A stretch of DNA of 64,000 nt, taken from Mameliella sp. MMSF_3455. GTDB lineage: Bacteria; Pseudomonadota; Alphaproteobacteria; Rhodobacterales; Rhodobacteraceae. Position 1 is the stretch's first letter. Each line of letters starts with the position of its first letter. The stretch spans positions 1 through 64,000 of the forward strand of contig NZ_JASHJL010000025.1 in NCBI RefSeq assembly GCF_030733205.1, written 5' to 3'. The translations under genes were made by a program, and so were the position numbers. The notes below the pieces were generated by a model that ran no database searches, had not been told where the DNA came from, and worked only from the letters and a program-made list of their open reading frames with translations. Positions 1-64,000 of this stretch are shown here, piece by piece.

Positions 1-22
1 GGGCCAGCCCCCGCACCCCCGG

Positions 23-82
23 AGTACTTTTGCAGAGAAGAAAGCCGCCAGCGCCCCTGTCTTCTTCTCTGCAAAAATACTC
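23..82. repeat. Long inverted repeat, REP-like palindrome or terminator
   Basis: Two 21-base arms (23-43 and 62-82) are reverse complements with one mismatch, separated by an 18-base GC-rich loop. Each arm carries the core TTTTGCAGAGAAGAA. The element lies downstream of the minus-strand adaptor gene, whose stop is at 154. It could act as a transcription terminator in either direction, or be a member of a dispersed intergenic palindrome family. The imperfect match and long loop resemble a repeat more than a compact rho-independent terminator. Confidence 0.6.
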
Positions 83-153
83 AAAATACACCGAGCCTCA
101 AGCCGAAGGCGGCGGGCGAGAGGCAAAGCGCCGCCGCAGGCGGCCCAATCGGA

Positions 154-1335
154 TCACGGTTCGCGGAAGGCCTCGCGCGATTTGTAGAGCGGTTTCAGCA
201 GATACTGGAGGACGGTTTTCTGGCCCGTGTGCAATTCGGCCTGTGCCTGCATGCCGGGGCGGATTTCCATCGCCACCTGACGGTCGGCCAGCCCCGACAT
301 GTCGACACGCACCGTGACCTTGTAATGAGGTTCCGACTCGGGCCGGCGCTCATCCTTGACGGTATCGGCAGAGATCACCGAGACGCGGCCCTTCAGTGTG
401 CCGTAGATCGTGTAGTCGTAGGCGGTTAGCTTGATGGTTGCCTCCTGCCCCGGCCGAATGCCCGCGATGTCCTGTGGGCGCACCTTGGCCTCGACGAATA
501 GCTCTTCGTCCAGGGGAATGATCTGCATGATTTCCTCGCCCGGGCGCACGACACCGCCGATGGTCGTGACCGACAGCTTGTTCACGACACCATGCATGGG
601 CGAGGTCAGCACCGTGCGGTTCAGCTGGTCCTGCGAGGCCTTGAGGTTCTGCTGCAGAGTCGCCAGTTCCTTGAGCGTTTCCGAGTATTCCTCGGCCCGG
701 ACCAGTTCGGTTTGGGTGACGATCTCGTCAAAGGCCTTTTGTGCATCAGCGTGCGCCTTGCGGGCGCGCGTCACCTCGATCAGGGCGACGACCTTCTTGT
801 CCAGAAGGTCCTCCATCAGCTTCAGCTCCGAGGTCGCCTGTGCCAGCACCCTGTCCGCACCTTGCCGGCGCTTGAAATAGTCCGATTGCCGCGCCGCCAG
901 CAGCGCCTGTTCCGAGGCCACCATCTGTGGCGACCGTTGCGCCAGGTCACGCGGCACCTCGACCACCGAGGCGCCCTGCAGTTCCGCTTCCAGCCGCAAC
1001 CGGCGGATTTCCAGCGCGGTGATCTGCTCCTGCAGGTCATCGACCGAGGACCGGAACTGCGTCCCGTGCAACCGCGCCAGCACGTCGCCTCGCAACACCT
1101 CGTCGCCTTCCTTGACCATCAGTTCGGACAAAATGCCGCCTTCGAGGTTCTGGATGATCTGCGGGCGCGAGGACGAGATGATCTCGCCATCGCCGCGGAC
1201 GATTTCGTCCAGCCAGGCAAAACTGGCCCAGAGGATAAAGGCCCAGACCGACCCGGCGCAGAGCCAGATGGTCAGGGACGGCCCCTTGAGGTCTTTCGAC
1301 AGCTGCGCGGAAAGACGGGTTGCCGTGGTTGCCAT
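154..1335 (-). CDS. HlyD-family type I secretion membrane fusion protein
   Basis: This 393-residue protein is the periplasmic adaptor of a type I secretion system, linking the inner-membrane ABC transporter to the outer-membrane channel. One N-terminal transmembrane helix (about residues 22-42) is followed by a biotinyl-lipoyl-like beta segment with IIQNLEGGILSEL, a long coiled-coil hairpin rich in Gln, Glu and Leu (about 95-240), and the returning beta-barrel part (VLTSPMHGVVNKL onward). Length and architecture are normal for the family. The ATG lies directly beside the stop of the ABC transporter gene, with no gap, and the four genes of the locus share a strand. The expected cargo is the Ig-repeat protein encoded upstream. 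Partner assignment is by synteny. Confidence 0.93.
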   Translation of the reverse strand: MATTATRLSAQLSKDLKGPSLTIWLCAGSVWAFILWASFAWLDEIVRGDGEIISSSRPQIIQNLEGGILSELMVKEGDEVLRGDVLARLHGTQFRSSVDDLQEQITALEIRRLRLEAELQGASVVEVPRDLAQRSPQMVASEQALLAARQSDYFKRRQGADRVLAQATSELKLMEDLLDKKVVALIEVTRARKAHADAQKAFDEIVTQTELVRAEEYSETLKELATLQQNLKASQDQLNRTVLTSPMHGVVNKLSVTTIGGVVRPGEEIMQIIPLDEELFVEAKVRPQDIAGIRPGQEATIKLTAYDYTIYGTLKGRVSVISADTVKDERRPESEPHYKVTVRVDMSGLADRQVAMEIRPGMQAQAELHTGQKTVLQYLLKPLYKSREAFREP

Positions 1336-3552
1336 TTACGCGTTCCCCGTCTGGGCGGTGCGCAGGTGATCCAGCACCTGGTCGCGCGGCCCGTCGATCG
1401 CCATGCGGCCGTTGGCCAGGATCAGCGTGCGCGAGGCAAGGCTGAGGATCGGCACGCGGTGTGTCGCGATCACCGCCGTGCGTCCCTCCAGCCAGCTTTC
1501 CAGCCGAGAGATCAGCGTCTTTTCCAGTGTCTGGTCCAGTGCGGCGGTGGGTTCGTCCAACAGGCAGACATCCGGATCCTGCAGCCAAAGCCGCGCCCAG
1601 CCAATGGATTGGCGCTGCCCCACCGACAGGCCCTCGCCGCCGTCACGAATGTCGAGGTCCAGCCCCTTGGGGTGCGATTTCACGAACTGCCCCAGCCCGG
1701 CAAAATCCAGCGCCTCGAGCAGGCGGTCGTCGTCGCGTTCCAGCATGCTGAGATTGAGGTTGTCGCGCAGCGTGCCGTGGAACAGCCGCACCTCCTGGCC
1801 GAGGTATCCAATGGCGCGGCGCAGGTCGCGCGGCTCGATCTGGGCCATTTCCGCGCCGTCGATCAGGATCTTGCCGCTGGCGGGCGCGTAAAGGCCGGAC
1901 AACATCTTGAGCAGTGTCGATTTGCCGGACCCGTTGGCGCCCAGTACCGCGATGGTCTGACCCGGCTGGATCGTCAGCTTGTCCAGGTCCAGTACCGCAG
2001 CGCCTTCGGGATCGTAGCGATAACTGGCCTCACGCAGTTCGTACTGACCTTGCAGGCGTTCGCGGCGCAGGTAATGGCGCACCTCGGCGCGGTCCTGGGT
2101 CACATTGGCGATCCCGTCCAGCCCGTCAAGCGCCGACTTGACGTTGCCCCAGCGTGCCAGGATGCCCGCAAGCTGCGTCAGGGGCGCCAGCGTCCGCGAC
2201 GACAGGATGCCCACCGCGATGATCGAGCCAACGGTGAATTCTCCGGCAAAGACCAGGTAGGTGCCAGTGATGACCGCTCCGACATAGGTGGCCTGTTGCA
2301 CCCCCTGGCTCCAGAAGGTCAGCCTGGCGGCCAGACGGCGCTGATCCGAGGATTTCAGCGCCTGCACGGCGGTCAACTCTTGCCAGACGCGGGCAAAGCG
2401 ATCCTCGGCGAGCTGGGTCTTGATCGTGTCCAGTTCGACAACCGCCTCTTGCAACAGACGCGATTGGCGGGCGCTGGCACCCTGCATTTCCTGCGTCAGG
2501 CGGATCATGCGTTTCTGGAGGAAGAACCCCGGGATGACCATCAACAGGCCGCCCGCAATCAGGACCCAGACGACACCGCCCGCGATCGACCAGACCAGCA
2601 ACAGAAAGACGAAGATGAAGGGGATGTCCGCCAGCGCCCCCACGGTCGAAGCGGTAAAGAATTCGCGCACGGAACCGAATTCGCGCACGGCGGCAAAAAG
2701 CTGCGAAGGCGAGCGCCCCGGCAGGTCCGACCGCATCCCCAGCAGGCGGTTCATCAGCAGACCCTGAACGCCCATCTCGATCTGTCGCCCCGCGCTGTCG
2801 AGGAGTTGCGAGCGCGACACCTTGAGCAAGGCCTCCAGCAGAAGTGCGATCACCGCACCGGCGGCCAGCACCCAGAGCGTCGCCTCGGACTGGTGCGGGA
2901 TCACCCGGTCATAGACCTGCAAAGAGAACAGCGCGACCGACACGGCCAGGATATTCGCCACGAAGGACCCCAGCGCGACCTCGGCGAAATGCCTGCGAAA
3001 GCGCGAGAACTGGCCCCAGAACCAATGCACCTGCCGGTCCGTTGCGGCGTGGGCCTCTGACAGGGTCTGCACCGGCGCCTCGGCCTGCAGAATCTGCCCG
3101 GCAAAGACCGAGTCGAATTCGCCCAGCGGAACCTCCGAGCGGCACGATGCGGCGGTTTCATCGTAGATGGTCAGGCTGTGCCCCTCTTGCGAGAGGACCA
3201 GCACCGCCTGGCCATTCGTCATCAGCGCCAGCGCGGGCCACAGCCCCGGAACAAGGCTGTCCGGCGCTTCTGCATGGGTGATCAACCCGGCGGCCTGCAG
3301 GCCCGCCAGCAGCGCCCCGGCATCATAGCTGTCGTCAGACCCGGCGCGCGGTGACAGGGCCTCGAGAATGTCCGAAAGCTTGGCCTCGACCCCCAGCCGC
3401 CCGGCCAGAACGCGGATCAGCGTGGCCCGGGCGCGGGCACGGTCGGTATGGCGTGGGGCACGGCGGGCGGCATTGGCGGCGGCCCCGGCGGGCACGGCGC
3501 ACAACATGGCCTGACCAGCCTTTCCCGCCATCTCGAACATGCCCTTGCTCAC
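1336..3552 (-). CDS. Type I secretion ABC transporter (permease/ATPase)
   Basis: This 738-residue fused exporter has three parts. An N-terminal C39-peptidase-like domain (about 35-160) has no visible catalytic Cys motif, so it is probably a substrate-docking domain rather than a protease. An ABC transmembrane region covers about 190-460. The C-terminal ATPase shows Walker A GANGSGKS, the variant signature LSVGQ (usual LSGGQ), Walker B CLLDEP and the switch His in ATHR. It resembles LapB-type transporters that export large adhesins through the inner membrane. The GTG start overlaps the stop of the TolC-like gene as GTGA. Internal ATG codons a few residues in are alternative starts. Confidence 0.93.
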   Translation of the reverse strand: MSKGMFEMAGKAGQAMLCAVPAGAAANAARRAPRHTDRARARATLIRVLAGRLGVEAKLSDILEALSPRAGSDDSYDAGALLAGLQAAGLITHAEAPDSLVPGLWPALALMTNGQAVLVLSQEGHSLTIYDETAASCRSEVPLGEFDSVFAGQILQAEAPVQTLSEAHAATDRQVHWFWGQFSRFRRHFAEVALGSFVANILAVSVALFSLQVYDRVIPHQSEATLWVLAAGAVIALLLEALLKVSRSQLLDSAGRQIEMGVQGLLMNRLLGMRSDLPGRSPSQLFAAVREFGSVREFFTASTVGALADIPFIFVFLLLVWSIAGGVVWVLIAGGLLMVIPGFFLQKRMIRLTQEMQGASARQSRLLQEAVVELDTIKTQLAEDRFARVWQELTAVQALKSSDQRRLAARLTFWSQGVQQATYVGAVITGTYLVFAGEFTVGSIIAVGILSSRTLAPLTQLAGILARWGNVKSALDGLDGIANVTQDRAEVRHYLRRERLQGQYELREASYRYDPEGAAVLDLDKLTIQPGQTIAVLGANGSGKSTLLKMLSGLYAPASGKILIDGAEMAQIEPRDLRRAIGYLGQEVRLFHGTLRDNLNLSMLERDDDRLLEALDFAGLGQFVKSHPKGLDLDIRDGGEGLSVGQRQSIGWARLWLQDPDVCLLDEPTAALDQTLEKTLISRLESWLEGRTAVIATHRVPILSLASRTLILANGRMAIDGPRDQVLDHLRTAQTGNA

Positions 3553-4871
3553 ATCTGCGCCCCTTCGGCCAGGGCGCCGCGCAGGCGGGCCAGTTCAAGT
3601 TCGGCGCGCGCGGCCTTGTATTTCAGTTGAATGGCCGTCTCCAGCGCGGCGGCATAGGTTTCATAGACTCCGACCACGTCCATGACCTGCCTCTGACCGC
3701 CGTCGTACTGGCTCTGGAACAGGTCGAGGTTCTGCTTGGCCTGCCGGGTCAGCAACTCGGCCTCCTTGGCCTGGCGGGTGTAGGCCGCCAATTGGCTGGA
3801 CTGGCTGCGAATGGCACGGTCCGCGGTTTCACGGGCCTCGCCGATCCGTCGCTCGGCAGCCTCCTTGCTGGCCTCGATGGCCCGCAGGTCAGAGACCGTG
3901 CCCAGCGAAAACAGCGAATCCGACCCGATGTCGAGACTGCCCAGCCGTCCGCTATCGCCGACCGAGCCGCCGGCAACGAGGCTCGGCAGGTGGCTGGCGC
4001 GGGCGATCTTTGCCTCGGCCAAAGCGATATCACGTTCGACCTGCGCCCTGAGCACGCCCAGCGCGGCCCCGCCCGAGGCATCGCCAAGCCCCCCAAGACC
4101 CCGCACCTCTGTCAGGGGGCGGCCCGCCATCGCGTCGAGTTCTTCCAGCGCGGTGCGCGCGGTTTCCAGCGCCTCGCTCCGACGGGCGCGGATGCTGGCC
4201 AGTTTCTGTCGCAGGACATTGAGGTCGGAGATGTCCGAGACACCACCCCGCACCCTTTCGTTCATGATCCACTCGAAATGGGTCATGTCCCTGAACGCCA
4301 ATTCCAGATGCGTGGCCAGTTCGCGGTTTTCCTCGGCCCGGATGTAGAGTTTGAGCGCATCGTTCACGCGGTCGTTGCCATCCTCGACCAGCTTGACGGC
4401 GACCAGTTCGACATGCGCCTTGGCAAGTTCGCGCTCGGCCTTCTTGCGGCCATTGTCAAAAAGTACCTGATTGATGACCAGGTCGGCCACAAAATCGCCC
4501 AGAGAGTTCAACGAGATGCGCGGCCCAATGGCGGGCAGCCAGTTGTATTTTGCCGCCTCGGCCCGCAGCTGCGCCACATGCAGTTCGGCAGCCGCCACCC
4601 GGTTGTCCGAGGCGAGGACCGCATTTGCAACGGTGGCATAGGGCGTGCCCGGTTCGACCACGGTGTCACGCAGCGAAAGGGCATGAATGACAGGGGCAGT
4701 TTGGGCAGGATCAGGGCGCCGCGCGGCGGCCGCACGCACAAGGGTTGTATCTGTATCCGCTGACGGCTTGGATCCACCAGCGAAACGGGACACCACCCCC
4801 ATGTCCGTCGTGCAGCCCGAGAGCGCGAACGCCAGCACGATCAGGCCCAGGCCGTGCCTGCCTATCCTCAT
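3549..4871 (-). CDS. TolC-family outer-membrane channel, predicted lipoprotein
   Basis: This 440-residue TolC-type efflux protein provides the outer-membrane exit duct for the type I system. The N-terminus is a lipoprotein signal with lipobox LSGC (Cys at residue 20). Two long alpha-helical repeat regions rich in Ala, Glu and Arg follow, typical of the periplasmic TolC barrel, with family phrases such as NQVLFDNGRKKAERELAK and SQYDGGQRQVMDVV. The gene sits between the adhesin and the transporter genes on the same strand. A GC-rich hairpin precedes it. Predicted lipidation is normal for NodT/OprM-like channels and less usual for adhesin-exporting TolC proteins. Confidence 0.92.
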   Translation of the reverse strand: MRIGRHGLGLIVLAFALSGCTTDMGVVSRFAGGSKPSADTDTTLVRAAAARRPDPAQTAPVIHALSLRDTVVEPGTPYATVANAVLASDNRVAAAELHVAQLRAEAAKYNWLPAIGPRISLNSLGDFVADLVINQVLFDNGRKKAERELAKAHVELVAVKLVEDGNDRVNDALKLYIRAEENRELATHLELAFRDMTHFEWIMNERVRGGVSDISDLNVLRQKLASIRARRSEALETARTALEELDAMAGRPLTEVRGLGGLGDASGGAALGVLRAQVERDIALAEAKIARASHLPSLVAGGSVGDSGRLGSLDIGSDSLFSLGTVSDLRAIEASKEAAERRIGEARETADRAIRSQSSQLAAYTRQAKEAELLTRQAKQNLDLFQSQYDGGQRQVMDVVGVYETYAAALETAIQLKYKAARAELELARLRGALAEGAQM

Positions 4872-4913
4872 ATGTGTCCCCGTCTAGGCGCGAGTATGGT
4901 TGTCAAGCGGGCT

Positions 4914-4942
4914 CCGCGGCCCGGTTCTGTGCCGGGCTGCGG
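4914..4942 (-). other. Intercistronic hairpin between adhesin and tolC-like gene
   Basis: Arms 4914-4924 and 4932-4942 pair over 11 positions with one mismatch (CCGCGGCCCGG against its complement) around a 7-base loop. It lies in the 86-base gap between the adhesin stop and the TolC-like start. No T-run follows on the minus strand, so it is more likely an RNA-stability or partial attenuation element than a full terminator. Such an element could let the abundant adhesin message exceed that of the exporter genes. Confidence 0.5.
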
Positions 4943-4957
4943 ATGGATTTGATCGGG

Positions 4958-7900
4958 TCACGTGACGCCGTGGATCTGGGTGATGTCGTCCTCGATCAGC
5001 AGGGTCGCGTCGCCAAGGCTGAAGACGTTGAACCCATTGCCGTCGTTGCCCTCGGCGGTGGCGCCGGTGATCGTCACGCTGTCGTCCGACCCGCCACGGA
5101 TGGTAACCGTGTCGCTGTTTTCCGACAGCGCCTTGATCTGTGCCTCTGTGATGGTGAGGTTGCTGTCCTCGGCGAAGTGCAGGTCGATGGTGTCGATCTG
5201 GAAGTCGGACAAGGCCTCTGCGATATCGTCGGACATCAGCACCGTGTTGGTCAGCGGGTCATCGGTGACGAGGTAGGACCCGGAGGTATTGCTCGCCGCA
5301 TCGGTCGAGGCCAGCACCAGGTGCGTGCCGTCCGCCACCGAGCCGTCGAGGTCGATGTAGGTCTGGCCGATCGCCTCGACATCGGTGCTGGTGTCGATGG
5401 AAACGGCGGTCACATCTGGCGTTCCCGACGGATCGCTCAACTGGCCGAGGAAGACATCGTCTTCGGTGATCTCGGTCCGGATCAGGTCCACGCCGGATCC
5501 GTCACGGCCGTAGCCGATCCAGTTCAGCGTGTCGGGTGCATCGGTGTCCACGCTCAGCGTTTCGGTGATGGCGCGCGTGTTGCCCGCCGCATCCACGGCC
5601 TCGACCAGGACCGAGGCCGAAAGCGTGCCGGTGGGAATGGCCGAGGACGGAATGTCCACCGACCAGTTGCCCGAGGCGTCGACCGTGGCCACGTGAGCCA
5701 TGCCGCCCACGGTGACCGTGACGCTCGATCCCTGCTCGACGACACCGGTGAGGGTCACACCCTGCCGCGCCTCTGCCGCGTTGATGACGCCGTCAGGCGT
5801 GACCGGGTCCGAGGACATGGCCAGCAGGTTGACCTCTGTATCGATGTCGAAGTTCACAGAGGTCGTGGCGGTGTTGCCCGCAGCATCCATGGTATCGATC
5901 ACCGCAGAAGTGGCCTTTTCCCCGGCGGGGATGTCCCCGGCCTGGAATCCGACGCTCCAGTTGCCGGAGGCGTCTACCGTGGCAACGCGGGCTACCCCCT
6001 CGAAGGTGACGGAGACCGTGCTGCCCGGTTCGGTTGTGCCTGTCAGGACAAATCCATCGCTGGCCTCGTCGGCGTTGATGACATTGTCACCCTCGACCGG
6101 CGTACCGGAGGCGGCAAAATTCAGCACCTCGGTGTCCACCAGCACGCTGTCGGTACGGGTCAGGGTGTTGCCTGCGCTGTCGGTGATGGTGGCGGAAACA
6201 TCGGCGGTATAGGTGCCCGGTGCGATCTCTCCGGGCGCGAAGTCCAGCGACCAGTTGCCCGAGGGATCGGTCAGAACCGCGTGTGTCACGCCGTTCAACG
6301 TCACGTTCACCACTTGTCCCGGGTCCGAGGTGCCCTTGATCGTCACCCCGTCCGAAGCTTCGACCAGATTGATCACATCGTCCCCCTCGACCGGGTCGGA
6401 GCTGATGGTCAGCATGCCTGCATCGGTGTCGATGATGACGGGCCGCGTGATGGTCTCTGTATTGCCAGCCGGGTCGATCGAAACCGCGGTCAGCGTGACT
6501 GTCTGTTCGCCGCTGGGCAGCTGCGCGGGGTCAAAGCTGGCGGTCCAGTTGCCGCCCGCGTCCACGGTGGCCTGAACGGTGTGGCCGTTCAGCGTGATGT
6601 GCACGCTGCCGCCCGGTTCCGTCGTGCCCGTCAGGACAAGACCCTGCGCCGCCTCGTCGGCATTGATGACCGCATCCGGCCCGCCCGGGGTGGAGGTGAT
6701 GGCAAAGTTGCGCACCAATGTGTCGACGTCGATGCTGCCGTTCGCGGTGGCGGTATTGCCCGCCGGATCGGTCGATGTCGCAGTGACGTCCAACGTGCGC
6801 TCGCCCGCCGGGATCTCGGCCGCGGCGAAATCGGCGGTCCAGCTGCCATCGGCGTTGACCGTGGCCTGATGTGTCACCGTGCCCAGCGTCACCATGACGG
6901 TACTGCCCGGTTCGGCCGTGCCGGTCAGGGTCACGCCATCGCTGCGCTCGGCGGCGTTCACCACGCCTTCGCCCTCGACGGAGGCCGTGTAGACCTGAAC
7001 GTGGTTGGTCACGTCGATCTCGAACCCGCCAGAGGCAAAGGCCATGTTGCCGGCCGGATCGGTCAGGGTGACGGTCGCGACGACCGCGATACTGCCGGCC
7101 TGGCCCACATTCGTCGGCAGGACACTGGCCAGGAAAGGCATAGACCAGGATCCATCGGCGCCGACGACAGCCGAGGCGGTTTCGCCGTACAGTTCCAGCG
7201 TGACCGTCGCGCCCGGCTCACCCGTGCCGGTAAAAGCGATCATGCCCGCGTGTTCGGTGCTGTTCACGATGCCGTCCACCGCGATGGTCGAGGTGTTCAC
7301 CGTTACGGCGGTCTCGGTGTCCACGTCGAAATCATGGCTCGTCGTAGCGATGTTGCCCGCCGGATCGGTCGAGACGATCTGCGCCGTGGCGGCATAGGTG
7401 CCCGTGGCCAGGTCACCCTCGGCGAATGTCACGTTCCAGACGCCATCTGCATCGGCGGTTGCGCTGTGGGTCACGCCGTCGACGGTCACGGTGACGGTCG
7501 AGCCCGCGTCGGTCATGCCGGTAAAGGTCACGCCTGCGGCGGCCTCTCCTCCGGAAATCACGTTGTCGCCGGTCAGCGGCAGGTTGGTCAGTCTGATGGT
7601 TTTCTCCGTGTCCACCTGCACCACGTCGTAGACCGTCGTGCTGTTGCCGAAGTCATCGGTGGCGACAAGGGTGATGTCCTTGCCGTAGGTGCCCGGCGGG
7701 AAGACCGCAGAGGAGAAATCGAAGAACCAGTTGCCGTTCTCGTCGACAACCGTGGTCTGCGTGGTGCCGTCCACGGTGATGGTGATGGTCGCGCCCGGCT
7801 CGCCCTCACCCGCCACGGTGACACCGTCCTGATGGTCATCGTCGTTGACAAGATCGCCGGTAGAGACGGTGCCGTCGGCCACGTCGACCGGCGGCGGCGT

Positions 7901-8749
7901 GGTGTCGATCACGAAGGAAGGACCGTCGAGAAGTGTCACGGTCCCGTCGGGATCAGTCACCTTGACCGGGATGTCCGCATAGCTGCCGTCGGGCGGGAAG
8001 TTTTCGCCATCGAAGACGATCTTCCAGATACCGTTGTCATCCGCCTCGCCGGAGACGGTGATGCCGCCGATGGTGATCTCGATGATCGACCCGGGATTGG
8101 CGGTACCCGTGATCGTGAGGCTCGGCGTGTCACCGCCGTCGATGGCATAATTCGCGTCAGGGTCATCCACGGTTGGAGCGGTCCAAACGAGACCGCCACC
8201 GCCGCCTCCTCCGCTGCCGCTGTCTCCGCCGCCCAGCAGCGCGGCACCGCCCAGCGCGGCCGCGCCCAGGCCCGCAGCACCCAGCCCACCCATGCCGATC
8301 AGGCCCGCAGCCAGCATGCTGACTTCGTTTCCCTCGTTCACGGGAACGGGTGCCTCTGCGACTACGGTCGGCTCGTCGATGAAGATGAGCGCGTCTGTGG
8401 GGCTCCACTTGCCCCATTCCTCGGTCGGGCCGTACTGGGCGAACAGCGCCCCGCCCTCGGCCTCGACAAAGGTAACCTCGTTCAACGTCCCGTAGGCACT
8501 GAGATACAGCTTGCCAGCCGCGTCGCCGCCGTCAAAGTAATTTTCGAGCACGACCACACGGCCATCGGCCAAGGTTATCAGCAGGTCATTCGCGGCCCGG
8601 TCGTAGCCTCGCACGTCGGATTGGCTGATGTTCAGGGAAACTTCCTGGCCGTCAGATGCGTCGATCAGGAAACCCTTGTCGTCGCCATTGACTTCGCCAC
8701 GTTCCAGAATGCCCGCACGGGTACGGGTCACGAATTTAATCGCGTTCAT
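4958..8749 (-). CDS. Bap-like repetitive adhesin with nine Ig-like domains
   Basis: This predicted 1263-residue acidic surface protein has an N-terminal segment of about 120 residues resembling the BapA/LapF prefix domain (NAIKFVTRTRAGILERGEV). A Gly/Ala-rich stretch of about 30 residues and a Gly/Ser run follow. Nine tandem Ig-like repeats of about 90-105 residues come next, each with the pattern TGT.EPG..V.VT, a central GNW or GSW, D.AGN, and a closing D(V/I)DT. The C-terminal domain of about 200 residues ends FSLGDATLLIEDDITQIHGV. No GGxGxD calcium-binding RTX nonapeptides are visible. It has no Sec signal, consistent with C-terminal type I signals. The exporter genes follow directly. ATG at 8749 is chosen; a GTG at 8755 is possible. 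The likely role is biofilm formation or surface attachment. Confidence 0.88.
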   Translation of the reverse strand: MNAIKFVTRTRAGILERGEVNGDDKGFLIDASDGQEVSLNISQSDVRGYDRAANDLLITLADGRVVVLENYFDGGDAAGKLYLSAYGTLNEVTFVEAEGGALFAQYGPTEEWGKWSPTDALIFIDEPTVVAEAPVPVNEGNEVSMLAAGLIGMGGLGAAGLGAAALGGAALLGGGDSGSGGGGGGGLVWTAPTVDDPDANYAIDGGDTPSLTITGTANPGSIIEITIGGITVSGEADDNGIWKIVFDGENFPPDGSYADIPVKVTDPDGTVTLLDGPSFVIDTTPPPVDVADGTVSTGDLVNDDDHQDGVTVAGEGEPGATITITVDGTTQTTVVDENGNWFFDFSSAVFPPGTYGKDITLVATDDFGNSTTVYDVVQVDTEKTIRLTNLPLTGDNVISGGEAAAGVTFTGMTDAGSTVTVTVDGVTHSATADADGVWNVTFAEGDLATGTYAATAQIVSTDPAGNIATTSHDFDVDTETAVTVNTSTIAVDGIVNSTEHAGMIAFTGTGEPGATVTLELYGETASAVVGADGSWSMPFLASVLPTNVGQAGSIAVVATVTLTDPAGNMAFASGGFEIDVTNHVQVYTASVEGEGVVNAAERSDGVTLTGTAEPGSTVMVTLGTVTHQATVNADGSWTADFAAAEIPAGERTLDVTATSTDPAGNTATANGSIDVDTLVRNFAITSTPGGPDAVINADEAAQGLVLTGTTEPGGSVHITLNGHTVQATVDAGGNWTASFDPAQLPSGEQTVTLTAVSIDPAGNTETITRPVIIDTDAGMLTISSDPVEGDDVINLVEASDGVTIKGTSDPGQVVNVTLNGVTHAVLTDPSGNWSLDFAPGEIAPGTYTADVSATITDSAGNTLTRTDSVLVDTEVLNFAASGTPVEGDNVINADEASDGFVLTGTTEPGSTVSVTFEGVARVATVDASGNWSVGFQAGDIPAGEKATSAVIDTMDAAGNTATTSVNFDIDTEVNLLAMSSDPVTPDGVINAAEARQGVTLTGVVEQGSSVTVTVGGMAHVATVDASGNWSVDIPSSAIPTGTLSASVLVEAVDAAGNTRAITETLSVDTDAPDTLNWIGYGRDGSGVDLIRTEITEDDVFLGQLSDPSGTPDVTAVSIDTSTDVEAIGQTYIDLDGSVADGTHLVLASTDAASNTSGSYLVTDDPLTNTVLMSDDIAEALSDFQIDTIDLHFAEDSNLTITEAQIKALSENSDTVTIRGGSDDSVTITGATAEGNDGNGFNVFSLGDATLLIEDDITQIHGVT

Positions 8750-9091
8750 GATCACACTGCTCTACCTCAGTGTTCGCCTGTTTTTTTCGTGTGGCGAACT
8801 TGTTATTTCTCTTTGTGAAATAACCTAACCTTATTGCCTTCGCTACAGAGAATTTCCCGATTTACGCGACATGAGGGGGAAATTGCGGCGCCATGCGCCA
8901 TATCTGGCATGAGTTGTGACAAAAATGCGGCGGTCACCAACCCGGCGCGTTCGCTTCTGTCCTCCCCACTTTCCTGAGCGGAAACGTGTGGACCGTGCGG
9001 CGCGCATCTAGGAAGGTGCCCCCGGCCAGCAAGGAAAGGATGCCCGGCCCTCCGCCTCGACCCATGCGGACCCGGATGCGATACGAGCCTG
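8750..9091. promoter_or_regulatory. Divergent intergenic region upstream of adhesin and flavin reductase
   Basis: No gene is visible here. The first 100 bases (8750-8860) are AT-rich compared with the surroundings and probably carry the adhesin promoter. Inside them a 7-base inverted repeat (GTTCGCC at 8772-8778, GGCGAAC at 8793-8799) flanks a T-rich 14-base spacer. It lies close enough to the adhesin start to be in its 5' untranslated region or to act as an operator. Nothing specific is recognised nearer the flavin reductase start. Confidence 0.4.
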
Positions 9092-9586
9092 ATGACGCAA
9101 GACTTCGACCCGGCAGAGAATGATGGCCGCGCCTTCCGCGAAGCCCTGGGCCGTTTCGGCACCGGGGTGACGGTGATCACCTGCGCCACGACAACCGGAC
9201 CTCTTGGCATCACCGCCAACAGCTTTTCCTCGGTCTCCCTCGATCCGCCACTGGTGCTCTGGGCGCCGGCGAAATCCTCGTCGCGCTACCCGTTCTTCAT
9301 GGCCGCGGATCGGTTCGCGATACACGTCATGGGCGCGGACCAGTTTGAACTCTGCCGCGCCTTCGCCCGGGACGGCGATGCCTTTGACGCCTTCGACTGG
9401 CGCCTGAGCGCATCGGGTGTCCCCCTGATCGAGGGCTGCCTTGCACGTTTCGAATGCCGCCAGGCGGCGGCGCACGACGGCGGCGACCACTCTATCCTGC
9501 TGGGCCATGTAGAGCGTGTCAGTTCCCGCGAGGGCCCACCGCTGTTGTTCCAGGGCGGACGCTACGGCAGCTTTACCACCGACTGA
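9092..9586 (+). CDS. Flavin reductase family protein (FMN-binding split barrel)
   Basis: This 164-residue NAD(P)H:flavin oxidoreductase of the HpaC/FlaRed family reduces FMN or FAD, usually for a two-component monooxygenase. The family hallmarks are ALGRFGTGVTVIT at the N-terminus, GITANSFSSVSLDPPLVL (flavin-phosphate contact), a GHVERV-type strand, and a C-terminal FQGGRYG. Length is normal. No monooxygenase gene adjoins it, so its partner lies elsewhere or it supplies free reduced flavin. It stands alone on the plus strand ahead of a cytochrome gene with its own upstream region. Confidence 0.93.
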   Translation: MTQDFDPAENDGRAFREALGRFGTGVTVITCATTTGPLGITANSFSSVSLDPPLVLWAPAKSSSRYPFFMAADRFAIHVMGADQFELCRAFARDGDAFDAFDWRLSASGVPLIEGCLARFECRQAAAHDGGDHSILLGHVERVSSREGPPLLFQGGRYGSFTTD

Positions 9587-9798
9587 TCCCAAAATTCGCC
9601 GTCAGAAACGCACTGGCAGGCAGATCTGGACCAGCATCCCGGATCGGGAGCGATTTCCGCAACGGAAACCCCTTGTTTCAAAAAGCGAAAACGCGCTCTG
9701 AAAATTCCAGTCTTTCCCAAAGCTTGCCAAGCGTATGCCGATTGATCACAGTTTTGTTATCCGCAAAGCACACGGCATTTCAAAAAGACAGGTTCGTC

Positions 9799-11139
9799 AT
9801 GATCCTCAGATTTCCTTACCCATTTCCGCGCCTTTTGGCCCCTGCCCTGCTGATTTCCCTGACAGCCTTGGTGCCCACGCATACGCGCGCTGATGCGATC
9901 CTGGCGCAGGACTTCCTCGATTTTGACACCCAAGAGGCCCAGCTTGGCCGCCTGCTGTTCTATGACAAGATCCTGTCAGGCAATCAGAACATCAGCTGCG
10001 CGACCTGCCACCACCACAGCCTGCACGGTGCCGACGGCGTCAGCCTGGGCATCGGAGAAGGCGGGTCCGGTCTGGGCCCCGACCGGACCCCGGGCGAGGG
10101 CGCCCACCGGATCGCGGAACGGGTGCCCCGCAACGCGCCCGCGCTTTGGAATCTCGGACACCGCGACGTGCGCGAGATGTTCCATGACGGCCGGGTCGAA
10201 CGGATCGGCGCTGGCTATGTCGCCTTCAAGACACCCGCCAAGGAATACACGCCCGCCGGGCTGAACTCGCTGCTGGCGGCGCAGGCGCTTTTCCCGGTCA
10301 GTTCCGTGACCGAAATGGCTGGGCACCCGGACGAGAACCCGGTCAGTGCCGCCTTTGCAGAGCGCATCGACCTGGGCTGGGCGATGCTGGCCGACCGTGT
10401 GCGCGAAGTGCCGGAATACCAGCGCCTTTTCGAGGCAACATATCCCGATGTGCACGATCCCGACGACATCACCATCGTCGAGATCGTGAATGCCATCGCC
10501 GCCTTCATCGGCACCGAATGGCAAAGCTATGACAGCCCCTACGACAAGTGGCTGACCGAGGGCACGCCACTTTCGCCCGAGGCGGAGCGCGGCAGGCAAC
10601 TCTTTTTCGGCGACGCGGGCTGCTCCGGCTGCCATAACGGGCCGCGCTTTACCGATCAGAACTTCTACGCCGTGGGCGTTCCCCAGTTCGGCCCGGGCCG
10701 GCCCTTTGGCGAGGATACCATTCCGCACGATCTGGGACGGATGGAGACCACCCGCAATCCGGAGGACGCCTACAAGTTCCGCACGCCTTCGCTGCGTAAC
10801 GTGGCGCTGACCGCGCCCTATGGGCACAACGGCGCCTATCCCACCCTGCGCGCCATGATCCGCCACATGTGCGACCCGCTGACCGCCCGCAGCGAATGGA
10901 CCCCGGGCATGGCTCGCCTGCCGGACGTTGCCTGGTTGAACGATCATGACTTCCCCCTTGTCGGCGACGCGCTGGAGACGGCACAACAGGTCGCCTACCT
11001 GGATCTTTCGCCGGTCGAGATGGTCGAGGCGGATATCGATGCGCTGGAGGCATTCCTGAACGCACTGACCGGCGAAACCGCAGAAAAACGCCCGATGGGT
11101 CGGCCAGACACGGTGCCCAGCGGCCTGCCGGTGGACTGA
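9799..11139 (+). CDS. Di-haem cytochrome c peroxidase / MauG-like protein
   Basis: This 446-residue exported protein has a Sec signal peptide (about residues 1-32, cleavage near TRADA) and two c-type haem sites, CATCH at residues 67-71 and CSGCH at about 275-279. The spacing and segments such as QLGRLLFYDKILSGNQNISC and KFRTPSLRNVALTAPYGHNG are typical of the bacterial di-haem peroxidase/MauG superfamily. Family members reduce H2O2 in the periplasm or oxidise protein side chains. The start at 9799 begins directly with the signal peptide; the frame is open further upstream but that part lacks protein character. No mau genes are nearby, so the substrate is unknown and peroxidase activity is the default reading. 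Confidence 0.9.
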   Translation: MILRFPYPFPRLLAPALLISLTALVPTHTRADAILAQDFLDFDTQEAQLGRLLFYDKILSGNQNISCATCHHHSLHGADGVSLGIGEGGSGLGPDRTPGEGAHRIAERVPRNAPALWNLGHRDVREMFHDGRVERIGAGYVAFKTPAKEYTPAGLNSLLAAQALFPVSSVTEMAGHPDENPVSAAFAERIDLGWAMLADRVREVPEYQRLFEATYPDVHDPDDITIVEIVNAIAAFIGTEWQSYDSPYDKWLTEGTPLSPEAERGRQLFFGDAGCSGCHNGPRFTDQNFYAVGVPQFGPGRPFGEDTIPHDLGRMETTRNPEDAYKFRTPSLRNVALTAPYGHNGAYPTLRAMIRHMCDPLTARSEWTPGMARLPDVAWLNDHDFPLVGDALETAQQVAYLDLSPVEMVEADIDALEAFLNALTGETAEKRPMGRPDTVPSGLPVD

Positions 11140-11189
11140 CGCCGCCTTGCCCGGGCGGAATGCGAACCGCCGCGTTCCGCCCGCCTTAC

Positions 11190-11738
11190 TCAATCCATGC
11201 GGTCGATCAGCTTGCGGATGGACGGCTCCTTGTGCGGTTTCTTCTGAAGTCGCAGCAACAATTCGGCCAGTTCCGCTTCGTCGACGCGTTGAGCCGCTGC
11301 CTTGGGAGTGAACCACTTGCGCTTGCGTTCCTTGCGCTCTTTCCAGTCACGCAGCAGCTTTTCCACGAACATCGGGTAGACTTCGACCGTGCAGGGCACG
11401 ACACTGCCATCGTCCATGACCTTGCCATAGCTGTAGGTGCCGATCATCTCGGTCCCGATATGGCCCTTGGCGCCCGCCTCTTCCAGCGCCTCTATCTCTG
11501 CGGCTCGCCAGGGTTTCTTGCCATCCATCTGCCAGCCCTTGGGCATGACCCAGCGCCCGGTATCGCGCGATGTCACCATCAGGACCTTGACCTGGTCCTT
11601 GGCGTCCCTACGCATTGGCAGGGCAGCTATCTGCTCGCCTTGTGCCGACACTTGGGCCTCCTCCTGAAAAATCGGGCGGGCCGGCGTCTCCTCTCGCCGC
11701 CCCCCGTCTGAATAGTCCTTCACCCGCAGGCATCGCAT
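11190..11738 (-). CDS. NUDIX hydrolase with divergent NUDIX box
   Basis: This 182-residue protein has a NUDIX fold: VLMVTSRDTGRWVMPKGW followed by the box region starting at that Gly. The box keeps Gly1, Glu16, Glu19-Glu20 and Gly22, but Glu7 is Lys and the Arg before Glu16 is Ile. The retained Glu triad can still bind Mg2+. The sequence resembles the diphosphoinositol-polyphosphate/Ap6A-type subgroup common in alphaproteobacteria. The C-terminal part (after about 135) is Lys/Arg/Glu-rich and coiled. Substrate is unknown, probably a nucleoside diphosphate derivative. The N-terminal 30 residues are poorly typical, so a later start is possible. The 90-residue gene upstream on the same strand is 22 bases away. 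Confidence 0.85.
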   Translation of the reverse strand: MRCLRVKDYSDGGRREETPARPIFQEEAQVSAQGEQIAALPMRRDAKDQVKVLMVTSRDTGRWVMPKGWQMDGKKPWRAAEIEALEEAGAKGHIGTEMIGTYSYGKVMDDGSVVPCTVEVYPMFVEKLLRDWKERKERKRKWFTPKAAAQRVDEAELAELLLRLQKKPHKEPSIRKLIDRMD

Positions 11739-11760
11739 CTCGGCGCGCCCGGAACCACCC

Positions 11761-12033
11761 CTAAAGCAGGGTGAAGATATCCTCGGTCAGGTTGTTGCCG
11801 TTCATCTCTTCGAACGGGCCCGGCACAATCCATCCGATCAGGTGCAAGTCTGCGGAAAGGGACCTGAACTGGTCGGGAAAGAAGGTGAAGGGATAGACCT
11901 GTGCGCCGCCGCCCTCTCCTTCGACGGCGACATAACCGTCCCCCGGGACAAGATTGGGCAAGGATTGTGCGGCGGAATGCATGCTGGCCCTGCCAGTCTT
12001 TACCTGCGACGAGGTCAGAAAGGTGTTAACCAT
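11761..12033 (-). CDS. Hypothetical small protein, 90 residues
   Basis: I do not recognise this frame. The 90-residue product is slightly acidic, has no transmembrane helix or signal peptide, and contains LVPGDGYVAVEGEGGGAQVY followed by a hydrophobic patch HLIGWIVPGPFEE. It lies just upstream of, and in line with, the NUDIX gene, which supports it modestly. A convincing Shine-Dalgarno is not visible. It may be a genuine lineage-specific gene or chance reading. Confidence 0.35.
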   Translation of the reverse strand: MVNTFLTSSQVKTGRASMHSAAQSLPNLVPGDGYVAVEGEGGGAQVYPFTFFPDQFRSLSADLHLIGWIVPGPFEEMNGNNLTEDIFTLL

Positions 12034-12336
12034 CAGACGTCTACCAAAACGACGCGAAACCGCGGACTCGCCAGTTCAAACGCGTATTCCGGACAACGGC
12101 GAAGCTGACGCCAAAGTGCGACAGCACTGTGTACCCTAAACAGGGTGAAGTCAGATATGGCTTGGAATGGGAAAGCGGCGGACCGCGAAACCGCCAGACC
12201 TTGCAGTTGGCCAGTTGACCGGATCAAATTCGTTTCAGAACCCCCAAAGCCCTTTGCTCTGATGTGGATGATACTCCCCAGGCCACCGGCGAGTTTAACG
12301 TGGCATACAGTCAAAAGAGACGATGGCGGCCGGCGA
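12034..12336. other. Gene-poor interval downstream of eutC
   Basis: This stretch of 303 bases lies between the eutC stop and the small hypothetical gene. Open frames here look like noise: biased composition, no family resemblance and no ribosome binding sites. I see no terminator hairpin with a T-run. It probably holds the 3' end of the long eut transcript. Confidence 0.4.
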
Positions 12337-13059
12337 TCAGGGTCCTTGGATTTCGGCGCCAATGCCGGGGCTTGCATCCTTGAGGCCGACTCCGGTCTGC
12401 CCCGTCGCCTGCGCCATTTCGATGAGCCAGGCAAGACGTGCGGCGGCCTCCTGCGCGCTCAGACCGCCCTTGTCGTGGATGTTCGAGACGCAGTTGCGTG
12501 CGCTGTCCCGGATACCCGGTCTGGGAGCATAGGTCAGGTAGGCCCCCATGCTGTTGGATACGGTCAAACCGGGGCGCTCTCCGATCAGGATCAATACCAT
12601 CTTGGCATGCGCCGCATGGCCCACTGCATCGCCCAGCGCGACGCGCGCCTCAGAGGCCGCAAAGACAGGCGCTTGGCGCGCTTCTGGACAGCTGTTGCGC
12701 AGGGCGCGCACCAGATCCGGGGCCTGCAAGGCCAGGGCCGGCGGCGACAACCCATCCGCAAGCACAATGGCCAGATCGGGCGCCGACGGTGCAATCGTGA
12801 CCTCGGGATGCAACTTTCGTCCAAGGTCCGGTCGCCGAAGATATTCCTGACGATTGCGCGCCTGGGAACGTATGTGATGCAGAGGGCCGACCGCCGTTTC
12901 GATCCCGGCCCAATCCAACGGCTCGAAGATCGCGTCCCGCGCGCTGGCATGGTCCTCTTGAAAGGCAAGCAGACGCGACAGGGGAAGTGGGGTCCCGGCG
13001 GCGTCCAGCCGCACACGCGCCGGCGTCAGCCCCATCAAACCTGCGGGCGAGACGATCAT
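12337..13059 (-). CDS. eutC: Ethanolamine ammonia-lyase small subunit
   Basis: This 240-residue light subunit of adenosylcobalamin-dependent ethanolamine ammonia-lyase works with EutB to convert ethanolamine to acetaldehyde and ammonia. Family sequence is visible: LTPARVRLDAAGTPLPLSR, then ARDAIF, RRPDLGRKL, LVLADG-type and MVLILIGERPGL segments, SMGAYLTY, and a C-terminal RNCVSNIH. The start ATG overlaps the eutB stop as ATGA, which excludes the longer in-frame N-terminus running into eutB. It is the last gene of the ten-gene minus-strand cluster. No eutA reactivase or microcompartment shell gene lies in the window. Confidence in identity is high; the physiological role in this cluster is inferred. 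Confidence 0.95.
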   Translation of the reverse strand: MIVSPAGLMGLTPARVRLDAAGTPLPLSRLLAFQEDHASARDAIFEPLDWAGIETAVGPLHHIRSQARNRQEYLRRPDLGRKLHPEVTIAPSAPDLAIVLADGLSPPALALQAPDLVRALRNSCPEARQAPVFAASEARVALGDAVGHAAHAKMVLILIGERPGLTVSNSMGAYLTYAPRPGIRDSARNCVSNIHDKGGLSAQEAAARLAWLIEMAQATGQTGVGLKDASPGIGAEIQGP

Positions 13060-14429
13060 GCCACCAACCCGATGTCTTCGAGAACCGCTGACTGTCCCGC
13101 CAGCAACCCGCCGCCGCGGCGCATAGCTTCCAGCCACGTTTCGAATTCCGGCGCGGCGCGCAGTCCCGTCGTCTCTCGCAGATAGGCCAGGTCTTCAAAT
13201 CCGAGACTCTGGTATCCAAGCATCGGATCATCGGCGCCGGGCACGGTGATCAGGAAGTTCACGCCCGCGCTGGTCAGCAAAGTGGCGAGTACGTCCATGT
13301 CGTCCTGATCGGCCTGAACGTGGTTGGTGTAGCAGACATCGACCCCCATCGGCAGGCCCAGCAGCTTGCCGCAGAAATGGTCCTCCAATCCGGCGCGGAT
13401 GATCTGGCGGCCATCATACAGGTACTCGGGACCGATGAACCCGACCACGGTGTTGACCAACAAGGGGTCATAGGCGCGGGCAACCGCATAGGCGCGGGCC
13501 TCCAAGGTTTGTTGATCCACACCATGATGGGCATCAGCGGACAAGGCCGCGCCCTGCCCCGTCTCGAAATACATCACGTTTTGACCGACCGTACCACGGC
13601 CCGCGGACAGCCCTGCCTCCCATGCTTCTTGAAGAATTTCCAGAGAGACGCCGAACCCGTCGTTCGCATCCTGCGTTCCCGCAATCGACTGAAATATAAG
13701 GTCTATAGGGGCATTGCGCTCCAGCAGGGCCAGCGCGTTGGTGACATGGGTCAGGACGCAGGTCTGCGTCGGAATGCCCAAGGAGCCACGGATGTCGTCA
13801 AGAACGCACATAAGGCTGTAACCGTTTTCAAGATTGTCCGTGGCGGGATTGATGCCGATCACCGCGTCGCCGGCACCAAAGAGCAGCCCGTCAAGGATCG
13901 CCACCGCGATACCACGCGGATCATCCGCCGGGTGATTTGGCTGCAGCCGAGTCGACAACTGCCCCTTTCGGCCCAATGAGTTCCGAAACGCTGTCTCGAC
14001 CTCGCATTTGCGGGCAACACGGATCAGATCCTGGTTGCGCATCAGCTTGCTGACGGCGGCGACCATCTCGGACGTCAGGCCCGGTGCTGCCGCGCGCAGG
14101 CTGGCGGTGTTCGCCTGCTCGCCCAGCAACCAGTCACGCAGATCGCCGACACACATCGCCGCGAAGGGGGCAAAGGCCCGTTCGTCATGCGTGTCGATGA
14201 TCAGCCGCGTGACGTCGTCGCTCTCGTAGGGAACGACCGCTTCTTGCAGGAAGGTGCGCAGTGGCAGATCCGCCAAGGCTCGCCGCGCCGCAACGCGCTC
14301 CCTTGCCGAGGAGGCCGCAATCCCGGCAAGCTGGTCCCCGGACTTTTCCGGTGTCGCGACTGCAAGCAGACGCGCGAGGCCATCAAAAGTGAAACGCTCA
14401 CCTTGAACGATGCCGGAGTAGGTGCCCAT
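13056..14429 (-). CDS. eutB: Ethanolamine ammonia-lyase large subunit
   Basis: This 457-residue catalytic subunit forms the TIM barrel that binds ethanolamine and the B12 cofactor at the interface with EutC. Diagnostic segments include QPNHPADDPRGIAVAILDG, DAVIGINPATDN, HHGVDQQTLEARAYAVAR, VGFIGPEYLYDG and CYTNHVQADQDD. Length matches the usual 450-465. ATG at 14429 is chosen because it overlaps the stop of the upstream kinase gene as TGATG and begins MGTYSG, a normal EutB start; an upstream extension in the same frame would overlap that gene by 279 bases. Coupling to kinase, hydrolase and importer genes is unlike the classical eut operon. Confidence 0.97.
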   Translation of the reverse strand: MGTYSGIVQGERFTFDGLARLLAVATPEKSGDQLAGIAASSARERVAARRALADLPLRTFLQEAVVPYESDDVTRLIIDTHDERAFAPFAAMCVGDLRDWLLGEQANTASLRAAAPGLTSEMVAAVSKLMRNQDLIRVARKCEVETAFRNSLGRKGQLSTRLQPNHPADDPRGIAVAILDGLLFGAGDAVIGINPATDNLENGYSLMCVLDDIRGSLGIPTQTCVLTHVTNALALLERNAPIDLIFQSIAGTQDANDGFGVSLEILQEAWEAGLSAGRGTVGQNVMYFETGQGAALSADAHHGVDQQTLEARAYAVARAYDPLLVNTVVGFIGPEYLYDGRQIIRAGLEDHFCGKLLGLPMGVDVCYTNHVQADQDDMDVLATLLTSAGVNFLITVPGADDPMLGYQSLGFEDLAYLRETTGLRAAPEFETWLEAMRRGGGLLAGQSAVLEDIGLVA

Positions 14430-15370
14430 CAGAGCCTCGCCAGATGCAGCGCCCAATCCGGGTCTTCCATGATCGACCGGGCACGCATCTTCTTCCACAT
14501 GCCGTATTTGTGGAAATCGAATTCCAGTCGAGAGATCTTGAGCTGCACCATGGACCACAGGGCCCATTTCACATCGGCAAGCGCCTTGTGAACGGTGATC
14601 CGGGACACGATTTCGGGGCGGACTTCGCCAAAGTATTCCTCGATCAGTTCCAATTCGCGGTCCGGGGTAAAGAACATCTCGCCGAACCAGATGCCCAGAT
14701 CGTAGCAACGGTCGTTCATCGAGCAGTATTCGTAGTCGATCAACATGATCGACCCGTCCTCGGCGATCATGAAATTGCCCGGCATCGGGTCGTTGAAGGA
14801 TGGCACCATATCATAACCCGAGGCCTCGATAGCCTCTTTGGCCAGCTGCGTGTTGAGCATCAGCCAGCTGTCTTCGCGGTACTTCCGGCCACCCAACGTC
14901 GCGATCTGCCCGGCATGTTCGTCGATCATGTCGAAGATCGTCTTGGTCAGTCCCAACTCGGGCAGTCCGTGCATGGTTCGATAGGCGCCGATGGCCGCGC
15001 GACAATTGCCAAGATCGAGAAAGTCAGAGTTCGTCGAGGCGCGACGGTCTGGCAGGAAGTCGTTGATCTCGACCCCGCGGTGGGCCAGGTCGTCATGCAC
15101 GCGCGGTCCGAGGCCCGCCGCTGCGGCCTTGCGCGATGCATCCATTGCCGCCTCGCGGTCGATGAACATCTCGGTGCCGTTTCCGGGAACCTTGACGAAC
15201 CAATCGCCACCGTCCTCGCTTTGCACGCGCCAGTTCTCGTTGGAGATACCGCCCGACACGGGCCCGTAGGTGATGCCTTTGCCGCCACCGAACAACGGGG
15301 CATCGCGAATGATCCGCTCGATGGTCTCTTCCATCTCGTGCACGGCAGAGCCAAGGGGTTTCATCATCAT
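14429..15370 (-). CDS. APH/choline-ethanolamine kinase-like phosphotransferase
   Basis: This 313-residue small-molecule kinase has the aminoglycoside-phosphotransferase fold and is closest in look to choline/ethanolamine kinases. It shows a Gly-rich N-lobe (YGPVSGGISNENW), a Lys in WFVKVPG, the catalytic-loop region SFNDPMPGNFMI (the Brenner-type HxDxxxxN becomes NDPMPGN), the metal-binding DYEYCSMNDRCYDLG, and a helical C-lobe. The start at 15370 overlaps the stop of the preceding phosphotransferase gene as ATGA; two further ATGs follow at once. Directly upstream of eutB, it may phosphorylate an amino-alcohol substrate or precursor. The substrate is not proven. Confidence 0.88.
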   Translation of the reverse strand: MMMKPLGSAVHEMEETIERIIRDAPLFGGGKGITYGPVSGGISNENWRVQSEDGGDWFVKVPGNGTEMFIDREAAMDASRKAAAAGLGPRVHDDLAHRGVEINDFLPDRRASTNSDFLDLGNCRAAIGAYRTMHGLPELGLTKTIFDMIDEHAGQIATLGGRKYREDSWLMLNTQLAKEAIEASGYDMVPSFNDPMPGNFMIAEDGSIMLIDYEYCSMNDRCYDLGIWFGEMFFTPDRELELIEEYFGEVRPEIVSRITVHKALADVKWALWSMVQLKISRLEFDFHKYGMWKKMRARSIMEDPDWALHLARL

Positions 15371-16299
15371 GCGGCCACCTCCGTGATGCGCAGTTTCTCC
15401 TCGAATGCAGGATGGCGCAGCATCACGCGCAGGCGTAGCAGGCGCCATTCCCCGTATTTCAGCCATTCCACCGAGCTGCGTTCCGACGTGTGCGCCATCA
15501 ACCGCGCCCAGAGCGCGTGCAACAGGTCGTCCACATGCGACCACAGCCGCGCGCGGGCAAAAAGCATCGGATCAAAGCTCCCGTGATAGGCGGTGAAGGC
15601 TGCAACCATGTCGGATTCAAGATCCGTCACTTCGGCCATCAGCGCCCCCAGGTCGTATAGAGGATCATTCATGCCGGCCCGGTCGAAATCGACCAGCAGC
15701 ACCTCGTTGCCGGGGCCGAGCAGGATATTCGATGCGCTGCCATCGTTGCGGCAGGGCGCAAGGGGCGCGCTTTCGGCCAGGGCTTCGGCCTGCGCTATCA
15801 GGCGGCGCAGGTAGAGGATGTCGTCCGGCAAGGGAATGCCATTCGCGCCATGCGCTTCGATCACCCGGTCGATCTGGGCGAAGGGATCGAAACGCCCGGG
15901 CAGAGCCGGCCCTTCATGTTGCGCCTTGAGCGCGTGCATCACGGCGCTCAGGGTCTCGGCATCTTGCAGATGATGCTGGCGGGCCGTGAAAAAACCGGAG
16001 GGCGCCGCGTCCATGGCAAGGGCGCAGGTCGCGGGATCGGACCACAGTACGCTGGGCCCCGCCACCGAAAGCTTGGCTCCGGCGATGGCTGTTTCGGGAT
16101 CGAAGAATGGCATCACTTCCGGATGCATCCGTTTGACGAATGTCCCGCCGACGATGGCAGAGCGACTTTCCAGCGCCTGGTAGCTGGGCGAGGCCAGGGC
16201 GGCGGGGCCGGCCTGCGCCGCCTCCGGGTCCAGCCCGGCGGCCAGAAGCGTGTCGGCCATCATGGCGTCAGTGACGGTTCCTGTGCTGGGCGCAGTCAT
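15367..16299 (-). CDS. Second APH-type phosphotransferase
   Basis: This 310-residue protein has the same kinase fold as its neighbour but with clearly divergent sequence. The catalytic loop reads CRNDGSASNILLG and the metal-binding segment VDFDRAGMNDPLYDLG. The N-lobe is shorter and atypical (GTFVKRMHPEVM supplies a candidate Lys), so its nucleotide-binding loop is less obvious. It lies between the M20 hydrolase and the other kinase with 4-base overlaps on both sides. Two different kinases in one operon suggest sequential or heteromeric action on related substrates. Alternative reading: one of the pair is a non-catalytic partner. Function beyond phosphotransferase is unassigned. Confidence 0.82.
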   Translation of the reverse strand: MTAPSTGTVTDAMMADTLLAAGLDPEAAQAGPAALASPSYQALESRSAIVGGTFVKRMHPEVMPFFDPETAIAGAKLSVAGPSVLWSDPATCALAMDAAPSGFFTARQHHLQDAETLSAVMHALKAQHEGPALPGRFDPFAQIDRVIEAHGANGIPLPDDILYLRRLIAQAEALAESAPLAPCRNDGSASNILLGPGNEVLLVDFDRAGMNDPLYDLGALMAEVTDLESDMVAAFTAYHGSFDPMLFARARLWSHVDDLLHALWARLMAHTSERSSVEWLKYGEWRLLRLRVMLRHPAFEEKLRITEVAA

Positions 16300-17579
16300 G
16301 CGGCACCTCCTGTCTGGTCCAGATTCCCGCCAGCCGCGTCGATCCGGCGAAGCATTTCCAAAAGCACGTCGCCCCCTGCAGCGAGATCTTCGGGGGTCGT
16401 GTATTCGTCGTTGCGGTGAATGACGCCGCCGACGGACGGCACGGCGAACACCAGCGACGGCAGGATCGCGTTCAGGGCCACCGCGTCATGGCCCGCCGTG
16501 GTATCCAGTTGCATCAAAGGCAGGTCAAAGTCCCGCGCCGCGGCTTCGCATAGCAAAACGAGGCGCTCATCGAATTTCCCGGCGGGGCGTCGGTCGACCG
16601 CCACGATGCGCGCCTCGACCGAGGCACTGGACGCCAGCCCCGGCAAGGAATCGCGCAACTCGGCCTCGGCCCATTCCAGAACCTCTGCCTCTGGCGCACG
16701 CAATTCACAGAAGAGAACGGCCTTGCCAGGAACGATGTTCGGCGAATTCGGAGAGACATCCAATCGTCCGACCGAGGTATAGAGCGTGTCCTGCGCGTCT
16801 TCGCTCAGCGCGCGTACCTTGGTGATGATATGTGCCGCGCCCAGCAGTGCATCGCGGCGGTCCTCCATCGGGGTTGGGCCAGTGTGGTTCTGCTCTCCGG
16901 TCACTTCGATGCGGACCTTGAGCGCCCCCCAATGCCGGACAAAGGGGGCGATGCGCGCGCCCGAGGTCTCCATCTTGTCGTCGCCCTCGATATGGATTTC
17001 GAGGTAAATGTCGGGCTGCGGGGACCGGCTGTCGCCCATGAATCCGGTACGGATCAGCTCTTGTTCGACCGACTTGCCATCGCGATCGACGCGCGACAGA
17101 GCAAAATCGCGGGTCACGCTGCCGGCAAAGACCGAAGACCCCAGCAGAGACGGCTGAAAGCGGGCGCCTTCCTCGTTCATCCAGTCCGCGACCACGTAAT
17201 TGCAGCGGGGCGCCTCGCCCCGCTCGGCCATGTCGGCTCGCAGGGTTTCGATGGCGGCAAGGGCCGCGACCACCCCATAGGCACCGTCGAAACGGCCACC
17301 CTTGGGTTGGCTGTCAAGGTGCGACCCCACCATGACAAGGGGCGCATCCGGCCCGGCAAGGTCGATCCGACCGAACAGGTTGCCTATGTTGTCGACAAGA
17401 ACAGTGTACCCCCGCGCCTCCAGTTCCGACCGAAACCAGTTCCGGGCATCGCGGTGAGCGTCGGTCAGCACCGGGCGGTCGACGCCGCCGTCACCGGTAT
17501 CGCCAAAGGTGGAAACCTGCGCCATCAAGGCGTGCAGAAGATCCGCGTCGATGTGGCAAAGGTCGATGGTGTCCGGCAT
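16296..17579 (-). CDS. M20-family Zn-dependent amidohydrolase (carbamoylase/AllC-like)
   Basis: This 427-residue binuclear-zinc hydrolase belongs to the N-carbamoyl-amino-acid hydrolase/allantoate amidohydrolase group. Metal-site segments are intact: VGSHLDSQPKGGRFDG (His, Asp), WMNEEGARFQPSLLGS (Glu pair), LEIHIEGD (His) and the distal HRNDEYTTPED (His). The dimerisation domain carries NHTGPTPMEDRRDAL and TTAGHDAVALN. Family members cleave C-N bonds of carbamoyl or acyl amides and ureides. The start at 17579 overlaps the ABC ATPase stop as TGATG. In this operon a plausible task is to free an amine, perhaps ethanolamine, from an imported amide. That substrate is inference. Confidence 0.92.
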   Translation of the reverse strand: MPDTIDLCHIDADLLHALMAQVSTFGDTGDGGVDRPVLTDAHRDARNWFRSELEARGYTVLVDNIGNLFGRIDLAGPDAPLVMVGSHLDSQPKGGRFDGAYGVVAALAAIETLRADMAERGEAPRCNYVVADWMNEEGARFQPSLLGSSVFAGSVTRDFALSRVDRDGKSVEQELIRTGFMGDSRSPQPDIYLEIHIEGDDKMETSGARIAPFVRHWGALKVRIEVTGEQNHTGPTPMEDRRDALLGAAHIITKVRALSEDAQDTLYTSVGRLDVSPNSPNIVPGKAVLFCELRAPEAEVLEWAEAELRDSLPGLASSASVEARIVAVDRRPAGKFDERLVLLCEAAARDFDLPLMQLDTTAGHDAVALNAILPSLVFAVPSVGGVIHRNDEYTTPEDLAAGGDVLLEMLRRIDAAGGNLDQTGGAA

Positions 17580-19390
17580 CAGGACTCTCCTGGGTCGTTG
17601 AGGTGGCAGGCTGCCAGCGCCTGCCCGCCGCGGCTTCTCAGGCGCGGGTTTTCGGTCAGGCAGCGGTCGAAGGCCTGGGGACAGCGCCCTGCAAAGGCAC
17701 ATCCCGGCGGCAGGTCGATAGGCGATGGTGGCTCGCCCTCCATAAGGCAGTCCTCCGGGCGGTAACGCCGCTCTTCCAGCGTCGGTGCGGCAGACAAGAG
17801 CGCGCGGCTATAGGGATGGCCCGGATCGAAGAACAGGCGCTCGTTCGGGGCAACCTCGACGGTTTCACCCAGGTACATGACGGCAATGCGCGAACAGACC
17901 TGCCGCACCATCGTCAGGTCATGGCTGATGAAGATGTAGGTGAATCCGTGCTGTGCCTGCAGCCGTTCGAACAGGTTCAGCAATTTGCCCTGTTCGGTCT
18001 GATCCAGCGCGGACAGCGTCTCGTCCATGATCAGCAGCCGCGGCTCGAGGACCATGGCACGCGCGACGTTGAGACGCTGACGCTGACCCGCCGATAAACC
18101 CGTGGGCAGGCTGTCATAGAGATCCGTGGGCAGACCGACCTCGGACATGGCCGCGCGGGCGCGATCACGGCGTTCGGCGCGATTGCCGATGGCGTGGATC
18201 TTCAGCGGCTCTTCGAGGATCGCACCGATGGCGCTTTGCGGAGGCAACGAGCCGTAGGGGTCCTGCAAGACCAGCTGAAACTTGCGCCGCAGCGCACGCA
18301 AACGTTTGGGGCTTGCCTCTCCGACGTTCTCGTCCTCGAAAAAGATCGACCCGGCGTCCGGCCGCTCCAATCCGGTCAAAAGCCGCATCAACGAGGATTT
18401 CCCGCAGCCTGATTCCCCAACGATGCCAAAGTTGTCACCGGGGAAGACATCGAATTCCACGTTGCGGACGGCCTGGACCAGGGCCTTGCCCGAAGCGCTG
18501 CGCGTTTCGTAGTGCTTGGCAACGCCGCGCACGGACATGATGGCGCGCCGGTCGCGATCCTGCGGTTGGGCCTGATCGCGTCCCTCGGCCCAGAGGGTCG
18601 GCAATTCCTCGATCAGCTTGTGGGTGTAGCCGTGCTGAGGCGTGTCGATCAGCGCATCTGGCGCCTGGCGCTCCACGACGCGACCGTCATGCAGGACCAT
18701 CACCTCGTCCGCTGCATCGCAGGCCACCGGCAACGAAGAACAGATGAACAGCACTGCGGTCGAGAAATCCTCGTTGAGTTCGCGCATCAGTTTGAGGATC
18801 TGGGCCGCCACCGTAACATCAAGCGGTTGGGTGATGTTGTCTGCAATCAGAAGCGCGGGATCGGACATCAGCGCATCGACGATCATGGCGCGTTGCATCA
18901 TGCCGCCGGAATACTGGAAGGGATATTCGTGAAACCGGCGTTCCGCGGCGGGGATCTTGACCGCCTCCAGCAAGCGAATGGCTTTTTCCCGGGCGTCGGC
19001 GGCACTGATCTCCGGGCGGACGGCGCGCAGTTTCTCGACCAGTTGCGCGCCAACGGTCATCGTCGGGTCAAGCGCACCGGCCGGGTTGCCACCTACATAT
19101 GCGATCTCGCGACCGGCCAGGGTGCGCGCATAGGCCGGATCCTTCAGCAGATCACGCCCCTCGATCAGGATCTCGCCGCCAGTGACCGCCAAAGGTTCTG
19201 ACAGCCAGCTGGCCAGGGCGCGCGCCAGCACCGTCTTGCCTGAACCGCTTTCGCCGATGACCGACAGGATCTGCCGTGGCGCAAGGTCGAAAGAGACATC
19301 CTTCAGGACGTCACGGCCTTCGCCGGTGAGGGTGACGGTGAGATTGCGGACCGACAGCAACGTCTTGGTCTGTACCATATCAAGCGACAT
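17579..19390 (-). CDS. Fused DppD-DppF-like ABC ATPase with degenerate first half
   Basis: This 603-residue protein holds both ATPase domains of a peptide/nickel-type importer. The second domain is canonical: Walker A GESGCGKS (325-332), Q-loop QDPYGSL (Gln376), LSAGQ, Walker B MDE (Glu457) and ISHD (His490), plus the C-terminal oligopeptide domain with CAFAGRCP. The first keeps Walker A GESGSGKT (46-53) and SGGMMQR. Its Q-loop Gln position is Gly101, the catalytic Glu is Asn185 (IADNITQPLD) and the switch His position is Ser218 (FICSSL). Only one of the two composite sites can therefore hydrolyse ATP normally. It sits between the permease and hydrolase genes, 1 base from the former. Confidence 0.93.
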   Translation of the reverse strand: MSLDMVQTKTLLSVRNLTVTLTGEGRDVLKDVSFDLAPRQILSVIGESGSGKTVLARALASWLSEPLAVTGGEILIEGRDLLKDPAYARTLAGREIAYVGGNPAGALDPTMTVGAQLVEKLRAVRPEISAADAREKAIRLLEAVKIPAAERRFHEYPFQYSGGMMQRAMIVDALMSDPALLIADNITQPLDVTVAAQILKLMRELNEDFSTAVLFICSSLPVACDAADEVMVLHDGRVVERQAPDALIDTPQHGYTHKLIEELPTLWAEGRDQAQPQDRDRRAIMSVRGVAKHYETRSASGKALVQAVRNVEFDVFPGDNFGIVGESGCGKSSLMRLLTGLERPDAGSIFFEDENVGEASPKRLRALRRKFQLVLQDPYGSLPPQSAIGAILEEPLKIHAIGNRAERRDRARAAMSEVGLPTDLYDSLPTGLSAGQRQRLNVARAMVLEPRLLIMDETLSALDQTEQGKLLNLFERLQAQHGFTYIFISHDLTMVRQVCSRIAVMYLGETVEVAPNERLFFDPGHPYSRALLSAAPTLEERRYRPEDCLMEGEPPSPIDLPPGCAFAGRCPQAFDRCLTENPRLRSRGGQALAACHLNDPGES

Positions 19391-19391
19391 G

Positions 19392-20303
19392 TCAGGCTCC
19401 TGCGTAGATCTTGTTGCGGGCGCGTTCGAGGGCCGCCCCCATCAGGTTGACCGAGGTCAGCGTGAGGACCAGAAAGACACCCGGCATCGTGGCAATCCAC
19501 CACGCGTTCATCAGGTATTTGCGCCCATCTGCGATGATGTTGCCGAAGGTGGGTGTCGGCGGCTGCACCCCGAGCCCCAGAAACCCCAGCACGGATTCGA
19601 AAATCATCATGCGTGCGATGTCGAGAACGGCGACGAAGACCAGCGGGGGCAGCACCAGCGGCAAAAGCAGGGTAAACATGATCCGCCAGTCCGTTGCGCC
19701 CAGAACCATGGCACCGCGGACGAATTCCTTTTTGCGCTCGGCCATGACGGTCGACCGCATGACCCGCGCATAGACCGGCCAGCCCGCAAGTCCCAGGACG
19801 AGGATAATGGAGGGGATCGTCGGTCGGGATACACCAAGGATCGTGATGGCGAGAATGATCATCGGGATCGAAAGCTGTGCATCCGTGAGGCGCATCAAGA
19901 CCGTATCGACGCGCCCGCCGAAATATCCGGCGAACAGGCCGATCATCGCGCCAACCGCCACCATCAAGATCGTGGTCGAGATCCCGATCAGCAGCGAGTA
20001 GCGCAGGCCGACGAGCGTCCTGGCCAGCATGTCCCGCCCCAGCTGGTCGGTACCCAACGGATGAGACCAACTCCAGCCCTCGCCCATCAGAATGGGCGGG
20101 GACAGTTTTGCACGGATGTTCATCTTTGTCGGATCGACGTCAGACAGCCAAGGATAGAGAGAAGCGGCCGCGACCAGCAAGGTGAACACGATCAGGCCGA
20201 TGCGGAACTCGGTAGAAGCAAATGCCTCGGACCAGATGCGCGCAGAGATCGTCTTGGCACGGGCCTTGGACGGCAGGTCGGGAGAGATGTCTATGGCACT
20301 CAT
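19392..20303 (-). CDS. Peptide-type ABC transporter permease (DppC-like)
   Basis: This 303-residue inner-membrane permease has an N-terminal cytoplasmic tail, a first transmembrane helix at about 35-52, a periplasmic loop containing HPLGTDQLGRDMLART (the OppC/DppC signature), then five more helices. The coupling-helix EAA region is GAMVLGATDWRIMF. It pairs with the DppB-like protein to form the translocation pore for the substrate delivered by the binding protein. The start overlaps the upstream permease stop as TGATG, and the ATPase gene follows after 1 base. It is a normal family member. Confidence 0.95.
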   Translation of the reverse strand: MSAIDISPDLPSKARAKTISARIWSEAFASTEFRIGLIVFTLLVAAASLYPWLSDVDPTKMNIRAKLSPPILMGEGWSWSHPLGTDQLGRDMLARTLVGLRYSLLIGISTTILMVAVGAMIGLFAGYFGGRVDTVLMRLTDAQLSIPMIILAITILGVSRPTIPSIILVLGLAGWPVYARVMRSTVMAERKKEFVRGAMVLGATDWRIMFTLLLPLVLPPLVFVAVLDIARMMIFESVLGFLGLGVQPPTPTFGNIIADGRKYLMNAWWIATMPGVFLVLTLTSVNLMGAALERARNKIYAGA

Positions 20304-21283
20304 CAGTATTCCAGCCTCGGGTCGATGGTCGTCGCGGCAAGATCGACGATGATGTTGATAAGGACGAAGGCAGCGGCGGTGACGATGGCGATGCCCTGGA
20401 TCAGGGGAAAGTCGCGCTGCATCACGGCGTTGATGGTCAACAGGCCGAGTCCGGGATAATCGAAGATGAATTCGATAACGAGAACGCCGCCCAGCAACAT
20501 GGAAAACTGCACGCCAAGCAGGTTCAGGAGCGGCACCGATGAATTCTTCAGCGCGTGTCGAAAAATGATCTGGTTGCGCGTCAAGCCGCGCACCGCCGCA
20601 ATGTCGATGAAGCTCTGGCTCATGACGCCGGCGACGGAGACGGTCAGGGTGCGGATGATGAATGGCGCGATTTCGATCGCCAGCACGAAGGCGGGCAGGA
20701 TCGTATAGGCGAACCCTTCATAACCGATGGCCGGCACCAGTTTCAGCTTCACCGACAGCAGCAGCGCCAGCACGATACCTAGCCAGAAATTCGGGAGGCT
20801 GACGAAGACCGACGATATGTACAGGGCAAAGCGATCCGGCCATCCTCCGGGTCTGAGACCGCCCCAAATTCCAATGGGCAAGGCGATCAACAGGGCGAAA
20901 GCCATCGCCAGTACCGCCAGTTGCAGCGTCATCGGTGCCGTTTCGGCGATCAGGGTCCAGACCTCGGCCCTTTCGCTACGCGTACTGTCGTCGAAGCTGG
21001 CACCGCCCACCGCCGCACCATTGGCGGGACGCACGAAGCTTTGCCCAAGATCGCCCTGCAGAATACCGCCGATGTAGCGACCGAATTGTATGTAGATCGG
21101 ATCACGCAGCCCCATGTCAGAGGCGATTTCCTCGATCAGCGCCTCGGGCGCCATACCACCGGCCATCAACCGGACGGGGTCGCCGGGCACGACCCTGAGC
21201 AAGGTGAAGATCAGGGCCGATACCAGGAAGACGATCAGCGCCCCCTGGGCGAGTCGCCTTGCGAGAAATCGAGCTAGGAACAT
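20303..21283 (-). CDS. Peptide-type ABC transporter permease (DppB-like)
   Basis: This 326-residue permease has the DppB topology of six helices. The N-terminal motif is FLARRLAQGALIVFLVSALIF and RVVPGDPVRLM (the conserved PGDP). The EAA coupling loop is AAVRGLTRNQIIFRHALKN, and the C-terminus is VDLAATTIDPRLEY. ATG at 21283 is preferred over an in-frame ATG 14 codons upstream because GGAG lies about 8 bases before it and the family begins here. The gene follows the binding-protein gene by 60 bases and overlaps the next permease by one base. Confidence 0.95.
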   Translation of the reverse strand: MFLARFLARRLAQGALIVFLVSALIFTLLRVVPGDPVRLMAGGMAPEALIEEIASDMGLRDPIYIQFGRYIGGILQGDLGQSFVRPANGAAVGGASFDDSTRSERAEVWTLIAETAPMTLQLAVLAMAFALLIALPIGIWGGLRPGGWPDRFALYISSVFVSLPNFWLGIVLALLLSVKLKLVPAIGYEGFAYTILPAFVLAIEIAPFIIRTLTVSVAGVMSQSFIDIAAVRGLTRNQIIFRHALKNSSVPLLNLLGVQFSMLLGGVLVIEFIFDYPGLGLLTINAVMQRDFPLIQGIAIVTAAAFVLINIIVDLAATTIDPRLEY

Positions 21284-21343
21284 GGGCTTCTCCAGAGGGC
21301 AGGAGTGGAAGGTCGAGGGGGCCAAGAGGCCCCCTCTTCAGGG

Positions 21344-22915
21344 TCAGCTCAGCGTGGTTTTCGACGCGTCGGCCGTACCGTCGGGATAGATGAACAAGTC
21401 CTGCACGTCGGCCCGCACGCCGTGCATCAGGACGGAGGTGAACAGGCTGTAGGCCGGAACCTTGTCCGCCAGCATGGGCATCAGGTTGGTCTGCAAGCTC
21501 TCACGGCGGGCTTCGAGGCTCGGAGCGTCACGTTCCGCATCCAGCGCCGCGTCGATCTCTGGATCCTCGATGCCGCAGATCCGCTTGGACGTGGAGTGGA
21601 AGTGGGTCCGCAGGACAAGGTCGGGCTCGGGCGATGCAGACGTCCAGCCGCAGTCGATCATGTGGCCGGGGCCACCGCCCGGACGGTCGTACAGCCGCTC
21701 GTTCCACGCCGCCGTTTCCATCACGTTCAGCTTGACCGGGAACCCCTGCTCCTGAAGCAGCACGGTGATCAGTTCACCGTATTCCTTGGTCTTGGGGTAG
21801 AAGCCGGTCGAGGTGATGTATTCAAGCTCTGGCAGACCTTCGCCGCCCGGAAAACCCGCCTCTGCCAGCAGGCGCTGACACTCTTCGGGATCATATTCGG
21901 GATAGTTCTCAAGATCGGTGTAACCGAACTTGATCGGCGAAACGAAGTTCGAAGACGGCTCACCCGCGGTGCCCATGACCTCGAGGATCAGAGAGCGGTC
22001 GATGGCATGGGCCGCAGCCTTGCGCACCAGTGGGTTGTCGAACGGCGGCTTGGAGCAGCGGAACCAGAGATACTTGTTCTCGACCGACACCGCCCGGTTC
22101 AAAACGATGCCTTCCTCCTTGGCCAGCGTTTCCACCTGTTCGGGTTCAAGGCGTTCGATCACGTCGGCCTGTCCGTTCATCAGGGACAACATCCGTGTCG
22201 TTGCATCCCCGACATAAGAGAAAGTCACGCCCGGGATCTGAGGCGCACCGCGGAAGTAATCCGGGAAAGCCTCCATGACGGTGTCATTGCCACGTTGCTC
22301 GACGAACTTGAACGGCCCGGTGCCGTTCAGGCGCTGGTTCAGAACACCATTCGGGCCCTGTGCGATGTCCTTTGCGGACATGATCGGCAAATAGGACGCG
22401 AGGAAGATGAACATCGCCGCGCCGTAACCGCCCTTGGTGGTGTCGACGATCACTGTGTAGTCGTCTGGCGTGGTCACTTCGAAAGTGTCGGCGAATCCCG
22501 GGTAAACTTGGCGCGCGCGCGCCGGCTGGGCCCCGTATTCGAAGGTGGCCTTGACGTCCTTGGCACTGAACGGCTCTCCGTCGTGGAAGGTCACGCCCTC
22601 GCGCAGCTTGATTTCCAGGTGGGTCGCGTCCAGCAGGTTCAGTTCGGTCGCGAGTTCATAGACCACCTCGTCGGGGTTGTCCGGCATCATCGGCGCGCGG
22701 GTCAGAAAACCCATCACGAAGCCTTCGATATTGAACTGGGACAACGTTGTATGCGCCATCGGGTCCCAGTTGCCGGTGATGTTCTCGGCCGAAAGGAACA
22801 CCAACGGCCGGCTCGCCTGCGCCATCGCGGGGCTGACAAGAAGATTGGTGTTTAGCTGCACCGCGCCGGCCCCCAGGCCTGCCGCAGCTGTCCGCATGAA
22901 GGTTCTTCTGTCCAT
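21344..22915 (-). CDS. ABC transporter substrate-binding protein, SBP family 5
   Basis: This 523-residue periplasmic receptor belongs to the oligopeptide/dipeptide/nickel class (SBP_bac_5). The N-terminus DRRTFMRTAAAGLGAG carries a twin arginine and ends in an AMAQA cleavage site, so Tat or Sec export is likely. Class signatures include LREGVTFHDGEPFSAKDV, GTGPFKF and a late DCGWTSASPEPD. ATG at 22915 is chosen for the signal peptide and for a strong AGGAG 9 bases upstream; the frame upstream is antisense to the phosphatase gene. It is the specificity component of the cluster's importer. Ligand cannot be read from sequence; this class takes peptides, amides, sugars and opines. Confidence 0.95.
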   Translation of the reverse strand: MDRRTFMRTAAAGLGAGAVQLNTNLLVSPAMAQASRPLVFLSAENITGNWDPMAHTTLSQFNIEGFVMGFLTRAPMMPDNPDEVVYELATELNLLDATHLEIKLREGVTFHDGEPFSAKDVKATFEYGAQPARARQVYPGFADTFEVTTPDDYTVIVDTTKGGYGAAMFIFLASYLPIMSAKDIAQGPNGVLNQRLNGTGPFKFVEQRGNDTVMEAFPDYFRGAPQIPGVTFSYVGDATTRMLSLMNGQADVIERLEPEQVETLAKEEGIVLNRAVSVENKYLWFRCSKPPFDNPLVRKAAAHAIDRSLILEVMGTAGEPSSNFVSPIKFGYTDLENYPEYDPEECQRLLAEAGFPGGEGLPELEYITSTGFYPKTKEYGELITVLLQEQGFPVKLNVMETAAWNERLYDRPGGGPGHMIDCGWTSASPEPDLVLRTHFHSTSKRICGIEDPEIDAALDAERDAPSLEARRESLQTNLMPMLADKVPAYSLFTSVLMHGVRADVQDLFIYPDGTADASKTTLS

Positions 22916-22974
22916 TTTTTCTCTCCTGTTGGGTCTTGCGTTATGAATTTTCAAAGTCCCCCAATGAGCGGGGG

Positions 22975-23769
22975 TCAGGCTGGCTCTGCCAGGCGGAGGC
23001 GGGCCAATTCTGCGAGGATCTGCGCGTGAAGTTCGGGCGTGGCAGAGGCCACGACATCGCCGGTCGATCCGGCATGCAGGGCTTGCCCCTGCCAATCGGT
23101 GATGCATCCGCCCGCCCCCTGCACGATCTGAACGACCGGCAAGTAGTCGTAGGGTTCCAACCCGCATTCCAGGACGAGGTCGCAATAGCCCGAGGCCAAG
23201 AGTGCGTAGTTGTAGCAATCTCCGCCGAACCGCAGCAGGCGCACGCGATCCCGGAGCATGGAGAAGATCGGCGCCCGAGGCCCGGCAAACAGCATGGGAT
23301 CGGTGGTATAGGCATAGGCGCGCGCGAGGTCGGTGCAACCACTGGTGCGGATGGCCACGCCGTTCAGGGTGCTGTCGTACCCGTCGATACCACACCAGCG
23401 CTCACCGGTTGCCGGCATGTCGATCTGGCCCAGGCGCGGCTTTCCCTCGTCCAACAGGGCAATCAGACCACCGAACAGCGGATGCCCCGTGACAAAGCTC
23501 TTGGTGCCATCGATGGGATCAACGACCCAGACAAAGCGGCGGTCGAGACCTTCGGTCCCGTGCTCTTCACCGTAGATGCCGTGATCGGGAAAGCGTTCCG
23601 TAATGCGCTCACGCAGGTAGGTCTCGATCATCCGGTCCGCGATGGTGACCGGGCTGTCGTCAGCCTTGTGTTCGACGCTAAGCTCGTTGCGGAAGTGACT
23701 GAGGGCCAGCTTGCCCGCGGCGTCTGCGGTCGTCTGAGCGAATGAAAGTGCGTCGGCTAGGTCGAGCAT
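22975..23769 (-). CDS. Inositol-monophosphatase-family phosphatase (HisN-like)
   Basis: This 264-residue Mg2+-dependent phosphatase has the IMPase-fold motifs DDSPVTIADRMIE (first metal-site region), GEEHG, VVDPIDGTKSFVTG (Asp cluster) and the C-terminal GLEPYDYLPVVQIVQGAGG. Overall flavour (DPIDGTKSF, HPLFGGLIAL) is closest to histidinol-phosphatase-type members. ATG at 23769 follows a GAGGGG ribosome site; an upstream extension is low-complexity intergenic DNA. It is the first gene of the minus-strand cluster, 59 bases before the binding-protein gene. With two kinases in the same operon, it may remove a phosphate that they add or that arrives on the substrate. True substrate is unknown. Confidence 0.9.
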   Translation of the reverse strand: MLDLADALSFAQTTADAAGKLALSHFRNELSVEHKADDSPVTIADRMIETYLRERITERFPDHGIYGEEHGTEGLDRRFVWVVDPIDGTKSFVTGHPLFGGLIALLDEGKPRLGQIDMPATGERWCGIDGYDSTLNGVAIRTSGCTDLARAYAYTTDPMLFAGPRAPIFSMLRDRVRLLRFGGDCYNYALLASGYCDLVLECGLEPYDYLPVVQIVQGAGGCITDWQGQALHAGSTGDVVASATPELHAQILAELARLRLAEPA

Positions 23770-24047
23770 AAGCCCCTCTTCATGGTTCCTGAGCGACCCG
23801 TCACGACGGATCCCCTTCACAATGCAACCATTGGAACCAAAAAATCCACACATTTCCTCACAAACACATGCAAAACCACTAAATGCGCTATTTTTTGGCA
23901 TTTAGGCGACGTATGAGCGCGATATCGATGCTAACCACACACAAAACCACAACACACATCCACAACGCATGCGGTTTTCCGTGGACTTTTGGCGGAAGAA
24001 TGGCCGATACACTGACCAAATACAGGCGGGCAAAGGGAACGCCGGAC
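23770..24047. promoter_or_regulatory. Divergent CA-rich control region between phosphatase and DeoR genes
   Basis: This 278-base region separates the ten-gene minus-strand operon from the regulator. It is lower in GC than its flanks and carries repeated A/C-rich words. AACCAC occurs at about 23874, 23933 and 23945. ATCCACA occurs at about 23844 and 23959. There are several CACACA runs, and TTTTTTGG at about 23891. On the minus strand these read as TGTG/GTGGTT repeats. DeoR/GlpR-family repressors commonly bind short tandem repeats near their own promoter, so this is the probable operator for both directions. The individual site boundaries are not resolved. Confidence 0.5.
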
Positions 24048-24833
24048 ATGATTTCCAAGCAAACACACACATCCATGTGGTCGCATGAGCGACAATCTGC
24101 GATTCTTTCGGACCTGCTGCGGGACGGAAAGGTTCAGACCAACGCATTGGCCGATCGCTTCAACGTTTCCCGCGAAACGATACGGCGCGACCTTCTGGAC
24201 CTTGAAAAGAGGGGGAGCCTTCGCCGCGTGCATGGCGGCGCAGTGCCCGTGGCCCAGGACGCACGCCCCGAGGCCGCCTTTCGCGACCGCCTGGTAGAAA
24301 GACCGGAAGTGAAACAGGCCATAGGGCGCCGGGCTGCAGAGCTGATTCCGGCAGGCGCATCACTCTTCGTCGACGCGGGCACGACAACCCGCGCATTTGC
24401 CCTTGCGTTGACTCAGCGCTCTGACCTGCGCGTCATAACCAACTGCATCGAAATCGCCCAGATCCTGGCCCCCGTCGGAGGCATCGACACTTTGCTCTTG
24501 GGTGGCAGCCCGCATGGCGAAGTCCCGGCGACATTCGGGGAACTGACCCTGTCGGAAATCGATCGCTTCCTGACCGACTATTCGGTTGTCGGGCCCGTTG
24601 GGCTGAGCATCGAGCGCGGCGCGACCGATTACGAACTGCATGAAGCCGAAGTTGCGCGAAAGATGATAGACCGCTCCAACACCTGCATCATGCTGTGTGA
24701 CGCCCGCAAGATCGGAGCGGAAAGCCGGGTATCGATCTGCGACATCGACCGCATCGCGCATGTCGTCACGGATGTGCAAACAGAAAGCAATTTCGCCCCT
24801 GCCGGCATCGAGGTCCACCGAGCCTCGGTTTAG
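24048..24833 (+). CDS. DeoR/GlpR-family transcriptional regulator
   Basis: This 261-residue protein has an N-terminal HTH_DeoR domain (about 10-65): ERQSAILSDLLRDGKVQTN, DRFNVSRETIRRDLLDLEK, LRRVHGGA. A DeoR C-terminal sensor domain follows (FVDAGTTTRAFA, TNCIEIAQIL, LLGGSPHGE, ARKMIDRSNTCIMLCDARKIG). The sensor fold usually binds phosphorylated sugars or related phosphates. ATG at 24048 has AAAGGGAA upstream and suits the family length; an upstream ATG at 24000 is possible. Placed divergently from the importer/eut cluster, it is its likely repressor. A phosphorylated intermediate made by one of the cluster's kinases would be a logical inducer (inference). Confidence 0.93.
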   Translation: MISKQTHTSMWSHERQSAILSDLLRDGKVQTNALADRFNVSRETIRRDLLDLEKRGSLRRVHGGAVPVAQDARPEAAFRDRLVERPEVKQAIGRRAAELIPAGASLFVDAGTTTRAFALALTQRSDLRVITNCIEIAQILAPVGGIDTLLLGGSPHGEVPATFGELTLSEIDRFLTDYSVVGPVGLSIERGATDYELHEAEVARKMIDRSNTCIMLCDARKIGAESRVSICDIDRIAHVVTDVQTESNFAPAGIEVHRASV

Positions 24834-25058
24834 GCCGTATCGACAAAAAGGACTTCACCGTCGTGTCAGGCGCGTTTCAGCCCGATTTCCGCGATGGGGA
24901 TCAGCTTGGTACGAGACCTGATGTCGGGCGGAACGAAAGCGTTCATCGAGCGATTCGCCTTGGCAGCCCACGCACCAGCCACCGCAGCCGGGCTGGACAT
25001 CGAAGCACCTTGGCATTGACCTCGTCACGATTGGTAACACGCCCAATCCGGGTTTTAA

Positions 25059-25205
25059 GTGGCTGGCAAAGGCTATGATGCCGACAGCATTCGAAAATCG
25101 ACGGGCAAACGTGACGGCCTGACGGTCATTCCGATGCGAACACCACGCAAGATGCGCCTGAGACTGCGCTCATTTCGAGAGCATATAGATTTGAGGACAA
25201 CGTGA
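25059..25205 (+). pseudogene. IS5-type transposase remnant
   Basis: A 48-codon stretch reads GKGYDADSIRK, then GLTVIPMRTPRK, matching the DKxYD(A/S)D ... IPxRxxRK core of IS5-family DDE transposases, and then stops. A stop codon precedes it immediately, and neither terminal inverted repeats nor the rest of the enzyme are visible, so it is a decayed fragment. It lies 48 bases from the tRNA-Arg gene. The flanking interval (24834-25058) has no intact gene. On its minus strand a short tail reading AAKANRSMNAFVPPDIRSR and ending in a stop at about 24866 may be another gene remnant. Confidence 0.6.
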
Positions 25206-25252
25206 CGGGCAGTTCTGCCCTCCGCCACTTTCCCTGTGCTTTCAGGGAGAAG

Positions 25253-25329
25253 TGGCGGACCGAGGAGGATTCGAACCCCCGACCCCTTGATTCGTAGTCA
25301 AGTACTCTATCCAGCTGAGCTATCGGTCC
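25253..25329 (-). tRNA. tRNA-Arg (ACG)
   Basis: The minus strand folds as a cloverleaf. The acceptor stem GGACCGA pairs with TCGGTCC. The D-arm is GCTCAGCTGGATAGAGT, and the anticodon stem TTGA/TCAA encloses loop CTACGAA with anticodon ACG. The T-arm has GGTTCGAATCC. Discriminator G is followed by an encoded CCA (25253-25255). ACG is the arginine tRNA whose first base is normally edited to inosine by TadA. Confidence 0.97.
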
Positions 25330-25352
25330 GTGAGGGCTGCGTTTACCGCCCA

Positions 25353-25371
25353 CCCTTGCACGATGCAAGGG
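25353..25371. terminator. Hairpin between histidine kinase gene and tRNA-Arg
   Basis: CCCTTGCA (25353-25360) and TGCAAGGG (25364-25371) form a perfect 8-base stem with a 3-base loop. It is downstream of the histidine kinase gene and 24 bases upstream of the tRNA 5' end on the same strand. No T-run follows on the minus strand, so terminator function is only probable. Confidence 0.4.
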
Positions 25372-25443
25372 GCAATCCGCGGATTTTTTCGATCAGGCCA
25401 AAGAAATTCCACAAACCCCGCCGGACACCGCGACCAGTGGTCG

Positions 25444-26826
25444 TCAGCCCACATCTCCCATCGGCAGACGGATCTCGAAGCAGGTGCCGGTTTCGTCCGT
25501 GCGCGCCAGCCTCAGGTTGCCGCCATGCCCACGGACCAGTTCGGCCACGATTGCCAGGCCCAGCCCCGAGCCGCCCTTGCGCACACCGCCCTGGAACGGC
25601 TGGAACAGGTGATCGCGTGCCTTGGGCGGCAGGCCGGGACCGGTGTCGGTCACAGTGATGACCCAATCCGCATCCTCGATCCGCGCGGCAATGTTGATCT
25701 CTCCCGACTGCGAGGTCGCCACGATGGCCTGCCGCGCATTGCGGACCATGTTCGACAGGGCCCGGTAGATCTGTTCCGGATCGCCGCGCACCATCAATCC
25801 GGCCGGGATATCCTCGCTCAGCGAGACGTCGGCCTCGCCGATGGCCAGCCTCTCGGCCTCGAGCACCTCGTTGGTCAACTCCGCCAGGTTGAACAGGGTC
25901 ATCACCGGCGCTGGCTCCTCGGCACGGCCAAAGGCCAGCGTGCTCTCGCAAAGCGAAACTGCACGGGTGATCGAATTGACCAGCTTGGGCGCCATGCGCT
26001 TGACCGCCGGATCCTCGGACATTTCGATCCGGTCGGTGAACAGCTGCGCGCTGGTCAGGATGTTGCGCAGGTCATGGCTGACCCGGGCCACCGCACCGCC
26101 CAGTTGCGCCAGCCGATCCTTCTGACGCAGGGCCTGGGTCAGCTGCGTCTGAAGGGATTGCAGCGACTCCTCTGCCTCGCGCAGCTCTCGCACCGTGGCG
26201 GAGGGCGTGATGATCCGCCGCGCGTCCTCGGGCGCCTCGGCATAGGCACCGATATGACCGACCACGCCCTTGATCGGCTTGACCAGCAAGGATCGCACCG
26301 CCAGGAACAGCAGCCCGGCGGTGATGATCGAGATCGCCGCCGAGAGCAGCAGGATGCGCAGGCCGTAGTCGATCATCGCGGATCGCAGGGGGGCGCTGTC
26401 CATCGTGACCTCGATCAGCTCTCCTCCATCGCGCAGCGGATCACCGATCACCCGGATCACCTGCATTTCGGGGTCGACCAGACAAAGGATGGCATCGCGC
26501 ATCAGCACCCATGCCGTCGCATCGCGCAGGTCGAAGGTCTGGGTCACCTCGCCCGGTATCGGAGAGGACAGCATCAACTGACGGATCTCGTCTCGCCGCA
26601 GCACCACGTTGAAGACGCCCGCGTTGTCCAGCAGTTCCTTCTCCAGCTCCGGCTCGATCATTTCGTCGGCCAACAAGGCCAACGAGGCGATCTGTGCCCG
26701 TTCCAGCCGAGCCAGCAGGTAGTCCTCGCGGAAGCGCGCCACCGACGGGACAAAGATCAACACCTCGGCCACCATCACGAAGATGATGGTGAGGATCAGG
26801 AAACGTCCGGAAAGCGAGTTGACCAT
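25444..26826 (-). CDS. Membrane sensor histidine kinase
   Basis: This 460-residue kinase has transmembrane helices at about 8-28 and 157-178 enclosing a periplasmic sensor of about 130 residues with no recognised domain. A HAMP-like linker with a coiled coil follows (about 180-242). The HisKA H-box is VSHDLRN (His251), and the HATPase domain has an N-box at ALSNMVRNARQAI, G1 DTGPGLP and G2 GGSGLGLAI. All catalytic motifs are intact. No response-regulator gene is adjacent, so it is an orphan by position. The gene starts 12 bases after the flavoprotein gene stop and could be its co-transcribed partner. Confidence 0.93.
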   Translation of the reverse strand: MVNSLSGRFLILTIIFVMVAEVLIFVPSVARFREDYLLARLERAQIASLALLADEMIEPELEKELLDNAGVFNVVLRRDEIRQLMLSSPIPGEVTQTFDLRDATAWVLMRDAILCLVDPEMQVIRVIGDPLRDGGELIEVTMDSAPLRSAMIDYGLRILLLSAAISIITAGLLFLAVRSLLVKPIKGVVGHIGAYAEAPEDARRIITPSATVRELREAEESLQSLQTQLTQALRQKDRLAQLGGAVARVSHDLRNILTSAQLFTDRIEMSEDPAVKRMAPKLVNSITRAVSLCESTLAFGRAEEPAPVMTLFNLAELTNEVLEAERLAIGEADVSLSEDIPAGLMVRGDPEQIYRALSNMVRNARQAIVATSQSGEINIAARIEDADWVITVTDTGPGLPPKARDHLFQPFQGGVRKGGSGLGLAIVAELVRGHGGNLRLARTDETGTCFEIRLPMGDVG

Positions 26827-26838
26827 GTCCTACCGTGT

Positions 26839-28257
26839 TCAGGGCAGCCAGCGCTGGACCAGCCGCACCACCTTCTTGACCGTCTCGTTTTCGAACAGCC
26901 TGGGAGAGAAATAGGCCCCCGCGGCGCGTTTGTTAATCTCCCCGATGGTCGGATAGGGCGAAACCATGTTCGAGACCGCGCTCATCTTGAGCCCGTTGGC
27001 GATCACCAGAGACCAAAGATTGATCAGTTCCCCGGCCTGGTGCCCCACGATCGACACGCCCACGGGCCGGCCTCTGACCACCATGACCTTGATGACACCG
27101 CGCGTTCTGCGTTCGGCAATGGCCCGGTCGTTATGATGGTAGTCGAACCGCGCCACTTCCATCCGGTCGCCATATGCCCTACGCGCCGCCTCCTCTGTCA
27201 GGCCCACCTGCGCCAGCTCGGGCTGGGTGTAGGTGGCCCAAGGAATGTGATCCGTCTTTGCCTTTGCCGGCAGCCCAAAAAGGGCAGAACGGATGACGAT
27301 CCCGGCGTGATAGCCGGCCACATGGGTGAATTGCATTCCACCGGCCACGTCACCGATGGCATAAACCCGGGAATTGGTCGTCTTCAGGCTGGCGTCCACC
27401 TTGATGCCCGTCTTGGTGGTTTCGATTCCCGCGGCCTCCAGGCCCAGACTGTCGATATTCGGTTTTCGCCCCACAGCCACCAGCAGGTGAGAGCCGCGGA
27501 AGACGCGCCCGTCCTTGACCTCCACCTCGATGGCACCCGCCGTGCCGCGCACCTCTTGCGCCAAGGCCTCTTCGGCGATCTCGACGCCTTCGGCCCGCAG
27601 GGTCTGCAGAACGATCCCGGCAAGTTCCGGGTCATCCTTGCCAAGCGCCTTGGCGCCTTCGATCACCGTCACGGAACTGCCCAGCCGCCGATGCGCCTGC
27701 GCCATCTCCATCCCGATGGGACCACCGCCGATGATCAACAGATGTTCCGGACGCTCGCGCAGCTCCCACAGCGTTTCATTGGTCAGGTAGGGCACGCCAT
27801 CCAGCCCCGGGATCGGCGGCACAAGCGGAGAGGACCCGGTGGCAACCACGATTCGCCTCGCGGTAATACGATAGTCGCCCGCCTCGACCTCACGGTCAGA
27901 CACGAAACGCCCGAATTCGCGGATCACGCGCACGCCAAAACCCTCGAACCGTTCCTGGCTGTCCACGGGTTCGATCTGGGAAATCACGTCGGCGACGTGT
28001 TCCTTGGCAGCGGCATAATCGACCTGCGGCACGGCATCAGCGACGCCGTAGACAGCGGCATGTTCCATCCCGTGCGCCACCTTGGCGCTGGCGATCAGCG
28101 CCTTCGACGGCACGCAACCGTAATTCAGGCAATCCCCGCCCATCTTGTGACCTTCAAGCAGGAGCACATCGGCACCCATCTGGCTGGCCCCCGCAGCCAC
28201 CGACAGGCCACCGGAACCGGCGCCGAGGATCAGCAGATCACACTTCAGCTTTTCCAT
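26839..28257 (-). CDS. Flavoprotein disulfide reductase-like (mercuric reductase/Lpd family)
   Basis: This 472-residue class I pyridine nucleotide-disulfide oxidoreductase has an FAD-binding LGAGSGGLSVA, redox disulfide GGDCLNYGC (Cys43, Cys48), an NAD(P)-binding IGGGPIGMEMAQ, a second FAD motif AIGDVAGG, and the C-terminal dimerisation domain. In true dihydrolipoamide, glutathione or mercuric reductases the C-terminal domain gives a catalytic His-Glu pair (HxHPTxxE); here it reads SPYPTIGE, so the His is missing. There are no N-terminal HMA or extra Cys pairs, so mercury reduction is unlikely. The start (ATG 28257, or GTG 28263) overlaps or abuts the TVP38 gene. This pairing occurs widely in bacteria, but its substrate is unknown. 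Confidence 0.9.
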   Translation of the reverse strand: MEKLKCDLLILGAGSGGLSVAAGASQMGADVLLLEGHKMGGDCLNYGCVPSKALIASAKVAHGMEHAAVYGVADAVPQVDYAAAKEHVADVISQIEPVDSQERFEGFGVRVIREFGRFVSDREVEAGDYRITARRIVVATGSSPLVPPIPGLDGVPYLTNETLWELRERPEHLLIIGGGPIGMEMAQAHRRLGSSVTVIEGAKALGKDDPELAGIVLQTLRAEGVEIAEEALAQEVRGTAGAIEVEVKDGRVFRGSHLLVAVGRKPNIDSLGLEAAGIETTKTGIKVDASLKTTNSRVYAIGDVAGGMQFTHVAGYHAGIVIRSALFGLPAKAKTDHIPWATYTQPELAQVGLTEEAARRAYGDRMEVARFDYHHNDRAIAERRTRGVIKVMVVRGRPVGVSIVGHQAGELINLWSLVIANGLKMSAVSNMVSPYPTIGEINKRAAGAYFSPRLFENETVKKVVRLVQRWLP

Positions 28258-28259
28258 GA

Positions 28260-28991
28260 TCACAGCCCCTTCTTGCCGCGCACGGCCTTCAGCACGATCG
28301 GCAGCGCCGACAGCACGGCCAACCCAAGGATCGGCCCGATCACATGCGGCGCAAAGATGATGCCCAGATCCGGCGTCTCACCACGTTCGAACACCTCACC
28401 GAGGCCCGCGCCGACAGAGGTATAGACCACCGCGCCCGGAATGATGCCCAGGAAGGTCGAGATGACATAGCGGTGCACCGGGACCTCGAGAAAGGCGGGA
28501 ACGAGGTTCGCGACGAAGAAAGGCACCGCCGGGACCAGCCGGATCAGGAACAGCATCGACCACTGGTTCTCGTCGATGCCCTCCTTGATCTTTTTCACCA
28601 TGCCCTGCGAATGTTCCAGCCTGTCTCCCAGGCGCGCGCCCACTCCCCAGCGGGCGGCGAGGAAAATCCCCGTGGCGCCCAGCGTGGCGGCGGTCACGTT
28701 GTAAAGCGCCCCGGGAAAGGTCGCAAAGAGGAACCCGCCGGTGAGCGTGGCAATGGTGGCCCCCGGCAGCGAAAACCCGACGATGACGACGTAGACCGCC
28801 ATGAACACGCCCAGCGTCAGCAGGTAATTCGCGTCGCGGAATGCCAGCAGTGCCTCGCGATTGTCCGCCAGCGTCTGGAAACTCAGCAGGTCGCCCAGCG
28901 TGAAATATCCGATGACTGCCACGATTAGGATGGCCAGCAGGGGCAGGTGGCGTCGGAGGCCGGGTTGGGGCGTATCGGTCATGTCACTCAT
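28260..28991 (-). CDS. TVP38/TMEM64 (DedA-like) membrane protein
   Basis: This 243-residue integral membrane protein has about five or six hydrophobic segments. The VTT/SNARE-associated core includes FSLPGATIATLTGGFLFA, GALYNVTAATLGATGIFLAARWG and the conserved RLVPAVPFFVANLVPA. Related proteins are lipid scramblase-like or transport unknown solutes. Two near starts exist (28991 and 28982), and the longer is given. It precedes and is translationally close to the flavoprotein gene, suggesting a membrane-linked redox pair. Regulation is not visible; a 390-base divergent interval separates it from rpmH. Confidence 0.9.
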   Translation of the reverse strand: MSDMTDTPQPGLRRHLPLLAILIVAVIGYFTLGDLLSFQTLADNREALLAFRDANYLLTLGVFMAVYVVIVGFSLPGATIATLTGGFLFATFPGALYNVTAATLGATGIFLAARWGVGARLGDRLEHSQGMVKKIKEGIDENQWSMLFLIRLVPAVPFFVANLVPAFLEVPVHRYVISTFLGIIPGAVVYTSVGAGLGEVFERGETPDLGIIFAPHVIGPILGLAVLSALPIVLKAVRGKKGL

Positions 28992-29381
28992 CGTCTGGAG
29001 CCTTTGGGTTGCGTCAGGGGCACCGCATAGATGCCCCCGGAGCCTCCGGCAAAACAGCCGTCTCACGCCCGCTTGATCCGGCTTGTGCCCCAGCGTGAGA
29101 AATTCACGCCTGAAAGGCCAGAGTGAAACATTTCGCGGGCCTTGCCACATGCAAGTGTTGCAGTCGAAACAGGAAGGACGCAAAATTGCGGGGCACCGAT
29201 GGCCGTCCCCTCGCTGCCTTTGCGGCTGGCCGAACGCCCCGCTGCCCATATGGCAGGCGCCCGCGCCGGGGCAAAAAAACCATGACACCCATTTGACAGG
29301 GGCCGCCCGCCCCCCTATAGGCAGGGCTTCGAATTTCCTGCACCCGACTCGACTCGGGGGCATTGAACCGGAGTAGCCGCG
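28992..29381. other. Intergenic interval between TVP38 gene and rpmH
   Basis: No protein gene is visible over 390 bases. The right end holds the rpmH promoter, listed separately. A small inverted repeat (CGTGA-GAAAT-TCACG at about 29094-29108) and CA/TG-rich DNA lie in the middle. The left end should carry the promoter of the minus-strand TVP38 gene, but no clear -35/-10 pair was found there. Confidence 0.4.
29293..29321 (+). promoter_or_regulatory. Consensus sigma-70 promoter for rpmH-rnpA-yidD
   Basis: TTGACA at 29293-29298 and TATAGG at 29316-29321 are separated by 17 bases, an almost perfect housekeeping promoter. Transcription would begin near 29328, leaving a leader of about 55 bases before the rpmH ATG. 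The strength fits a ribosomal protein gene. Confidence 0.85.
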
Positions 29382-29516
29382 ATGAAACGCACCTTCCAGC
29401 CGTCGAACCTCGTCCGCAAGCGTCGCCACGGGTTCCGCGCCCGCATGGCCACCAAGGCCGGCCGCAAGATCCTGAACGCGCGCCGCGCCCGCGGCCGCAA
29501 GAGCCTGAGCGCCTGA
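29382..29516 (+). CDS. rpmH: Ribosomal protein bL34
   Basis: This 44-residue, very basic protein of the 50S subunit has the sequence [18 protein letters not shown], then [18 protein letters not shown], the universal L34 pattern. It is preceded by a consensus promoter and followed after 29 bases by rnpA, the conserved bacterial order. Confidence 0.98.
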
Positions 29517-29545
29517 TCCCCACGCCGCCCACAGCGGAGCGGGAG

Positions 29546-29944
29546 ATGAACGCCGACAAAAAAAAAACCGCCACGGATCGATCCGAGGCGGCCTTTTTGC
29601 CGTTGACGGTTCTGGCCCGGCGCGCCGATTTTTTGCGCGCGGCCCGTGCCCGGCGCGCCCCGACAGAGGGCTTCCTGCTGCAAGCCCGCCAACGTCCGAA
29701 GGGTGAGGCAGAGGGTATCCGCGTCGGCTTCACCTGCTCCAAGAAGGTGGGCAACGCCGTTGCCCGCAACCGGGCCAAGCGTCGGCTTCGCGAAATCGCG
29801 CGCCTGATCCTGCCCGAGCACGGCCGCGACGGCTGGGACTATGTCTTGATCGGCCGCGCGGAAAAGACCGCCTGGCGTGACTTTGCCGCCCTGCAGGCAG
29901 ACTTGCGCCATGCCCTGCGCAAGGTGCACGGTGGCAGCAGATGA
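29546..29944 (+). CDS. rnpA: Ribonuclease P protein component
   Basis: This 132-residue basic subunit assists the RNase P RNA in removing tRNA 5' leaders. The core motif [16 protein letters not shown] (RNxxKRxxRE) and the preceding [10 protein letters not shown] are intact. ATG at 29546 follows a purine-rich GGAGCGGGAG. An uninterrupted run of ten A (29558-29567) lies in codons 5-8, encoding Lys repeats, just after the start; such runs are rare at this GC content and could allow slippage. The stop overlaps yidD as ATGA. Confidence 0.96.
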
Positions 29945-30162
29945 GCCCCCTCGCCCATATCGTCGCCCTGCCCGTGCGCGCCTATCGCCTCGTGCTCAGC
30001 CCCTGGGTCGGCCACGGGTGCCGCTTTCATCCCACCTGCTCCGTCTATGCTCTGGAAGCGCTGGAAAGGCACGGCGCTTTCAAGGGCAGCTGGCTTGCCG
30101 CGCGACGCATTGCCCGCTGTCATCCCTGGGGCGGCTCCGGCATCGACAACGTGCCCGATTGA
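29941..30162 (+). CDS. yidD: Membrane protein insertion efficiency factor YidD
   Basis: This 73-residue protein of the YidD family helps YidC-dependent insertion at the inner membrane. The family core is [19 protein letters not shown], then [16 protein letters not shown] and [14 protein letters not shown], with the conserved Cys residues. The start overlaps the rnpA stop as ATGA. yidC lies 3.3 kb downstream, with ttcA and an EAL gene in between. Confidence 0.97.
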
Positions 30163-30281
30163 CCACAGCCACGGGCACTATTGCCCGAGGCGCCCGCACT
30201 TTCCGATAAACATGTATCCTTTTCGACCGGGTTCGGCTAACGACCCCGCAGAGACCACGCATCAACACCGGGAGGTCCGAC

Positions 30282-30365
30282 ATGAACGATCAGACTTTCT
30301 CGCGCCGCGCGGCCTCGCTTGAAGCGACCTGGGGCAACGGCTTTCGCCGATCCCTCAAGGGCTAA
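30282..30365 (+). CDS. Putative 27-residue small protein or leader peptide
   Basis: A short frame MNDQTFSRRAASLEATWGNG, ending FRRSLKG, begins 6 bases after a strong GGGAGG ribosome site in the otherwise gene-free interval after yidD. It is basic and amphipathic in appearance, without hydrophobic segment. The excellent ribosome site and ATG argue for translation. It may be a small protein, or a leader controlling the downstream small gene and ttcA. I know no family for it. Confidence 0.45.
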   Translation: MNDQTFSRRAASLEATWGNGFRRSLKG

Positions 30366-30508
30366 GACCGCTTCACTTCCGGCCCCGCCTGACACGGGCC
30401 GTATTCCAACCAACCATCGCTGACTCTCACGCCCGGGCTCCCCCGTGCGTCGTCAGTCCATTTCAAACCAGACCAGGAGTCCGGCCGTTTTCGCGCCGGG
30501 AATCACTT

Positions 30509-30763
30509 ATGATCAATCCAACAGTCGCTCCACATCCGAGCACCGACATTGCCTCCACCATCGCGCAACACGGCGCGGTCAAGGTACTTGCCGCCGCCCT
30601 GGCCGCGCTGTTCCGCCCCCCGAGAATGCGGCCTCCGCCACAGTTTGCAGAAGATCTGACCGATCATCTCAGGCGGGACGTCGGCCTGCCGCCAAAGTCT
30701 TGGGCGGACAGACGCCGGACGGCGCCCCTCTTCATTCCGATGACGGTTCCCAGCCCGCGATAA
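30509..30763 (+). CDS. Small conserved-type protein with C-terminal LRRDVGL motif
   Basis: This 84-residue product has a central Ala-rich helix ([16 protein letters not shown]) and then [20 protein letters not shown]. The LRRD(I/V)GL ending resembles DUF1127-type and related small alphaproteobacterial proteins, in which an Arg-rich helix precedes D(I/V)GL. ATG at 30509 has GGGAA about 8 bases upstream. The gene ends 38 bases before ttcA. Function is unknown; family assignment is tentative. Confidence 0.6.
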
Positions 30764-30801
30764 CGCTTGCCCAAGTCGCGGCGGGGACGTATCCCCGCCG
30801 C

Positions 30802-31665
30802 ATGCTGGATGATGCCGACGACATTCACCCCCTGTTCCACGGGGCGCCCAAGACCACCGAGTTCAAGAAGCTCCGCAAGCGGATCGTGCAGAACGTGCGC
30901 GGGGCCGTAGAGCAATACGGCATGATCGAGGAAGGGGCCAAATGGCTTGTCTGCCTGTCCGGCGGCAAGGACAGCTACACGCTGCTTGCGGTCCTGCACG
31001 AGCTGAAGTGGCGCGGGCTGCTGCCGGTCGAAATCCTGGCGTGCAACCTCGACCAGGGCCAGCCGGGCTTTCCGGCAACCGTCCTTCCGGAATTCCTGGA
31101 AAAAATGCAGGTGCCCCACCGGATCGAGTACCAGGACACCTATTCCATCGTGGTCGACAAAGTGCCCCAGGGCCGGACCTACTGCGCGCTCTGTTCGCGC
31201 CTGCGGCGGGGCAATCTATACCGGATCGCGCGCGAAGAGGGCTGTTCGGCCGTGGTCCTGGGCCATCACCGGGATGACATCCTGGAAACCTTCTTCATGA
31301 ACCTGTTCCACGGCGGGCGCTTGGCGACCATGCCGCCGAAACTTGTCAACGAAGAGCGCGACCTGTTCGTTTACCGTCCGTTGGCACATGTGGCAGAGGC
31401 GGACTGCGACCGATTCGCGCGGGCGATGAACTATCCGATCATTCCCTGCGACCTCTGTGGCAGCCAGGACGGCCTGCAGCGCCAGCAGGTCAAGCAAATC
31501 CTTGATGCATGGGAGAAAAACGCCCCCGGAAGGCGTCAGGTCATGTTCCGGGCGCTGATGAACGTGCGCCCCTCGCACATGCTGGACCCGACGCTTTTCG
31601 ACTTTGCCGGCCTCATGCGAGACATGGAATCGCCCAATTCGTTGAAAAACCCGGAGCCGCGTTAA
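30802..31665 (+). CDS. ttcA: tRNA 2-thiocytidine biosynthesis protein TtcA
   Basis: This 287-residue enzyme thiolates C32 of certain tRNAs. The PP-loop SGGKDS (residues 53-58) binds [14 protein letters not shown] gives the conserved CxxC and CDLCGSQ the third Cys, ligands of a 4Fe-4S cluster; LGHHRDD is family-typical. ATG at 30802 matches usual TtcA length; the frame stays open upstream over the preceding small gene without resembling protein. Class and cofactors are well established for E. coli TtcA. Confidence 0.95.
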
Positions 31666-31699
31666 GAACCGAGTTACCAGCGTCGCCTAGTCTCGCCTC

Positions 31700-33265
31700 A
31701 TGAGGTACAAGGACACGGGCATGTTGGCGTCATTTCGCGCGCTTCCGGCAACCCTGCGCACGGGTATGCGGCGGGGTCTGCAGGGACCACAGGCATTGGC
31801 TTTCCTGCCGGCGGCGGCACTTGCCGCATTCTGGTTGGGCGGTGAGGCGCTCTTGCTGGCGGTTGCCCTGGGCACTCCGGCCATTTTTCTGCTGATCGGC
31901 GTGCCCGCGGGCCGGGGCGATGACCGGGCGGGGACCGATCGGACCGACATCGTCGACAGCATCGCGGCCACGCAACTGGCGCAACAGGCGCTGGATGACG
32001 CGCGCGCGGGCAATCTGGCCACGGCCTGCCTGCTGATCGAGGTCGATGGCCTCACCGAGGTTGCACAGCAAGCGGATGAGGAAACGGTCGATGCCTTGCG
32101 CGAACTGACCCTGGGCCGCCTGCGCAAGACCCTGCGCCGCGACGACGAGGCCGTGCGCCTTGGCGAAACCCGCTTCGTGATCTTCCTCGGCCCGTCGCTG
32201 CGGCTGGATCTCGAGGCGCTGCTGCAACTGGCGGGACGGTTGCAGAACGCGGTCGAGGAACCGGCATCTGTCGGCGATGCCATGCGGTATCTCTCGGGGT
32301 CCGTCGGGTTCTGCGGCAGCCTGCGGCTGAGCAACGACGCGACCGGCAAGCAACTGCTGGAAGCAGCGCAGGTCGCGCTGGAAGAGGCGAGAGCCAATGG
32401 CCCTTCGGCAATCCGCGCCTGGTCTGAGAACATGCGCCGGGCCCACATGGAGCAGCGCTCGCTGCGAAACGAGGTGGACCGCGCCCTGTCGAACGGCCAG
32501 ATCCAGCCCTGGTTCCAACCGCAGATCTGCACCTCGACCGGGGCGATCAGCGGGGTCGAGGCGCTGGCACGCTGGATCCACCCCGAACGCGGCATCGTCC
32601 CCCCCGCGCAATTCTTGCGCGTGCTGGAAGACGCCGGACGCATGGAACACCTGTCAGAGGTCATCCTGCAGCACTCGCTGACCGCCCTGCGCAGCTGGGA
32701 TCAGGCCGGCCTCGACATTCCGCGCGTCAGCGTGAACTTTTCCGACCCGGAACTGCGCGACCCCCGCCTTGTCGACCGCATCCAGTGGGAGTTGGACCGC
32801 TTCGGGCTGACCGCCGAACGGCTGGGAATCGAGGTATTGGAAACCGTGATCGCCGGCGCGCCGGAGGGGATAGTGGCCCGCAACATCGTCGAACTGGGCA
32901 AGATCGGCTGCCATATCGACCTTGACGATTTCGGCACAGGCCATGCGTCGATCACCTCGCTGCGCCGGTTTCGCGTGCACCGGCTCAAGATCGACCGCAG
33001 CTTTGTCACCCGCGTCGACCGGGACGAGGACCAGCACCGGATGCTGGCCGCGGTCCTGGGCATGGCAGACAGACTGGGCCTGGAAACCCTCGCAGAAGGC
33101 GTCGAAAGCGTGGGCGAACACGCGCTGCTGGCCCAGTTGGGCTGCGATCACGTCCAGGGCTTCGGCATCGCGCGCCCGATGCCCGTCGACAAGCTGATCG
33201 ACTGGGCACAGGAACACGACGCCCGGATCGCCGACGCCAGGAAACTGGGCGGCAGCACCGGCTGA
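31700..33265 (+). CDS. c-di-GMP phosphodiesterase: degenerate GGDEF plus intact EAL
   Basis: This 521-residue protein has two N-terminal hydrophobic segments (about 30-68), a GGDEF-like domain (about 85-235) whose active site reads LGETRF instead of GGDEF, and a C-terminal EAL domain (about 255-510). The EAL domain keeps GVEALARW (EAL), VNFSD, DDFGTGHAS, KIDRSF and EGVES, so hydrolysis of c-di-GMP to pGpG is expected, with the dead cyclase half as a regulatory domain. It is membrane-anchored at the inner face. The gene lies between ttcA and yidC. It could influence surface attachment, including the adhesin locus, but no direct link is visible. Confidence 0.92.
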   Translation: MRYKDTGMLASFRALPATLRTGMRRGLQGPQALAFLPAAALAAFWLGGEALLLAVALGTPAIFLLIGVPAGRGDDRAGTDRTDIVDSIAATQLAQQALDDARAGNLATACLLIEVDGLTEVAQQADEETVDALRELTLGRLRKTLRRDDEAVRLGETRFVIFLGPSLRLDLEALLQLAGRLQNAVEEPASVGDAMRYLSGSVGFCGSLRLSNDATGKQLLEAAQVALEEARANGPSAIRAWSENMRRAHMEQRSLRNEVDRALSNGQIQPWFQPQICTSTGAISGVEALARWIHPERGIVPPAQFLRVLEDAGRMEHLSEVILQHSLTALRSWDQAGLDIPRVSVNFSDPELRDPRLVDRIQWELDRFGLTAERLGIEVLETVIAGAPEGIVARNIVELGKIGCHIDLDDFGTGHASITSLRRFRVHRLKIDRSFVTRVDRDEDQHRMLAAVLGMADRLGLETLAEGVESVGEHALLAQLGCDHVQGFGIARPMPVDKLIDWAQEHDARIADARKLGGSTG

Positions 33266-33418
33266 CCCGCAAAGCCCGTTCCAAATCACGCGCCACCCCC
33301 TTGCCCGGTCTCGGCACCCATGTGCCACACCGCCCCGTCCGGCTGGATTCCGCTTGACCTTTGCACTGCGGGACGTTTGAACCCAGCGATGACTTTCAAC
33401 GGATAGGTGGCCGGCCTC

Positions 33419-35248
33419 ATGGACGATCAGAACAAGAACCTGCTTCTCGCGACTGCGCTCAGCATGGTCGTGATCCTTGTATGGTTCCTGCTGTTTCCCC
33501 CTCCGGAGGCGACTGAGGATCCGAATGCCCCGGTAGCCACAGAGACCGACGCCCCCGCGCCCGACGGTGTGGCAACCGCGCCGCGCGCCGCGGACCCTCT
33601 TGGCGGTGGCACCCCGGCAGAGGCGCCCGCGGCGAATGCCGACACGACGGAGGCGCCGCGCCTGCCACTGGACAGCGCCCGCCTGGAAGGGTCGATCTCT
33701 CTGACCGGCGGTCGCATCGACGACCTGCGGCTCAAGGACTATCACGTCGACCTGTCGGAGGAATCTCCCATCGTGCAGCTGCTTGACCCGGTCGGCAGCG
33801 GCAATCCCTACTACGCGCTGTACGGCTGGGCGCCGGGCAACGGCCTGGCGCTGTCGGATGTCCCCGGGGCCAATACCGCGTGGACGATCGAAAGCGGCGA
33901 GACCCTCACCCCGGACAGCCCGGTCACCCTGCGCTGGGAAAGCCCTTCCGGGCTGATTTTCCGCCGGACCATCTCTGTCGACGAGGATTTCATGTTCTCG
34001 GTCACGCAGGCGGTCGAAAACACCGGCGACCAGACCGTGTCCCTGGCCCCCTACGGCGTGCTGGCGCGCCACGGCGAACCGGACGACCTCAAGAATTTCT
34101 TCGTGCTGTTCGAAGGCGCGCTGCAGATGTCTGACGGCATCCTCGAGCAGACCAAGTACAAGAACATACCCGACCTTGACGTCGTCCCGGCCGAGGGCAC
34201 GCAGGCCACGGTCGAGCGCGTGCAGGAAACCGGCTGGGTCGGGTTCACCGATCACTACTGGATGGCGACGTTGATCCCCGAAGCGGGCACGCCGTTCAAA
34301 TCGGTGGTGAAATACGACGCGCGCCGCGACATCTACCAGACAGAGGCGGTGCTCCCGACCATCGAACTTGCCCCCGGCGCCAACCAGGAGGTCAGCAGCA
34401 AGCTGTTCGCCGGTGCCAAGGAATGGGAAACCATCCGCGAATACCAGAAGGCCGGCATCGACCGTTTCCTCGACTCGATCGACTGGGGCTGGTTCTTCTT
34501 CCTGACCAAGCCGATGTTTGCCGTCCTGCACTGGCTGAACCTGCATATCGGCAACATGGGCCTGGCGATCATCGGCCTGACGATCCTGCTCAAGGCCGTG
34601 CTTTTCCCGCTGGCGTACAAGTCCTACGCCTCGATGGCGAAGATGAAGGAACTCCAGCCGGAGATGGAAAAGCTCAAGGAGCGCGCGGGCGACGACCGCG
34701 AGAAGCTCCAGAAAGAGATGATGGCGCTCTATAAGAAGGAAAAGGTCAACCCGGCCGCCGGCTGCCTGCCGATCCTTCTGCAGATCCCGATCTTCTTCTC
34801 GCTCTACAAGGTGATCTTCGTCACGCTCGAGCTGCGGCATGCCAACTTCTTTGGCCCGTTCAACGACCTCTCGGCACCGGACCCGACCTCGATCTACAAC
34901 CTCTTCGGCCTGCTGCCCTGGGGCGCGCCCGATCCGCAGTCGATCCTGGCACTGGTCTTCATCGGCATCCTGCCGCTGCTGTTGGGCATCTCGATGTGGC
35001 TGCAGCAAAAACTGAACCCGGCGCCCGCCGATCCCACGCAGCAGATGATCTTTGCCTGGATGCCTTGGGTCTTCATGTTCATGCTGGGCGGCTTCGCCAG
35101 CGGCCTGGTTGTCTACTGGATCACCAACAACGTGATCACCTTCATGCAGCAGTACATGATCATGCGCAGCCACGGGTATACCCCCGACATCCTGGGCAAC
35201 ATCAAGTCCAGCGTGAAGAAGAAGGACAAGGAGCAGGACAGCAAATGA
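33419..35248 (+). CDS. yidC: Membrane protein insertase YidC
   Basis: This 609-residue insertase is the long Gram-negative form. A first transmembrane helix (LLLATALSMVVILVWFLLF) is followed by a Pro/Ala/Thr-rich linker, the large periplasmic beta domain (about 80-345), and the conserved five-helix core with EMMALYKKEKVNPAAGCLPILLQIPIFFSLYKV and the basic cytoplasmic tail VKKKDKEQDSK. ATG at 33419 begins MDDQNKN, the usual start; a GTG at 33407 is an alternative. The stop overlaps the MOSC gene as ATGA. Confidence 0.97.
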   Translation: MDDQNKNLLLATALSMVVILVWFLLFPPPEATEDPNAPVATETDAPAPDGVATAPRAADPLGGGTPAEAPAANADTTEAPRLPLDSARLEGSISLTGGRIDDLRLKDYHVDLSEESPIVQLLDPVGSGNPYYALYGWAPGNGLALSDVPGANTAWTIESGETLTPDSPVTLRWESPSGLIFRRTISVDEDFMFSVTQAVENTGDQTVSLAPYGVLARHGEPDDLKNFFVLFEGALQMSDGILEQTKYKNIPDLDVVPAEGTQATVERVQETGWVGFTDHYWMATLIPEAGTPFKSVVKYDARRDIYQTEAVLPTIELAPGANQEVSSKLFAGAKEWETIREYQKAGIDRFLDSIDWGWFFFLTKPMFAVLHWLNLHIGNMGLAIIGLTILLKAVLFPLAYKSYASMAKMKELQPEMEKLKERAGDDREKLQKEMMALYKKEKVNPAAGCLPILLQIPIFFSLYKVIFVTLELRHANFFGPFNDLSAPDPTSIYNLFGLLPWGAPDPQSILALVFIGILPLLLGISMWLQQKLNPAPADPTQQMIFAWMPWVFMFMLGGFASGLVVYWITNNVITFMQQYMIMRSHGYTPDILGNIKSSVKKKDKEQDSK

Positions 35249-35988
35249 CCCGTTCCCTGACCGCGATCTGGCGCTTTCCGATCAAGAGCCACGGCCGGGA
35301 AGAGTTGGACGCGGTCACGCTGAGCGTCGGGCAGACGCTTCCCTGGGATCGCCATTGGGCGGTCGCGCACGACCAGTCCGGCGCCGACGGATCGGAATGG
35401 GTGTCCTGCCGAAACTTTTCTATCGGCAGCAAGGCCCCCGCCCTGGGGGCCATCTCTGCCCGGCTGGACGAGGCCACGGCCACGGTCACGCTTTCACACC
35501 CGGATCGGGACGACCTGACCCTGCGGCCCGACGACGAAGGCGGCAAGCTGATCGACTGGGCCGGCGGTTTCATTCCGGAGAACCGCGCCCAATCCGCCCG
35601 GGTGGTGCATGGCAGGGCGCGCGGGTTCACCGACAGCGATTTCCCTTCGATCACGCTGTGCAACCTGTCCTCGCACCGGGCCGTGGAACAGCGGCTGGGC
35701 CATGCCCTGTCGATCCACCGCTGGCGTGGCAATCTGTGGTTCGATGGCGGCGCCCCCTGGGAAGAGTTCGACTGGATCGACCGCGAGGTGCAGATCGGCG
35801 AAGCGGTGCTGGTTCCGCGCGAACGCACCGACCGCTGCCTTGCCACCCACAACAATCCCGACACCGGAAGGCGTGATCATGACGTGCTGGGCACGCTGGA
35901 TCACTGGGATCACCGCGATTTCTCGGTCCGGGCCGAGGTCGTGCGCAGCGGACGGATCGCGCTTGGCGACCGCGTGGAGGTTCTGTAA
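35245..35988 (+). CDS. MOSC-domain protein
   Basis: This 247-residue protein has an N-terminal MOSC_N-like barrel (LTAIWRFPIKSHGREEL) and a MOSC domain with FPSITLCNLSSHRAVEQRLG, RWRGNLWFDG and ERTDRCLATHNNPDTG, carrying the conserved Cys (in DRCLATH) that in related proteins binds molybdenum cofactor sulfur. The mARC/YcbX-like group reduces N-hydroxylated compounds. Length is shorter than typical mARC. It is encoded between yidC and engB with overlaps on both sides, a fixed order in this lineage (my recollection). Substrate is unknown. Confidence 0.9.
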   Translation: MTRSLTAIWRFPIKSHGREELDAVTLSVGQTLPWDRHWAVAHDQSGADGSEWVSCRNFSIGSKAPALGAISARLDEATATVTLSHPDRDDLTLRPDDEGGKLIDWAGGFIPENRAQSARVVHGRARGFTDSDFPSITLCNLSSHRAVEQRLGHALSIHRWRGNLWFDGGAPWEEFDWIDREVQIGEAVLVPRERTDRCLATHNNPDTGRRDHDVLGTLDHWDHRDFSVRAEVVRSGRIALGDRVEVL

Positions 35989-36641
35989 TGCAACTTGCCT
36001 TTCCCGTCGCCGAGGAACCGGACGACGCCGCGCGCGAGGCCGCGCGCAAGCTTTTCGTAGGCCACGAAGTGGATTTCCTGAAGGGCGTCGTCGGCATGGA
36101 CGGCCTGCCGCCCGACGACCGGGCCGAGGTCTGCTTTGCCGGCCGGTCCAACGTGGGCAAATCCAGCCTGATCAATGCGCTGACCGGGCGCAAGGGACTG
36201 GCACGCGCCTCGAACACGCCGGGCCGCACGCAGGAAATCAACTATTTCACGCTGGGTGCCGATCACTACCTCGTCGACCTGCCCGGCTACGGGTTTGCCA
36301 ATGCCCCGGTGGACGTGGTCGCGCGCTGGCAGGCCCTGCTGAAATCCTATCTTTCGGGCCGGGTCAGCCTGCGCCGCGCGTTCGTGCTGATCGATTTCCG
36401 CCACGGGATCAAACCCGTCGACGACGAGATCATGACCCTGCTTGACCGCTCCGCCGTGACTTTCCAGGCGGTGCTGACCAAGGCCGACAAGGTCAAAGAC
36501 AAGGAAAAGGACCGGATCCTGGCCCAGGTGCGCGAACGCCTGTCCAAACATCCGGCGGCCTACCCCGAGATCGTCCTGACCAGCAGCGAAAAGGGCGAAG
36601 GCATCGCCACGCTGCGCGCGATCATCGCTGGCCTCAGCTGA
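35988..36641 (+). CDS. engB: Ribosome biogenesis GTPase EngB/YihA
   Basis: This 217-residue GTPase assists 50S subunit assembly. Motifs are G1 [13 protein letters not shown]2 [13 protein letters not shown]3 DLPGYGFAN and G4 TKADKV, with a C-terminal TSSEKGEGI. Length and order are normal. The start overlaps the MOSC stop as TAATG. Confidence 0.97.
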
Positions 36642-36720
36642 CCTTCGCCCTCGCCTGTGCTCTGGAAATCCCGTCCCGCGCGGGGCATTCTGCGCACAGC
36701 GCCCGCCTGGAAGACCCGAG

Positions 36721-37608
36721 ATGAGACGACAGAACATGAACAGAGACTGGATCGCCACCGCCCGGACCCTCTCCGAGGCCCTGCCCTACATGCAGCGCTA
36801 CACCGGCGCCGTCGTCGTGGTGAAATTCGGCGGCAACGCGATGGGCGACGACGCTGAAATGGCCGCCTTCGCCCGTGACATCGTGCTGATGCGGCAGGTG
36901 GGCGTGAACCCTGTTGTCGTTCACGGCGGCGGCCCGATGATCAACGACATGCTGAAACGGCTGAACATCGAAAGCAAGTTCGTCCGCGGCAAGCGCGTCA
37001 CCGACCAGACCACCGTCGAAGTGGTCGAAATGGTGCTGACCGGCCTCGTGAACAAGCGCATCGTCCAGGCGATCATGGACGAGGGAGGCCGCGCGGTCGG
37101 CCTCTCGGGGAAGGACGACGACCTGATGGTCTGCGAACCCGACGATCCCGAACTGGGCTTTGTCGGTCGTCCGATCGAGATGAACGTCCAGGTCCTGCGC
37201 GACCTCTTTGCCGCCGGGATCATCCCGGTCGTGGCCCCGGTCGCCACCGGCACCGAGGTGACAGAGACATACAACGTCAACGGCGATACCGCCGCCGGCG
37301 CAATCGCCGGCGCGCTCAAGGCGGACCGCCTGCTGCTGCTGACCGATGTGCAGGGCGTCAAGGGACCGGATGGCGAGGTCGTGACCGAACTGTCGCCGGA
37401 CGACGTGCGCAAAATGACCTCCGAGGGCGTGATCGCGGGCGGCATGATCCCCAAGACGGAAACCGCGCTCAAGGCCATCGAAGAAGGCGTGCGCGCCGTG
37501 GTCATCATCGACGGGCGCGTGGCCAATGCCTGCCTGCTCGAACTGTTCACCGAACATGGTTCCGGGTCGATGATCCGCTCTGACAATCGGCCGCCCTTGC
37601 CAAAATGA
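36721..37608 (+). CDS. argB: Acetylglutamate kinase
   Basis: This 295-residue enzyme catalyses the second step of arginine synthesis, phosphorylating N-acetyl-L-glutamate. Amino-acid-kinase motifs include [50 protein letters not shown] and GGMIPK. ATG at 36721 is preferred because GGAAG lies at suitable spacing; a second ATG 15 bases downstream (MNRDW) is an equally common family start. The stop overlaps the next gene as ATGA. Confidence 0.97.
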
Positions 37609-38276
37609 CCCCGAGGGACCTGCAGGACGCCGACCTTGCCGCTGCCCGTGCCGGGCTGCGCCTGCGCGGTGCCCTGCACCCCGATACGGACGATGGCGCC
37701 CCAGAGGGCACCGCCACCCTGCTGCTGCTCGGCCCGGACGAGCCGCATTTCTGGCCGCTTTTCACCGCTGCCCCCGAATACCTCGACGGCGCGCCCGACC
37801 CGCTCGACCGCTGGTCGAAACGGGTGCTGTCCGCGCTGGCCGAGGACTGGGGCGGAACGGCCATCTTTCCATCGGACGGACCACCCTATGCGCCGTTCCT
37901 GGCCTGGGCGTTGGGAACGGGCCGCGCCTGGACCTCTCCGGTCGGAATGCTGGTACACGATGCTGCCGGGCTCTTCATCAGCTACCGCGGCGCCATTGCC
38001 CTCCCCGTGCGGCTGCCGCTGACCCAAACCGGCACGCAGCCCTGCGACCACTGTCCGCGTCCTTGCGAAACCGCCTGCCCCGTGGGTGCACTCGGGCCCG
38101 GTCAGCCCTATGACGTGGCGCGCTGCAAGGCCCACATGCTGACACCCGAAGGCACCACCTGCCGAACCGAGGGGTGCCTCGTCCGCCGCGCCTGCCCGGT
38201 CTCTGACGGCTTCTCGCGCAGGACGGCCCAATCCGCCTTTCACATGCGGGCTTTCCTGGGGGCAGACGCGCCATGA
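37605..38276 (+). CDS. 4Fe-4S protein, ferredoxin/QueG-like C-terminus
   Basis: This 223-residue protein has an N-terminal region of about 145 residues of no clear family and a cysteine-rich segment [18 protein letters not shown], a CxxCxxxCxxxCP iron-sulfur pattern. Additional Cys residues follow in [16 protein letters not shown] and RACPV. It resembles a shortened epoxyqueuosine-reductase-type protein lacking the cobalamin domain. Its partner is unknown. It is tightly coupled to argB upstream and the phosphatase gene downstream (ATGA at both junctions). Confidence 0.75.
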
Positions 38277-38761
38277 AACACCTTATCCTGATCCGCCATG
38301 CCAAGTCCGACTGGAGCCACGGCCTGCCCGATCACGATCGCCCCCTGAACAAGCGGGGCCGCCGTGCCGCGCCTGCCATCGGCGGCTGGTTGCGGGAAAA
38401 GGGATATCTTCCGGATGACATCCTGTGCTCGACGGCGACGCGCACGCGCGAAACGCTGGCGCTGCTGGAGATCAACGCGCCTGTCCGCTTCGAACCGGCG
38501 CTGTATCACGCCGCCCCGGAAACCATGCTTGAGACCTTGCGATCCGCGCAGGGCGACAGCGTGATGATGCTGGGTCACAATCCGGGCATCGCCGAATTTG
38601 CCGAGCGTCTGCTACACGAGGCGCCCATGCACCCGCGCTTTGCCGCCTATCCGACCTGCGCCACGCTGGTGGCCCGCTTCGACATCGATGACTGGCGCAG
38701 CCTGCATCCGGGCACAGGAAAGGCAACCGCCTTCGTCGTCCCGCGCGACCTCACCGACTGA
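38273..38761 (+). CDS. Histidine phosphatase family protein (SixA-like)
   Basis: This 162-residue phosphatase starts LILIRHAKSDW, giving the catalytic RHxK variant of the RHG motif, and keeps STATRTRET and the second catalytic His in MLGHNPG. Small members like SixA dephosphorylate phosphohistidine in phosphorelay proteins. It is the last gene of the plus-strand block that began upstream of yidC. A short convergent gap (48 bases) follows. Confidence 0.92.
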   Translation: MKHLILIRHAKSDWSHGLPDHDRPLNKRGRRAAPAIGGWLREKGYLPDDILCSTATRTRETLALLEINAPVRFEPALYHAAPETMLETLRSAQGDSVMMLGHNPGIAEFAERLLHEAPMHPRFAAYPTCATLVARFDIDDWRSLHPGTGKATAFVVPRDLTD

Positions 38762-38809
38762 GGCGCGTGCCCTGGTTTCTTCTTTGCAGAAATCCGAACT
38801 CTTGCGAAT

Positions 38810-39823
38810 TCAGCGGAACGGCGGGCTGTAAAGCAATCCACCATCGGTCCATTGCAGGTTCAAACCGCGTGACAGGCCGATTGGCGTCGTCTCACCGATG
38901 TTGCGGGCAAAGATCTCGCCATAGTTGCCGCCAGCCTTGATCGCCCGCACGGCCCAATCCGCATCCAGGCCCAGCATCTCGCCCATCAGCCCGTTGGTGC
39001 CCAGCAGGCGCGCGATTTCCGGGTTGTCCGTGCTCTCTCGCATCTCGTCGATATTGACCGAGGTCACGCCCAGTTCCTCTGCCGAAATCAGCGCATTCAG
39101 CACCCAGCGCACAACGTCCGCCCATTCGTCATCCCCGTGGCGCACCACCGGCCCCAGCGGTTCCTTGGAAATCACGTCGTCCAGCAGCAGGTGATCGCCG
39201 GGCGCCTTGAACGTGGCGCGGATCGCCGCCAGTTCCGAGGCGTCGCCGGTAAAGACCTCGCATTCGCCTTCCAGGTAGAAGGTCTGCGCCTGCGCTGTGC
39301 TTTCGACCGCGACCGGCTCATAGGTGATGTTGTTGCGGGCGAAATACTCGTCCAGGTTCATCGCCGTCTTGGTGTCGGGCTGCACGCAGACGCGCTTGCC
39401 GTTCAATTCCGTCGGAGAGGAGACGCCCAGCGTCTTGGGCACCATGAAGCGCTGCCCGTCGTAATAGTTGATCCCTGCAAAATCCACCTTCACGCCGACA
39501 TCGGTCGCAAAGCTCCAGGTCGTATTGCGCGCCAAAACGTCTAGGTCCCCGGCCAGCAGCAGGGTAAAGCGCGTGCGGTTGGTCGTTTCCACGAATTCCA
39601 CCGCCGAAGGATCGCCCAGCACCGCAGCCGCGATGGCGCGGCACAGGTCCACGTCGAAACCGGCCCATTCGTCACGCGAATCCCGCGAGGCAAAGCCGAT
39701 CAGGCCGGAATTTACACCGCAGTTCAGGACTTCCCTGTCCTTGACGTCCTCCAGCGTGCCGGCCGAGGCGCCGCCGACGGCACAGGCCAGAAAGGCCGTC
39801 GCGCATAGAAGTAACCTCAGCAT
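38810..39823 (-). CDS. Amino-acid ABC transporter substrate-binding protein (AapJ-like), orphan
   Basis: This 337-residue periplasmic binding protein of SBP family 3 has a signal peptide (MLRLLLCATAFLACAVGGASA). The general L-amino-acid receptor look is clear in REVLNCGVNSGLIGFA, WAGFDVDLCRAIAAAVLGD and GRKVCVQ-type strands (GKRVCVQPDTKTAMN). No permease or ATPase gene adjoins it, so it either feeds a transporter encoded elsewhere or has a sensing role. Start at 39823 is set by the signal peptide. Confidence 0.92.
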   Translation of the reverse strand: MLRLLLCATAFLACAVGGASAGTLEDVKDREVLNCGVNSGLIGFASRDSRDEWAGFDVDLCRAIAAAVLGDPSAVEFVETTNRTRFTLLLAGDLDVLARNTTWSFATDVGVKVDFAGINYYDGQRFMVPKTLGVSSPTELNGKRVCVQPDTKTAMNLDEYFARNNITYEPVAVESTAQAQTFYLEGECEVFTGDASELAAIRATFKAPGDHLLLDDVISKEPLGPVVRHGDDEWADVVRWVLNALISAEELGVTSVNIDEMRESTDNPEIARLLGTNGLMGEMLGLDADWAVRAIKAGGNYGEIFARNIGETTPIGLSRGLNLQWTDGGLLYSPPFR

Positions 39824-39998
39824 GCCGTTCTCTAACCCCGGATCTCGCTTGTCACAGTCCGGCCCGCGCCGGACAAAAAAACGGAGGGATCCTTGATCCG
39901 ACCCCCCTCGACGCTGCGCCAATTTGGGCGGATTCCCGCCCAAAGGTCAAGCAAGGATGCCAGCCGGAAAGGCAAGGTTTCTCCCGTTTCGCCCTTAT

Positions 39999-40709
39999 CT
40001 AACCATCTGCGAGCGAATGGAAAACACTCGCATGCATGAACTCGCCGCGTTTTCTTTGGGCAATTTCGGCGGCTTCTTCATCGACGCCCCATTGCTCCTC
40101 CTGCCAGGTCTCGTCGATCCGCGACAGGGCCCAGGCCTCTTCCGGGGCGCATGCGCCGCGGACCACCGCCAGGGCCAGCACCAGCGAGCCGGACATCGAC
40201 ACGAGGTCATGAAAAGCGGCCAGATGAAAGGGCGATTGCCCGTGCACCTCTGCGCTCAACCTTGCCAGCGCCTGCGGGTCCTGCGGTTGATGCATGACCC
40301 CGGCGACAGGAACCAGCCTTGCGCCATAGGTCGCCTCGACCCAGTCAAGCAAGGGGTCCCACCCCTGCCGCTGACGCTCTGCCAGACCCTCCGGATCATC
40401 GGCGCGATAGCACAACAGGTCGCTGTCGCCATAGGCGGCCAGCATGTCGGCCACGGCCGCATGCTGCGGCGTTACCTTGTCCAGCGCCGAATTGGCCATG
40501 CGCGTAAAAGGCATGGAGGTCGGATCGACCTTGTCCTCTTGCGCGGCCCATTCTCCGGCAATCTCGCGCGCCAGGGCCTCTGTCGGAACGACCAGCGCCG
40601 ACTTGGCGGGGGTCTTGACGCCGCGCCCGTCCAGCATGACGGCAAAGCCGCCCTCGGCCGGTGCCACCTCGGCGTTCTGCCAGAAACGTTTGAGCGCCCA
40701 TTCGCTCAT
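39999..40709 (-). CDS. ATP12-family F1-ATPase assembly chaperone
   Basis: This 236-residue protein of the ATP12 family binds the F1 alpha subunit during ATP synthase assembly, known from mitochondria and alphaproteobacteria. Family segments are WALKRFWQNAEVAP, GFAVMLDGRGVKTPAK, EIAGEWAAQEDKVDP, MPFTRMANSALDKV and the acidic WGVDEEAAEI near the C-terminus. The start overlaps the HAD gene stop as ATGA. It is the last gene of the crcB-rluC-HAD-ATP12 cluster. Confidence 0.95.
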   Translation of the reverse strand: MSEWALKRFWQNAEVAPAEGGFAVMLDGRGVKTPAKSALVVPTEALAREIAGEWAAQEDKVDPTSMPFTRMANSALDKVTPQHAAVADMLAAYGDSDLLCYRADDPEGLAERQRQGWDPLLDWVEATYGARLVPVAGVMHQPQDPQALARLSAEVHGQSPFHLAAFHDLVSMSGSLVLALAVVRGACAPEEAWALSRIDETWQEEQWGVDEEAAEIAQRKRGEFMHASVFHSLADG

Positions 40710-41380
40710 GTCATGCCCTCCAGGACGGTGTCTATGGCGCGGGTCAGCCCAGCGGCGTCCTCCACGACGTGCTCTGCCCCGGCCAGCGCCTCGGGCGGGT
40801 GATACCCCCATGTCACGCCGATGCGCGGAATGCCTGCGGCCTGCGCCATTTCCATGTCATAGCTCGTGTCGCCGATCATCATTGCCCGCTCGGCATCTAC
40901 GCCCGCCTCGTCCATGGCGTTGAACAGCATCGCGGGATGCGGCTTTGACGGATTGTCGTCGGCGCATTGCCGGGTGACGAAGCGATGCGTCAGCCCGTGG
41001 CTTTCCAGCAGCGCGGTCAGCCCGCGCCGCGACTTGCCCGTGGCAATGCCCAACAGCACATCGTCACGCGCCGACAGCCGATCCAGCAGCGCGGGAATGC
41101 CGGGATAGAGCGGCGAGGCCTCTGGCCCGCCCTTCATCCGCAACTCGGCATAAGCGTCCTTGTAGGCCTCCACCAGCCGCGTGCGCTGAACCGGGCCCAG
41201 GTCCGGCGCCAGGTGCGAAAAAGCCTGTGGCAGAGAGAGGCCGACAATCGCAAGGATCGCCTCGCGCGTGGGGCGTTCGATGCCCTCGCTGGCAAAGGCG
41301 ATGCTCATGGCGCCCAGAATATCGCCCTGGCTGTCGACCAGCGTTCCGTCGACGTCGAAAATCACGAGGCTCAGGCTCAT
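40706..41380 (-). CDS. HAD-IA hydrolase, phosphoglycolate phosphatase-like
   Basis: This 224-residue haloacid-dehalogenase-fold phosphatase has motif I FDVDGTLVDSQ, a helical cap (about 15-85), motif II GIATGK, motif III Lys in NPSKPHPAML, and motif IV MIGDTSYDMEMA. The Gph/PpaX-like pattern suggests small phosphorylated metabolites, but exact substrate is open. ATGA overlaps occur with the pseudouridine synthase gene before and the ATP12 gene after it. Confidence 0.92.
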   Translation of the reverse strand: MSLSLVIFDVDGTLVDSQGDILGAMSIAFASEGIERPTREAILAIVGLSLPQAFSHLAPDLGPVQRTRLVEAYKDAYAELRMKGGPEASPLYPGIPALLDRLSARDDVLLGIATGKSRRGLTALLESHGLTHRFVTRQCADDNPSKPHPAMLFNAMDEAGVDAERAMMIGDTSYDMEMAQAAGIPRIGVTWGYHPPEALAGAEHVVEDAAGLTRAIDTVLEGMT

Positions 41381-42420
41381 TGCAGTTCCTCGAAGGGATC
41401 GTCGGCGGCGATGTCCTCGGTCCAGCCAAGCGTGTCCCAGCTTTGCGCCATGTGGTCTGGCAAGGGGGCGGTCAGGCTCAGCGGCTTGCCCGTGAAGGGA
41501 TGTTCGAACCGCATGGAACGTGCGTGCAGATGCAGTTTGCGCGAGATCACCCCGCCCAGTTGCGCGCCCCAGCCGTCGCCCAGGTTTTCCTGACCCGAGC
41601 CGCCGTATTTGCCATCGCCGATGATCGGATGCCCGATCTCGGCCATATGCGCCCGAAGCTGATGGGTGCGGCCGGTGATCGGTTCCAGCGCAACCCAGGA
41701 GGCGCGTCCCGCCACCCGGTAAAGCGTTGCATACAATGTGTGTGCACGTTTTGCACCCTCTGTATGCGCCATGTCGCGCGGGTGGACGCACAGCATCTTT
41801 TCCCCCTCGCCGTGATGCCCGTGCCCCGGTGCCTTGACCAGGCCATACCGTATCTCGCCCAGGTAGGGCGTCGGAACGCCTGCCACCAGCGCCCAGTAGA
41901 TCTTGCGCGTCAGCTTGTGCCGGATGGCGGCGGTCAACGCCTTGGCCGCCTCGCGCGTGCGAGCAAGCACAAGAACGCCCGAGGTGTCCTTGTCCAACCG
42001 GTGCACCAGCCGGGATTTCTCATCGTAGCCAAAGGTCAGCGCCTCGGCCAGCCCATCGACGTGGCGGGTCTGCTTGCTGCCGCCCTGCGTGGCCAGCCCG
42101 GGCGGCTTGTTGATCGCGATCAGGTGGTCGTCCTTGTAGATCACGCAATCGCGGATCATTTGCGCATCCTGGTCCGAAACCGCGGGTTTCGGCGCGCTTT
42201 CCACCTGCCCGGGTTCGGGCAAGGGCGGAATCCGGACCTGCTGGCCAACCTCCAGCCGGGTCGAGGCCTTGACCCGCCCGCCATCGACGCGCAGTTCGCC
42301 CTTGCGGCACATCTTTTCGATGCGGCCCTGCGCCAGTTGCGGAAAATGCCGCTTGAGCCAGCGGTCAAGCCGCTGGTCGCCATCGCCCGGCCCCACGGTC
42401 ACGGTTTGAACTCGGCTCAT
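41377..42420 (-). CDS. RluA-family pseudouridine synthase (RluC-like)
   Basis: This 347-residue rRNA or tRNA modifying enzyme has an N-terminal S4 domain (about 15-75: QRLDRWLKRHFPQLAQGRIEKM) and the synthase domain with catalytic Asp in HRLDKDTSGVLVLA. The substrate-binding ITGRTHQLRAHM and YGG segments are present. It is most like RluC, which acts on 23S rRNA, but target positions cannot be read from sequence. A linker of about 25 Pro-rich residues follows the S4 domain. It overlaps crcB upstream and the HAD gene downstream. Confidence 0.93.
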   Translation of the reverse strand: MSRVQTVTVGPGDGDQRLDRWLKRHFPQLAQGRIEKMCRKGELRVDGGRVKASTRLEVGQQVRIPPLPEPGQVESAPKPAVSDQDAQMIRDCVIYKDDHLIAINKPPGLATQGGSKQTRHVDGLAEALTFGYDEKSRLVHRLDKDTSGVLVLARTREAAKALTAAIRHKLTRKIYWALVAGVPTPYLGEIRYGLVKAPGHGHHGEGEKMLCVHPRDMAHTEGAKRAHTLYATLYRVAGRASWVALEPITGRTHQLRAHMAEIGHPIIGDGKYGGSGQENLGDGWGAQLGGVISRKLHLHARSMRFEHPFTGKPLSLTAPLPDHMAQSWDTLGWTEDIAADDPFEELQ

Positions 42421-42791
42421 GTAACAGCACTCCGTGCAAGGGTGAGACCGGCAAGGAGCGCCGCCAGCGACAGGATCACGGACCCCGCGACATAGACCGC
42501 CGCCAATGCGCCCTGCCCCCGTTCATAAAGTGTAATCGCATCCAGCGAAAACGCCGAGAAGGTGGTAAATCCGCCCAGCACGCCGGTCATCAGCAAGGGC
42601 GCATAGCGGTTCGCGCTGAGGTGCAGAAGGGCCACCACCAGCACGCCCATCAGGAAGGACCCGACGATGTTCACGGTCAGCGTACCCCAGGGGAATCCCT
42701 TGCCCAGCAGGCGCGCCGTGGCGATGCCTGTCATGTATCGGGCCGAGGCGCCAAGGGCGCCGCCCAGCGCAACTTGCAGAAGGGGCGTCAT
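42417..42791 (-). CDS. crcB: Fluoride ion channel CrcB/Fluc
   Basis: This 124-residue four-helix membrane protein forms a dual-topology dimer exporting fluoride. It has GGALGASARYMTG, the conserved TLTVNIVGSFLMG (Asn pore residue) and GGFTTFSAFSLDA (Phe box and Na+ site). ATG at 42791 fits the family start; an ATG 12 bases upstream is possible. No fluoride riboswitch was recognised in front of it. Confidence 0.95.
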   Translation of the reverse strand: MTPLLQVALGGALGASARYMTGIATARLLGKGFPWGTLTVNIVGSFLMGVLVVALLHLSANRYAPLLMTGVLGGFTTFSAFSLDAITLYERGQGALAAVYVAGSVILSLAALLAGLTLARSAVT

Positions 42792-42823
42792 GCGCGCGGA
42801 CATGGCCGCGAGGGGCGCGGATG

Positions 42824-43450
42824 TCAAGCGCGGCCGGGCCGGCTGGCCCGCCGCCGCCAACGGCGCAGCGGCTTCAACACGCGCAGGTCCAGCAAGACCG
42901 CCCCGGTCGCGGCCAGCACAGCCAGGCACAGCGCCCATTTCGTCACCGGTTCCATCGCGCCCTGGATCTGAACCGCGTGAATCACCGTCGAAACGGCGAT
43001 CACCAGCGCCAGCACCGCGTGCAACTGCTGCCAGAGGCGGGGCCCAAGCCCGATCCGCCGCCGCAGCCCGGCCAGCAACGCGGTCAGAAACACGACCCAC
43101 ATGGCCGTTACGCCGTAGACGGAAAACGGCGTCGGAGAAACGAGCAAGAGCGCATCCATCGTGTCGGGCGGACTGGTCACATAGAGCCCGGCCACATGCA
43201 GCACAACGCCGGCGGTCAACGCCGCCCCCAGCCATCGGTGCCATCGCCGCCCGCGCGGGCCACCAGCCCCGGGCAAGTACCCCGCCGCCAGCAGCGGCTG
43301 CAAGACCATCAACGAAAGGCAGATGATGCCCGCAAAGCCGCCGACAATATAGGCCGCCCCGCGATAGGACAGCAGGGGGCTTGTGGCGGCCAGTGCCACC
43401 GGCACCGCCATCAGCGCCAGCACAGCCCCCCAGATCAGCAGCGCGCGCAT
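42824..43450 (-). CDS. Ferric-reductase-like transmembrane protein
   Basis: This 208-residue membrane protein has about six helices and the ferric reductase-like (YedZ/MsrQ-related) pattern: haem-ligand His candidates in RRWHRWLGAALTAGVVLHVAGLY and LWQQLHAVLALVIAVSTVIHAVQ. It lacks flavin and NAD domains, so it would pass electrons to or from a partner. The gene lies next to the small exported intradiol-dioxygenase-like gene on the same strand (24-base gap), suggesting a joint function. MsrP, the usual MsrQ partner, is not nearby. Confidence 0.82.
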   Translation of the reverse strand: MRALLIWGAVLALMAVPVALAATSPLLSYRGAAYIVGGFAGIICLSLMVLQPLLAAGYLPGAGGPRGRRWHRWLGAALTAGVVLHVAGLYVTSPPDTMDALLLVSPTPFSVYGVTAMWVVFLTALLAGLRRRIGLGPRLWQQLHAVLALVIAVSTVIHAVQIQGAMEPVTKWALCLAVLAATGAVLLDLRVLKPLRRWRRRASRPGRA

Positions 43451-43474
43451 GGGTTCATCCCTGCCCGACATGCC

Positions 43475-43957
43475 TCAGGCGGGCTGCAGGACGAAATCCG
43501 CCGTGACCGAGGTGTCCTTGGCGCTTGGCATCACAGGGCGCAGGAAGACGGTCTTGAAGCGGCCATCGTCATAGGCGAGGTGCGCGTGTGGTTGGCCGAA
43601 ATTGGGCACGATCTGCTCCATCTCCAGCTCGAAAGAGCCATCCGCACGGGTCAGCACGCTGCCATGATTGCGCGGCTCGCGCTCTCCGCCCAGAACGGTG
43701 GCGGCCCAGATCTGGATTCGCAAGTTTTCCAGCGGCGCACCATCGCCCGCGCGCAGCACCTTGCCCCGGACAAAGAACCCGCGACCCAGGTTTTCGACCA
43801 AGGGCGCCCCGGGCCGATAGTTGTTGCTGCCGCCCCGCATCGACCGGGTCGGCGCCAGTCCGGCGGCCAGCACCTGCCCGGGCGACTGGGCCAGCGCGGC
43901 CCCGGCCAGCCCTGCGGATACCAGAAAGGCGCGGCGATTGTAGAAAGGTGCGGTCAT
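43475..43957 (-). CDS. Exported intradiol-dioxygenase-like protein
   Basis: This 160-residue protein has a twin-arginine-like signal (FYNRRAFLVSAGLAGAALA) and a beta-sandwich similar to the C-terminal domain of intradiol ring-cleavage dioxygenases: GKVLRAGDGAPLENLRIQIW, LTRADGSFELEME and PHAHLAYDD. The His pair of the Fe(III) site (HAH) is present, but the two Tyr ligands are not obvious. It is much shorter than catechol or protocatechuate dioxygenases. A carrier or binding role, or a reduced dioxygenase, is possible. Start at 43957 is set by the signal peptide. Confidence 0.75.
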   Translation of the reverse strand: MTAPFYNRRAFLVSAGLAGAALAQSPGQVLAAGLAPTRSMRGGSNNYRPGAPLVENLGRGFFVRGKVLRAGDGAPLENLRIQIWAATVLGGEREPRNHGSVLTRADGSFELEMEQIVPNFGQPHAHLAYDDGRFKTVFLRPVMPSAKDTSVTADFVLQPA

Positions 43958-44074
43958 GGCGGCGTCTCCTCCTTGGCCGTCGGCACGGCGGTTCGGGAAA
44001 GTCGTGAGGGGGATCCTAGGCCGTTCGGTCGCGTGTTTCACCCGTCCACCCACCACAATGCCGTGAACGCCGCC

Positions 44075-45394
44075 CTAGTCGCCCTTTCGCTGCGCCCTTA
44101 GACGCGCGAAATAATCCACCCGCTTGCGCAGGTCGCGTTCGAACCCCCGCTCCACCGGCTCGTAAAAGCTGGCGCGCTCCATCTTGTCGGGGAAATAATC
44201 CTGCCCGGAAAACCCGTCCTCGGCATCGTGGTCATAGGCATACCCCGCGCCATAGCCCTGATCCTTCATCAACCCGGTGGGTGCGTTCAGGATATGCTTG
44301 GGCGGCATCAGGCTGCCGGTCTTCTTGGCCGATGCCCGCGCCGCCTTGTAGGCGACATAGGCCGCGTTCGATTTCGGCGCCAGCGCGAGGTAGACCAGCG
44401 CCTGCGCGATCGCGAGTTCCCCCTCGGGGCTGCCGAGTCGTTCGTAGGTTTCCCAGCTTTGCAGGCAGACCGCCTGCGCCTGCGGGTCGGCCAGGCCGAT
44501 GTCCTCGACCGCCATGCGGGTGATGCGGCGGGCCAGGTAGCGCGGGTCCTCGCCCGCCTCCAGCATGCGCGCATACCAGTAGAGCGCGGCGTCGGGATCG
44601 GATCCACGCACCGACTTGTGCAGGGCGGAGATCAGGTTGTAGTGGCCATCCCCGGACTTGTCGTAGACGGCGGCGCGTTTCATCAGCCGGGTCTTCAGCC
44701 CGTCCGTGTCCAGCGGTTTTGCCAGCCGCCACGACGTAACCTGTTCGACCAGGTTCAACAGCGCACGGCCGTCGCCATCGGCCATGTCCAGCAGCGCGGC
44801 GCGGGCGGATGCGTCAAGCGGCAGGTCTCGGCCCAGTTCGCCCTCTGCCCGTTTTACGAGGGCCTCCAGGTCCTCGTCCCCCAATCGCTCCAGGACCAGC
44901 ACCTGCGCCCGGCTGAGCAAAGCGGCGTTCAGTTCGAACGAGGGGTTTTCCGTGGTCGCCCCCACCAGCAGGATGGTCCCGTCCTCCATGTGGGGCAGGA
45001 AACTGTCCTGCTGCGCCTTGTTGAAACGGTGGATCTCGTCGACGAAAAGCAGCGTGCCCTGCCCGGTGCGGCGGCGCTGTTTCGCCGCCTCGAACACCTT
45101 GCGCAGCTCCGGCACGCCGGAAAAGATCGCGCTGATCTGGACGAAATGCAGGTCGGTGGCGTCCGCCAGCAGCCGCGCGATGGTGGTCTTGCCCACCCCC
45201 GGCGGCCCCCAGAAAACAATGGACCCCAGAGTGCCGGCCTCCAGCATCACGCCCAGGGGCGCGTCCGGGCCCAGCACCTGGCGCTGGCCGATCACCTCGT
45301 CCAGGCGCCGGGGCCGCAGCCGGTCGGCCAGGGGACGCGGCGCACTGTCGGCCAACGCGGACTCTGCCGCACCGGTATCAAAGAGATCGGCCAT
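44075..45394 (-). CDS. rarA: Replication-associated recombination protein A (RarA/MgsA)
   Basis: This 439-residue AAA+ ATPase acts at stalled replication forks. It has PLADRLRPRRLDEVIGQ, Walker A GPPGVGKTT, Walker B LFVDEIHRFNKAQQDSFLP, sensor-1 VGATTENPSFELNAALLSR, and the tetramerisation C-domain ending in PKHILNAPTGLMK and YFPDKMERASFYEPVERG. Length is normal. The start lies 4 bases after the DegP-type protease stop, so the pair is probably co-transcribed. Confidence 0.96.
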   Translation of the reverse strand: MADLFDTGAAESALADSAPRPLADRLRPRRLDEVIGQRQVLGPDAPLGVMLEAGTLGSIVFWGPPGVGKTTIARLLADATDLHFVQISAIFSGVPELRKVFEAAKQRRRTGQGTLLFVDEIHRFNKAQQDSFLPHMEDGTILLVGATTENPSFELNAALLSRAQVLVLERLGDEDLEALVKRAEGELGRDLPLDASARAALLDMADGDGRALLNLVEQVTSWRLAKPLDTDGLKTRLMKRAAVYDKSGDGHYNLISALHKSVRGSDPDAALYWYARMLEAGEDPRYLARRITRMAVEDIGLADPQAQAVCLQSWETYERLGSPEGELAIAQALVYLALAPKSNAAYVAYKAARASAKKTGSLMPPKHILNAPTGLMKDQGYGAGYAYDHDAEDGFSGQDYFPDKMERASFYEPVERGFERDLRKRVDYFARLRAQRKGD

Positions 45395-45398
45395 GCTT

Positions 45399-46772
45399 TC
45401 AGGCCCGGAAGCGCAGGAGGAGACGGCGGTTTCCGCGCAACACCTCGATCTGGACCAGCGGGCCGGGACGGCGCAGCAGGCGGTCCACGTCGCGCGGCGC
45501 CTCGATCCGGCGGCCATTCACACCCAGCATCCGGTCCCCGGTCTGCAGGCCGACCTGGGCGCCAAACGGTCCCGGATCCAGCACCACGATGCCCTCGGAG
45601 TCCACCGGCAGCCCCAGTTCCGCGACCACCGCCGGGTTGACCCGCGCAACCTGCAGCCCCGGCAGGGCCGTGCGCTCGCCCAGGTCCACGGTCTCGCGCG
45701 GTGGACTGTCGGGCGGGGCGATCATCGGCACGGTGGCAATCTTTTCCTCGCCGCGACGCACATAGATCACCTCGGCCGACCGGCCGATCCCGCGCATCGA
45801 CATGCGGAACAGCATCTCGGCGGGCGTGTTCACCGGCGCGCGGTCGACCTCGGACACAACGTCGCCCACCTGCAGCCCAGCGGCGGCAAAGGGGCTGTCC
45901 TCGTGCATTTCGGCAATGACCACGCCCCCGGGCAGGTCGAGGCCAAGGCTGTCGGACAGTTCCGCCGTCACCGGCTGGCCGACCATCCCCGCCCAGGGCC
46001 GCTGGAACCGGCGATGGCCTTCCTGTGCCTGTTTCACGAATTGCGCCACCAGCCCCGAGGGGATGGCAAAGCCGATGCCGTTCGACCCGCCCGAACGCGT
46101 CAGGATCGAGGTGTTCACGCCGATCAGTTCGCCCCGCACGTCGATCAGCGCCCCGCCGGAATTGCCCGGGTTGATCGGCGCATCGGTCTGGATGAAATAG
46201 CCGCGCGCATTGCCCGTCGCCGTGCCCGACCGCGCCAGCCCCGACACGATGCCCGAGGACACCGTCTGCCCGATACCGAAGGGGTTGCCAATGGCCAGCA
46301 CCAATTCGCCCACCTCGACCGTGTCGCTGTCACGCAGATCCAGGTGCGGCATGTCCTCGGCCCCGGCCAGCCGCATGATGGCCAGGTCGGATTCCTCGTC
46401 CGCCAAAAGGATCTCGGCGTCAAATTCGCGGCGGTCGTTCAGGACAACGCGAATGTCCGTCGCCTGGCCCACGACATGGTAATTGGTCACCGCGATGCCA
46501 TCGGCGGAGAGGATCACGCCCGAGCCCAACGAGTTCTGCACCCGGGGACGTTGTTCGAACTGGCGAAAGAAGTCGCCAAAGACGGGATCGCCGGCAAAGG
46601 GGCTGCGCTGTTCGACGACGCGGCGGGCATAGATGTTGACCACCGCCGGGGCTGCCTCTTTCACGAGGGGCGCGAAACTGAGGCTTATCTCACCCGGGCT
46701 CTGCGGCACGCGCACGTCCTGCGCCGCTGCCGGGACCGCCAGCATAATAAGGCAAACAAAAGCTCTGAGCAT
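45399..46772 (-). CDS. DegP/DegQ-type periplasmic serine protease
   Basis: This 457-residue HtrA-family protease has a signal peptide (LRAFVCLIMLAVPAAAQ), a trypsin-like domain with catalytic His99 (TNYHVVG), Asp129 (ESDLAIMRL) and Ser205 (NPGNSGGAL), and two PDZ domains (about 280-365 and 375-455). It would degrade misfolded envelope proteins. The LA loop (QRSPFAGDPVFGDFFRQFEQ) is short, as in DegQ/DegS. ATG at 46772 has a perfect GGAGG ribosome site. Upstream it faces the pcs gene across a 127-base divergent region. Confidence 0.95.
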   Translation of the reverse strand: MLRAFVCLIMLAVPAAAQDVRVPQSPGEISLSFAPLVKEAAPAVVNIYARRVVEQRSPFAGDPVFGDFFRQFEQRPRVQNSLGSGVILSADGIAVTNYHVVGQATDIRVVLNDRREFDAEILLADEESDLAIMRLAGAEDMPHLDLRDSDTVEVGELVLAIGNPFGIGQTVSSGIVSGLARSGTATGNARGYFIQTDAPINPGNSGGALIDVRGELIGVNTSILTRSGGSNGIGFAIPSGLVAQFVKQAQEGHRRFQRPWAGMVGQPVTAELSDSLGLDLPGGVVIAEMHEDSPFAAAGLQVGDVVSEVDRAPVNTPAEMLFRMSMRGIGRSAEVIYVRRGEEKIATVPMIAPPDSPPRETVDLGERTALPGLQVARVNPAVVAELGLPVDSEGIVVLDPGPFGAQVGLQTGDRMLGVNGRRIEAPRDVDRLLRRPGPLVQIEVLRGNRRLLLRFRA

Positions 46773-46899
46773 GAAATCCTCCGGCTGTCTCGGATCTCTA
46801 GCATATGTCCCCCGCCCCGGCATGATGCAAGCGGCGCCCGCGCCCGGCATCGGCGCCTGGACAATTGCAACCCGGGCGCATTTGCTCCATGACGGTTTC

Positions 46900-47610
46900 A
46901 TGACGTCACGATTGAAACCCGAGACCAGTGCGCTCTGCGTTCACCTTCTGACCGCCACCGGGGCGGTCTTTGCCATGCTGGCGATGCTGGCAGCCGTACA
47001 GGAAAACTGGTCGCTCATGTTCCTCTGGCTGGTGGTGGCCTTTGCCGTCGATGGCGTGGACGGACCTCTGGCACGGAAATACGACGTCAAGACCTTTGCC
47101 CCCCGGTTCGACGGCGTGCTGCTGGACCTGATCATCGACTACCTGACCTATGTCTTCATCCCTGCTTTCGCGCTGTTCCAGTCCGGGCTGCTGCCGGGGT
47201 GGACGGGCTGGGTGGCGATCATCCTGATAACCTTTTCCAGCGCCATGTATTTCGCCGACAACCGGATGAAGACAGAAGATAATTCCTTTCAGGGCTTTCC
47301 CGGCTGCTGGAACATGCTGGTGCTGGTCCTCTTTGCCATCAAGCCGGATTTCTGGGTGATCCTGGCGCTTGTCGCTGCGCTGGCCCTGGCCATGTTCCTG
47401 CCGTTGAAATTCATCCACCCGGTGCGCACCGCGCGCTGGCGGATGCTCTCGCTGCCCATCGCGCTGGCCTGGACGATCTTTGCCGGCTGGGCCGCCTGGG
47501 TCGATTTCGACCCGCAAAGCTGGGCCCATTGGGGGCTGGTCGTGACCTCTGTCTACCTGCTGTTCGCTGGCATCGCACAACAGGTGATCCCGGTGCGCAG
47601 GCCAGCCTGA
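46900..47610 (+). CDS. pcs: Phosphatidylcholine synthase
   Basis: This 236-residue inner-membrane enzyme condenses CDP-diacylglycerol with choline. The CDP-alcohol phosphotransferase motif is visible as DGPLAR (54-59), Gly72, Asp76 and Asp80, with the longer internal spacing seen in Pcs enzymes. About seven hydrophobic helices span the rest, and the segment SSAMYFADNRMKTEDNSFQG is a Pcs hallmark. Its presence indicates phosphatidylcholine membranes, made from imported choline. The start at 46900 matches the family N-terminus. Confidence 0.94.
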   Translation: MTSRLKPETSALCVHLLTATGAVFAMLAMLAAVQENWSLMFLWLVVAFAVDGVDGPLARKYDVKTFAPRFDGVLLDLIIDYLTYVFIPAFALFQSGLLPGWTGWVAIILITFSSAMYFADNRMKTEDNSFQGFPGCWNMLVLVLFAIKPDFWVILALVAALALAMFLPLKFIHPVRTARWRMLSLPIALAWTIFAGWAAWVDFDPQSWAHWGLVVTSVYLLFAGIAQQVIPVRRPA

Positions 47611-47641
47611 CCACCAGCGCCGCGTATCCCGACGTATTAAT

Positions 47642-47674
47642 GTTCAATTGAACCACATCTATGTATTATTGAAC
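47642..47674. promoter_or_regulatory. Palindromic operator candidate upstream of Hint gene
   Basis: GTTCAATTGAAC at 47642-47653 is a perfect 12-base palindrome, and half of it (ATTGAAC) recurs at 47668-47674, spaced about two helical turns. The region is AT-rich within GC-rich DNA, about 70-100 bases before the Hint-protein start, where a promoter is expected. TATTAT at 47664 could be a -10 element. The binding protein is unknown. Confidence 0.45.
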
Positions 47675-47745
47675 CCGATCTCCGGCACCCAGGGCATGAT
47701 TACACCCGAAACCAGATCGCCGGGAGAGTTGGTAACGAGGGACAT

Positions 47746-48762
47746 ATGGCCATTATCATTTCCGAAGTCGCAATCACCTCCGCAGGCGAAATTGCGATCG
47801 AATTGCACAACAACGGGGCCACTGCGGTCGATCTCACCGGCTGGTCACTCAACCTGATCACCGGCACAAGTACCACTGCTCCTGGGCTTGGCACAGCAAC
47901 AATACCGGCGGGCGGCTTCTACACCGTCGGGCACAGCGCCATTTCTGGTCTCGATCTGTCCCCGAGCGACGCTTTTTTCGGTGCGGCTTCGGTCTTTTTG
48001 ATTGGTCTCATCGATCCCACAGTGCACTGGGTCGACAAAATTGGCAAGGTGAACGGCCCCGTCTTTGGCACCGACATCAGCTATCAATCGCTTCTCGATC
48101 GCACGCCAGAACCCAGCTTTCTAGTTGATAACTCAGGGGATTTTTCTGTGACATCCCCCTTCAGCACCAACACCCTCGGCGCCGCCTGTTTCCTGGCCGG
48201 AACGCAGATCGCCACGCCGCAAGGTCCCCGCCCGGTCGAAAGCCTTGCTCCCGGCGACCACCTGCTGACCGCCGACGGGCGCAGCGTGCCGCTGCTCTGG
48301 CTGGGCCAGCAGTCCCTGCGCCCGCGCATCGGCGCCCTGCCCGAGGGGCTGGAACCGGTGCGCATCGTCGCCGGTGCCCTTGGTGCGGCCCTGCCCGAGA
48401 CCGACCTGATGGTGACCGCCGATCATGCACTTGTGCTGGACGGGATGCTGGTGAATGCCGGTGCGCTGGTGGGGCAACCGGGGATCGCCCATATCCCGCT
48501 TTCCGACTTGCCCTCTCCCTTTACCGTCTACCATGTCGAAACCGAGGCCCATGAAGTGCTGCTCGCCAATGGTGCCCCGACCGAAAGCTTTATCGACTAT
48601 GCGTCACGGCACGGATTCGACAATTACGCCGACTACCTGACGCGGTTCGGCGCGGACCGGCTGATCCCGGAAATGAACCTGCCGCGCATCTCGTCGCGTC
48701 GTATGCTGACGGCAGCCCTCCGGGCCGAGGCAAATCCGCCAGCGCGCCGCGCGGCAGCCTGA
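47746..48762 (+). CDS. Lamin-tail-like plus Hint-domain protein
   Basis: This 338-residue protein has an N-terminal lamin-tail-like beta-sandwich (about 1-120: IISEVAITSAGEIAIELHNN, DLTGWSL) and a Hint domain (about 148-290). The Hint domain starts at CFLAGTQIATPQGPRPVESL and has the TxxH-type block VTADHALVLDG. In the hedgehog/intein fold the leading Cys makes a thioester, so self-processing between the two domains is possible. No Sec signal is present, as in many Hint proteins of this group, which are thought to be exported or surface-related. A GAGGGA ribosome site precedes the ATG. Function is unproven. Confidence 0.85.
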   Translation: MAIIISEVAITSAGEIAIELHNNGATAVDLTGWSLNLITGTSTTAPGLGTATIPAGGFYTVGHSAISGLDLSPSDAFFGAASVFLIGLIDPTVHWVDKIGKVNGPVFGTDISYQSLLDRTPEPSFLVDNSGDFSVTSPFSTNTLGAACFLAGTQIATPQGPRPVESLAPGDHLLTADGRSVPLLWLGQQSLRPRIGALPEGLEPVRIVAGALGAALPETDLMVTADHALVLDGMLVNAGALVGQPGIAHIPLSDLPSPFTVYHVETEAHEVLLANGAPTESFIDYASRHGFDNYADYLTRFGADRLIPEMNLPRISSRRMLTAALRAEANPPARRAAA

Positions 48763-48909
48763 GGCACCGGAAGTGTCGGTTTTTTCGGCACAGCCCGCTT
48801 TTTCAGCATCCCGGCAAGACGCTATGACTATCGTCCGGTGGCCATTGATGCTTGGGTAGGGGGCACTGGCGGGGCGCCAAGTGCCCGGGCCGCAACCGGA
48901 CGAGGGACC

Positions 48910-49734
48910 ATGCGTATCAACTTGGGGTGCCGGATTTCCGTCGAACTGGCCGCGCCCACGCCGATGATCTGCCTGCTGAACGTCCATTATTCCCGTGCGA
49001 GCGATCTTGAACGGCCCGACCTGCTGCTGACCGATCCCGGCGTCCCGGTCGAGGCCTACCGAGACGGGTTCGGCAACTGGTGCAACCGGCTGGTGGCACC
49101 CGAGGGCCGGATGACCGTCACAACGGACGGCACGTTGTTCGATGCCGGTTTCTCCGATCCCGTGGGGCATGACGCGCAGCAACACGCCGTGGAACATCTG
49201 CCGGTCGAGGCGCTGGGGTTCCTGCTGCCCAGCCGGTATTGCGAAAGCGACGTGCTGTCGGATTTCGCATGGGCTCAGTTCGGCGAGACGCCCCTTGGCT
49301 GGCCACGGGTGCAAGCGGTCTGCGACTTCGTGCACAATCACATCCGCTTCGGCTATGAACACTCGCGCCCGACACGCACCGCCGCCGAGGCCCTGAACGA
49401 GGGCGTCGGCGTCTGCCGCGATTTCACCCATCTGGCTGTGGCGCTGTGCCGGGCGCTGAACATCCCCACGCGCTATTGCACCGGCTATGTCAGCGACATC
49501 GGCCAGTCCGCGCCGATCCGCCCGATGGATTTTGCCGCCTGGATGGAGGTCTACCTTGGCGGGCAATGGTGGGTGTTCGATCCGCGCAACAACGACACCC
49601 GCTTTGGCCGTGTGCTTATCGCGCGCGGACGCGACGCGGCGGACGTGCCACTGATCCACAGTTTCGGCCGCCACGACCTGACCGGGTTCGAGGTCTGGAT
49701 CCACCAGGTGGACGAGGCCGGCGGGCCGGCCTGA
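48910..49734 (+). CDS. Transglutaminase-like protein lacking the catalytic His
   Basis: This 274-residue protein has an N-terminal beta domain (bacterial transglutaminase-like N-terminal region) and a papain-like core. The nucleophile Cys169 is in GVGVCRDFTHLA and the Asp in VFDPRN (Asp224). The middle triad residue, normally His in the phrase MDFHAW, is Ala209 (MDFAAW). The enzyme may use another residue or be non-catalytic. Relatives cleave or crosslink amide bonds, often near ATP-grasp ligase genes; none are here. A small hairpin (48861-48886) lies in the leader. It converges with the xylulokinase gene. Confidence 0.88.
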   Translation: MRINLGCRISVELAAPTPMICLLNVHYSRASDLERPDLLLTDPGVPVEAYRDGFGNWCNRLVAPEGRMTVTTDGTLFDAGFSDPVGHDAQQHAVEHLPVEALGFLLPSRYCESDVLSDFAWAQFGETPLGWPRVQAVCDFVHNHIRFGYEHSRPTRTAAEALNEGVGVCRDFTHLAVALCRALNIPTRYCTGYVSDIGQSAPIRPMDFAAWMEVYLGGQWWVFDPRNNDTRFGRVLIARGRDAADVPLIHSFGRHDLTGFEVWIHQVDEAGGPA

Positions 49735-49838
49735 GCGGCTTCCCCCTCCAACGCCCGGCACGGGATCGAGGCCAGATCGCTGGTCCTATGCGGCCCCTCC
49801 TGCCGGATGGTGTCACAGCCCGACGACAAATCCCGTGC

Positions 49839-51290
49839 CTATGTCAGCCCCTTCACGGCCGGATAGATCTCGCGCCAGGCGGCATAGGCATCGCGGTAGG
49901 CGCCCGTCAGCGCCGCATTGGGCGCTACGGTCTCGCGCACCGGCGGCGGGGCCATGATGTCCTCCACCGTACCGGCACCGGCCCCCACCATCGCCAGTCG
50001 CGCCGCGCCCAGTGCCGCGCCGAAATCGCCCTTGTCGGGCAAGGCCAGCGGCACATCGAGAACCGTCGCGATCAGTTCGACCCAATAGCGAGACTGCGCC
50101 CCGCCGCCGATCGCCAGCAGGCTGTCCAGCCGCGCTCCCGAGGCCTTGAGCGCCTCGGCGCAATCACACAGGGCAAAGGCAACCCCCTCCATCACGGCGC
50201 GCGTCATGTCGCGACGGCTGGTGCCCACGTCGATGTTCAGGAACCCGGCCCGGATGCGGCTGTCATTGTGCGGAGTCCTTTCGCCGGACAGGTAAGGCAT
50301 GAAGCGCAGCGCCCCTGGCCCGTCGAGCGTATCGCCCAGCTCCGCCGACAGGTCCGCAGGAGAGGCCCCAGTGATCCGCGACAGCCAGTTCAGGCTGTCC
50401 GTCGCCGCCAGGATCACCCCCATCTGGTACCATTGCCCCGGCACCGCGTGGCAGAAGGTGTGGACCGCGCTTTCCGGCAAGGGCGCATAGCCGTCGCGCC
50501 CGGTCAGCACCACGCCCGACGTGCCCAGCGAAACGAACCCTGTTCCCTCGCGCATCGCGCCGACGCCACAGGCCGAGGCCGCATTGTCGCCCGCGCCGCC
50601 GACCACGATCACGTCCGCAGACATGCCCCAGCGATCCGCCAGGTCGGGGCGCAGGGTGCCCCCTGCTGCGCAGCCCTCGACAAGGCGCGGCATCTGGTCG
50701 GGGCGCATCCCCGATACCTCCAGCAGGCGCGCCGACCAGTCGCGCGCGCCCACGTCCAGCCAGGCCGTCCCCGCGCTGTCGGACATGTCGGCAAAACGCT
50801 CGCCAGTCAGGTGAAAGTTCATGTAGGCGGCGGGCAGCAGCACCGCGGCGGTGCGGGCAAAGACATCCGGTTCATTGCGCGCCACCCAAAGCAGTTTCGG
50901 CGCGGTGAACCCCGGAAAGACGATATTGCCGGAAAGGTCGCGCACGGCCTCGGCCGCGTCCATCTCCGCCGCCTCGGCGGCGCTGCGGGTGTCGTTCCAC
51001 AGGATACAGGGGCGCAGCACCCTGCCGCCGTCATCCAGCAGCGTGGCGCCATGCATGTGGCCCGACACGCCCATGCCTCGAACATCAGACATGGCTTGCG
51101 GATGTGCGGCGCTCAGTTCGCCCAGAGCGCCATCCACCGCCGCCACCCAGTCCGCCGGATCCTGCTCGGACCAGCCGGGATGGGGATGTTTCGGCTCATA
51201 GGCCCGCACGGCGCTGCCCACCGGTGCGCCGTTGCCATCGACCAGCAGGGCCCGCAGCCCCGAGGTTCCCATATCCAGTCCCAGATACAT
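49839..51290 (-). CDS. xylB: Xylulokinase
   Basis: This 483-residue FGGY-family kinase phosphorylates D-xylulose to xylulose 5-phosphate. Motifs include LGLDMGTSGLRALLVDG, GVSGHMHGATLLD, LWNDTRS, GGAGDNAASACGVGA, SLGTSGVV and the FGGY signature 2 region EGVAFALCDCAEALKASG with GGGAQS. MHGA is a xylulokinase-type substrate-loop phrase. It stands alone here: no xylose isomerase or transporter genes adjoin it. Start at 51290 is set by the family N-terminus. A palindromic hairpin lies about 115 bases upstream. Confidence 0.93.
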   Translation of the reverse strand: MYLGLDMGTSGLRALLVDGNGAPVGSAVRAYEPKHPHPGWSEQDPADWVAAVDGALGELSAAHPQAMSDVRGMGVSGHMHGATLLDDGGRVLRPCILWNDTRSAAEAAEMDAAEAVRDLSGNIVFPGFTAPKLLWVARNEPDVFARTAAVLLPAAYMNFHLTGERFADMSDSAGTAWLDVGARDWSARLLEVSGMRPDQMPRLVEGCAAGGTLRPDLADRWGMSADVIVVGGAGDNAASACGVGAMREGTGFVSLGTSGVVLTGRDGYAPLPESAVHTFCHAVPGQWYQMGVILAATDSLNWLSRITGASPADLSAELGDTLDGPGALRFMPYLSGERTPHNDSRIRAGFLNIDVGTSRRDMTRAVMEGVAFALCDCAEALKASGARLDSLLAIGGGAQSRYWVELIATVLDVPLALPDKGDFGAALGAARLAMVGAGAGTVEDIMAPPPVRETVAPNAALTGAYRDAYAAWREIYPAVKGLT

Positions 51291-51404
51291 GTCCCGCCTC
51301 CTCACGTTTGCGCGAACGAAAGCCAAGGAGGGGCGGACTGTCAAACCCCCGGGATCAGAAACCGCACAAGCTTGCAGGAATGAGAGTCTTGCGCCGGGCC
51401 AGCC

Positions 51405-51433
51405 CGGAATTGAGAGGTTTCATCTCAATTCCG
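51405..51433. promoter_or_regulatory. Perfect 11-base inverted repeat between ubiK and xylB
   Basis: CGGAATTGAGA (51405-51415) and TCTCAATTCCG (51423-51433) pair perfectly around a 7-base loop. It follows the ubiK stop (51461) and precedes the xylB start (51290) on the same strand. Without a T-run on the minus strand it may be a sugar-responsive operator for xylB, or a terminator-like barrier after ubiK. Confidence 0.5.
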
Positions 51434-51460
51434 CGCAATCCGGCCCGATGCGTGTGGGCC

Positions 51461-51700
51461 TCAGCCCTTTTCCAGCGCCTCGATACGCGCCTTCAGTGCC
51501 TCGTTTTCCTCGCGCGCTTTCTGCGCCATGGCGCGGACCGCGTCGAATTCCTCGCGGGTGACGAAATCGCGATCCGCCAGCCAGCGGTCGATCATCGACT
51601 TCATGGCGGTTTCCGCCTCTTCCCGCGCCCCCTGGGCCACGCCCATGGCGTTGGTCATCAGCTGGCTGATATCCTCGAAAACCTTGTTTCGCGTCTGCAT
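51461..51700 (-). CDS. ubiK: Ubiquinone biosynthesis accessory factor UbiK
   Basis: This 79-residue member of the YqiC/BMFP family forms coiled-coil trimers and assists aerobic ubiquinone synthesis with UbiJ. It has [20 protein letters not shown], an amphipathic middle, and the C-terminal coiled coil [20 protein letters not shown]. Length is typical. It is divergent from lgt with a 94-base gap. Confidence 0.92.
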
Positions 51701-51794
51701 GGGTCACTCCGGCGTTGCATTCCGTTCCTATATGGTCCCACAAGGCGGGACCCTCAAGGTTGACTTCGCCGCGCGACAAGAGGCAACAGGACGC

Positions 51795-52706
51795 ATGCAG
51801 GCCGCCATTCCCTTTCCCGACCTCTCGTCAGAGGTCTTTTCCATCGCGCTATTCGGGTTCGAATTTGCCCTGCGCTGGTACGCGCTCGCCTATATCGCGG
51901 GCATCCTGATCGGCTGGCGGCTGGCCGTCTGGGCGGTCAGGCGCGCGCACCTGTGGGCCAATGACACGCCGCCCATGACCCCGCGCCAGATCGAGGACCT
52001 GCTGACCTGGGTGATCCTCGGCATCATCCTGGGTGGGCGGCTGGGATTCGTCCTGTTCTACATGCCGGGTTATTACCTGACGCATCCGGCGGAAATCCTG
52101 ATGATCTGGCAGGGCGGCATGGCCTTTCACGGCGGGCTGATCGGCGTGGTGCTGGCGGTCTGGATCTTCTGCGCGCGCAACAAGGTTCCGCTGGCCTCGG
52201 CCTCTGACCTGCTGGCGCTGGCGACCCCGCCGGGGCTGCTGTTGGGCCGGTTGGCGAACTTCATCAACGCCGAACTCTGGGGCCGTCCCTCGGACGCGCC
52301 CTGGGCGGTGATCTTTCCCGGCCAGCTGGCACAGGACTGCGGTCAGCCATTGGGGGAACTCTGCGCGCGCCACCCCTCGCAGTTGTACGAGGCGACGCTC
52401 GAGGGACTGGTGCTCTTGCTCGTCCTGATCTGGATGGTCTCGCGCGGCTGGCTGAAACGGCCCGGCGCGGTCGCGGGCACCTTCTTCATGGGCTATGGCA
52501 TCGGGCGGTTCATCGTCGAGTTCTTTCGCCAGCCCGACGCGCAGTTCCAGTCCGAAGGCAATCCGCTGGGCCTTGCCCTGCAGGTGGACGGCTACGGCCT
52601 GACCATGGGGCAGCTGCTGACCCTGCCGATGATCCTGGGCGGCGCCTTGACGATCTGGTTCGCCCTGCATCGTGGGCGCCGGGCAAGGGCTGACGCGGCC
52701 TCTTGA
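51795..52706 (+). CDS. lgt: Prolipoprotein diacylglyceryl transferase
   Basis: This 303-residue inner-membrane enzyme adds diacylglyceryl to the lipobox Cys of prolipoproteins. It has seven helices, the conserved [12 protein letters not shown] and [11 protein letters not shown] (catalytic HGG), and the Lgt signature [15 protein letters not shown], plus the C-terminal [19 protein letters not shown] at 51795 follows AGGCAACAGG. The stop is overlapped by the midA start (TTGA). The TolC-like lipoprotein in this window is one likely substrate. Confidence 0.97.
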
Positions 52707-53776
52707 CTGCTCTGCGCGATATCCTTGTCCGGCAGGTCATGGCCAATGGGCCGATGACCTTGGCCGATTACATGGCCGCCTGCCTGATGCATCCGCAGCA
52801 CGGCTATTACAGCACGCGCGATCCGCTTGGCGCCGCGGGCGATTTCACCACCGCGCCGGAAATCAGCCAGATGTTCGGCGAACTGGTCGGCCTGTGCCTT
52901 GCGCAAAGCTGGATGGACCAGGGGGCGCCGGCGACCTTTGTCCTGGCAGAGCTTGGCCCCGGACGCGGCACCCTGATGGCCGACATCCTGCGCGCCACAG
53001 CCCGCGTGCCCGGCTTTCACGACGCGGCCCGCCTGCATCTCGTGGAAACCTCGCCCAAGTTGCGCGCCGAACAGGCCAGCCGACTGCCGCAGGCAAGCTG
53101 GCATGACAGCGTCGACGCGCTGCCCGAAGGGCCGATCTTCCTGGTCGCCAACGAGTTTTTCGACGCGCTGCCGGTGCGCCAGTTCCAGCGTGCGGGCGAC
53201 GCTTGGCAGGAACGTGTGGTGGGTCTGGACGATGACGGCGCACTTGCGCTTGGCCTTGCCGCGCCATCCCCGCAGCCCGGCCTAGCCCATCGGATCGAGG
53301 ACACGCGCGACGGCGATATCGTCGAGACATGCGCCCCTGCGCAGGCCATCGCCGCCGCCCTAGGCGCCCGAATCGCCCGGCACGGTGGCATGGCGCTGAT
53401 CGTCGATTATGGCGACTGGCGGTCGCTCGGCGACACCCTGCAGGCCCTGAAGGGGCACCAGGCCGTCTCGCCGCTGGCGACCCCCGGCGAGGCGGATCTG
53501 ACCACCCATGTCGATTTCGAGGCGCTGGCCTCCGCTGCCGCCCCCGCGACCCATACATTGTTGACCCCGCAGGGCGTTTTTCTGGAACGCCTCGGGATCA
53601 CCGCGCGGGCCCAGGCGCTGGCGCAGCGACTCAGCGGGGAGGCGCTGGACAGCCATGTTGCCGCACATCGCCGGTTGACGCATCCGGCGGAAATGGGATC
53701 ACTGTTCAAGACCATCGCCCTGCTGCCACAGGGTTCCCCGCCCCCGCCCGGACTGGAGCTGCGCGCCACGCCATGA
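52703..53776 (+). CDS. MidA/NDUFAF7-type SAM-dependent methyltransferase
   Basis: This 357-residue methyltransferase belongs to the family of the mitochondrial complex I assembly factor NDUFAF7, which methylates an Arg of the 49-kDa subunit. It has [37 protein letters not shown]-type opening, the SAM-binding [28 protein letters not shown] and [15 protein letters not shown] start at 52703 overlaps the lgt stop as TTGA. The stop overlaps pgeF as ATGA. The lgt-midA-pgeF order is shared by many relatives in this order. Confidence 0.94.
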
Positions 53777-54528
53777 CGCTCGAGATCATCACTTCGCTCA
53801 GCCTCTCCCCGCTGCGCCACGGCTTTTTCACGCGCCGGGGCGGTGCCTCCTCGGGAATCTTCTCGGGGCTGAACTGCGGGTCCGGGTCCTCCGACCAGGC
53901 GGAAATCGTTGCCATCAACCGGTCTCGGGTGGCCAGCGCGATGGAAACCGCGCCCGACCGCCTGCTGACCGTGCACCAGGTGCACTCGGCGGATGTCGTC
54001 ACCGTCACCGATCCGCAGGACGCCTCCGGCCAGAAGGCCGACGCGCTGGTCACCGCGACGCCCGGCGTTGCGCTGGGGGTGCTGACGGCCGATTGCCAGC
54101 CCGTGCTGTTCGCCGACCACAGCGCAGGGGTGATCGGCGCGGCCCATGCGGGCTGGCGCGGCGCACGCGACGGAGTTTTGGAATCCACCGTCGAGGCGAT
54201 GCTGGCCCTCGGCGCTGCGCGCGAGGGGATCCGCGCCGTGATCGGCCCGTCGATCAGCCAGCGCGCCTACGAGGTCGGGCCGGAGTTCTTCGAGGATTTC
54301 ATCATCGAAGACGGGCGCAACAGCCGGTTCTTTGCCGGTGGCGCGGGAGACCGCATGATGTTCGACCTGCCCGCCTACGGGATGCACCGCCTGCGCGAGG
54401 CCGGTGTCGAGGCGGAATGGACCCGTCACTGCACCTATTCCGACCCCGAGCGGTTCTACTCCTACCGCCGTGCCACCCACGCCGGCGAGGCGGACTATGG
54501 CCGCCTGATCTCTGCCATCCGCCTCTAG
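53773..54528 (+). CDS. pgeF: Peptidoglycan editing factor PgeF (laccase-domain protein)
   Basis: This 251-residue YfiH-family protein removes wrongly incorporated L-Ser from peptidoglycan precursors; older annotation is polyphenol oxidase. Metal-site motifs are LLTVHQVHSADV, VLTADCQPVLFAD, GAAHAGWRGARDGVLE and IGPSISQRAYEVG. The C-terminus RFYSYRRATHAGEADYGRLI is typical. It is the last gene of the lgt-midA-pgeF operon. Confidence 0.95.
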   Translation: MTLEIITSLSLSPLRHGFFTRRGGASSGIFSGLNCGSGSSDQAEIVAINRSRVASAMETAPDRLLTVHQVHSADVVTVTDPQDASGQKADALVTATPGVALGVLTADCQPVLFADHSAGVIGAAHAGWRGARDGVLESTVEAMLALGAAREGIRAVIGPSISQRAYEVGPEFFEDFIIEDGRNSRFFAGGAGDRMMFDLPAYGMHRLREAGVEAEWTRHCTYSDPERFYSYRRATHAGEADYGRLISAIRL

Positions 54529-54650
54529 CGACGGTCCCCGGCGCCAGCCGGAAACAATCCGCCAATTGGCCCGCCATTGTCCCAATGATGCCGCAATTCG
54601 CTGCAAATTCTAGCGACAGGCACGACCAGAGGCAGAGCAGAGGAGCCGTC

Positions 54651-54806
54651 ATGAAACCGCAGCGCCGCTTTATCGCATCGATCACGGAAACCGCCCGCAA
54701 GGGCGCACCACGCCTGCCGTTCGAACGCGGCGCCCCGCGTGCGGCCATGACCGCCCGCCGTGAGCAGGCACAGGCCCCGCGCCAGCCCAGCGCCAAGAGC
54801 GCCTGA
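54651..54806 (+). CDS. Small basic protein, 51 residues
   Basis: MKPQRRFIASITETARKGA, then LPFERGAPRAAMTARREQ, gives a 51-residue basic, probably disordered protein ending APRQPSAKSA. A strong AGAGGAG ribosome site stands 6 bases before the ATG. Similar small basic proteins of about 50 residues are, as I recall, common in this order. Function unknown; nucleic-acid or envelope association would fit the charge. Confidence 0.7.
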   Translation: MKPQRRFIASITETARKGAPRLPFERGAPRAAMTARREQAQAPRQPSAKSA

Positions 54807-57697
<2,891 letters not shown>

Positions 57698-57721
57698 GGC
57701 GACACCCTAGGACACGCCAAA

Positions 57722-57752
57722 CGGCCCCGGCAACGCGCCGGGGCCGAATTGT
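57722..57752 (+). terminator. Rho-independent terminator after trxB
   Basis: CGGCCCCGGC (57722-57731) and GCCGGGGCCG (57737-57746) form a perfect 10-base stem with a 5-base loop, followed by AATTGTTT. It is 25 bases after the trxB stop. The T-tract is short but the stem is very stable. Confidence 0.8.
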
Positions 57753-57834
57753 TTCCAGGGTCCGGGTTGCACTTTGTCCGAATCGGGGGTCTGCTCTCGG
57801 CATTGCCGTTTTCAAACCAGTGCCCCGTTTCGTT

Positions 57835-58515
57835 ATGCCAGATCCTTTTGCACCCAGTCCCGATACCTCCGTCGCCCTGCTGGTGGATGGCGACAACATC
57901 AGTGCCGCACATGCCGGGCAGTTGATCCACATCGCCTCTCGCAAGGGCCGTGTCACGGTCGCGCGCGTCTACGGCAACCTGACGGTGGCGACCGGCTGGC
58001 AAACGGCGCAAGGGTATCGCCAATGCCACGCCGGTGTCGGCAAGAACGGCGCGGATCTCCTGCTGTGCATGGACGCGATGGAACTGGCTTTGGACGAGTG
58101 CAACCGCACCTTTTTCCTTGCCTCCTCGGACGGGGATTTCACGCACCTGGCGTTGCGCCTGCGTGAATTGGGGCACCACGTCGAAGGCATCGGAGAGGCC
58201 AAGGCGCCCGCCACCTTTCGGGCGGCCTGCCTTGGGTTCACCCAGTTGCAGGTCACCGCCCCTGCACAAGAAGTCTCGACCTTCGATCAGCAGATCCGCA
58301 GCATGATCGCCGCACACAGCCAGCATGGCCGCGGCATGCGGATCGCGGATCTTGGTGCAAAAATGCGGGTACGGCATGGCGCACAGATCAGCGCGCACCC
58401 CGACCGTACCTGGCGTGGTTACCTGGCCAAGCGCCCGCATCTCTTCCAGCTTGCCCCCAAGGGACCAGAGGCAATGGTCCGCTTCCTGCCCGAAGGCTTT
58501 AGCAGCCCGTCCTGA
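57835..58515 (+). CDS. NYN-domain putative RNase with C-terminal LOTUS-like domain
   Basis: This 226-residue protein has a PIN-like NYN domain (about 10-140): VALLVDGDNISAAHA, KNGADLLLCMDAMELAL and FFLASSDGDFTHLALRLRELG supply the Asp residues that bind metal in LabA/DUF88 proteins. The C-terminal part (about 150-225: QQIRSMIAAHSQHGRGMRIADLGAKMR) resembles an OST-HTH/LOTUS RNA-binding domain. The combination suggests an RNA-directed nuclease or RNA-bound regulator. ATG at 57835 is chosen; a GTG 15 bases upstream is possible. It stands alone between two terminators/gaps. Confidence 0.88.
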   Translation: MPDPFAPSPDTSVALLVDGDNISAAHAGQLIHIASRKGRVTVARVYGNLTVATGWQTAQGYRQCHAGVGKNGADLLLCMDAMELALDECNRTFFLASSDGDFTHLALRLRELGHHVEGIGEAKAPATFRAACLGFTQLQVTAPAQEVSTFDQQIRSMIAAHSQHGRGMRIADLGAKMRVRHGAQISAHPDRTWRGYLAKRPHLFQLAPKGPEAMVRFLPEGFSSPS

Positions 58516-58643
58516 CCGGCAACATCCCTGCGTTGCGGATGAGTCACGCTGGCGGAAATCCCCCATGTTCGCGAATTTTGGCTTTTCTGCGGGTGCAAAC
58601 TGTGGGATGCGTTCATCGATGAACACACTTTGAGTCGCCCGCC

Positions 58644-60725
58644 ATGCCCGCCTCCAAGGCACAGCTCATATCGGATGAAGAAGGCCTGCTCTTCCGCCTC
58701 CTGCGCCAGCTTGACGTGGCGCCGGACGTGTCGTCGCAGCGTGCCATCGCCTCCGCGCTGGGTGTCTCTCTCGGACGGTTGAACGCGCTTCTGCGGTCGG
58801 CGGCCGAGGCCGGGTTCATCAAGATCAGCGAACGCGAGGGGCCGGACCGGCGCCAGAGGTTCGCCTACGCGCTGACCTCTCGCGGGGCCGCCGAGAAGAA
58901 CCGGCTCACGGACCGGTTTCTTGCCCGGAAACTCGCGGAATACGACGCACTCCACGCCGAACTGACAGGCACCTCCAGCAACCTGGTTCCCATTAAGCAC
59001 AGGACCGAATTGATGCAGAACAACCTTGCCCCCATCCCCGAGCTGTACGTTTCCTACGACAGCGCGCAGAAACTGAAGGTCGAAGCGGCCGACCTGGTCA
59101 GCCATGACCTGAGCCCGCGCCAGATCTGCGACCTGGAACTGCTGATGAACGGCGGCTTCAACCCGCTCAAAGGCTTCCTGGGCGAGGAAGACTACAACGG
59201 CGTCGTGGAGAACATGCGTCTCGCCGACGGCACCCTGTGGCCGATGCCGATCACGCTGGACGTCAAGAAGGACTTTGCCGACAGCATCGAAATCGGTCAG
59301 GACATTGCCCTGCGCGACCAGGAAGGCGTGATCCTGGGCACCATGACCGTCACCGACAAATGGGTGCCGAACAAGTCGAACGAGGCCGAAAAGGTCTTTG
59401 GCGCCGACGATCTGGCGCATCCGGCCGTCAACTACCTGCACAACACCGCGGGCGAGGTCTATCTGGGCGGTCCGGTGACCGGCATCCAGCAGCCCGTGCA
59501 TTATGACTTCCGCGCCCGCCGCGACACCCCGAACGAGCTGCGTGCCTATTTCCGCAAGCTGGGCTGGCGCCGCGTCGTGGCCTTCCAGACCCGCAACCCG
59601 CTGCACCGTGCACACCAGGAACTGACCTTCCGCGCCGCCAAGGACGCGCAGGCCAACCTGCTGATCCACCCCGTCGTCGGCATGACCAAACCAGGCGACG
59701 TCGATCACTTCACCCGCGTGCGCTGCTACGAGGCAGTCCTGGACAAGTACCCGGCATCGACCACCACCATGTCGCTGCTGCCGCTGGCGATGCGCATGGG
59801 CGGCCCGCGCGAGGCGGTCTGGCACGGCCTGATCCGCAAGAACTTCGGCTGCACCCACATCATCGTCGGCCGCGACCACGCCGGCCCCGGCAAGAACTCT
59901 GCCGGCGAGGACTTCTATGGCCCCTACGACGCGCAGGACCTCTTCCGTGAGCACATGGAAGAAATGGGCATCGAGATGGTCGACTTCAAACACATGGTCT
60001 ATGTGCAGGAACGCGCCCAGTACGAACCCGCCGACGAGATCGAGGACAAGGACAACGTCACCATCCTGAACATCTCGGGCACCGAACTGCGCCGCCGCCT
60101 GGCCGAGGGCCTGGAAATCCCGGAATGGTTCTCCTTCCCCGAGGTGGTGAAGGAACTGCGCCGCACCAAGCCGCCGCGCTCGCAGCAGGGCTTTACCGTC
60201 TTCTTCACCGGCCTGTCCGGCTCGGGCAAGTCGACGATCGCCAACGCGCTGATGGTCAAGCTGATGGAAATGGGCGGCCGCCCGGTGACGCTGCTGGACG
60301 GCGACGTGGTGCGCAAACACCTGTCGTCGGAACTGGGCTTCTCGAAAGAGCACCGCGACCTGAACATCAAGCGCATCGGCTATGTCGCGTCCGAAATCAC
60401 CAAGAACGGCGGCATCGCGATCTGCGCGCCCATCGCGCCCTATACCGCGACCCGCCGCGCCGTGCGCGAGATGATCGAACAGTACGGCGCCTTTACCGAG
60501 GTCCATGTCGCCACCTCTCTGGAGGAATGCGAACGCCGTGACCGCAAGGGCCTGTACAAGCTTGCCCGTGAAGGCAAGATCAAGGAATTCACCGGGATCT
60601 CCGACCCCTATGAAGTCCCCGAGAACGCCGAGCTGGTGGTCGAGACCGAAAACGTCGACGTCGACAACTGCGCCCACCAGGTGATCCTCAAGCTGGAAAG
60701 CATGGGCCTGATCGCCGCGCAGTAA
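58644..60725 (+). CDS. Winged-helix (MarR/EPS-type) domain fused to sulfate adenylyltransferase/APS kinase
   Basis: One uninterrupted 693-residue frame joins two units. Residues 1-110 form a winged helix resembling the MarR-family EPS-associated regulators: LLFRLLRQLDVAPDVSSQRA, ALGVSLGRLNALL, YALTSRGAAEKNRL, RFLARKLAEYDAL. From Met124 (59013) a standard bifunctional sulfate-activation enzyme begins: ATP sulfurylase with QTRNPLHRAHQ (about 315) and GRDHAGPGKNSAGEDFYG (about 408), then APS kinase with TGLSGSGKSTIAN (about 522) and DGDVVRKHLSSELGFSK. It converts sulfate to APS and PAPS. An AGGA 8 bases before 59013 allows independent initiation, so both a fusion and the 570-residue enzyme may be made. 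Confidence 0.92.
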   Translation: MPASKAQLISDEEGLLFRLLRQLDVAPDVSSQRAIASALGVSLGRLNALLRSAAEAGFIKISEREGPDRRQRFAYALTSRGAAEKNRLTDRFLARKLAEYDALHAELTGTSSNLVPIKHRTELMQNNLAPIPELYVSYDSAQKLKVEAADLVSHDLSPRQICDLELLMNGGFNPLKGFLGEEDYNGVVENMRLADGTLWPMPITLDVKKDFADSIEIGQDIALRDQEGVILGTMTVTDKWVPNKSNEAEKVFGADDLAHPAVNYLHNTAGEVYLGGPVTGIQQPVHYDFRARRDTPNELRAYFRKLGWRRVVAFQTRNPLHRAHQELTFRAAKDAQANLLIHPVVGMTKPGDVDHFTRVRCYEAVLDKYPASTTTMSLLPLAMRMGGPREAVWHGLIRKNFGCTHIIVGRDHAGPGKNSAGEDFYGPYDAQDLFREHMEEMGIEMVDFKHMVYVQERAQYEPADEIEDKDNVTILNISGTELRRRLAEGLEIPEWFSFPEVVKELRRTKPPRSQQGFTVFFTGLSGSGKSTIANALMVKLMEMGGRPVTLLDGDVVRKHLSSELGFSKEHRDLNIKRIGYVASEITKNGGIAICAPIAPYTATRRAVREMIEQYGAFTEVHVATSLEECERRDRKGLYKLAREGKIKEFTGISDPYEVPENAELVVETENVDVDNCAHQVILKLESMGLIAAQ

Positions 60726-60750
60726 GACGCGCGCGCCCCGAAAGACGACA

Positions 60751-60779
60751 AAGCCCGGCGCCATCGCGCCGGGCTTTTT
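60751..60779 (+). terminator. Strong rho-independent terminator after sulfate-activation gene
   Basis: AAGCCCGGCGC (60751-60761) and GCGCCGGGCTT (60766-60776) form a perfect 11-base stem with a 4-base loop, followed by TTT. It is 25 bases after the stop at 60725 and 36 bases before the convergent minus-strand gene. AAA on the other side makes it usable in both directions. Confidence 0.93.
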
Positions 60780-60814
60780 CATTGGCGGCAGAGCGCGCTG
60801 CGTTGCCCGGAACC

Positions 60815-62041
60815 TCAACCCCGAACGCTGCCCCGTCCTGCGTGCCCCGGCCGGCCGGCCCCCTTGATCGGACCGAACCTCATGTCCAACCCGTAGGGCT
60901 CCTGACCCCGGGCGAATTTCAAAAGCTTGCCCTGGTCGTGACGCAACTCTTCGAAGAGCCCCTCGAAATCGGTCATCTTCATGTCATAGACCGTCTCGAA
61001 GGCGGGTTCCCAGTCGTCCATCTCTCCGGCCACGCGCCAGAATTCCACCATCCGGTCCTCGCCATAGCGCAGGGCCAGCACGGCCACCGCCAGGTTCGAG
61101 GCGGCATATTCGCCGTCCGAACGGACCGACTGCTTCTTGCGGATGTAGTCCAGCGGCACGGCCTCTTCCTCGTCCCGGGCCCGCAGCGCGGCCAGCATGG
61201 GCACGGACACCTCGCGGGTGGGGCCGCCGCGCGACTTGATCTGCGCCAGATAGGCGCTGCCTTCGACCATCCAGAGCGGCCCCATGCGGCGGCGCCCGGT
61301 CTCATCATAGGCCACCTTGTCATACAGCATCTCGCGCTGAACATGGTGCATGTATTCGTGCAGCATCACGTACTGGTAGCGCCCGCGCCAGATATCGTAA
61401 CTGGTCACGCTGTCCAGGTGCTCGGGCGGCATGCACAGGGCGATCCGGTTGCGATAGGCGCTGCCCATCACCCGCTCGACCCCGATACAGAGATCGTCGG
61501 CGGTGTCCCGTGCCGCGCTGACGGACAGATCCGGAATGCCGGCGACCGGCTCCAGCAACAGCTTTTCCAGGTCGTCGCGCCCAAAGGCCACGATCAGCAC
61601 CGGCTTGGACGCGGTCGTGATGCCATATTCCTGCGCGAACATTTCGCGCGCGTCATCGTAGGACCGCTGGATATAGCCGCGAACTTCATCCGGGATATTC
61701 GGCGCAGTCAGGATCAGGGGCGGTTCCGACGAGGGCATCAGCGCCGCCGCCTGCGGGGCGTACCCGCCGATCTCTCGGCACCACCCCACCGCCGCCCGTT
61801 CCGAGAAATCCGGCAAGCCGGCAAAGATCGCCTGCACGTCCTCGCCCACCAGCCCGCGCATGAATTCCGCCAGCGCCTGCCGCGTCCCCGCGCCGCTGGT
61901 GCCATCGTTCTCGCCCGGGTCGATCCCCAGCGTCGCCAGCTGCCTTTGCACGCAGCTCACATGCCGGTCCGACGCCTCTGCCGCGCCGATACTGGCGGCA
62001 AGGCAAAACGTGAGTGAACACATCAGTTTCTTGATCATCAT
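60815..62041 (-). CDS. Exported HExxH putative metallopeptidase with peptidoglycan-binding-like N-terminus
   Basis: This 408-residue protein has a signal peptide (about 1-23), a peptidoglycan-binding-1-like segment (VSCVQRQLATLGIDPGENDG), and a conserved GWCREIGG. A large domain follows with LHEYMHHVQ (His228-Glu229-His232) and, 28 residues on, MVEGSAYLAQ (Glu260), a gluzincin-like zinc site. Cys30 and Cys88 may form a disulfide. It is a paralogue of the next gene upstream. Two adjacent ATG codons start it. I recognise no named family; a periplasmic or secreted peptidase is the best reading. Confidence 0.75.
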   Translation of the reverse strand: MMIKKLMCSLTFCLAASIGAAEASDRHVSCVQRQLATLGIDPGENDGTSGAGTRQALAEFMRGLVGEDVQAIFAGLPDFSERAAVGWCREIGGYAPQAAALMPSSEPPLILTAPNIPDEVRGYIQRSYDDAREMFAQEYGITTASKPVLIVAFGRDDLEKLLLEPVAGIPDLSVSAARDTADDLCIGVERVMGSAYRNRIALCMPPEHLDSVTSYDIWRGRYQYVMLHEYMHHVQREMLYDKVAYDETGRRRMGPLWMVEGSAYLAQIKSRGGPTREVSVPMLAALRARDEEEAVPLDYIRKKQSVRSDGEYAASNLAVAVLALRYGEDRMVEFWRVAGEMDDWEPAFETVYDMKMTDFEGLFEELRHDQGKLLKFARGQEPYGLDMRFGPIKGAGRPGHAGRGSVRG

Positions 62042-62145
62042 GATGCCGGTCCCTGGATGCTGTCTGGCACCAACTTAGGGAATTCCGTGTCCGGTCAACA
62101 AGTCAGGGGATTCCTACCTCCCACCCCCGCCCGGGATGACAGGCA

Positions 62146-63366
62146 TCACCGCCCCGGCTCTGCCTCTGTCAGCGGGCGGTGCGCCAGGATATGATCGCCG
62201 TTCATGTCCCGGTCGGCGAGGAACTCGCGCTGTGCCATCTCGTCGTCACGCAGCGTCGGATAAAGCGTCTCAAAGCTCTCGACCGTCATGCCGTAGACCT
62301 GCTCGAAGGCGGTGTACCAGTTGTCGGTCTCGCCGACCGCGCGCCAGAAACGGAACAGGGTTTCCTCGCCAAACCGCTCGACCAGCATGGCCACGGCATA
62401 GGCCGAAACGTCATAGGCCTCGACCGTGCGGACCTGCCGCGCCAGCCGGATCTGGCGCGGGGTCAGCTCCGACCCGGCGGCCTGCGCGCGCATCTGGTGC
62501 AGGGCAGGCGCGACGCGACCGAACTTTTCCTCCATGAAGACCAGCTCGATCACTTGCGCGGTGCCTTCGACCATCCAGGCCGGCCCCATGCGCGGGCGCA
62601 CCGCGTCCGGGTTGCGCACCCAGCGGGCCACCTTGTCATAGCTGAACTCGCGCTGTGCGTGGTGAACCACCTCATGTGCCATCGTCACCGACAGGACCAT
62701 GCGGTACAGCTCTGCCAGCCCCGGCTCCTTCAGGGCCAGCGTGGTGCCGCAAAAGGACAGGCCGTCGCGTGAGGCGCTGGCGCCCAGTCCGAACTCGGTG
62801 TTGCAGTCCCGCTTGCCGCGCGCCCGGATCGCCGCCCAGCTCTGCAGCTTCATCGTCCCGGCCTCGTCGATCAAGCGATGCCAGGCTTCGACCTCGGTCG
62901 CCACGATTATGCTGACCTGGCTTGCCAGTTTCACGCCATACCGCCGCTCCAGGAACTCCTCGGCCTCCTGGTAGGCCGTCAGGACATGGTCGGCGATCTC
63001 AGGGTGCACCTCGGGACCGATCAGGATCTTGGGCGGATTGACCGAGGGCATGAGGTTCGCCGCCACGGGGTCGGCCAGCCCGATCTCGCGGCACCAGCCC
63101 ACGGAGGAACGGTTGTCAAAAGGCGGCAGGGTCTCAAAGACAGCACGCGCCCCGGCCTCGCGCGTATCCAGCCAGGCACGCAGGGCGCCGCGCGTGCGTG
63201 GGCCGCTTTGGCCGTCGATCGGTCCGGGATCGAACCCCAGCGCCTTCAACTGTCCCTGCACGCAGGTCACATGCGCATCGCCCGCCGCCTCTGCGCGCAA
63301 CCCGGGCAAGGTCAGGCCCAGCGCCACAAGCGCTGCGAACCTCCATCTGGTCCCCGATCCGGGCAT
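62146..63366 (-). CDS. Second exported HExxH putative metallopeptidase, tandem paralogue
   Basis: This 406-residue protein has the same layout as its downstream neighbour: signal peptide (about 1-28), peptidoglycan-binding-like segment (VTCVQGQLKALGFDPGPIDG), GWCREIG, the zinc-site motif MAHEVVHHAQ (His231-Glu232-His235) and MVEGTAQ (Glu267). Both share the spacing between motifs, but overall identity looks low to moderate, so the duplication is old. It has two additional Cys (CNTEFG and SFCGTT). The 104-base gap between the two genes contains no terminator. Co-transcription is likely. Confidence 0.75.
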   Translation of the reverse strand: MPGSGTRWRFAALVALGLTLPGLRAEAAGDAHVTCVQGQLKALGFDPGPIDGQSGPRTRGALRAWLDTREAGARAVFETLPPFDNRSSVGWCREIGLADPVAANLMPSVNPPKILIGPEVHPEIADHVLTAYQEAEEFLERRYGVKLASQVSIIVATEVEAWHRLIDEAGTMKLQSWAAIRARGKRDCNTEFGLGASASRDGLSFCGTTLALKEPGLAELYRMVLSVTMAHEVVHHAQREFSYDKVARWVRNPDAVRPRMGPAWMVEGTAQVIELVFMEEKFGRVAPALHQMRAQAAGSELTPRQIRLARQVRTVEAYDVSAYAVAMLVERFGEETLFRFWRAVGETDNWYTAFEQVYGMTVESFETLYPTLRDDEMAQREFLADRDMNGDHILAHRPLTEAEPGR

Positions 63367-63597
63367 GGGCGACTCCGATCATCGTGACTGACGTTCGATC
63401 AGTGACGCCCGGCGACGGGCAAGCTGTCAAGACCGAGCCCCCCGCCCCCGCCGGTCCTGCCGGGGCAAGCGCCTGTTGCTGCGGAATTTCTGGCAGGTGA
63501 CAAAAACTTGGGCCCCTGCGGCGCCAGCCGGTCAACGGCTGAAGCGCCCGGGCTTCCGTGATAAACTGTCAAGCATTGAACGTGCTACAGTGATGCC

Positions 63598-64000
63598 ATG
63601 ATTCCCTTGCGCCTCATTCCACTGGCCGCGCTCCTGATCGGATCCGGTCCCGCCCTGGCTGCTGCGCCGGACTGCGCGACGGTTCAGGGCGTTGTGCATA
63701 CCGCCCCGGCCCATGTCGCCGTGAACCTGCAACAGGGCCAGTCGCTGACCATCTCGACACCCGACGCCGGCACCCTGGCCGTTTCGATCGAATTCGGCGG
63801 ACAGGGCGGCACGGATGACGGCATCTGCAACCCGGCCTTCAACAGCACCTCCTGCGACGGGTTCAGCCACACCGCTGCCCGGACGGGCGACTACGGGGTC
63901 GAGGCTTTTGCGCAGCCCGGCGATACCTTCACCCTGTCCTGTGGCGGTGGCGGCGGTGGCGCAGCGGGCCAGGGGCGCAAAGCCGCGCAGGGCACGGGCG
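63598..64000 (+). CDS. Exported protein of unknown function, cut by the window edge
   Basis: The frame starts at 63598 with a clear signal peptide (MIPLRLIPLAALLIGSGPALA, cleavage near ALAAA) and stays open to the right edge, giving 134 residues. The visible mature part is beta-rich (VNLQQGQSLTISTPDAGTL, GDYGVEAFAQPGDTFTLSC) with four Cys, then enters a Gly-rich segment. It may be the start of a larger extracellular or autotransporter-like protein. The gene is divergent from the HExxH pair. Family not recognised. Confidence 0.7.
   Translation, partial: MIPLRLIPLAALLIGSGPALAAAPDCATVQGVVHTAPAHVAVNLQQGQSLTISTPDAGTLAVSIEFGGQGGTDDGICNPAFNSTSCDGFSHTAARTGDYGVEAFAQPGDTFTLSCGGGGGGAAGQGRKAAQGTG

Follow-up and report, generated by a model that had tools for sequence, protein, structure and literature searches.

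A conserved two-kinase gene core paired repeatedly with differing ethanolamine-type disposal genes in bacteria

Analysis of the gene cluster that contains eutBC in Mameliella sp. MMSF_3455 and of its counterparts in other genomes reveals a conserved core, in which two predicted kinase genes (termed here kin2 and kin1) usually adjoin a gene for an M20 hydrolase, and which is repeatedly paired with differing ethanolamine-type disposal genes. The conserved genes appear to serve the uptake of a molecule that contains ethanolamine, its phosphorylation and its cleavage, after which the ethanolamine passes to the disposal enzyme of the given species. An earlier note on this DNA remarked that the combination is not known as a described pathway; our search of the open-access literature, with subscription papers mostly outside its scope, likewise found no description of the cluster (e.g. 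the main text of PMC6341043 does not mention ethanolamine, choline, amidase or eutB).

Gene cluster in the window

The window, i.e. the whole analysed stretch of 64,000 nucleotides (positions 1 to 64,000 of contig NZ_JASHJL010000025.1), contains ten reading frames confirmed by profile searches of their translations, all on the minus strand and in the families claimed for them by the earlier note. The highest coordinates belong to a HisN-type (inositol monophosphatase family) phosphatase (22975..23769; TIGR02067 285 bits, cut-off 275; solved relative 5eq7 best), next to which lie the genes of a peptide-type importer, comprising a periplasmic solute-binding protein of family 5 (SBP_bac_5; 21344..22915; PF00496 237 bits), permeases of the DppB type (20303..21283; PF00528, BPD_transp_1, 124 bits) and the DppC type (19392..20303; PF00528 96 bits), and a fused two-domain ATPase of the Dpp/Opp type (17579..19390; two ABC_tran stretches and oligo_HPY). 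At E 1e-30 the binding protein retrieves a single solved structure, one without a named function. Then follow the M20 hydrolase (16296..17579), kin2 (15367..16299), kin1 (14429..15370), eutB (13056..14429) and eutC (12337..13059). The genes were said to run in one direction, mostly with 1-4 base overlaps, and this agrees with the coordinates: six of the nine junctions overlap, by 4 bp in eutC/eutB (taking the inferred ATG at 13059 as the start of eutC, the reading frame of which opens at 13137), kin1/kin2 and kin2/M20, and by 1 bp in eutB/kin1, M20/ATPase and permease/permease. The ATPase and permease genes are separated by a 1 bp gap, with spacings of about 60 bp at the binding protein and at the phosphatase.

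The DeoR-family gene (24048..24833; AgaR model best, 157 bits, below its cut-off of 260) had been described as facing the operon; it actually lies on the plus strand and diverges from it. The intergenic alignment contains, at 23959..23985 (plus strand), an inverted motif TCCACA-N16-GTGGA, which is a candidate DeoR operator. Its CACA half is found in all 12 aligned Rhodobacterales intergenic regions and its GTGG half in 11 of them, for a pattern that was picked after the alignment had been viewed.

Predicted models of both kinases have 3dxq and the choline kinase LicA as their closest relatives. For kin1, annotated as a choline/ethanolamine-kinase-type phosphotransferase (PF01633 72 bits, cut-off 29; PF01636 53 bits), the catalytic loop region is modeled with pLDDT below 50, and for kin2, the second APH-type phosphotransferase (PF01636 38 bits, cut-off 23), the model has pLDDT 81.5. 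Judging from the models, both proteins are of the choline/ethanolamine-kinase fold and are predicted phosphotransferases, kin2 exceeding the cut-off only for PF01636. Residues K60, D194, N199 and D212 of kin1 are invariant in 20 aligned rows, as are K51, N186 and D199 of kin2 in ten rows, where D181 is nearly so; we take the two sets (K60/D194/N199/D212 and K51/D181/N186/D199) to be the catalytic Lys, Asp, Asn and Asp. The M20 protein (NF006772 620 bits, cut-off 424; TIGR01879 270 bits, cut-off 204), the closest solved relatives of which include N-carbamoyl-amino-acid hydrolases, shares with known amidohydrolases of the hydantoinase/carbamoylase family its family membership and the residues kept in 18 cluster members, among which 63 alignment columns are invariant. 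Unlike them, it adjoins two amino-alcohol-kinase-like genes.

Known EutBC enzymes convert ethanolamine to acetaldehyde and ammonia with the aid of adenosylcobalamin. By family (EutB: PF06751 682 bits, solved relatives 2qez and 3abo best; EutC: PF05985 246 bits) and by curated cut-offs (EutB 678 bits against 554; EutC, NF003971, 249 against 230) the pair in the cluster is classified as ethanolamine ammonia-lyase. Residues R161, Q163, N194, E289, F331 and D364, which correspond to the substrate site of the E. coli enzyme, are kept in all 30 EutB rows of the alignment. This EutB is the only one in the whole genome. The classical (long) eut operon has a BMC shell, EutA and EutH, none of which the earlier note found in the window. 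A whole-genome search for a microcompartment or EutA located elsewhere retrieved nothing above the cut-offs, namely no matches to shell proteins (in an assembly that may be incomplete) and for EutA a single fragment of 19.6 bits, below the 27-bit cut-off. Short eut operons, according to PMC9397018, consist of a transporter and eutBC, sometimes with eutR. As far as that description goes, they have in common with the window EutBC without shell or EutA, and the end products acetaldehyde and ammonia. However, in place of an ethanolamine permease and EutR the window has the peptide-type ABC importer, M20, two kinases, the phosphatase and the DeoR-family gene; its operon has neither a transporter placed directly with eutBC nor an eutR-type regulator, and in the present type of cluster, unlike in the short operon so described, eutBC is optional.

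The core in other genomes

The constant unit of the cluster is kin2-kin1, which is adjoined by M20 in 35 of the 39 clusters examined (it is absent beside the core in L011, L047, L048 and L053) and usually accompanied by the DeoR regulator, the phosphatase and the peptide-type importer. We found the core in Rhodobacterales, Rhizobiaceae (including root-inducing and opine-catabolic plasmids), Acetobacteraceae, gammaproteobacteria and one Arthrobacter. Carriers of the cluster include Paracoccus laeviglucosivorans and Poseidonocella pacifica, the latter with a second EutB in its genome. The order M20-kin2-kin1 is kept across Alphaproteobacteria and Gammaproteobacteria, and in Arthrobacter kin2-kin1 occurs with M20 separate. 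Because the same order recurs in other genera, the arrangement is more than chance, and the possibility that the synteny is confined to this strain, raised by the earlier note against its own proposal, fails. The 39 clusters are those that were fetched, not a random sample; from plasmid records, 94 and 85 in two lists, sixteen loci were opened. Loci L002-L011 were found by kin2 and the others by kin1, so each locus necessarily contains the gene used to find it, and L012, a weak match, was left out.

Complete eutBC adjoins the core in ten of the 39 clusters. Its placement takes at least three forms: following kin1, following the phosphatase, or divergent and adjoining a gene of the N-formylglutamate amidohydrolase family. 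The remaining 29 lack it, although in L026 the fetched stretch stops 94 bp past kin1, which makes its "no eut" label weak, and from eight core genomes EutB is missing altogether. Conserved synteny, which it had been proposed to look for, does extend across genera and classes, but in view of these clusters and genomes a fixed ten-gene pathway is rejected. EutBs of the clusters occupy three separate places in the EutB tree, and their single origin is likewise rejected, as a one-clade arrangement fails the AU test (p 1e-15; tree without the EutBs of L107 and L042). On the kin1 tree the presence of EutB is scattered, with 93 of 500 shuffles giving a value as low, where L011 and L027 are scored as eut yet carry EutB fragments only. 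Long rows (L045, L053 and L048) have unsure positions in the kinase tree.

At twelve other eutBC loci (L079-L090), five of them from core-holding genomes, neither kin1 nor kin2 was found, hence the kinases are not general companions of eutBC. Some of these loci have neighbors of other kinds: in L089 an M20 homolog (34%) adjoins eutC, in L088 a DeoR-type gene (39%) adjoins eutC and an amidase (33%) lies about 7 kb away, and L085 contains a glutamine synthetase (GS)-like gene (26%) and a DeoR-type gene (29%).

Disposal genes beside the core

A homolog of ethanolamine-phosphate phospho-lyase adjoins the core in two clusters, L053 and L108. Among solved structures, the L053 protein retrieves the phospho-lyases 5g4i (E 1e-100) and 6tor (E 5e-93) ahead of a group at E about 1e-45, its score for PRK06148 (422 bits) is below the full-length cut-off, and the substrate of its closest named relative is ethanolamine phosphate. 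The known route of ethanolamine kinase and ethanolamine-phosphate phospho-lyase shares with our system the amino-alcohol kinase fold and, in these two clusters, the phospho-lyase homolog; it differs in that here there are two kinases and an amide-type hydrolase, and that the window uses EutBC instead, with no phospho-lyase homolog at E 1e-60 in its whole genome. Among small and partly related samples, such homologs occur in all eight EutB-less core genomes, away from the core, compared to one of five genomes with eutBC in the cluster. This contrast, for which the groups were set up after the EutB results were known, becomes weaker (p 0.03-0.05) if the cut-off is made stricter, if relatives are collapsed, or if every core genome with eutB is included. 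Of 121 genomes from the order, 57 carry such a homolog.

Genes of gamma-glutamylation type adjoin the core in three clusters, as a GS-family gene with an aldehyde dehydrogenase (ALDH) in L045 and L049 and a GS-family gene in L108. Ethanolamine gamma-glutamylation by GlnA4 and its partners in Streptomyces coelicolor comprises, as reported in PMC9397018, four enzyme classes; L045 has all four beside the core (GS-like, dehydrogenase, ALDH and amidohydrolase-type), and L049 has two. The likeness is one of enzyme class and GS family; the GS-like proteins of L045 and L049 (PF00120 320 and 331 bits) are below every equivalog cut-off. In these clusters the genes are coupled to kinases and hydrolases, and genes of the GlnA4 route are not in the cluster of the window.

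The repeated joining of eutBC to the core, together with the other disposal genes found there, links the hydrolase and kinase genes to ethanolamine disposal. The earlier proposal, in which an ethanolamine conjugate is trimmed by these enzymes and the phosphatase before deamination, is supported in part: this link is retained and the ten genes as a fixed unit are not.

Proposed pathway and its rivals

On balance, we lean toward catabolism of an N-conjugate of ethanolamine, or of a very close amino alcohol, by the following route. The conjugate would be brought in by the peptide-type ABC importer and phosphorylated on its hydroxyl(s) by the two kinases, which could both trap it and provide the signal for DeoR. 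M20, alongside or replaced in some species by an amidase-signature enzyme (seen in 13 of the 39 clusters), would cut an amide-type bond to yield phosphoethanolamine, from which the HisN-type phosphatase would release ethanolamine for EutBC to convert to acetaldehyde and ammonia. The final part may elsewhere be played by a phospho-lyase acting on phosphoethanolamine, or by gamma-glutamylation. That the core releases ethanolamine or phosphoethanolamine is probable. The comparison itself shows the core, the gene families in it and its recurrent pairing with different disposal genes, whereas an N-conjugate as the imported molecule, the bond that is cut, the sequence of the steps and the signal for DeoR are inferred. 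In favor of this reading are that pairing, the wide conservation of the core, the phospho-lyase contrast, the fold of both kinases, and the replacement of the phosphatase in L022 by an unrelated HAD protein of histidinol-phosphatase type (244 bits, below the 280 cut-off). Several observations argue against it. Clusters without EutB (e.g. L004, L005, L007, L009, L054, L055) still carry the phosphatase, although a phospho-lyase should make it needless there, and two kinases exceed the need of a single hydroxyl. No annotated phosphatase gene is present in the fetched stretches of L019, L020 and L023. The frequent lack of complete eutBC, the small phospho-lyase contrast with homologs that are common anyway, the sub-threshold GS-like genes and the scatter of EutB on the kin1 tree point in the same direction.

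The same logic could apply to another released amino alcohol (2-aminopropanol, serinol or similar), on which EutBC, phospho-lyase and the gamma-glutamyl route would act. APH-type kinases and class-III phospho-lyases accept several amino alcohols and the substrate does not follow from the protein family, but the canonical EutB residues and the ethanolamine phosphate type of the nearest named phospho-lyase make this unlikely. Quite improbable is a ureide route, in which M20, as its family and solved relatives would allow, is a true carbamoylase that acts on an N-carbamoyl compound with release of ammonia and carbon dioxide, with the kinases and EutBC handling the other half. Urease genes do adjoin the cluster in L017 and L052, and allophanate hydrolase in L022; however, these genes of urea metabolism belong to separate operons or lie on other strands and occur in only three of 39 clusters, and in 13 clusters an amidase-signature enzyme joins or replaces M20.

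The absence of eutBC from most clusters, and of EutB from eight core genomes, would also fit a core for an unrelated compound, with eutBC as a nitrogen-scavenging passenger on the common promoter. We regard this as very unlikely, as separate EutB lineages have joined the core, kin1 and kin2 are absent from the twelve other eutBC loci, and other ethanolamine-type disposal genes occupy the same place. Inactivation of an imported drug or toxin, with an antibiotic disarmed by the APH-type kinases and the amidohydrolase, is hardly credible: macrolide, spectinomycin and amicoumacin kinases do appear in the fold lists of both kinases, but lower than choline/ethanolamine kinases, and an importer, a phosphatase and an ammonia-releasing deaminase suit nutrient use.

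If the N-conjugate route is true, it represents an undescribed entry of ethanolamine into bacterial metabolism, in which EutBC completes the breakdown of a conjugate instead of belonging to an ethanolamine-uptake operon. The binding protein, two kinases and hydrolase would be precise targets for finding a nutrient common to plant-associated and marine bacteria, among them carriers of a root-inducing and an opine-catabolic plasmid. A bolder version, which we consider possible but doubtful, is an amide pathway that depends on phosphorylation, is widespread and moves horizontally, where the kinase-added phosphate is the anionic handle required by the carbamoylase-type M20, one core connects to three disposal modules of unrelated kinds (a B12 lyase, a PLP phospho-lyase and gamma-glutamylation), and the conjugate is an unrecognized common nutrient of these bacteria.

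A distant kin1-like group (L110-L116, E about 1e-50) was excluded from all counts. In all five of its loci that were scanned (L111, L112, L114, L115 and L116) a dimethylglycine-dehydrogenase-like protein (DAO and GCV_T domains) is encoded near the kinase, and the group may represent a related pathway for N-methylated compounds.

The operon and the distribution of its core

On the minus strand of the window, ten genes form one tight operon (12337-23769) in the order phosphatase, binding protein, two permeases, fused ATPase, a hydrolase of the hydantoinase/carbamoylase family (M20), two genes of the choline/ethanolamine-kinase fold (kin2 and kin1), eutB and eutC, with overlaps of 1-4 bp at six of the nine junctions, much as the earlier note had described. 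The DeoR-family gene (24048-24833), which that note had facing the operon, instead diverges from it. The inverted motif between the two, conserved across related loci, is a candidate operator. A palindromic second TCCACA...GTGGA site inside kin1 (14494-14514) could be due to chance or be an internal operator. The cluster region has a G+C content of 62.2% (flanks 64.1% and 65.4%, one on each side), and a tRNA-Arg (acg) gene (25253-25329) lies about 420 bp past the DeoR gene; both features would fit acquisition as a block, short of proof. The tRNA-Arg end is a possible insertion site. Outside the cluster, the translation of an ORF at 9454-11139 resembles a di-haem cytochrome c peroxidase-type protein with CxxCH motifs.

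A kin2 scan of genome contigs yielded eleven loci, in nine of which (L002-L010) importer, M20, kin2, kin1 and phosphatase occur together; the synteny across genera that the earlier note had named as a check thus holds for this set, including in the gammaproteobacterium Halotalea alkalilenta. Eight of the nine keep DeoR in the same divergent position, while in Halotalea the phosphatase is inverted and a DeoR gene follows kin1. A plasmid search returned 94 records with kin1, mostly from Agrobacterium and Rhizobium. M20 lies two genes past kin1 on an Arthrobacter plasmid, an amidase separates M20 from kin2 in Pseudosulfitobacter, and the kinases of Thioclava and Mesorhizobium have no adjoining M20. 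At E 1e-60, kin1 was detected in 3/385 genomes of the class and 7/292 of the order, and a broader model at E 1e-50 matched 14/398 of the phylum (six of them strongly, at E 1e-137 or better), the samples overlapping and each containing the window's genome. The trait is uncommon yet broadly distributed.

The core is complete on the root-inducing plasmid pRi1724 (L041 2274-13725 with L077 11657-14853) and on the opine-catabolic plasmid pAoF64/95 (L042 with L078); on both, eutBC and a gene of the N-formylglutamate-amidohydrolase family diverge from it. In Mangrovicoccus (L011 10001-11727) the matches are limited to the end of kin2, all of kin1 and the initial 85 residues of eutB; this cluster looks broken, by decay or an assembly fault.

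eutBC and other putative sinks for ethanolamine

The earlier note had included eutBC in a single ten-gene pathway. The core of that proposal is conserved, but complete eutBC adjoins it in just 10 of the 39 clusters of the kin1 tree (the window, L002, L003, L006, L008, L021, L024, L041, L042 and L107), and EutB fragments occur in two more (L011, L027); eutBC is an optional sink. On the kin1 tree the eut label needs nine changes, of which starred branches force eight, and the EutBs of the clusters occupy three places of the EutB tree, on which a single clade was rejected. If a single eutB were placed randomly in a genome of 4.5 Mb, the chance of finding it within 15 kb of kin1 in 10/39 clusters would be about 1e-13, a rough figure that ignores relatedness. 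Neither kin1 nor kin2 was found near any of 12 other eutBC loci examined.

Other clusters carry different disposal genes. In L053 the gene immediately following kin1 encodes a class-III PLP enzyme; among solved structures it is closest to a bacterial phospholyase and to ethanolamine-phosphate phospho-lyase. L108 has a 53% identical enzyme with an adjoining GS-like gene. The Arthrobacter plasmid bears GS-like, C26-hydrolase, ALDH and SDR genes, and L049 has an ALDH gene and a GS-like gene that shares 48% identity with the plasmid's; a search for EutB in the genome of L049 found none. The same enzyme classes are described for ethanolamine gamma-glutamylation in S. coelicolor (PMC9397018). At E 1e-60, a phospholyase homologue is present in 8/8 core genomes without EutB (7/8 at E 1e-100), in 1/5 of the core genomes whose cluster includes a complete eutBC, in 5/6 other core genomes, and in 57/121 genomes of the order. 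The contrast between 8/8 and 1/5 (Fisher p = 0.007; 0.03 at the stricter cut-off, 0.05 once relatives are collapsed, 0.04 when the comparison is with every core genome that bears eutB) concerns groups that are small, partly related and defined after the EutB results; the trend fits alternative sinks.

A putative route and its variable parts

Three unrelated kinds of sink adjoin one core, which suggests that the core yields ethanolamine or phosphoethanolamine. Both kinases keep their catalytic residues, and the predicted model of each most resembles choline/ethanolamine kinases. Since every part would then be used, the order may be import, phosphorylation, hydrolysis, dephosphorylation and deamination. 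M20 retains H232, N281 and R294, which we take to be counterparts of the carboxylate-binding residues in carbamoylases; a phosphate attached to the ethanolamine arm might fill the carboxylate's place, and we infer that phosphorylation may precede hydrolysis. Control by a DeoR-type regulator would also fit with a phosphorylated intermediate, by analogy with AccR (there FucR-like), described as released by a phosphosugar (PMC6341043). Two points count against so simple a scheme: the phosphatase is retained where a phospholyase should make it superfluous, and the presence of two kinases suggests two hydroxyls or two substrates.

Most clusters import through a peptide-type ABC system; those of Pseudomonas, Pantoea and Arthrobacter have a small protein and a sodium:solute symporter, and Shinella sumterensis and L109 have a branched-chain-type ABC system close to the cluster. 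An amidase-signature gene is close to the kinases in 13/39 clusters. Many clusters have a HisN-like (inositol-monophosphatase-family) phosphatase, and that of Pseudomonas is a HAD protein (best model a histidinol-phosphatase, 244 bits, under the cut-off of 280); the two are unrelated, and the families of both act on amino-alcohol phosphate.

Family tests recognized EutBC, M20, HisN and the kinase fold, and the enzyme families of the cluster are already known. The assembly in the window differs from both the long and the short eut operon as defined, and no description of it was found in the open-access literature, where subscription papers are mostly missing. It would be a catabolic route with known ethanolamine enzymes at its end and a putative entrance. 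In five loci (L111, L112, L114, L115 and L116) a distant kin1-like gene has a gene for a dimethylglycine-dehydrogenase-like protein (DAO + GCV_T) in its neighbourhood, in some cases along with DeoR-type and HisN-type genes; these loci may represent a sister pathway that acts on N-methylated amino alcohols.
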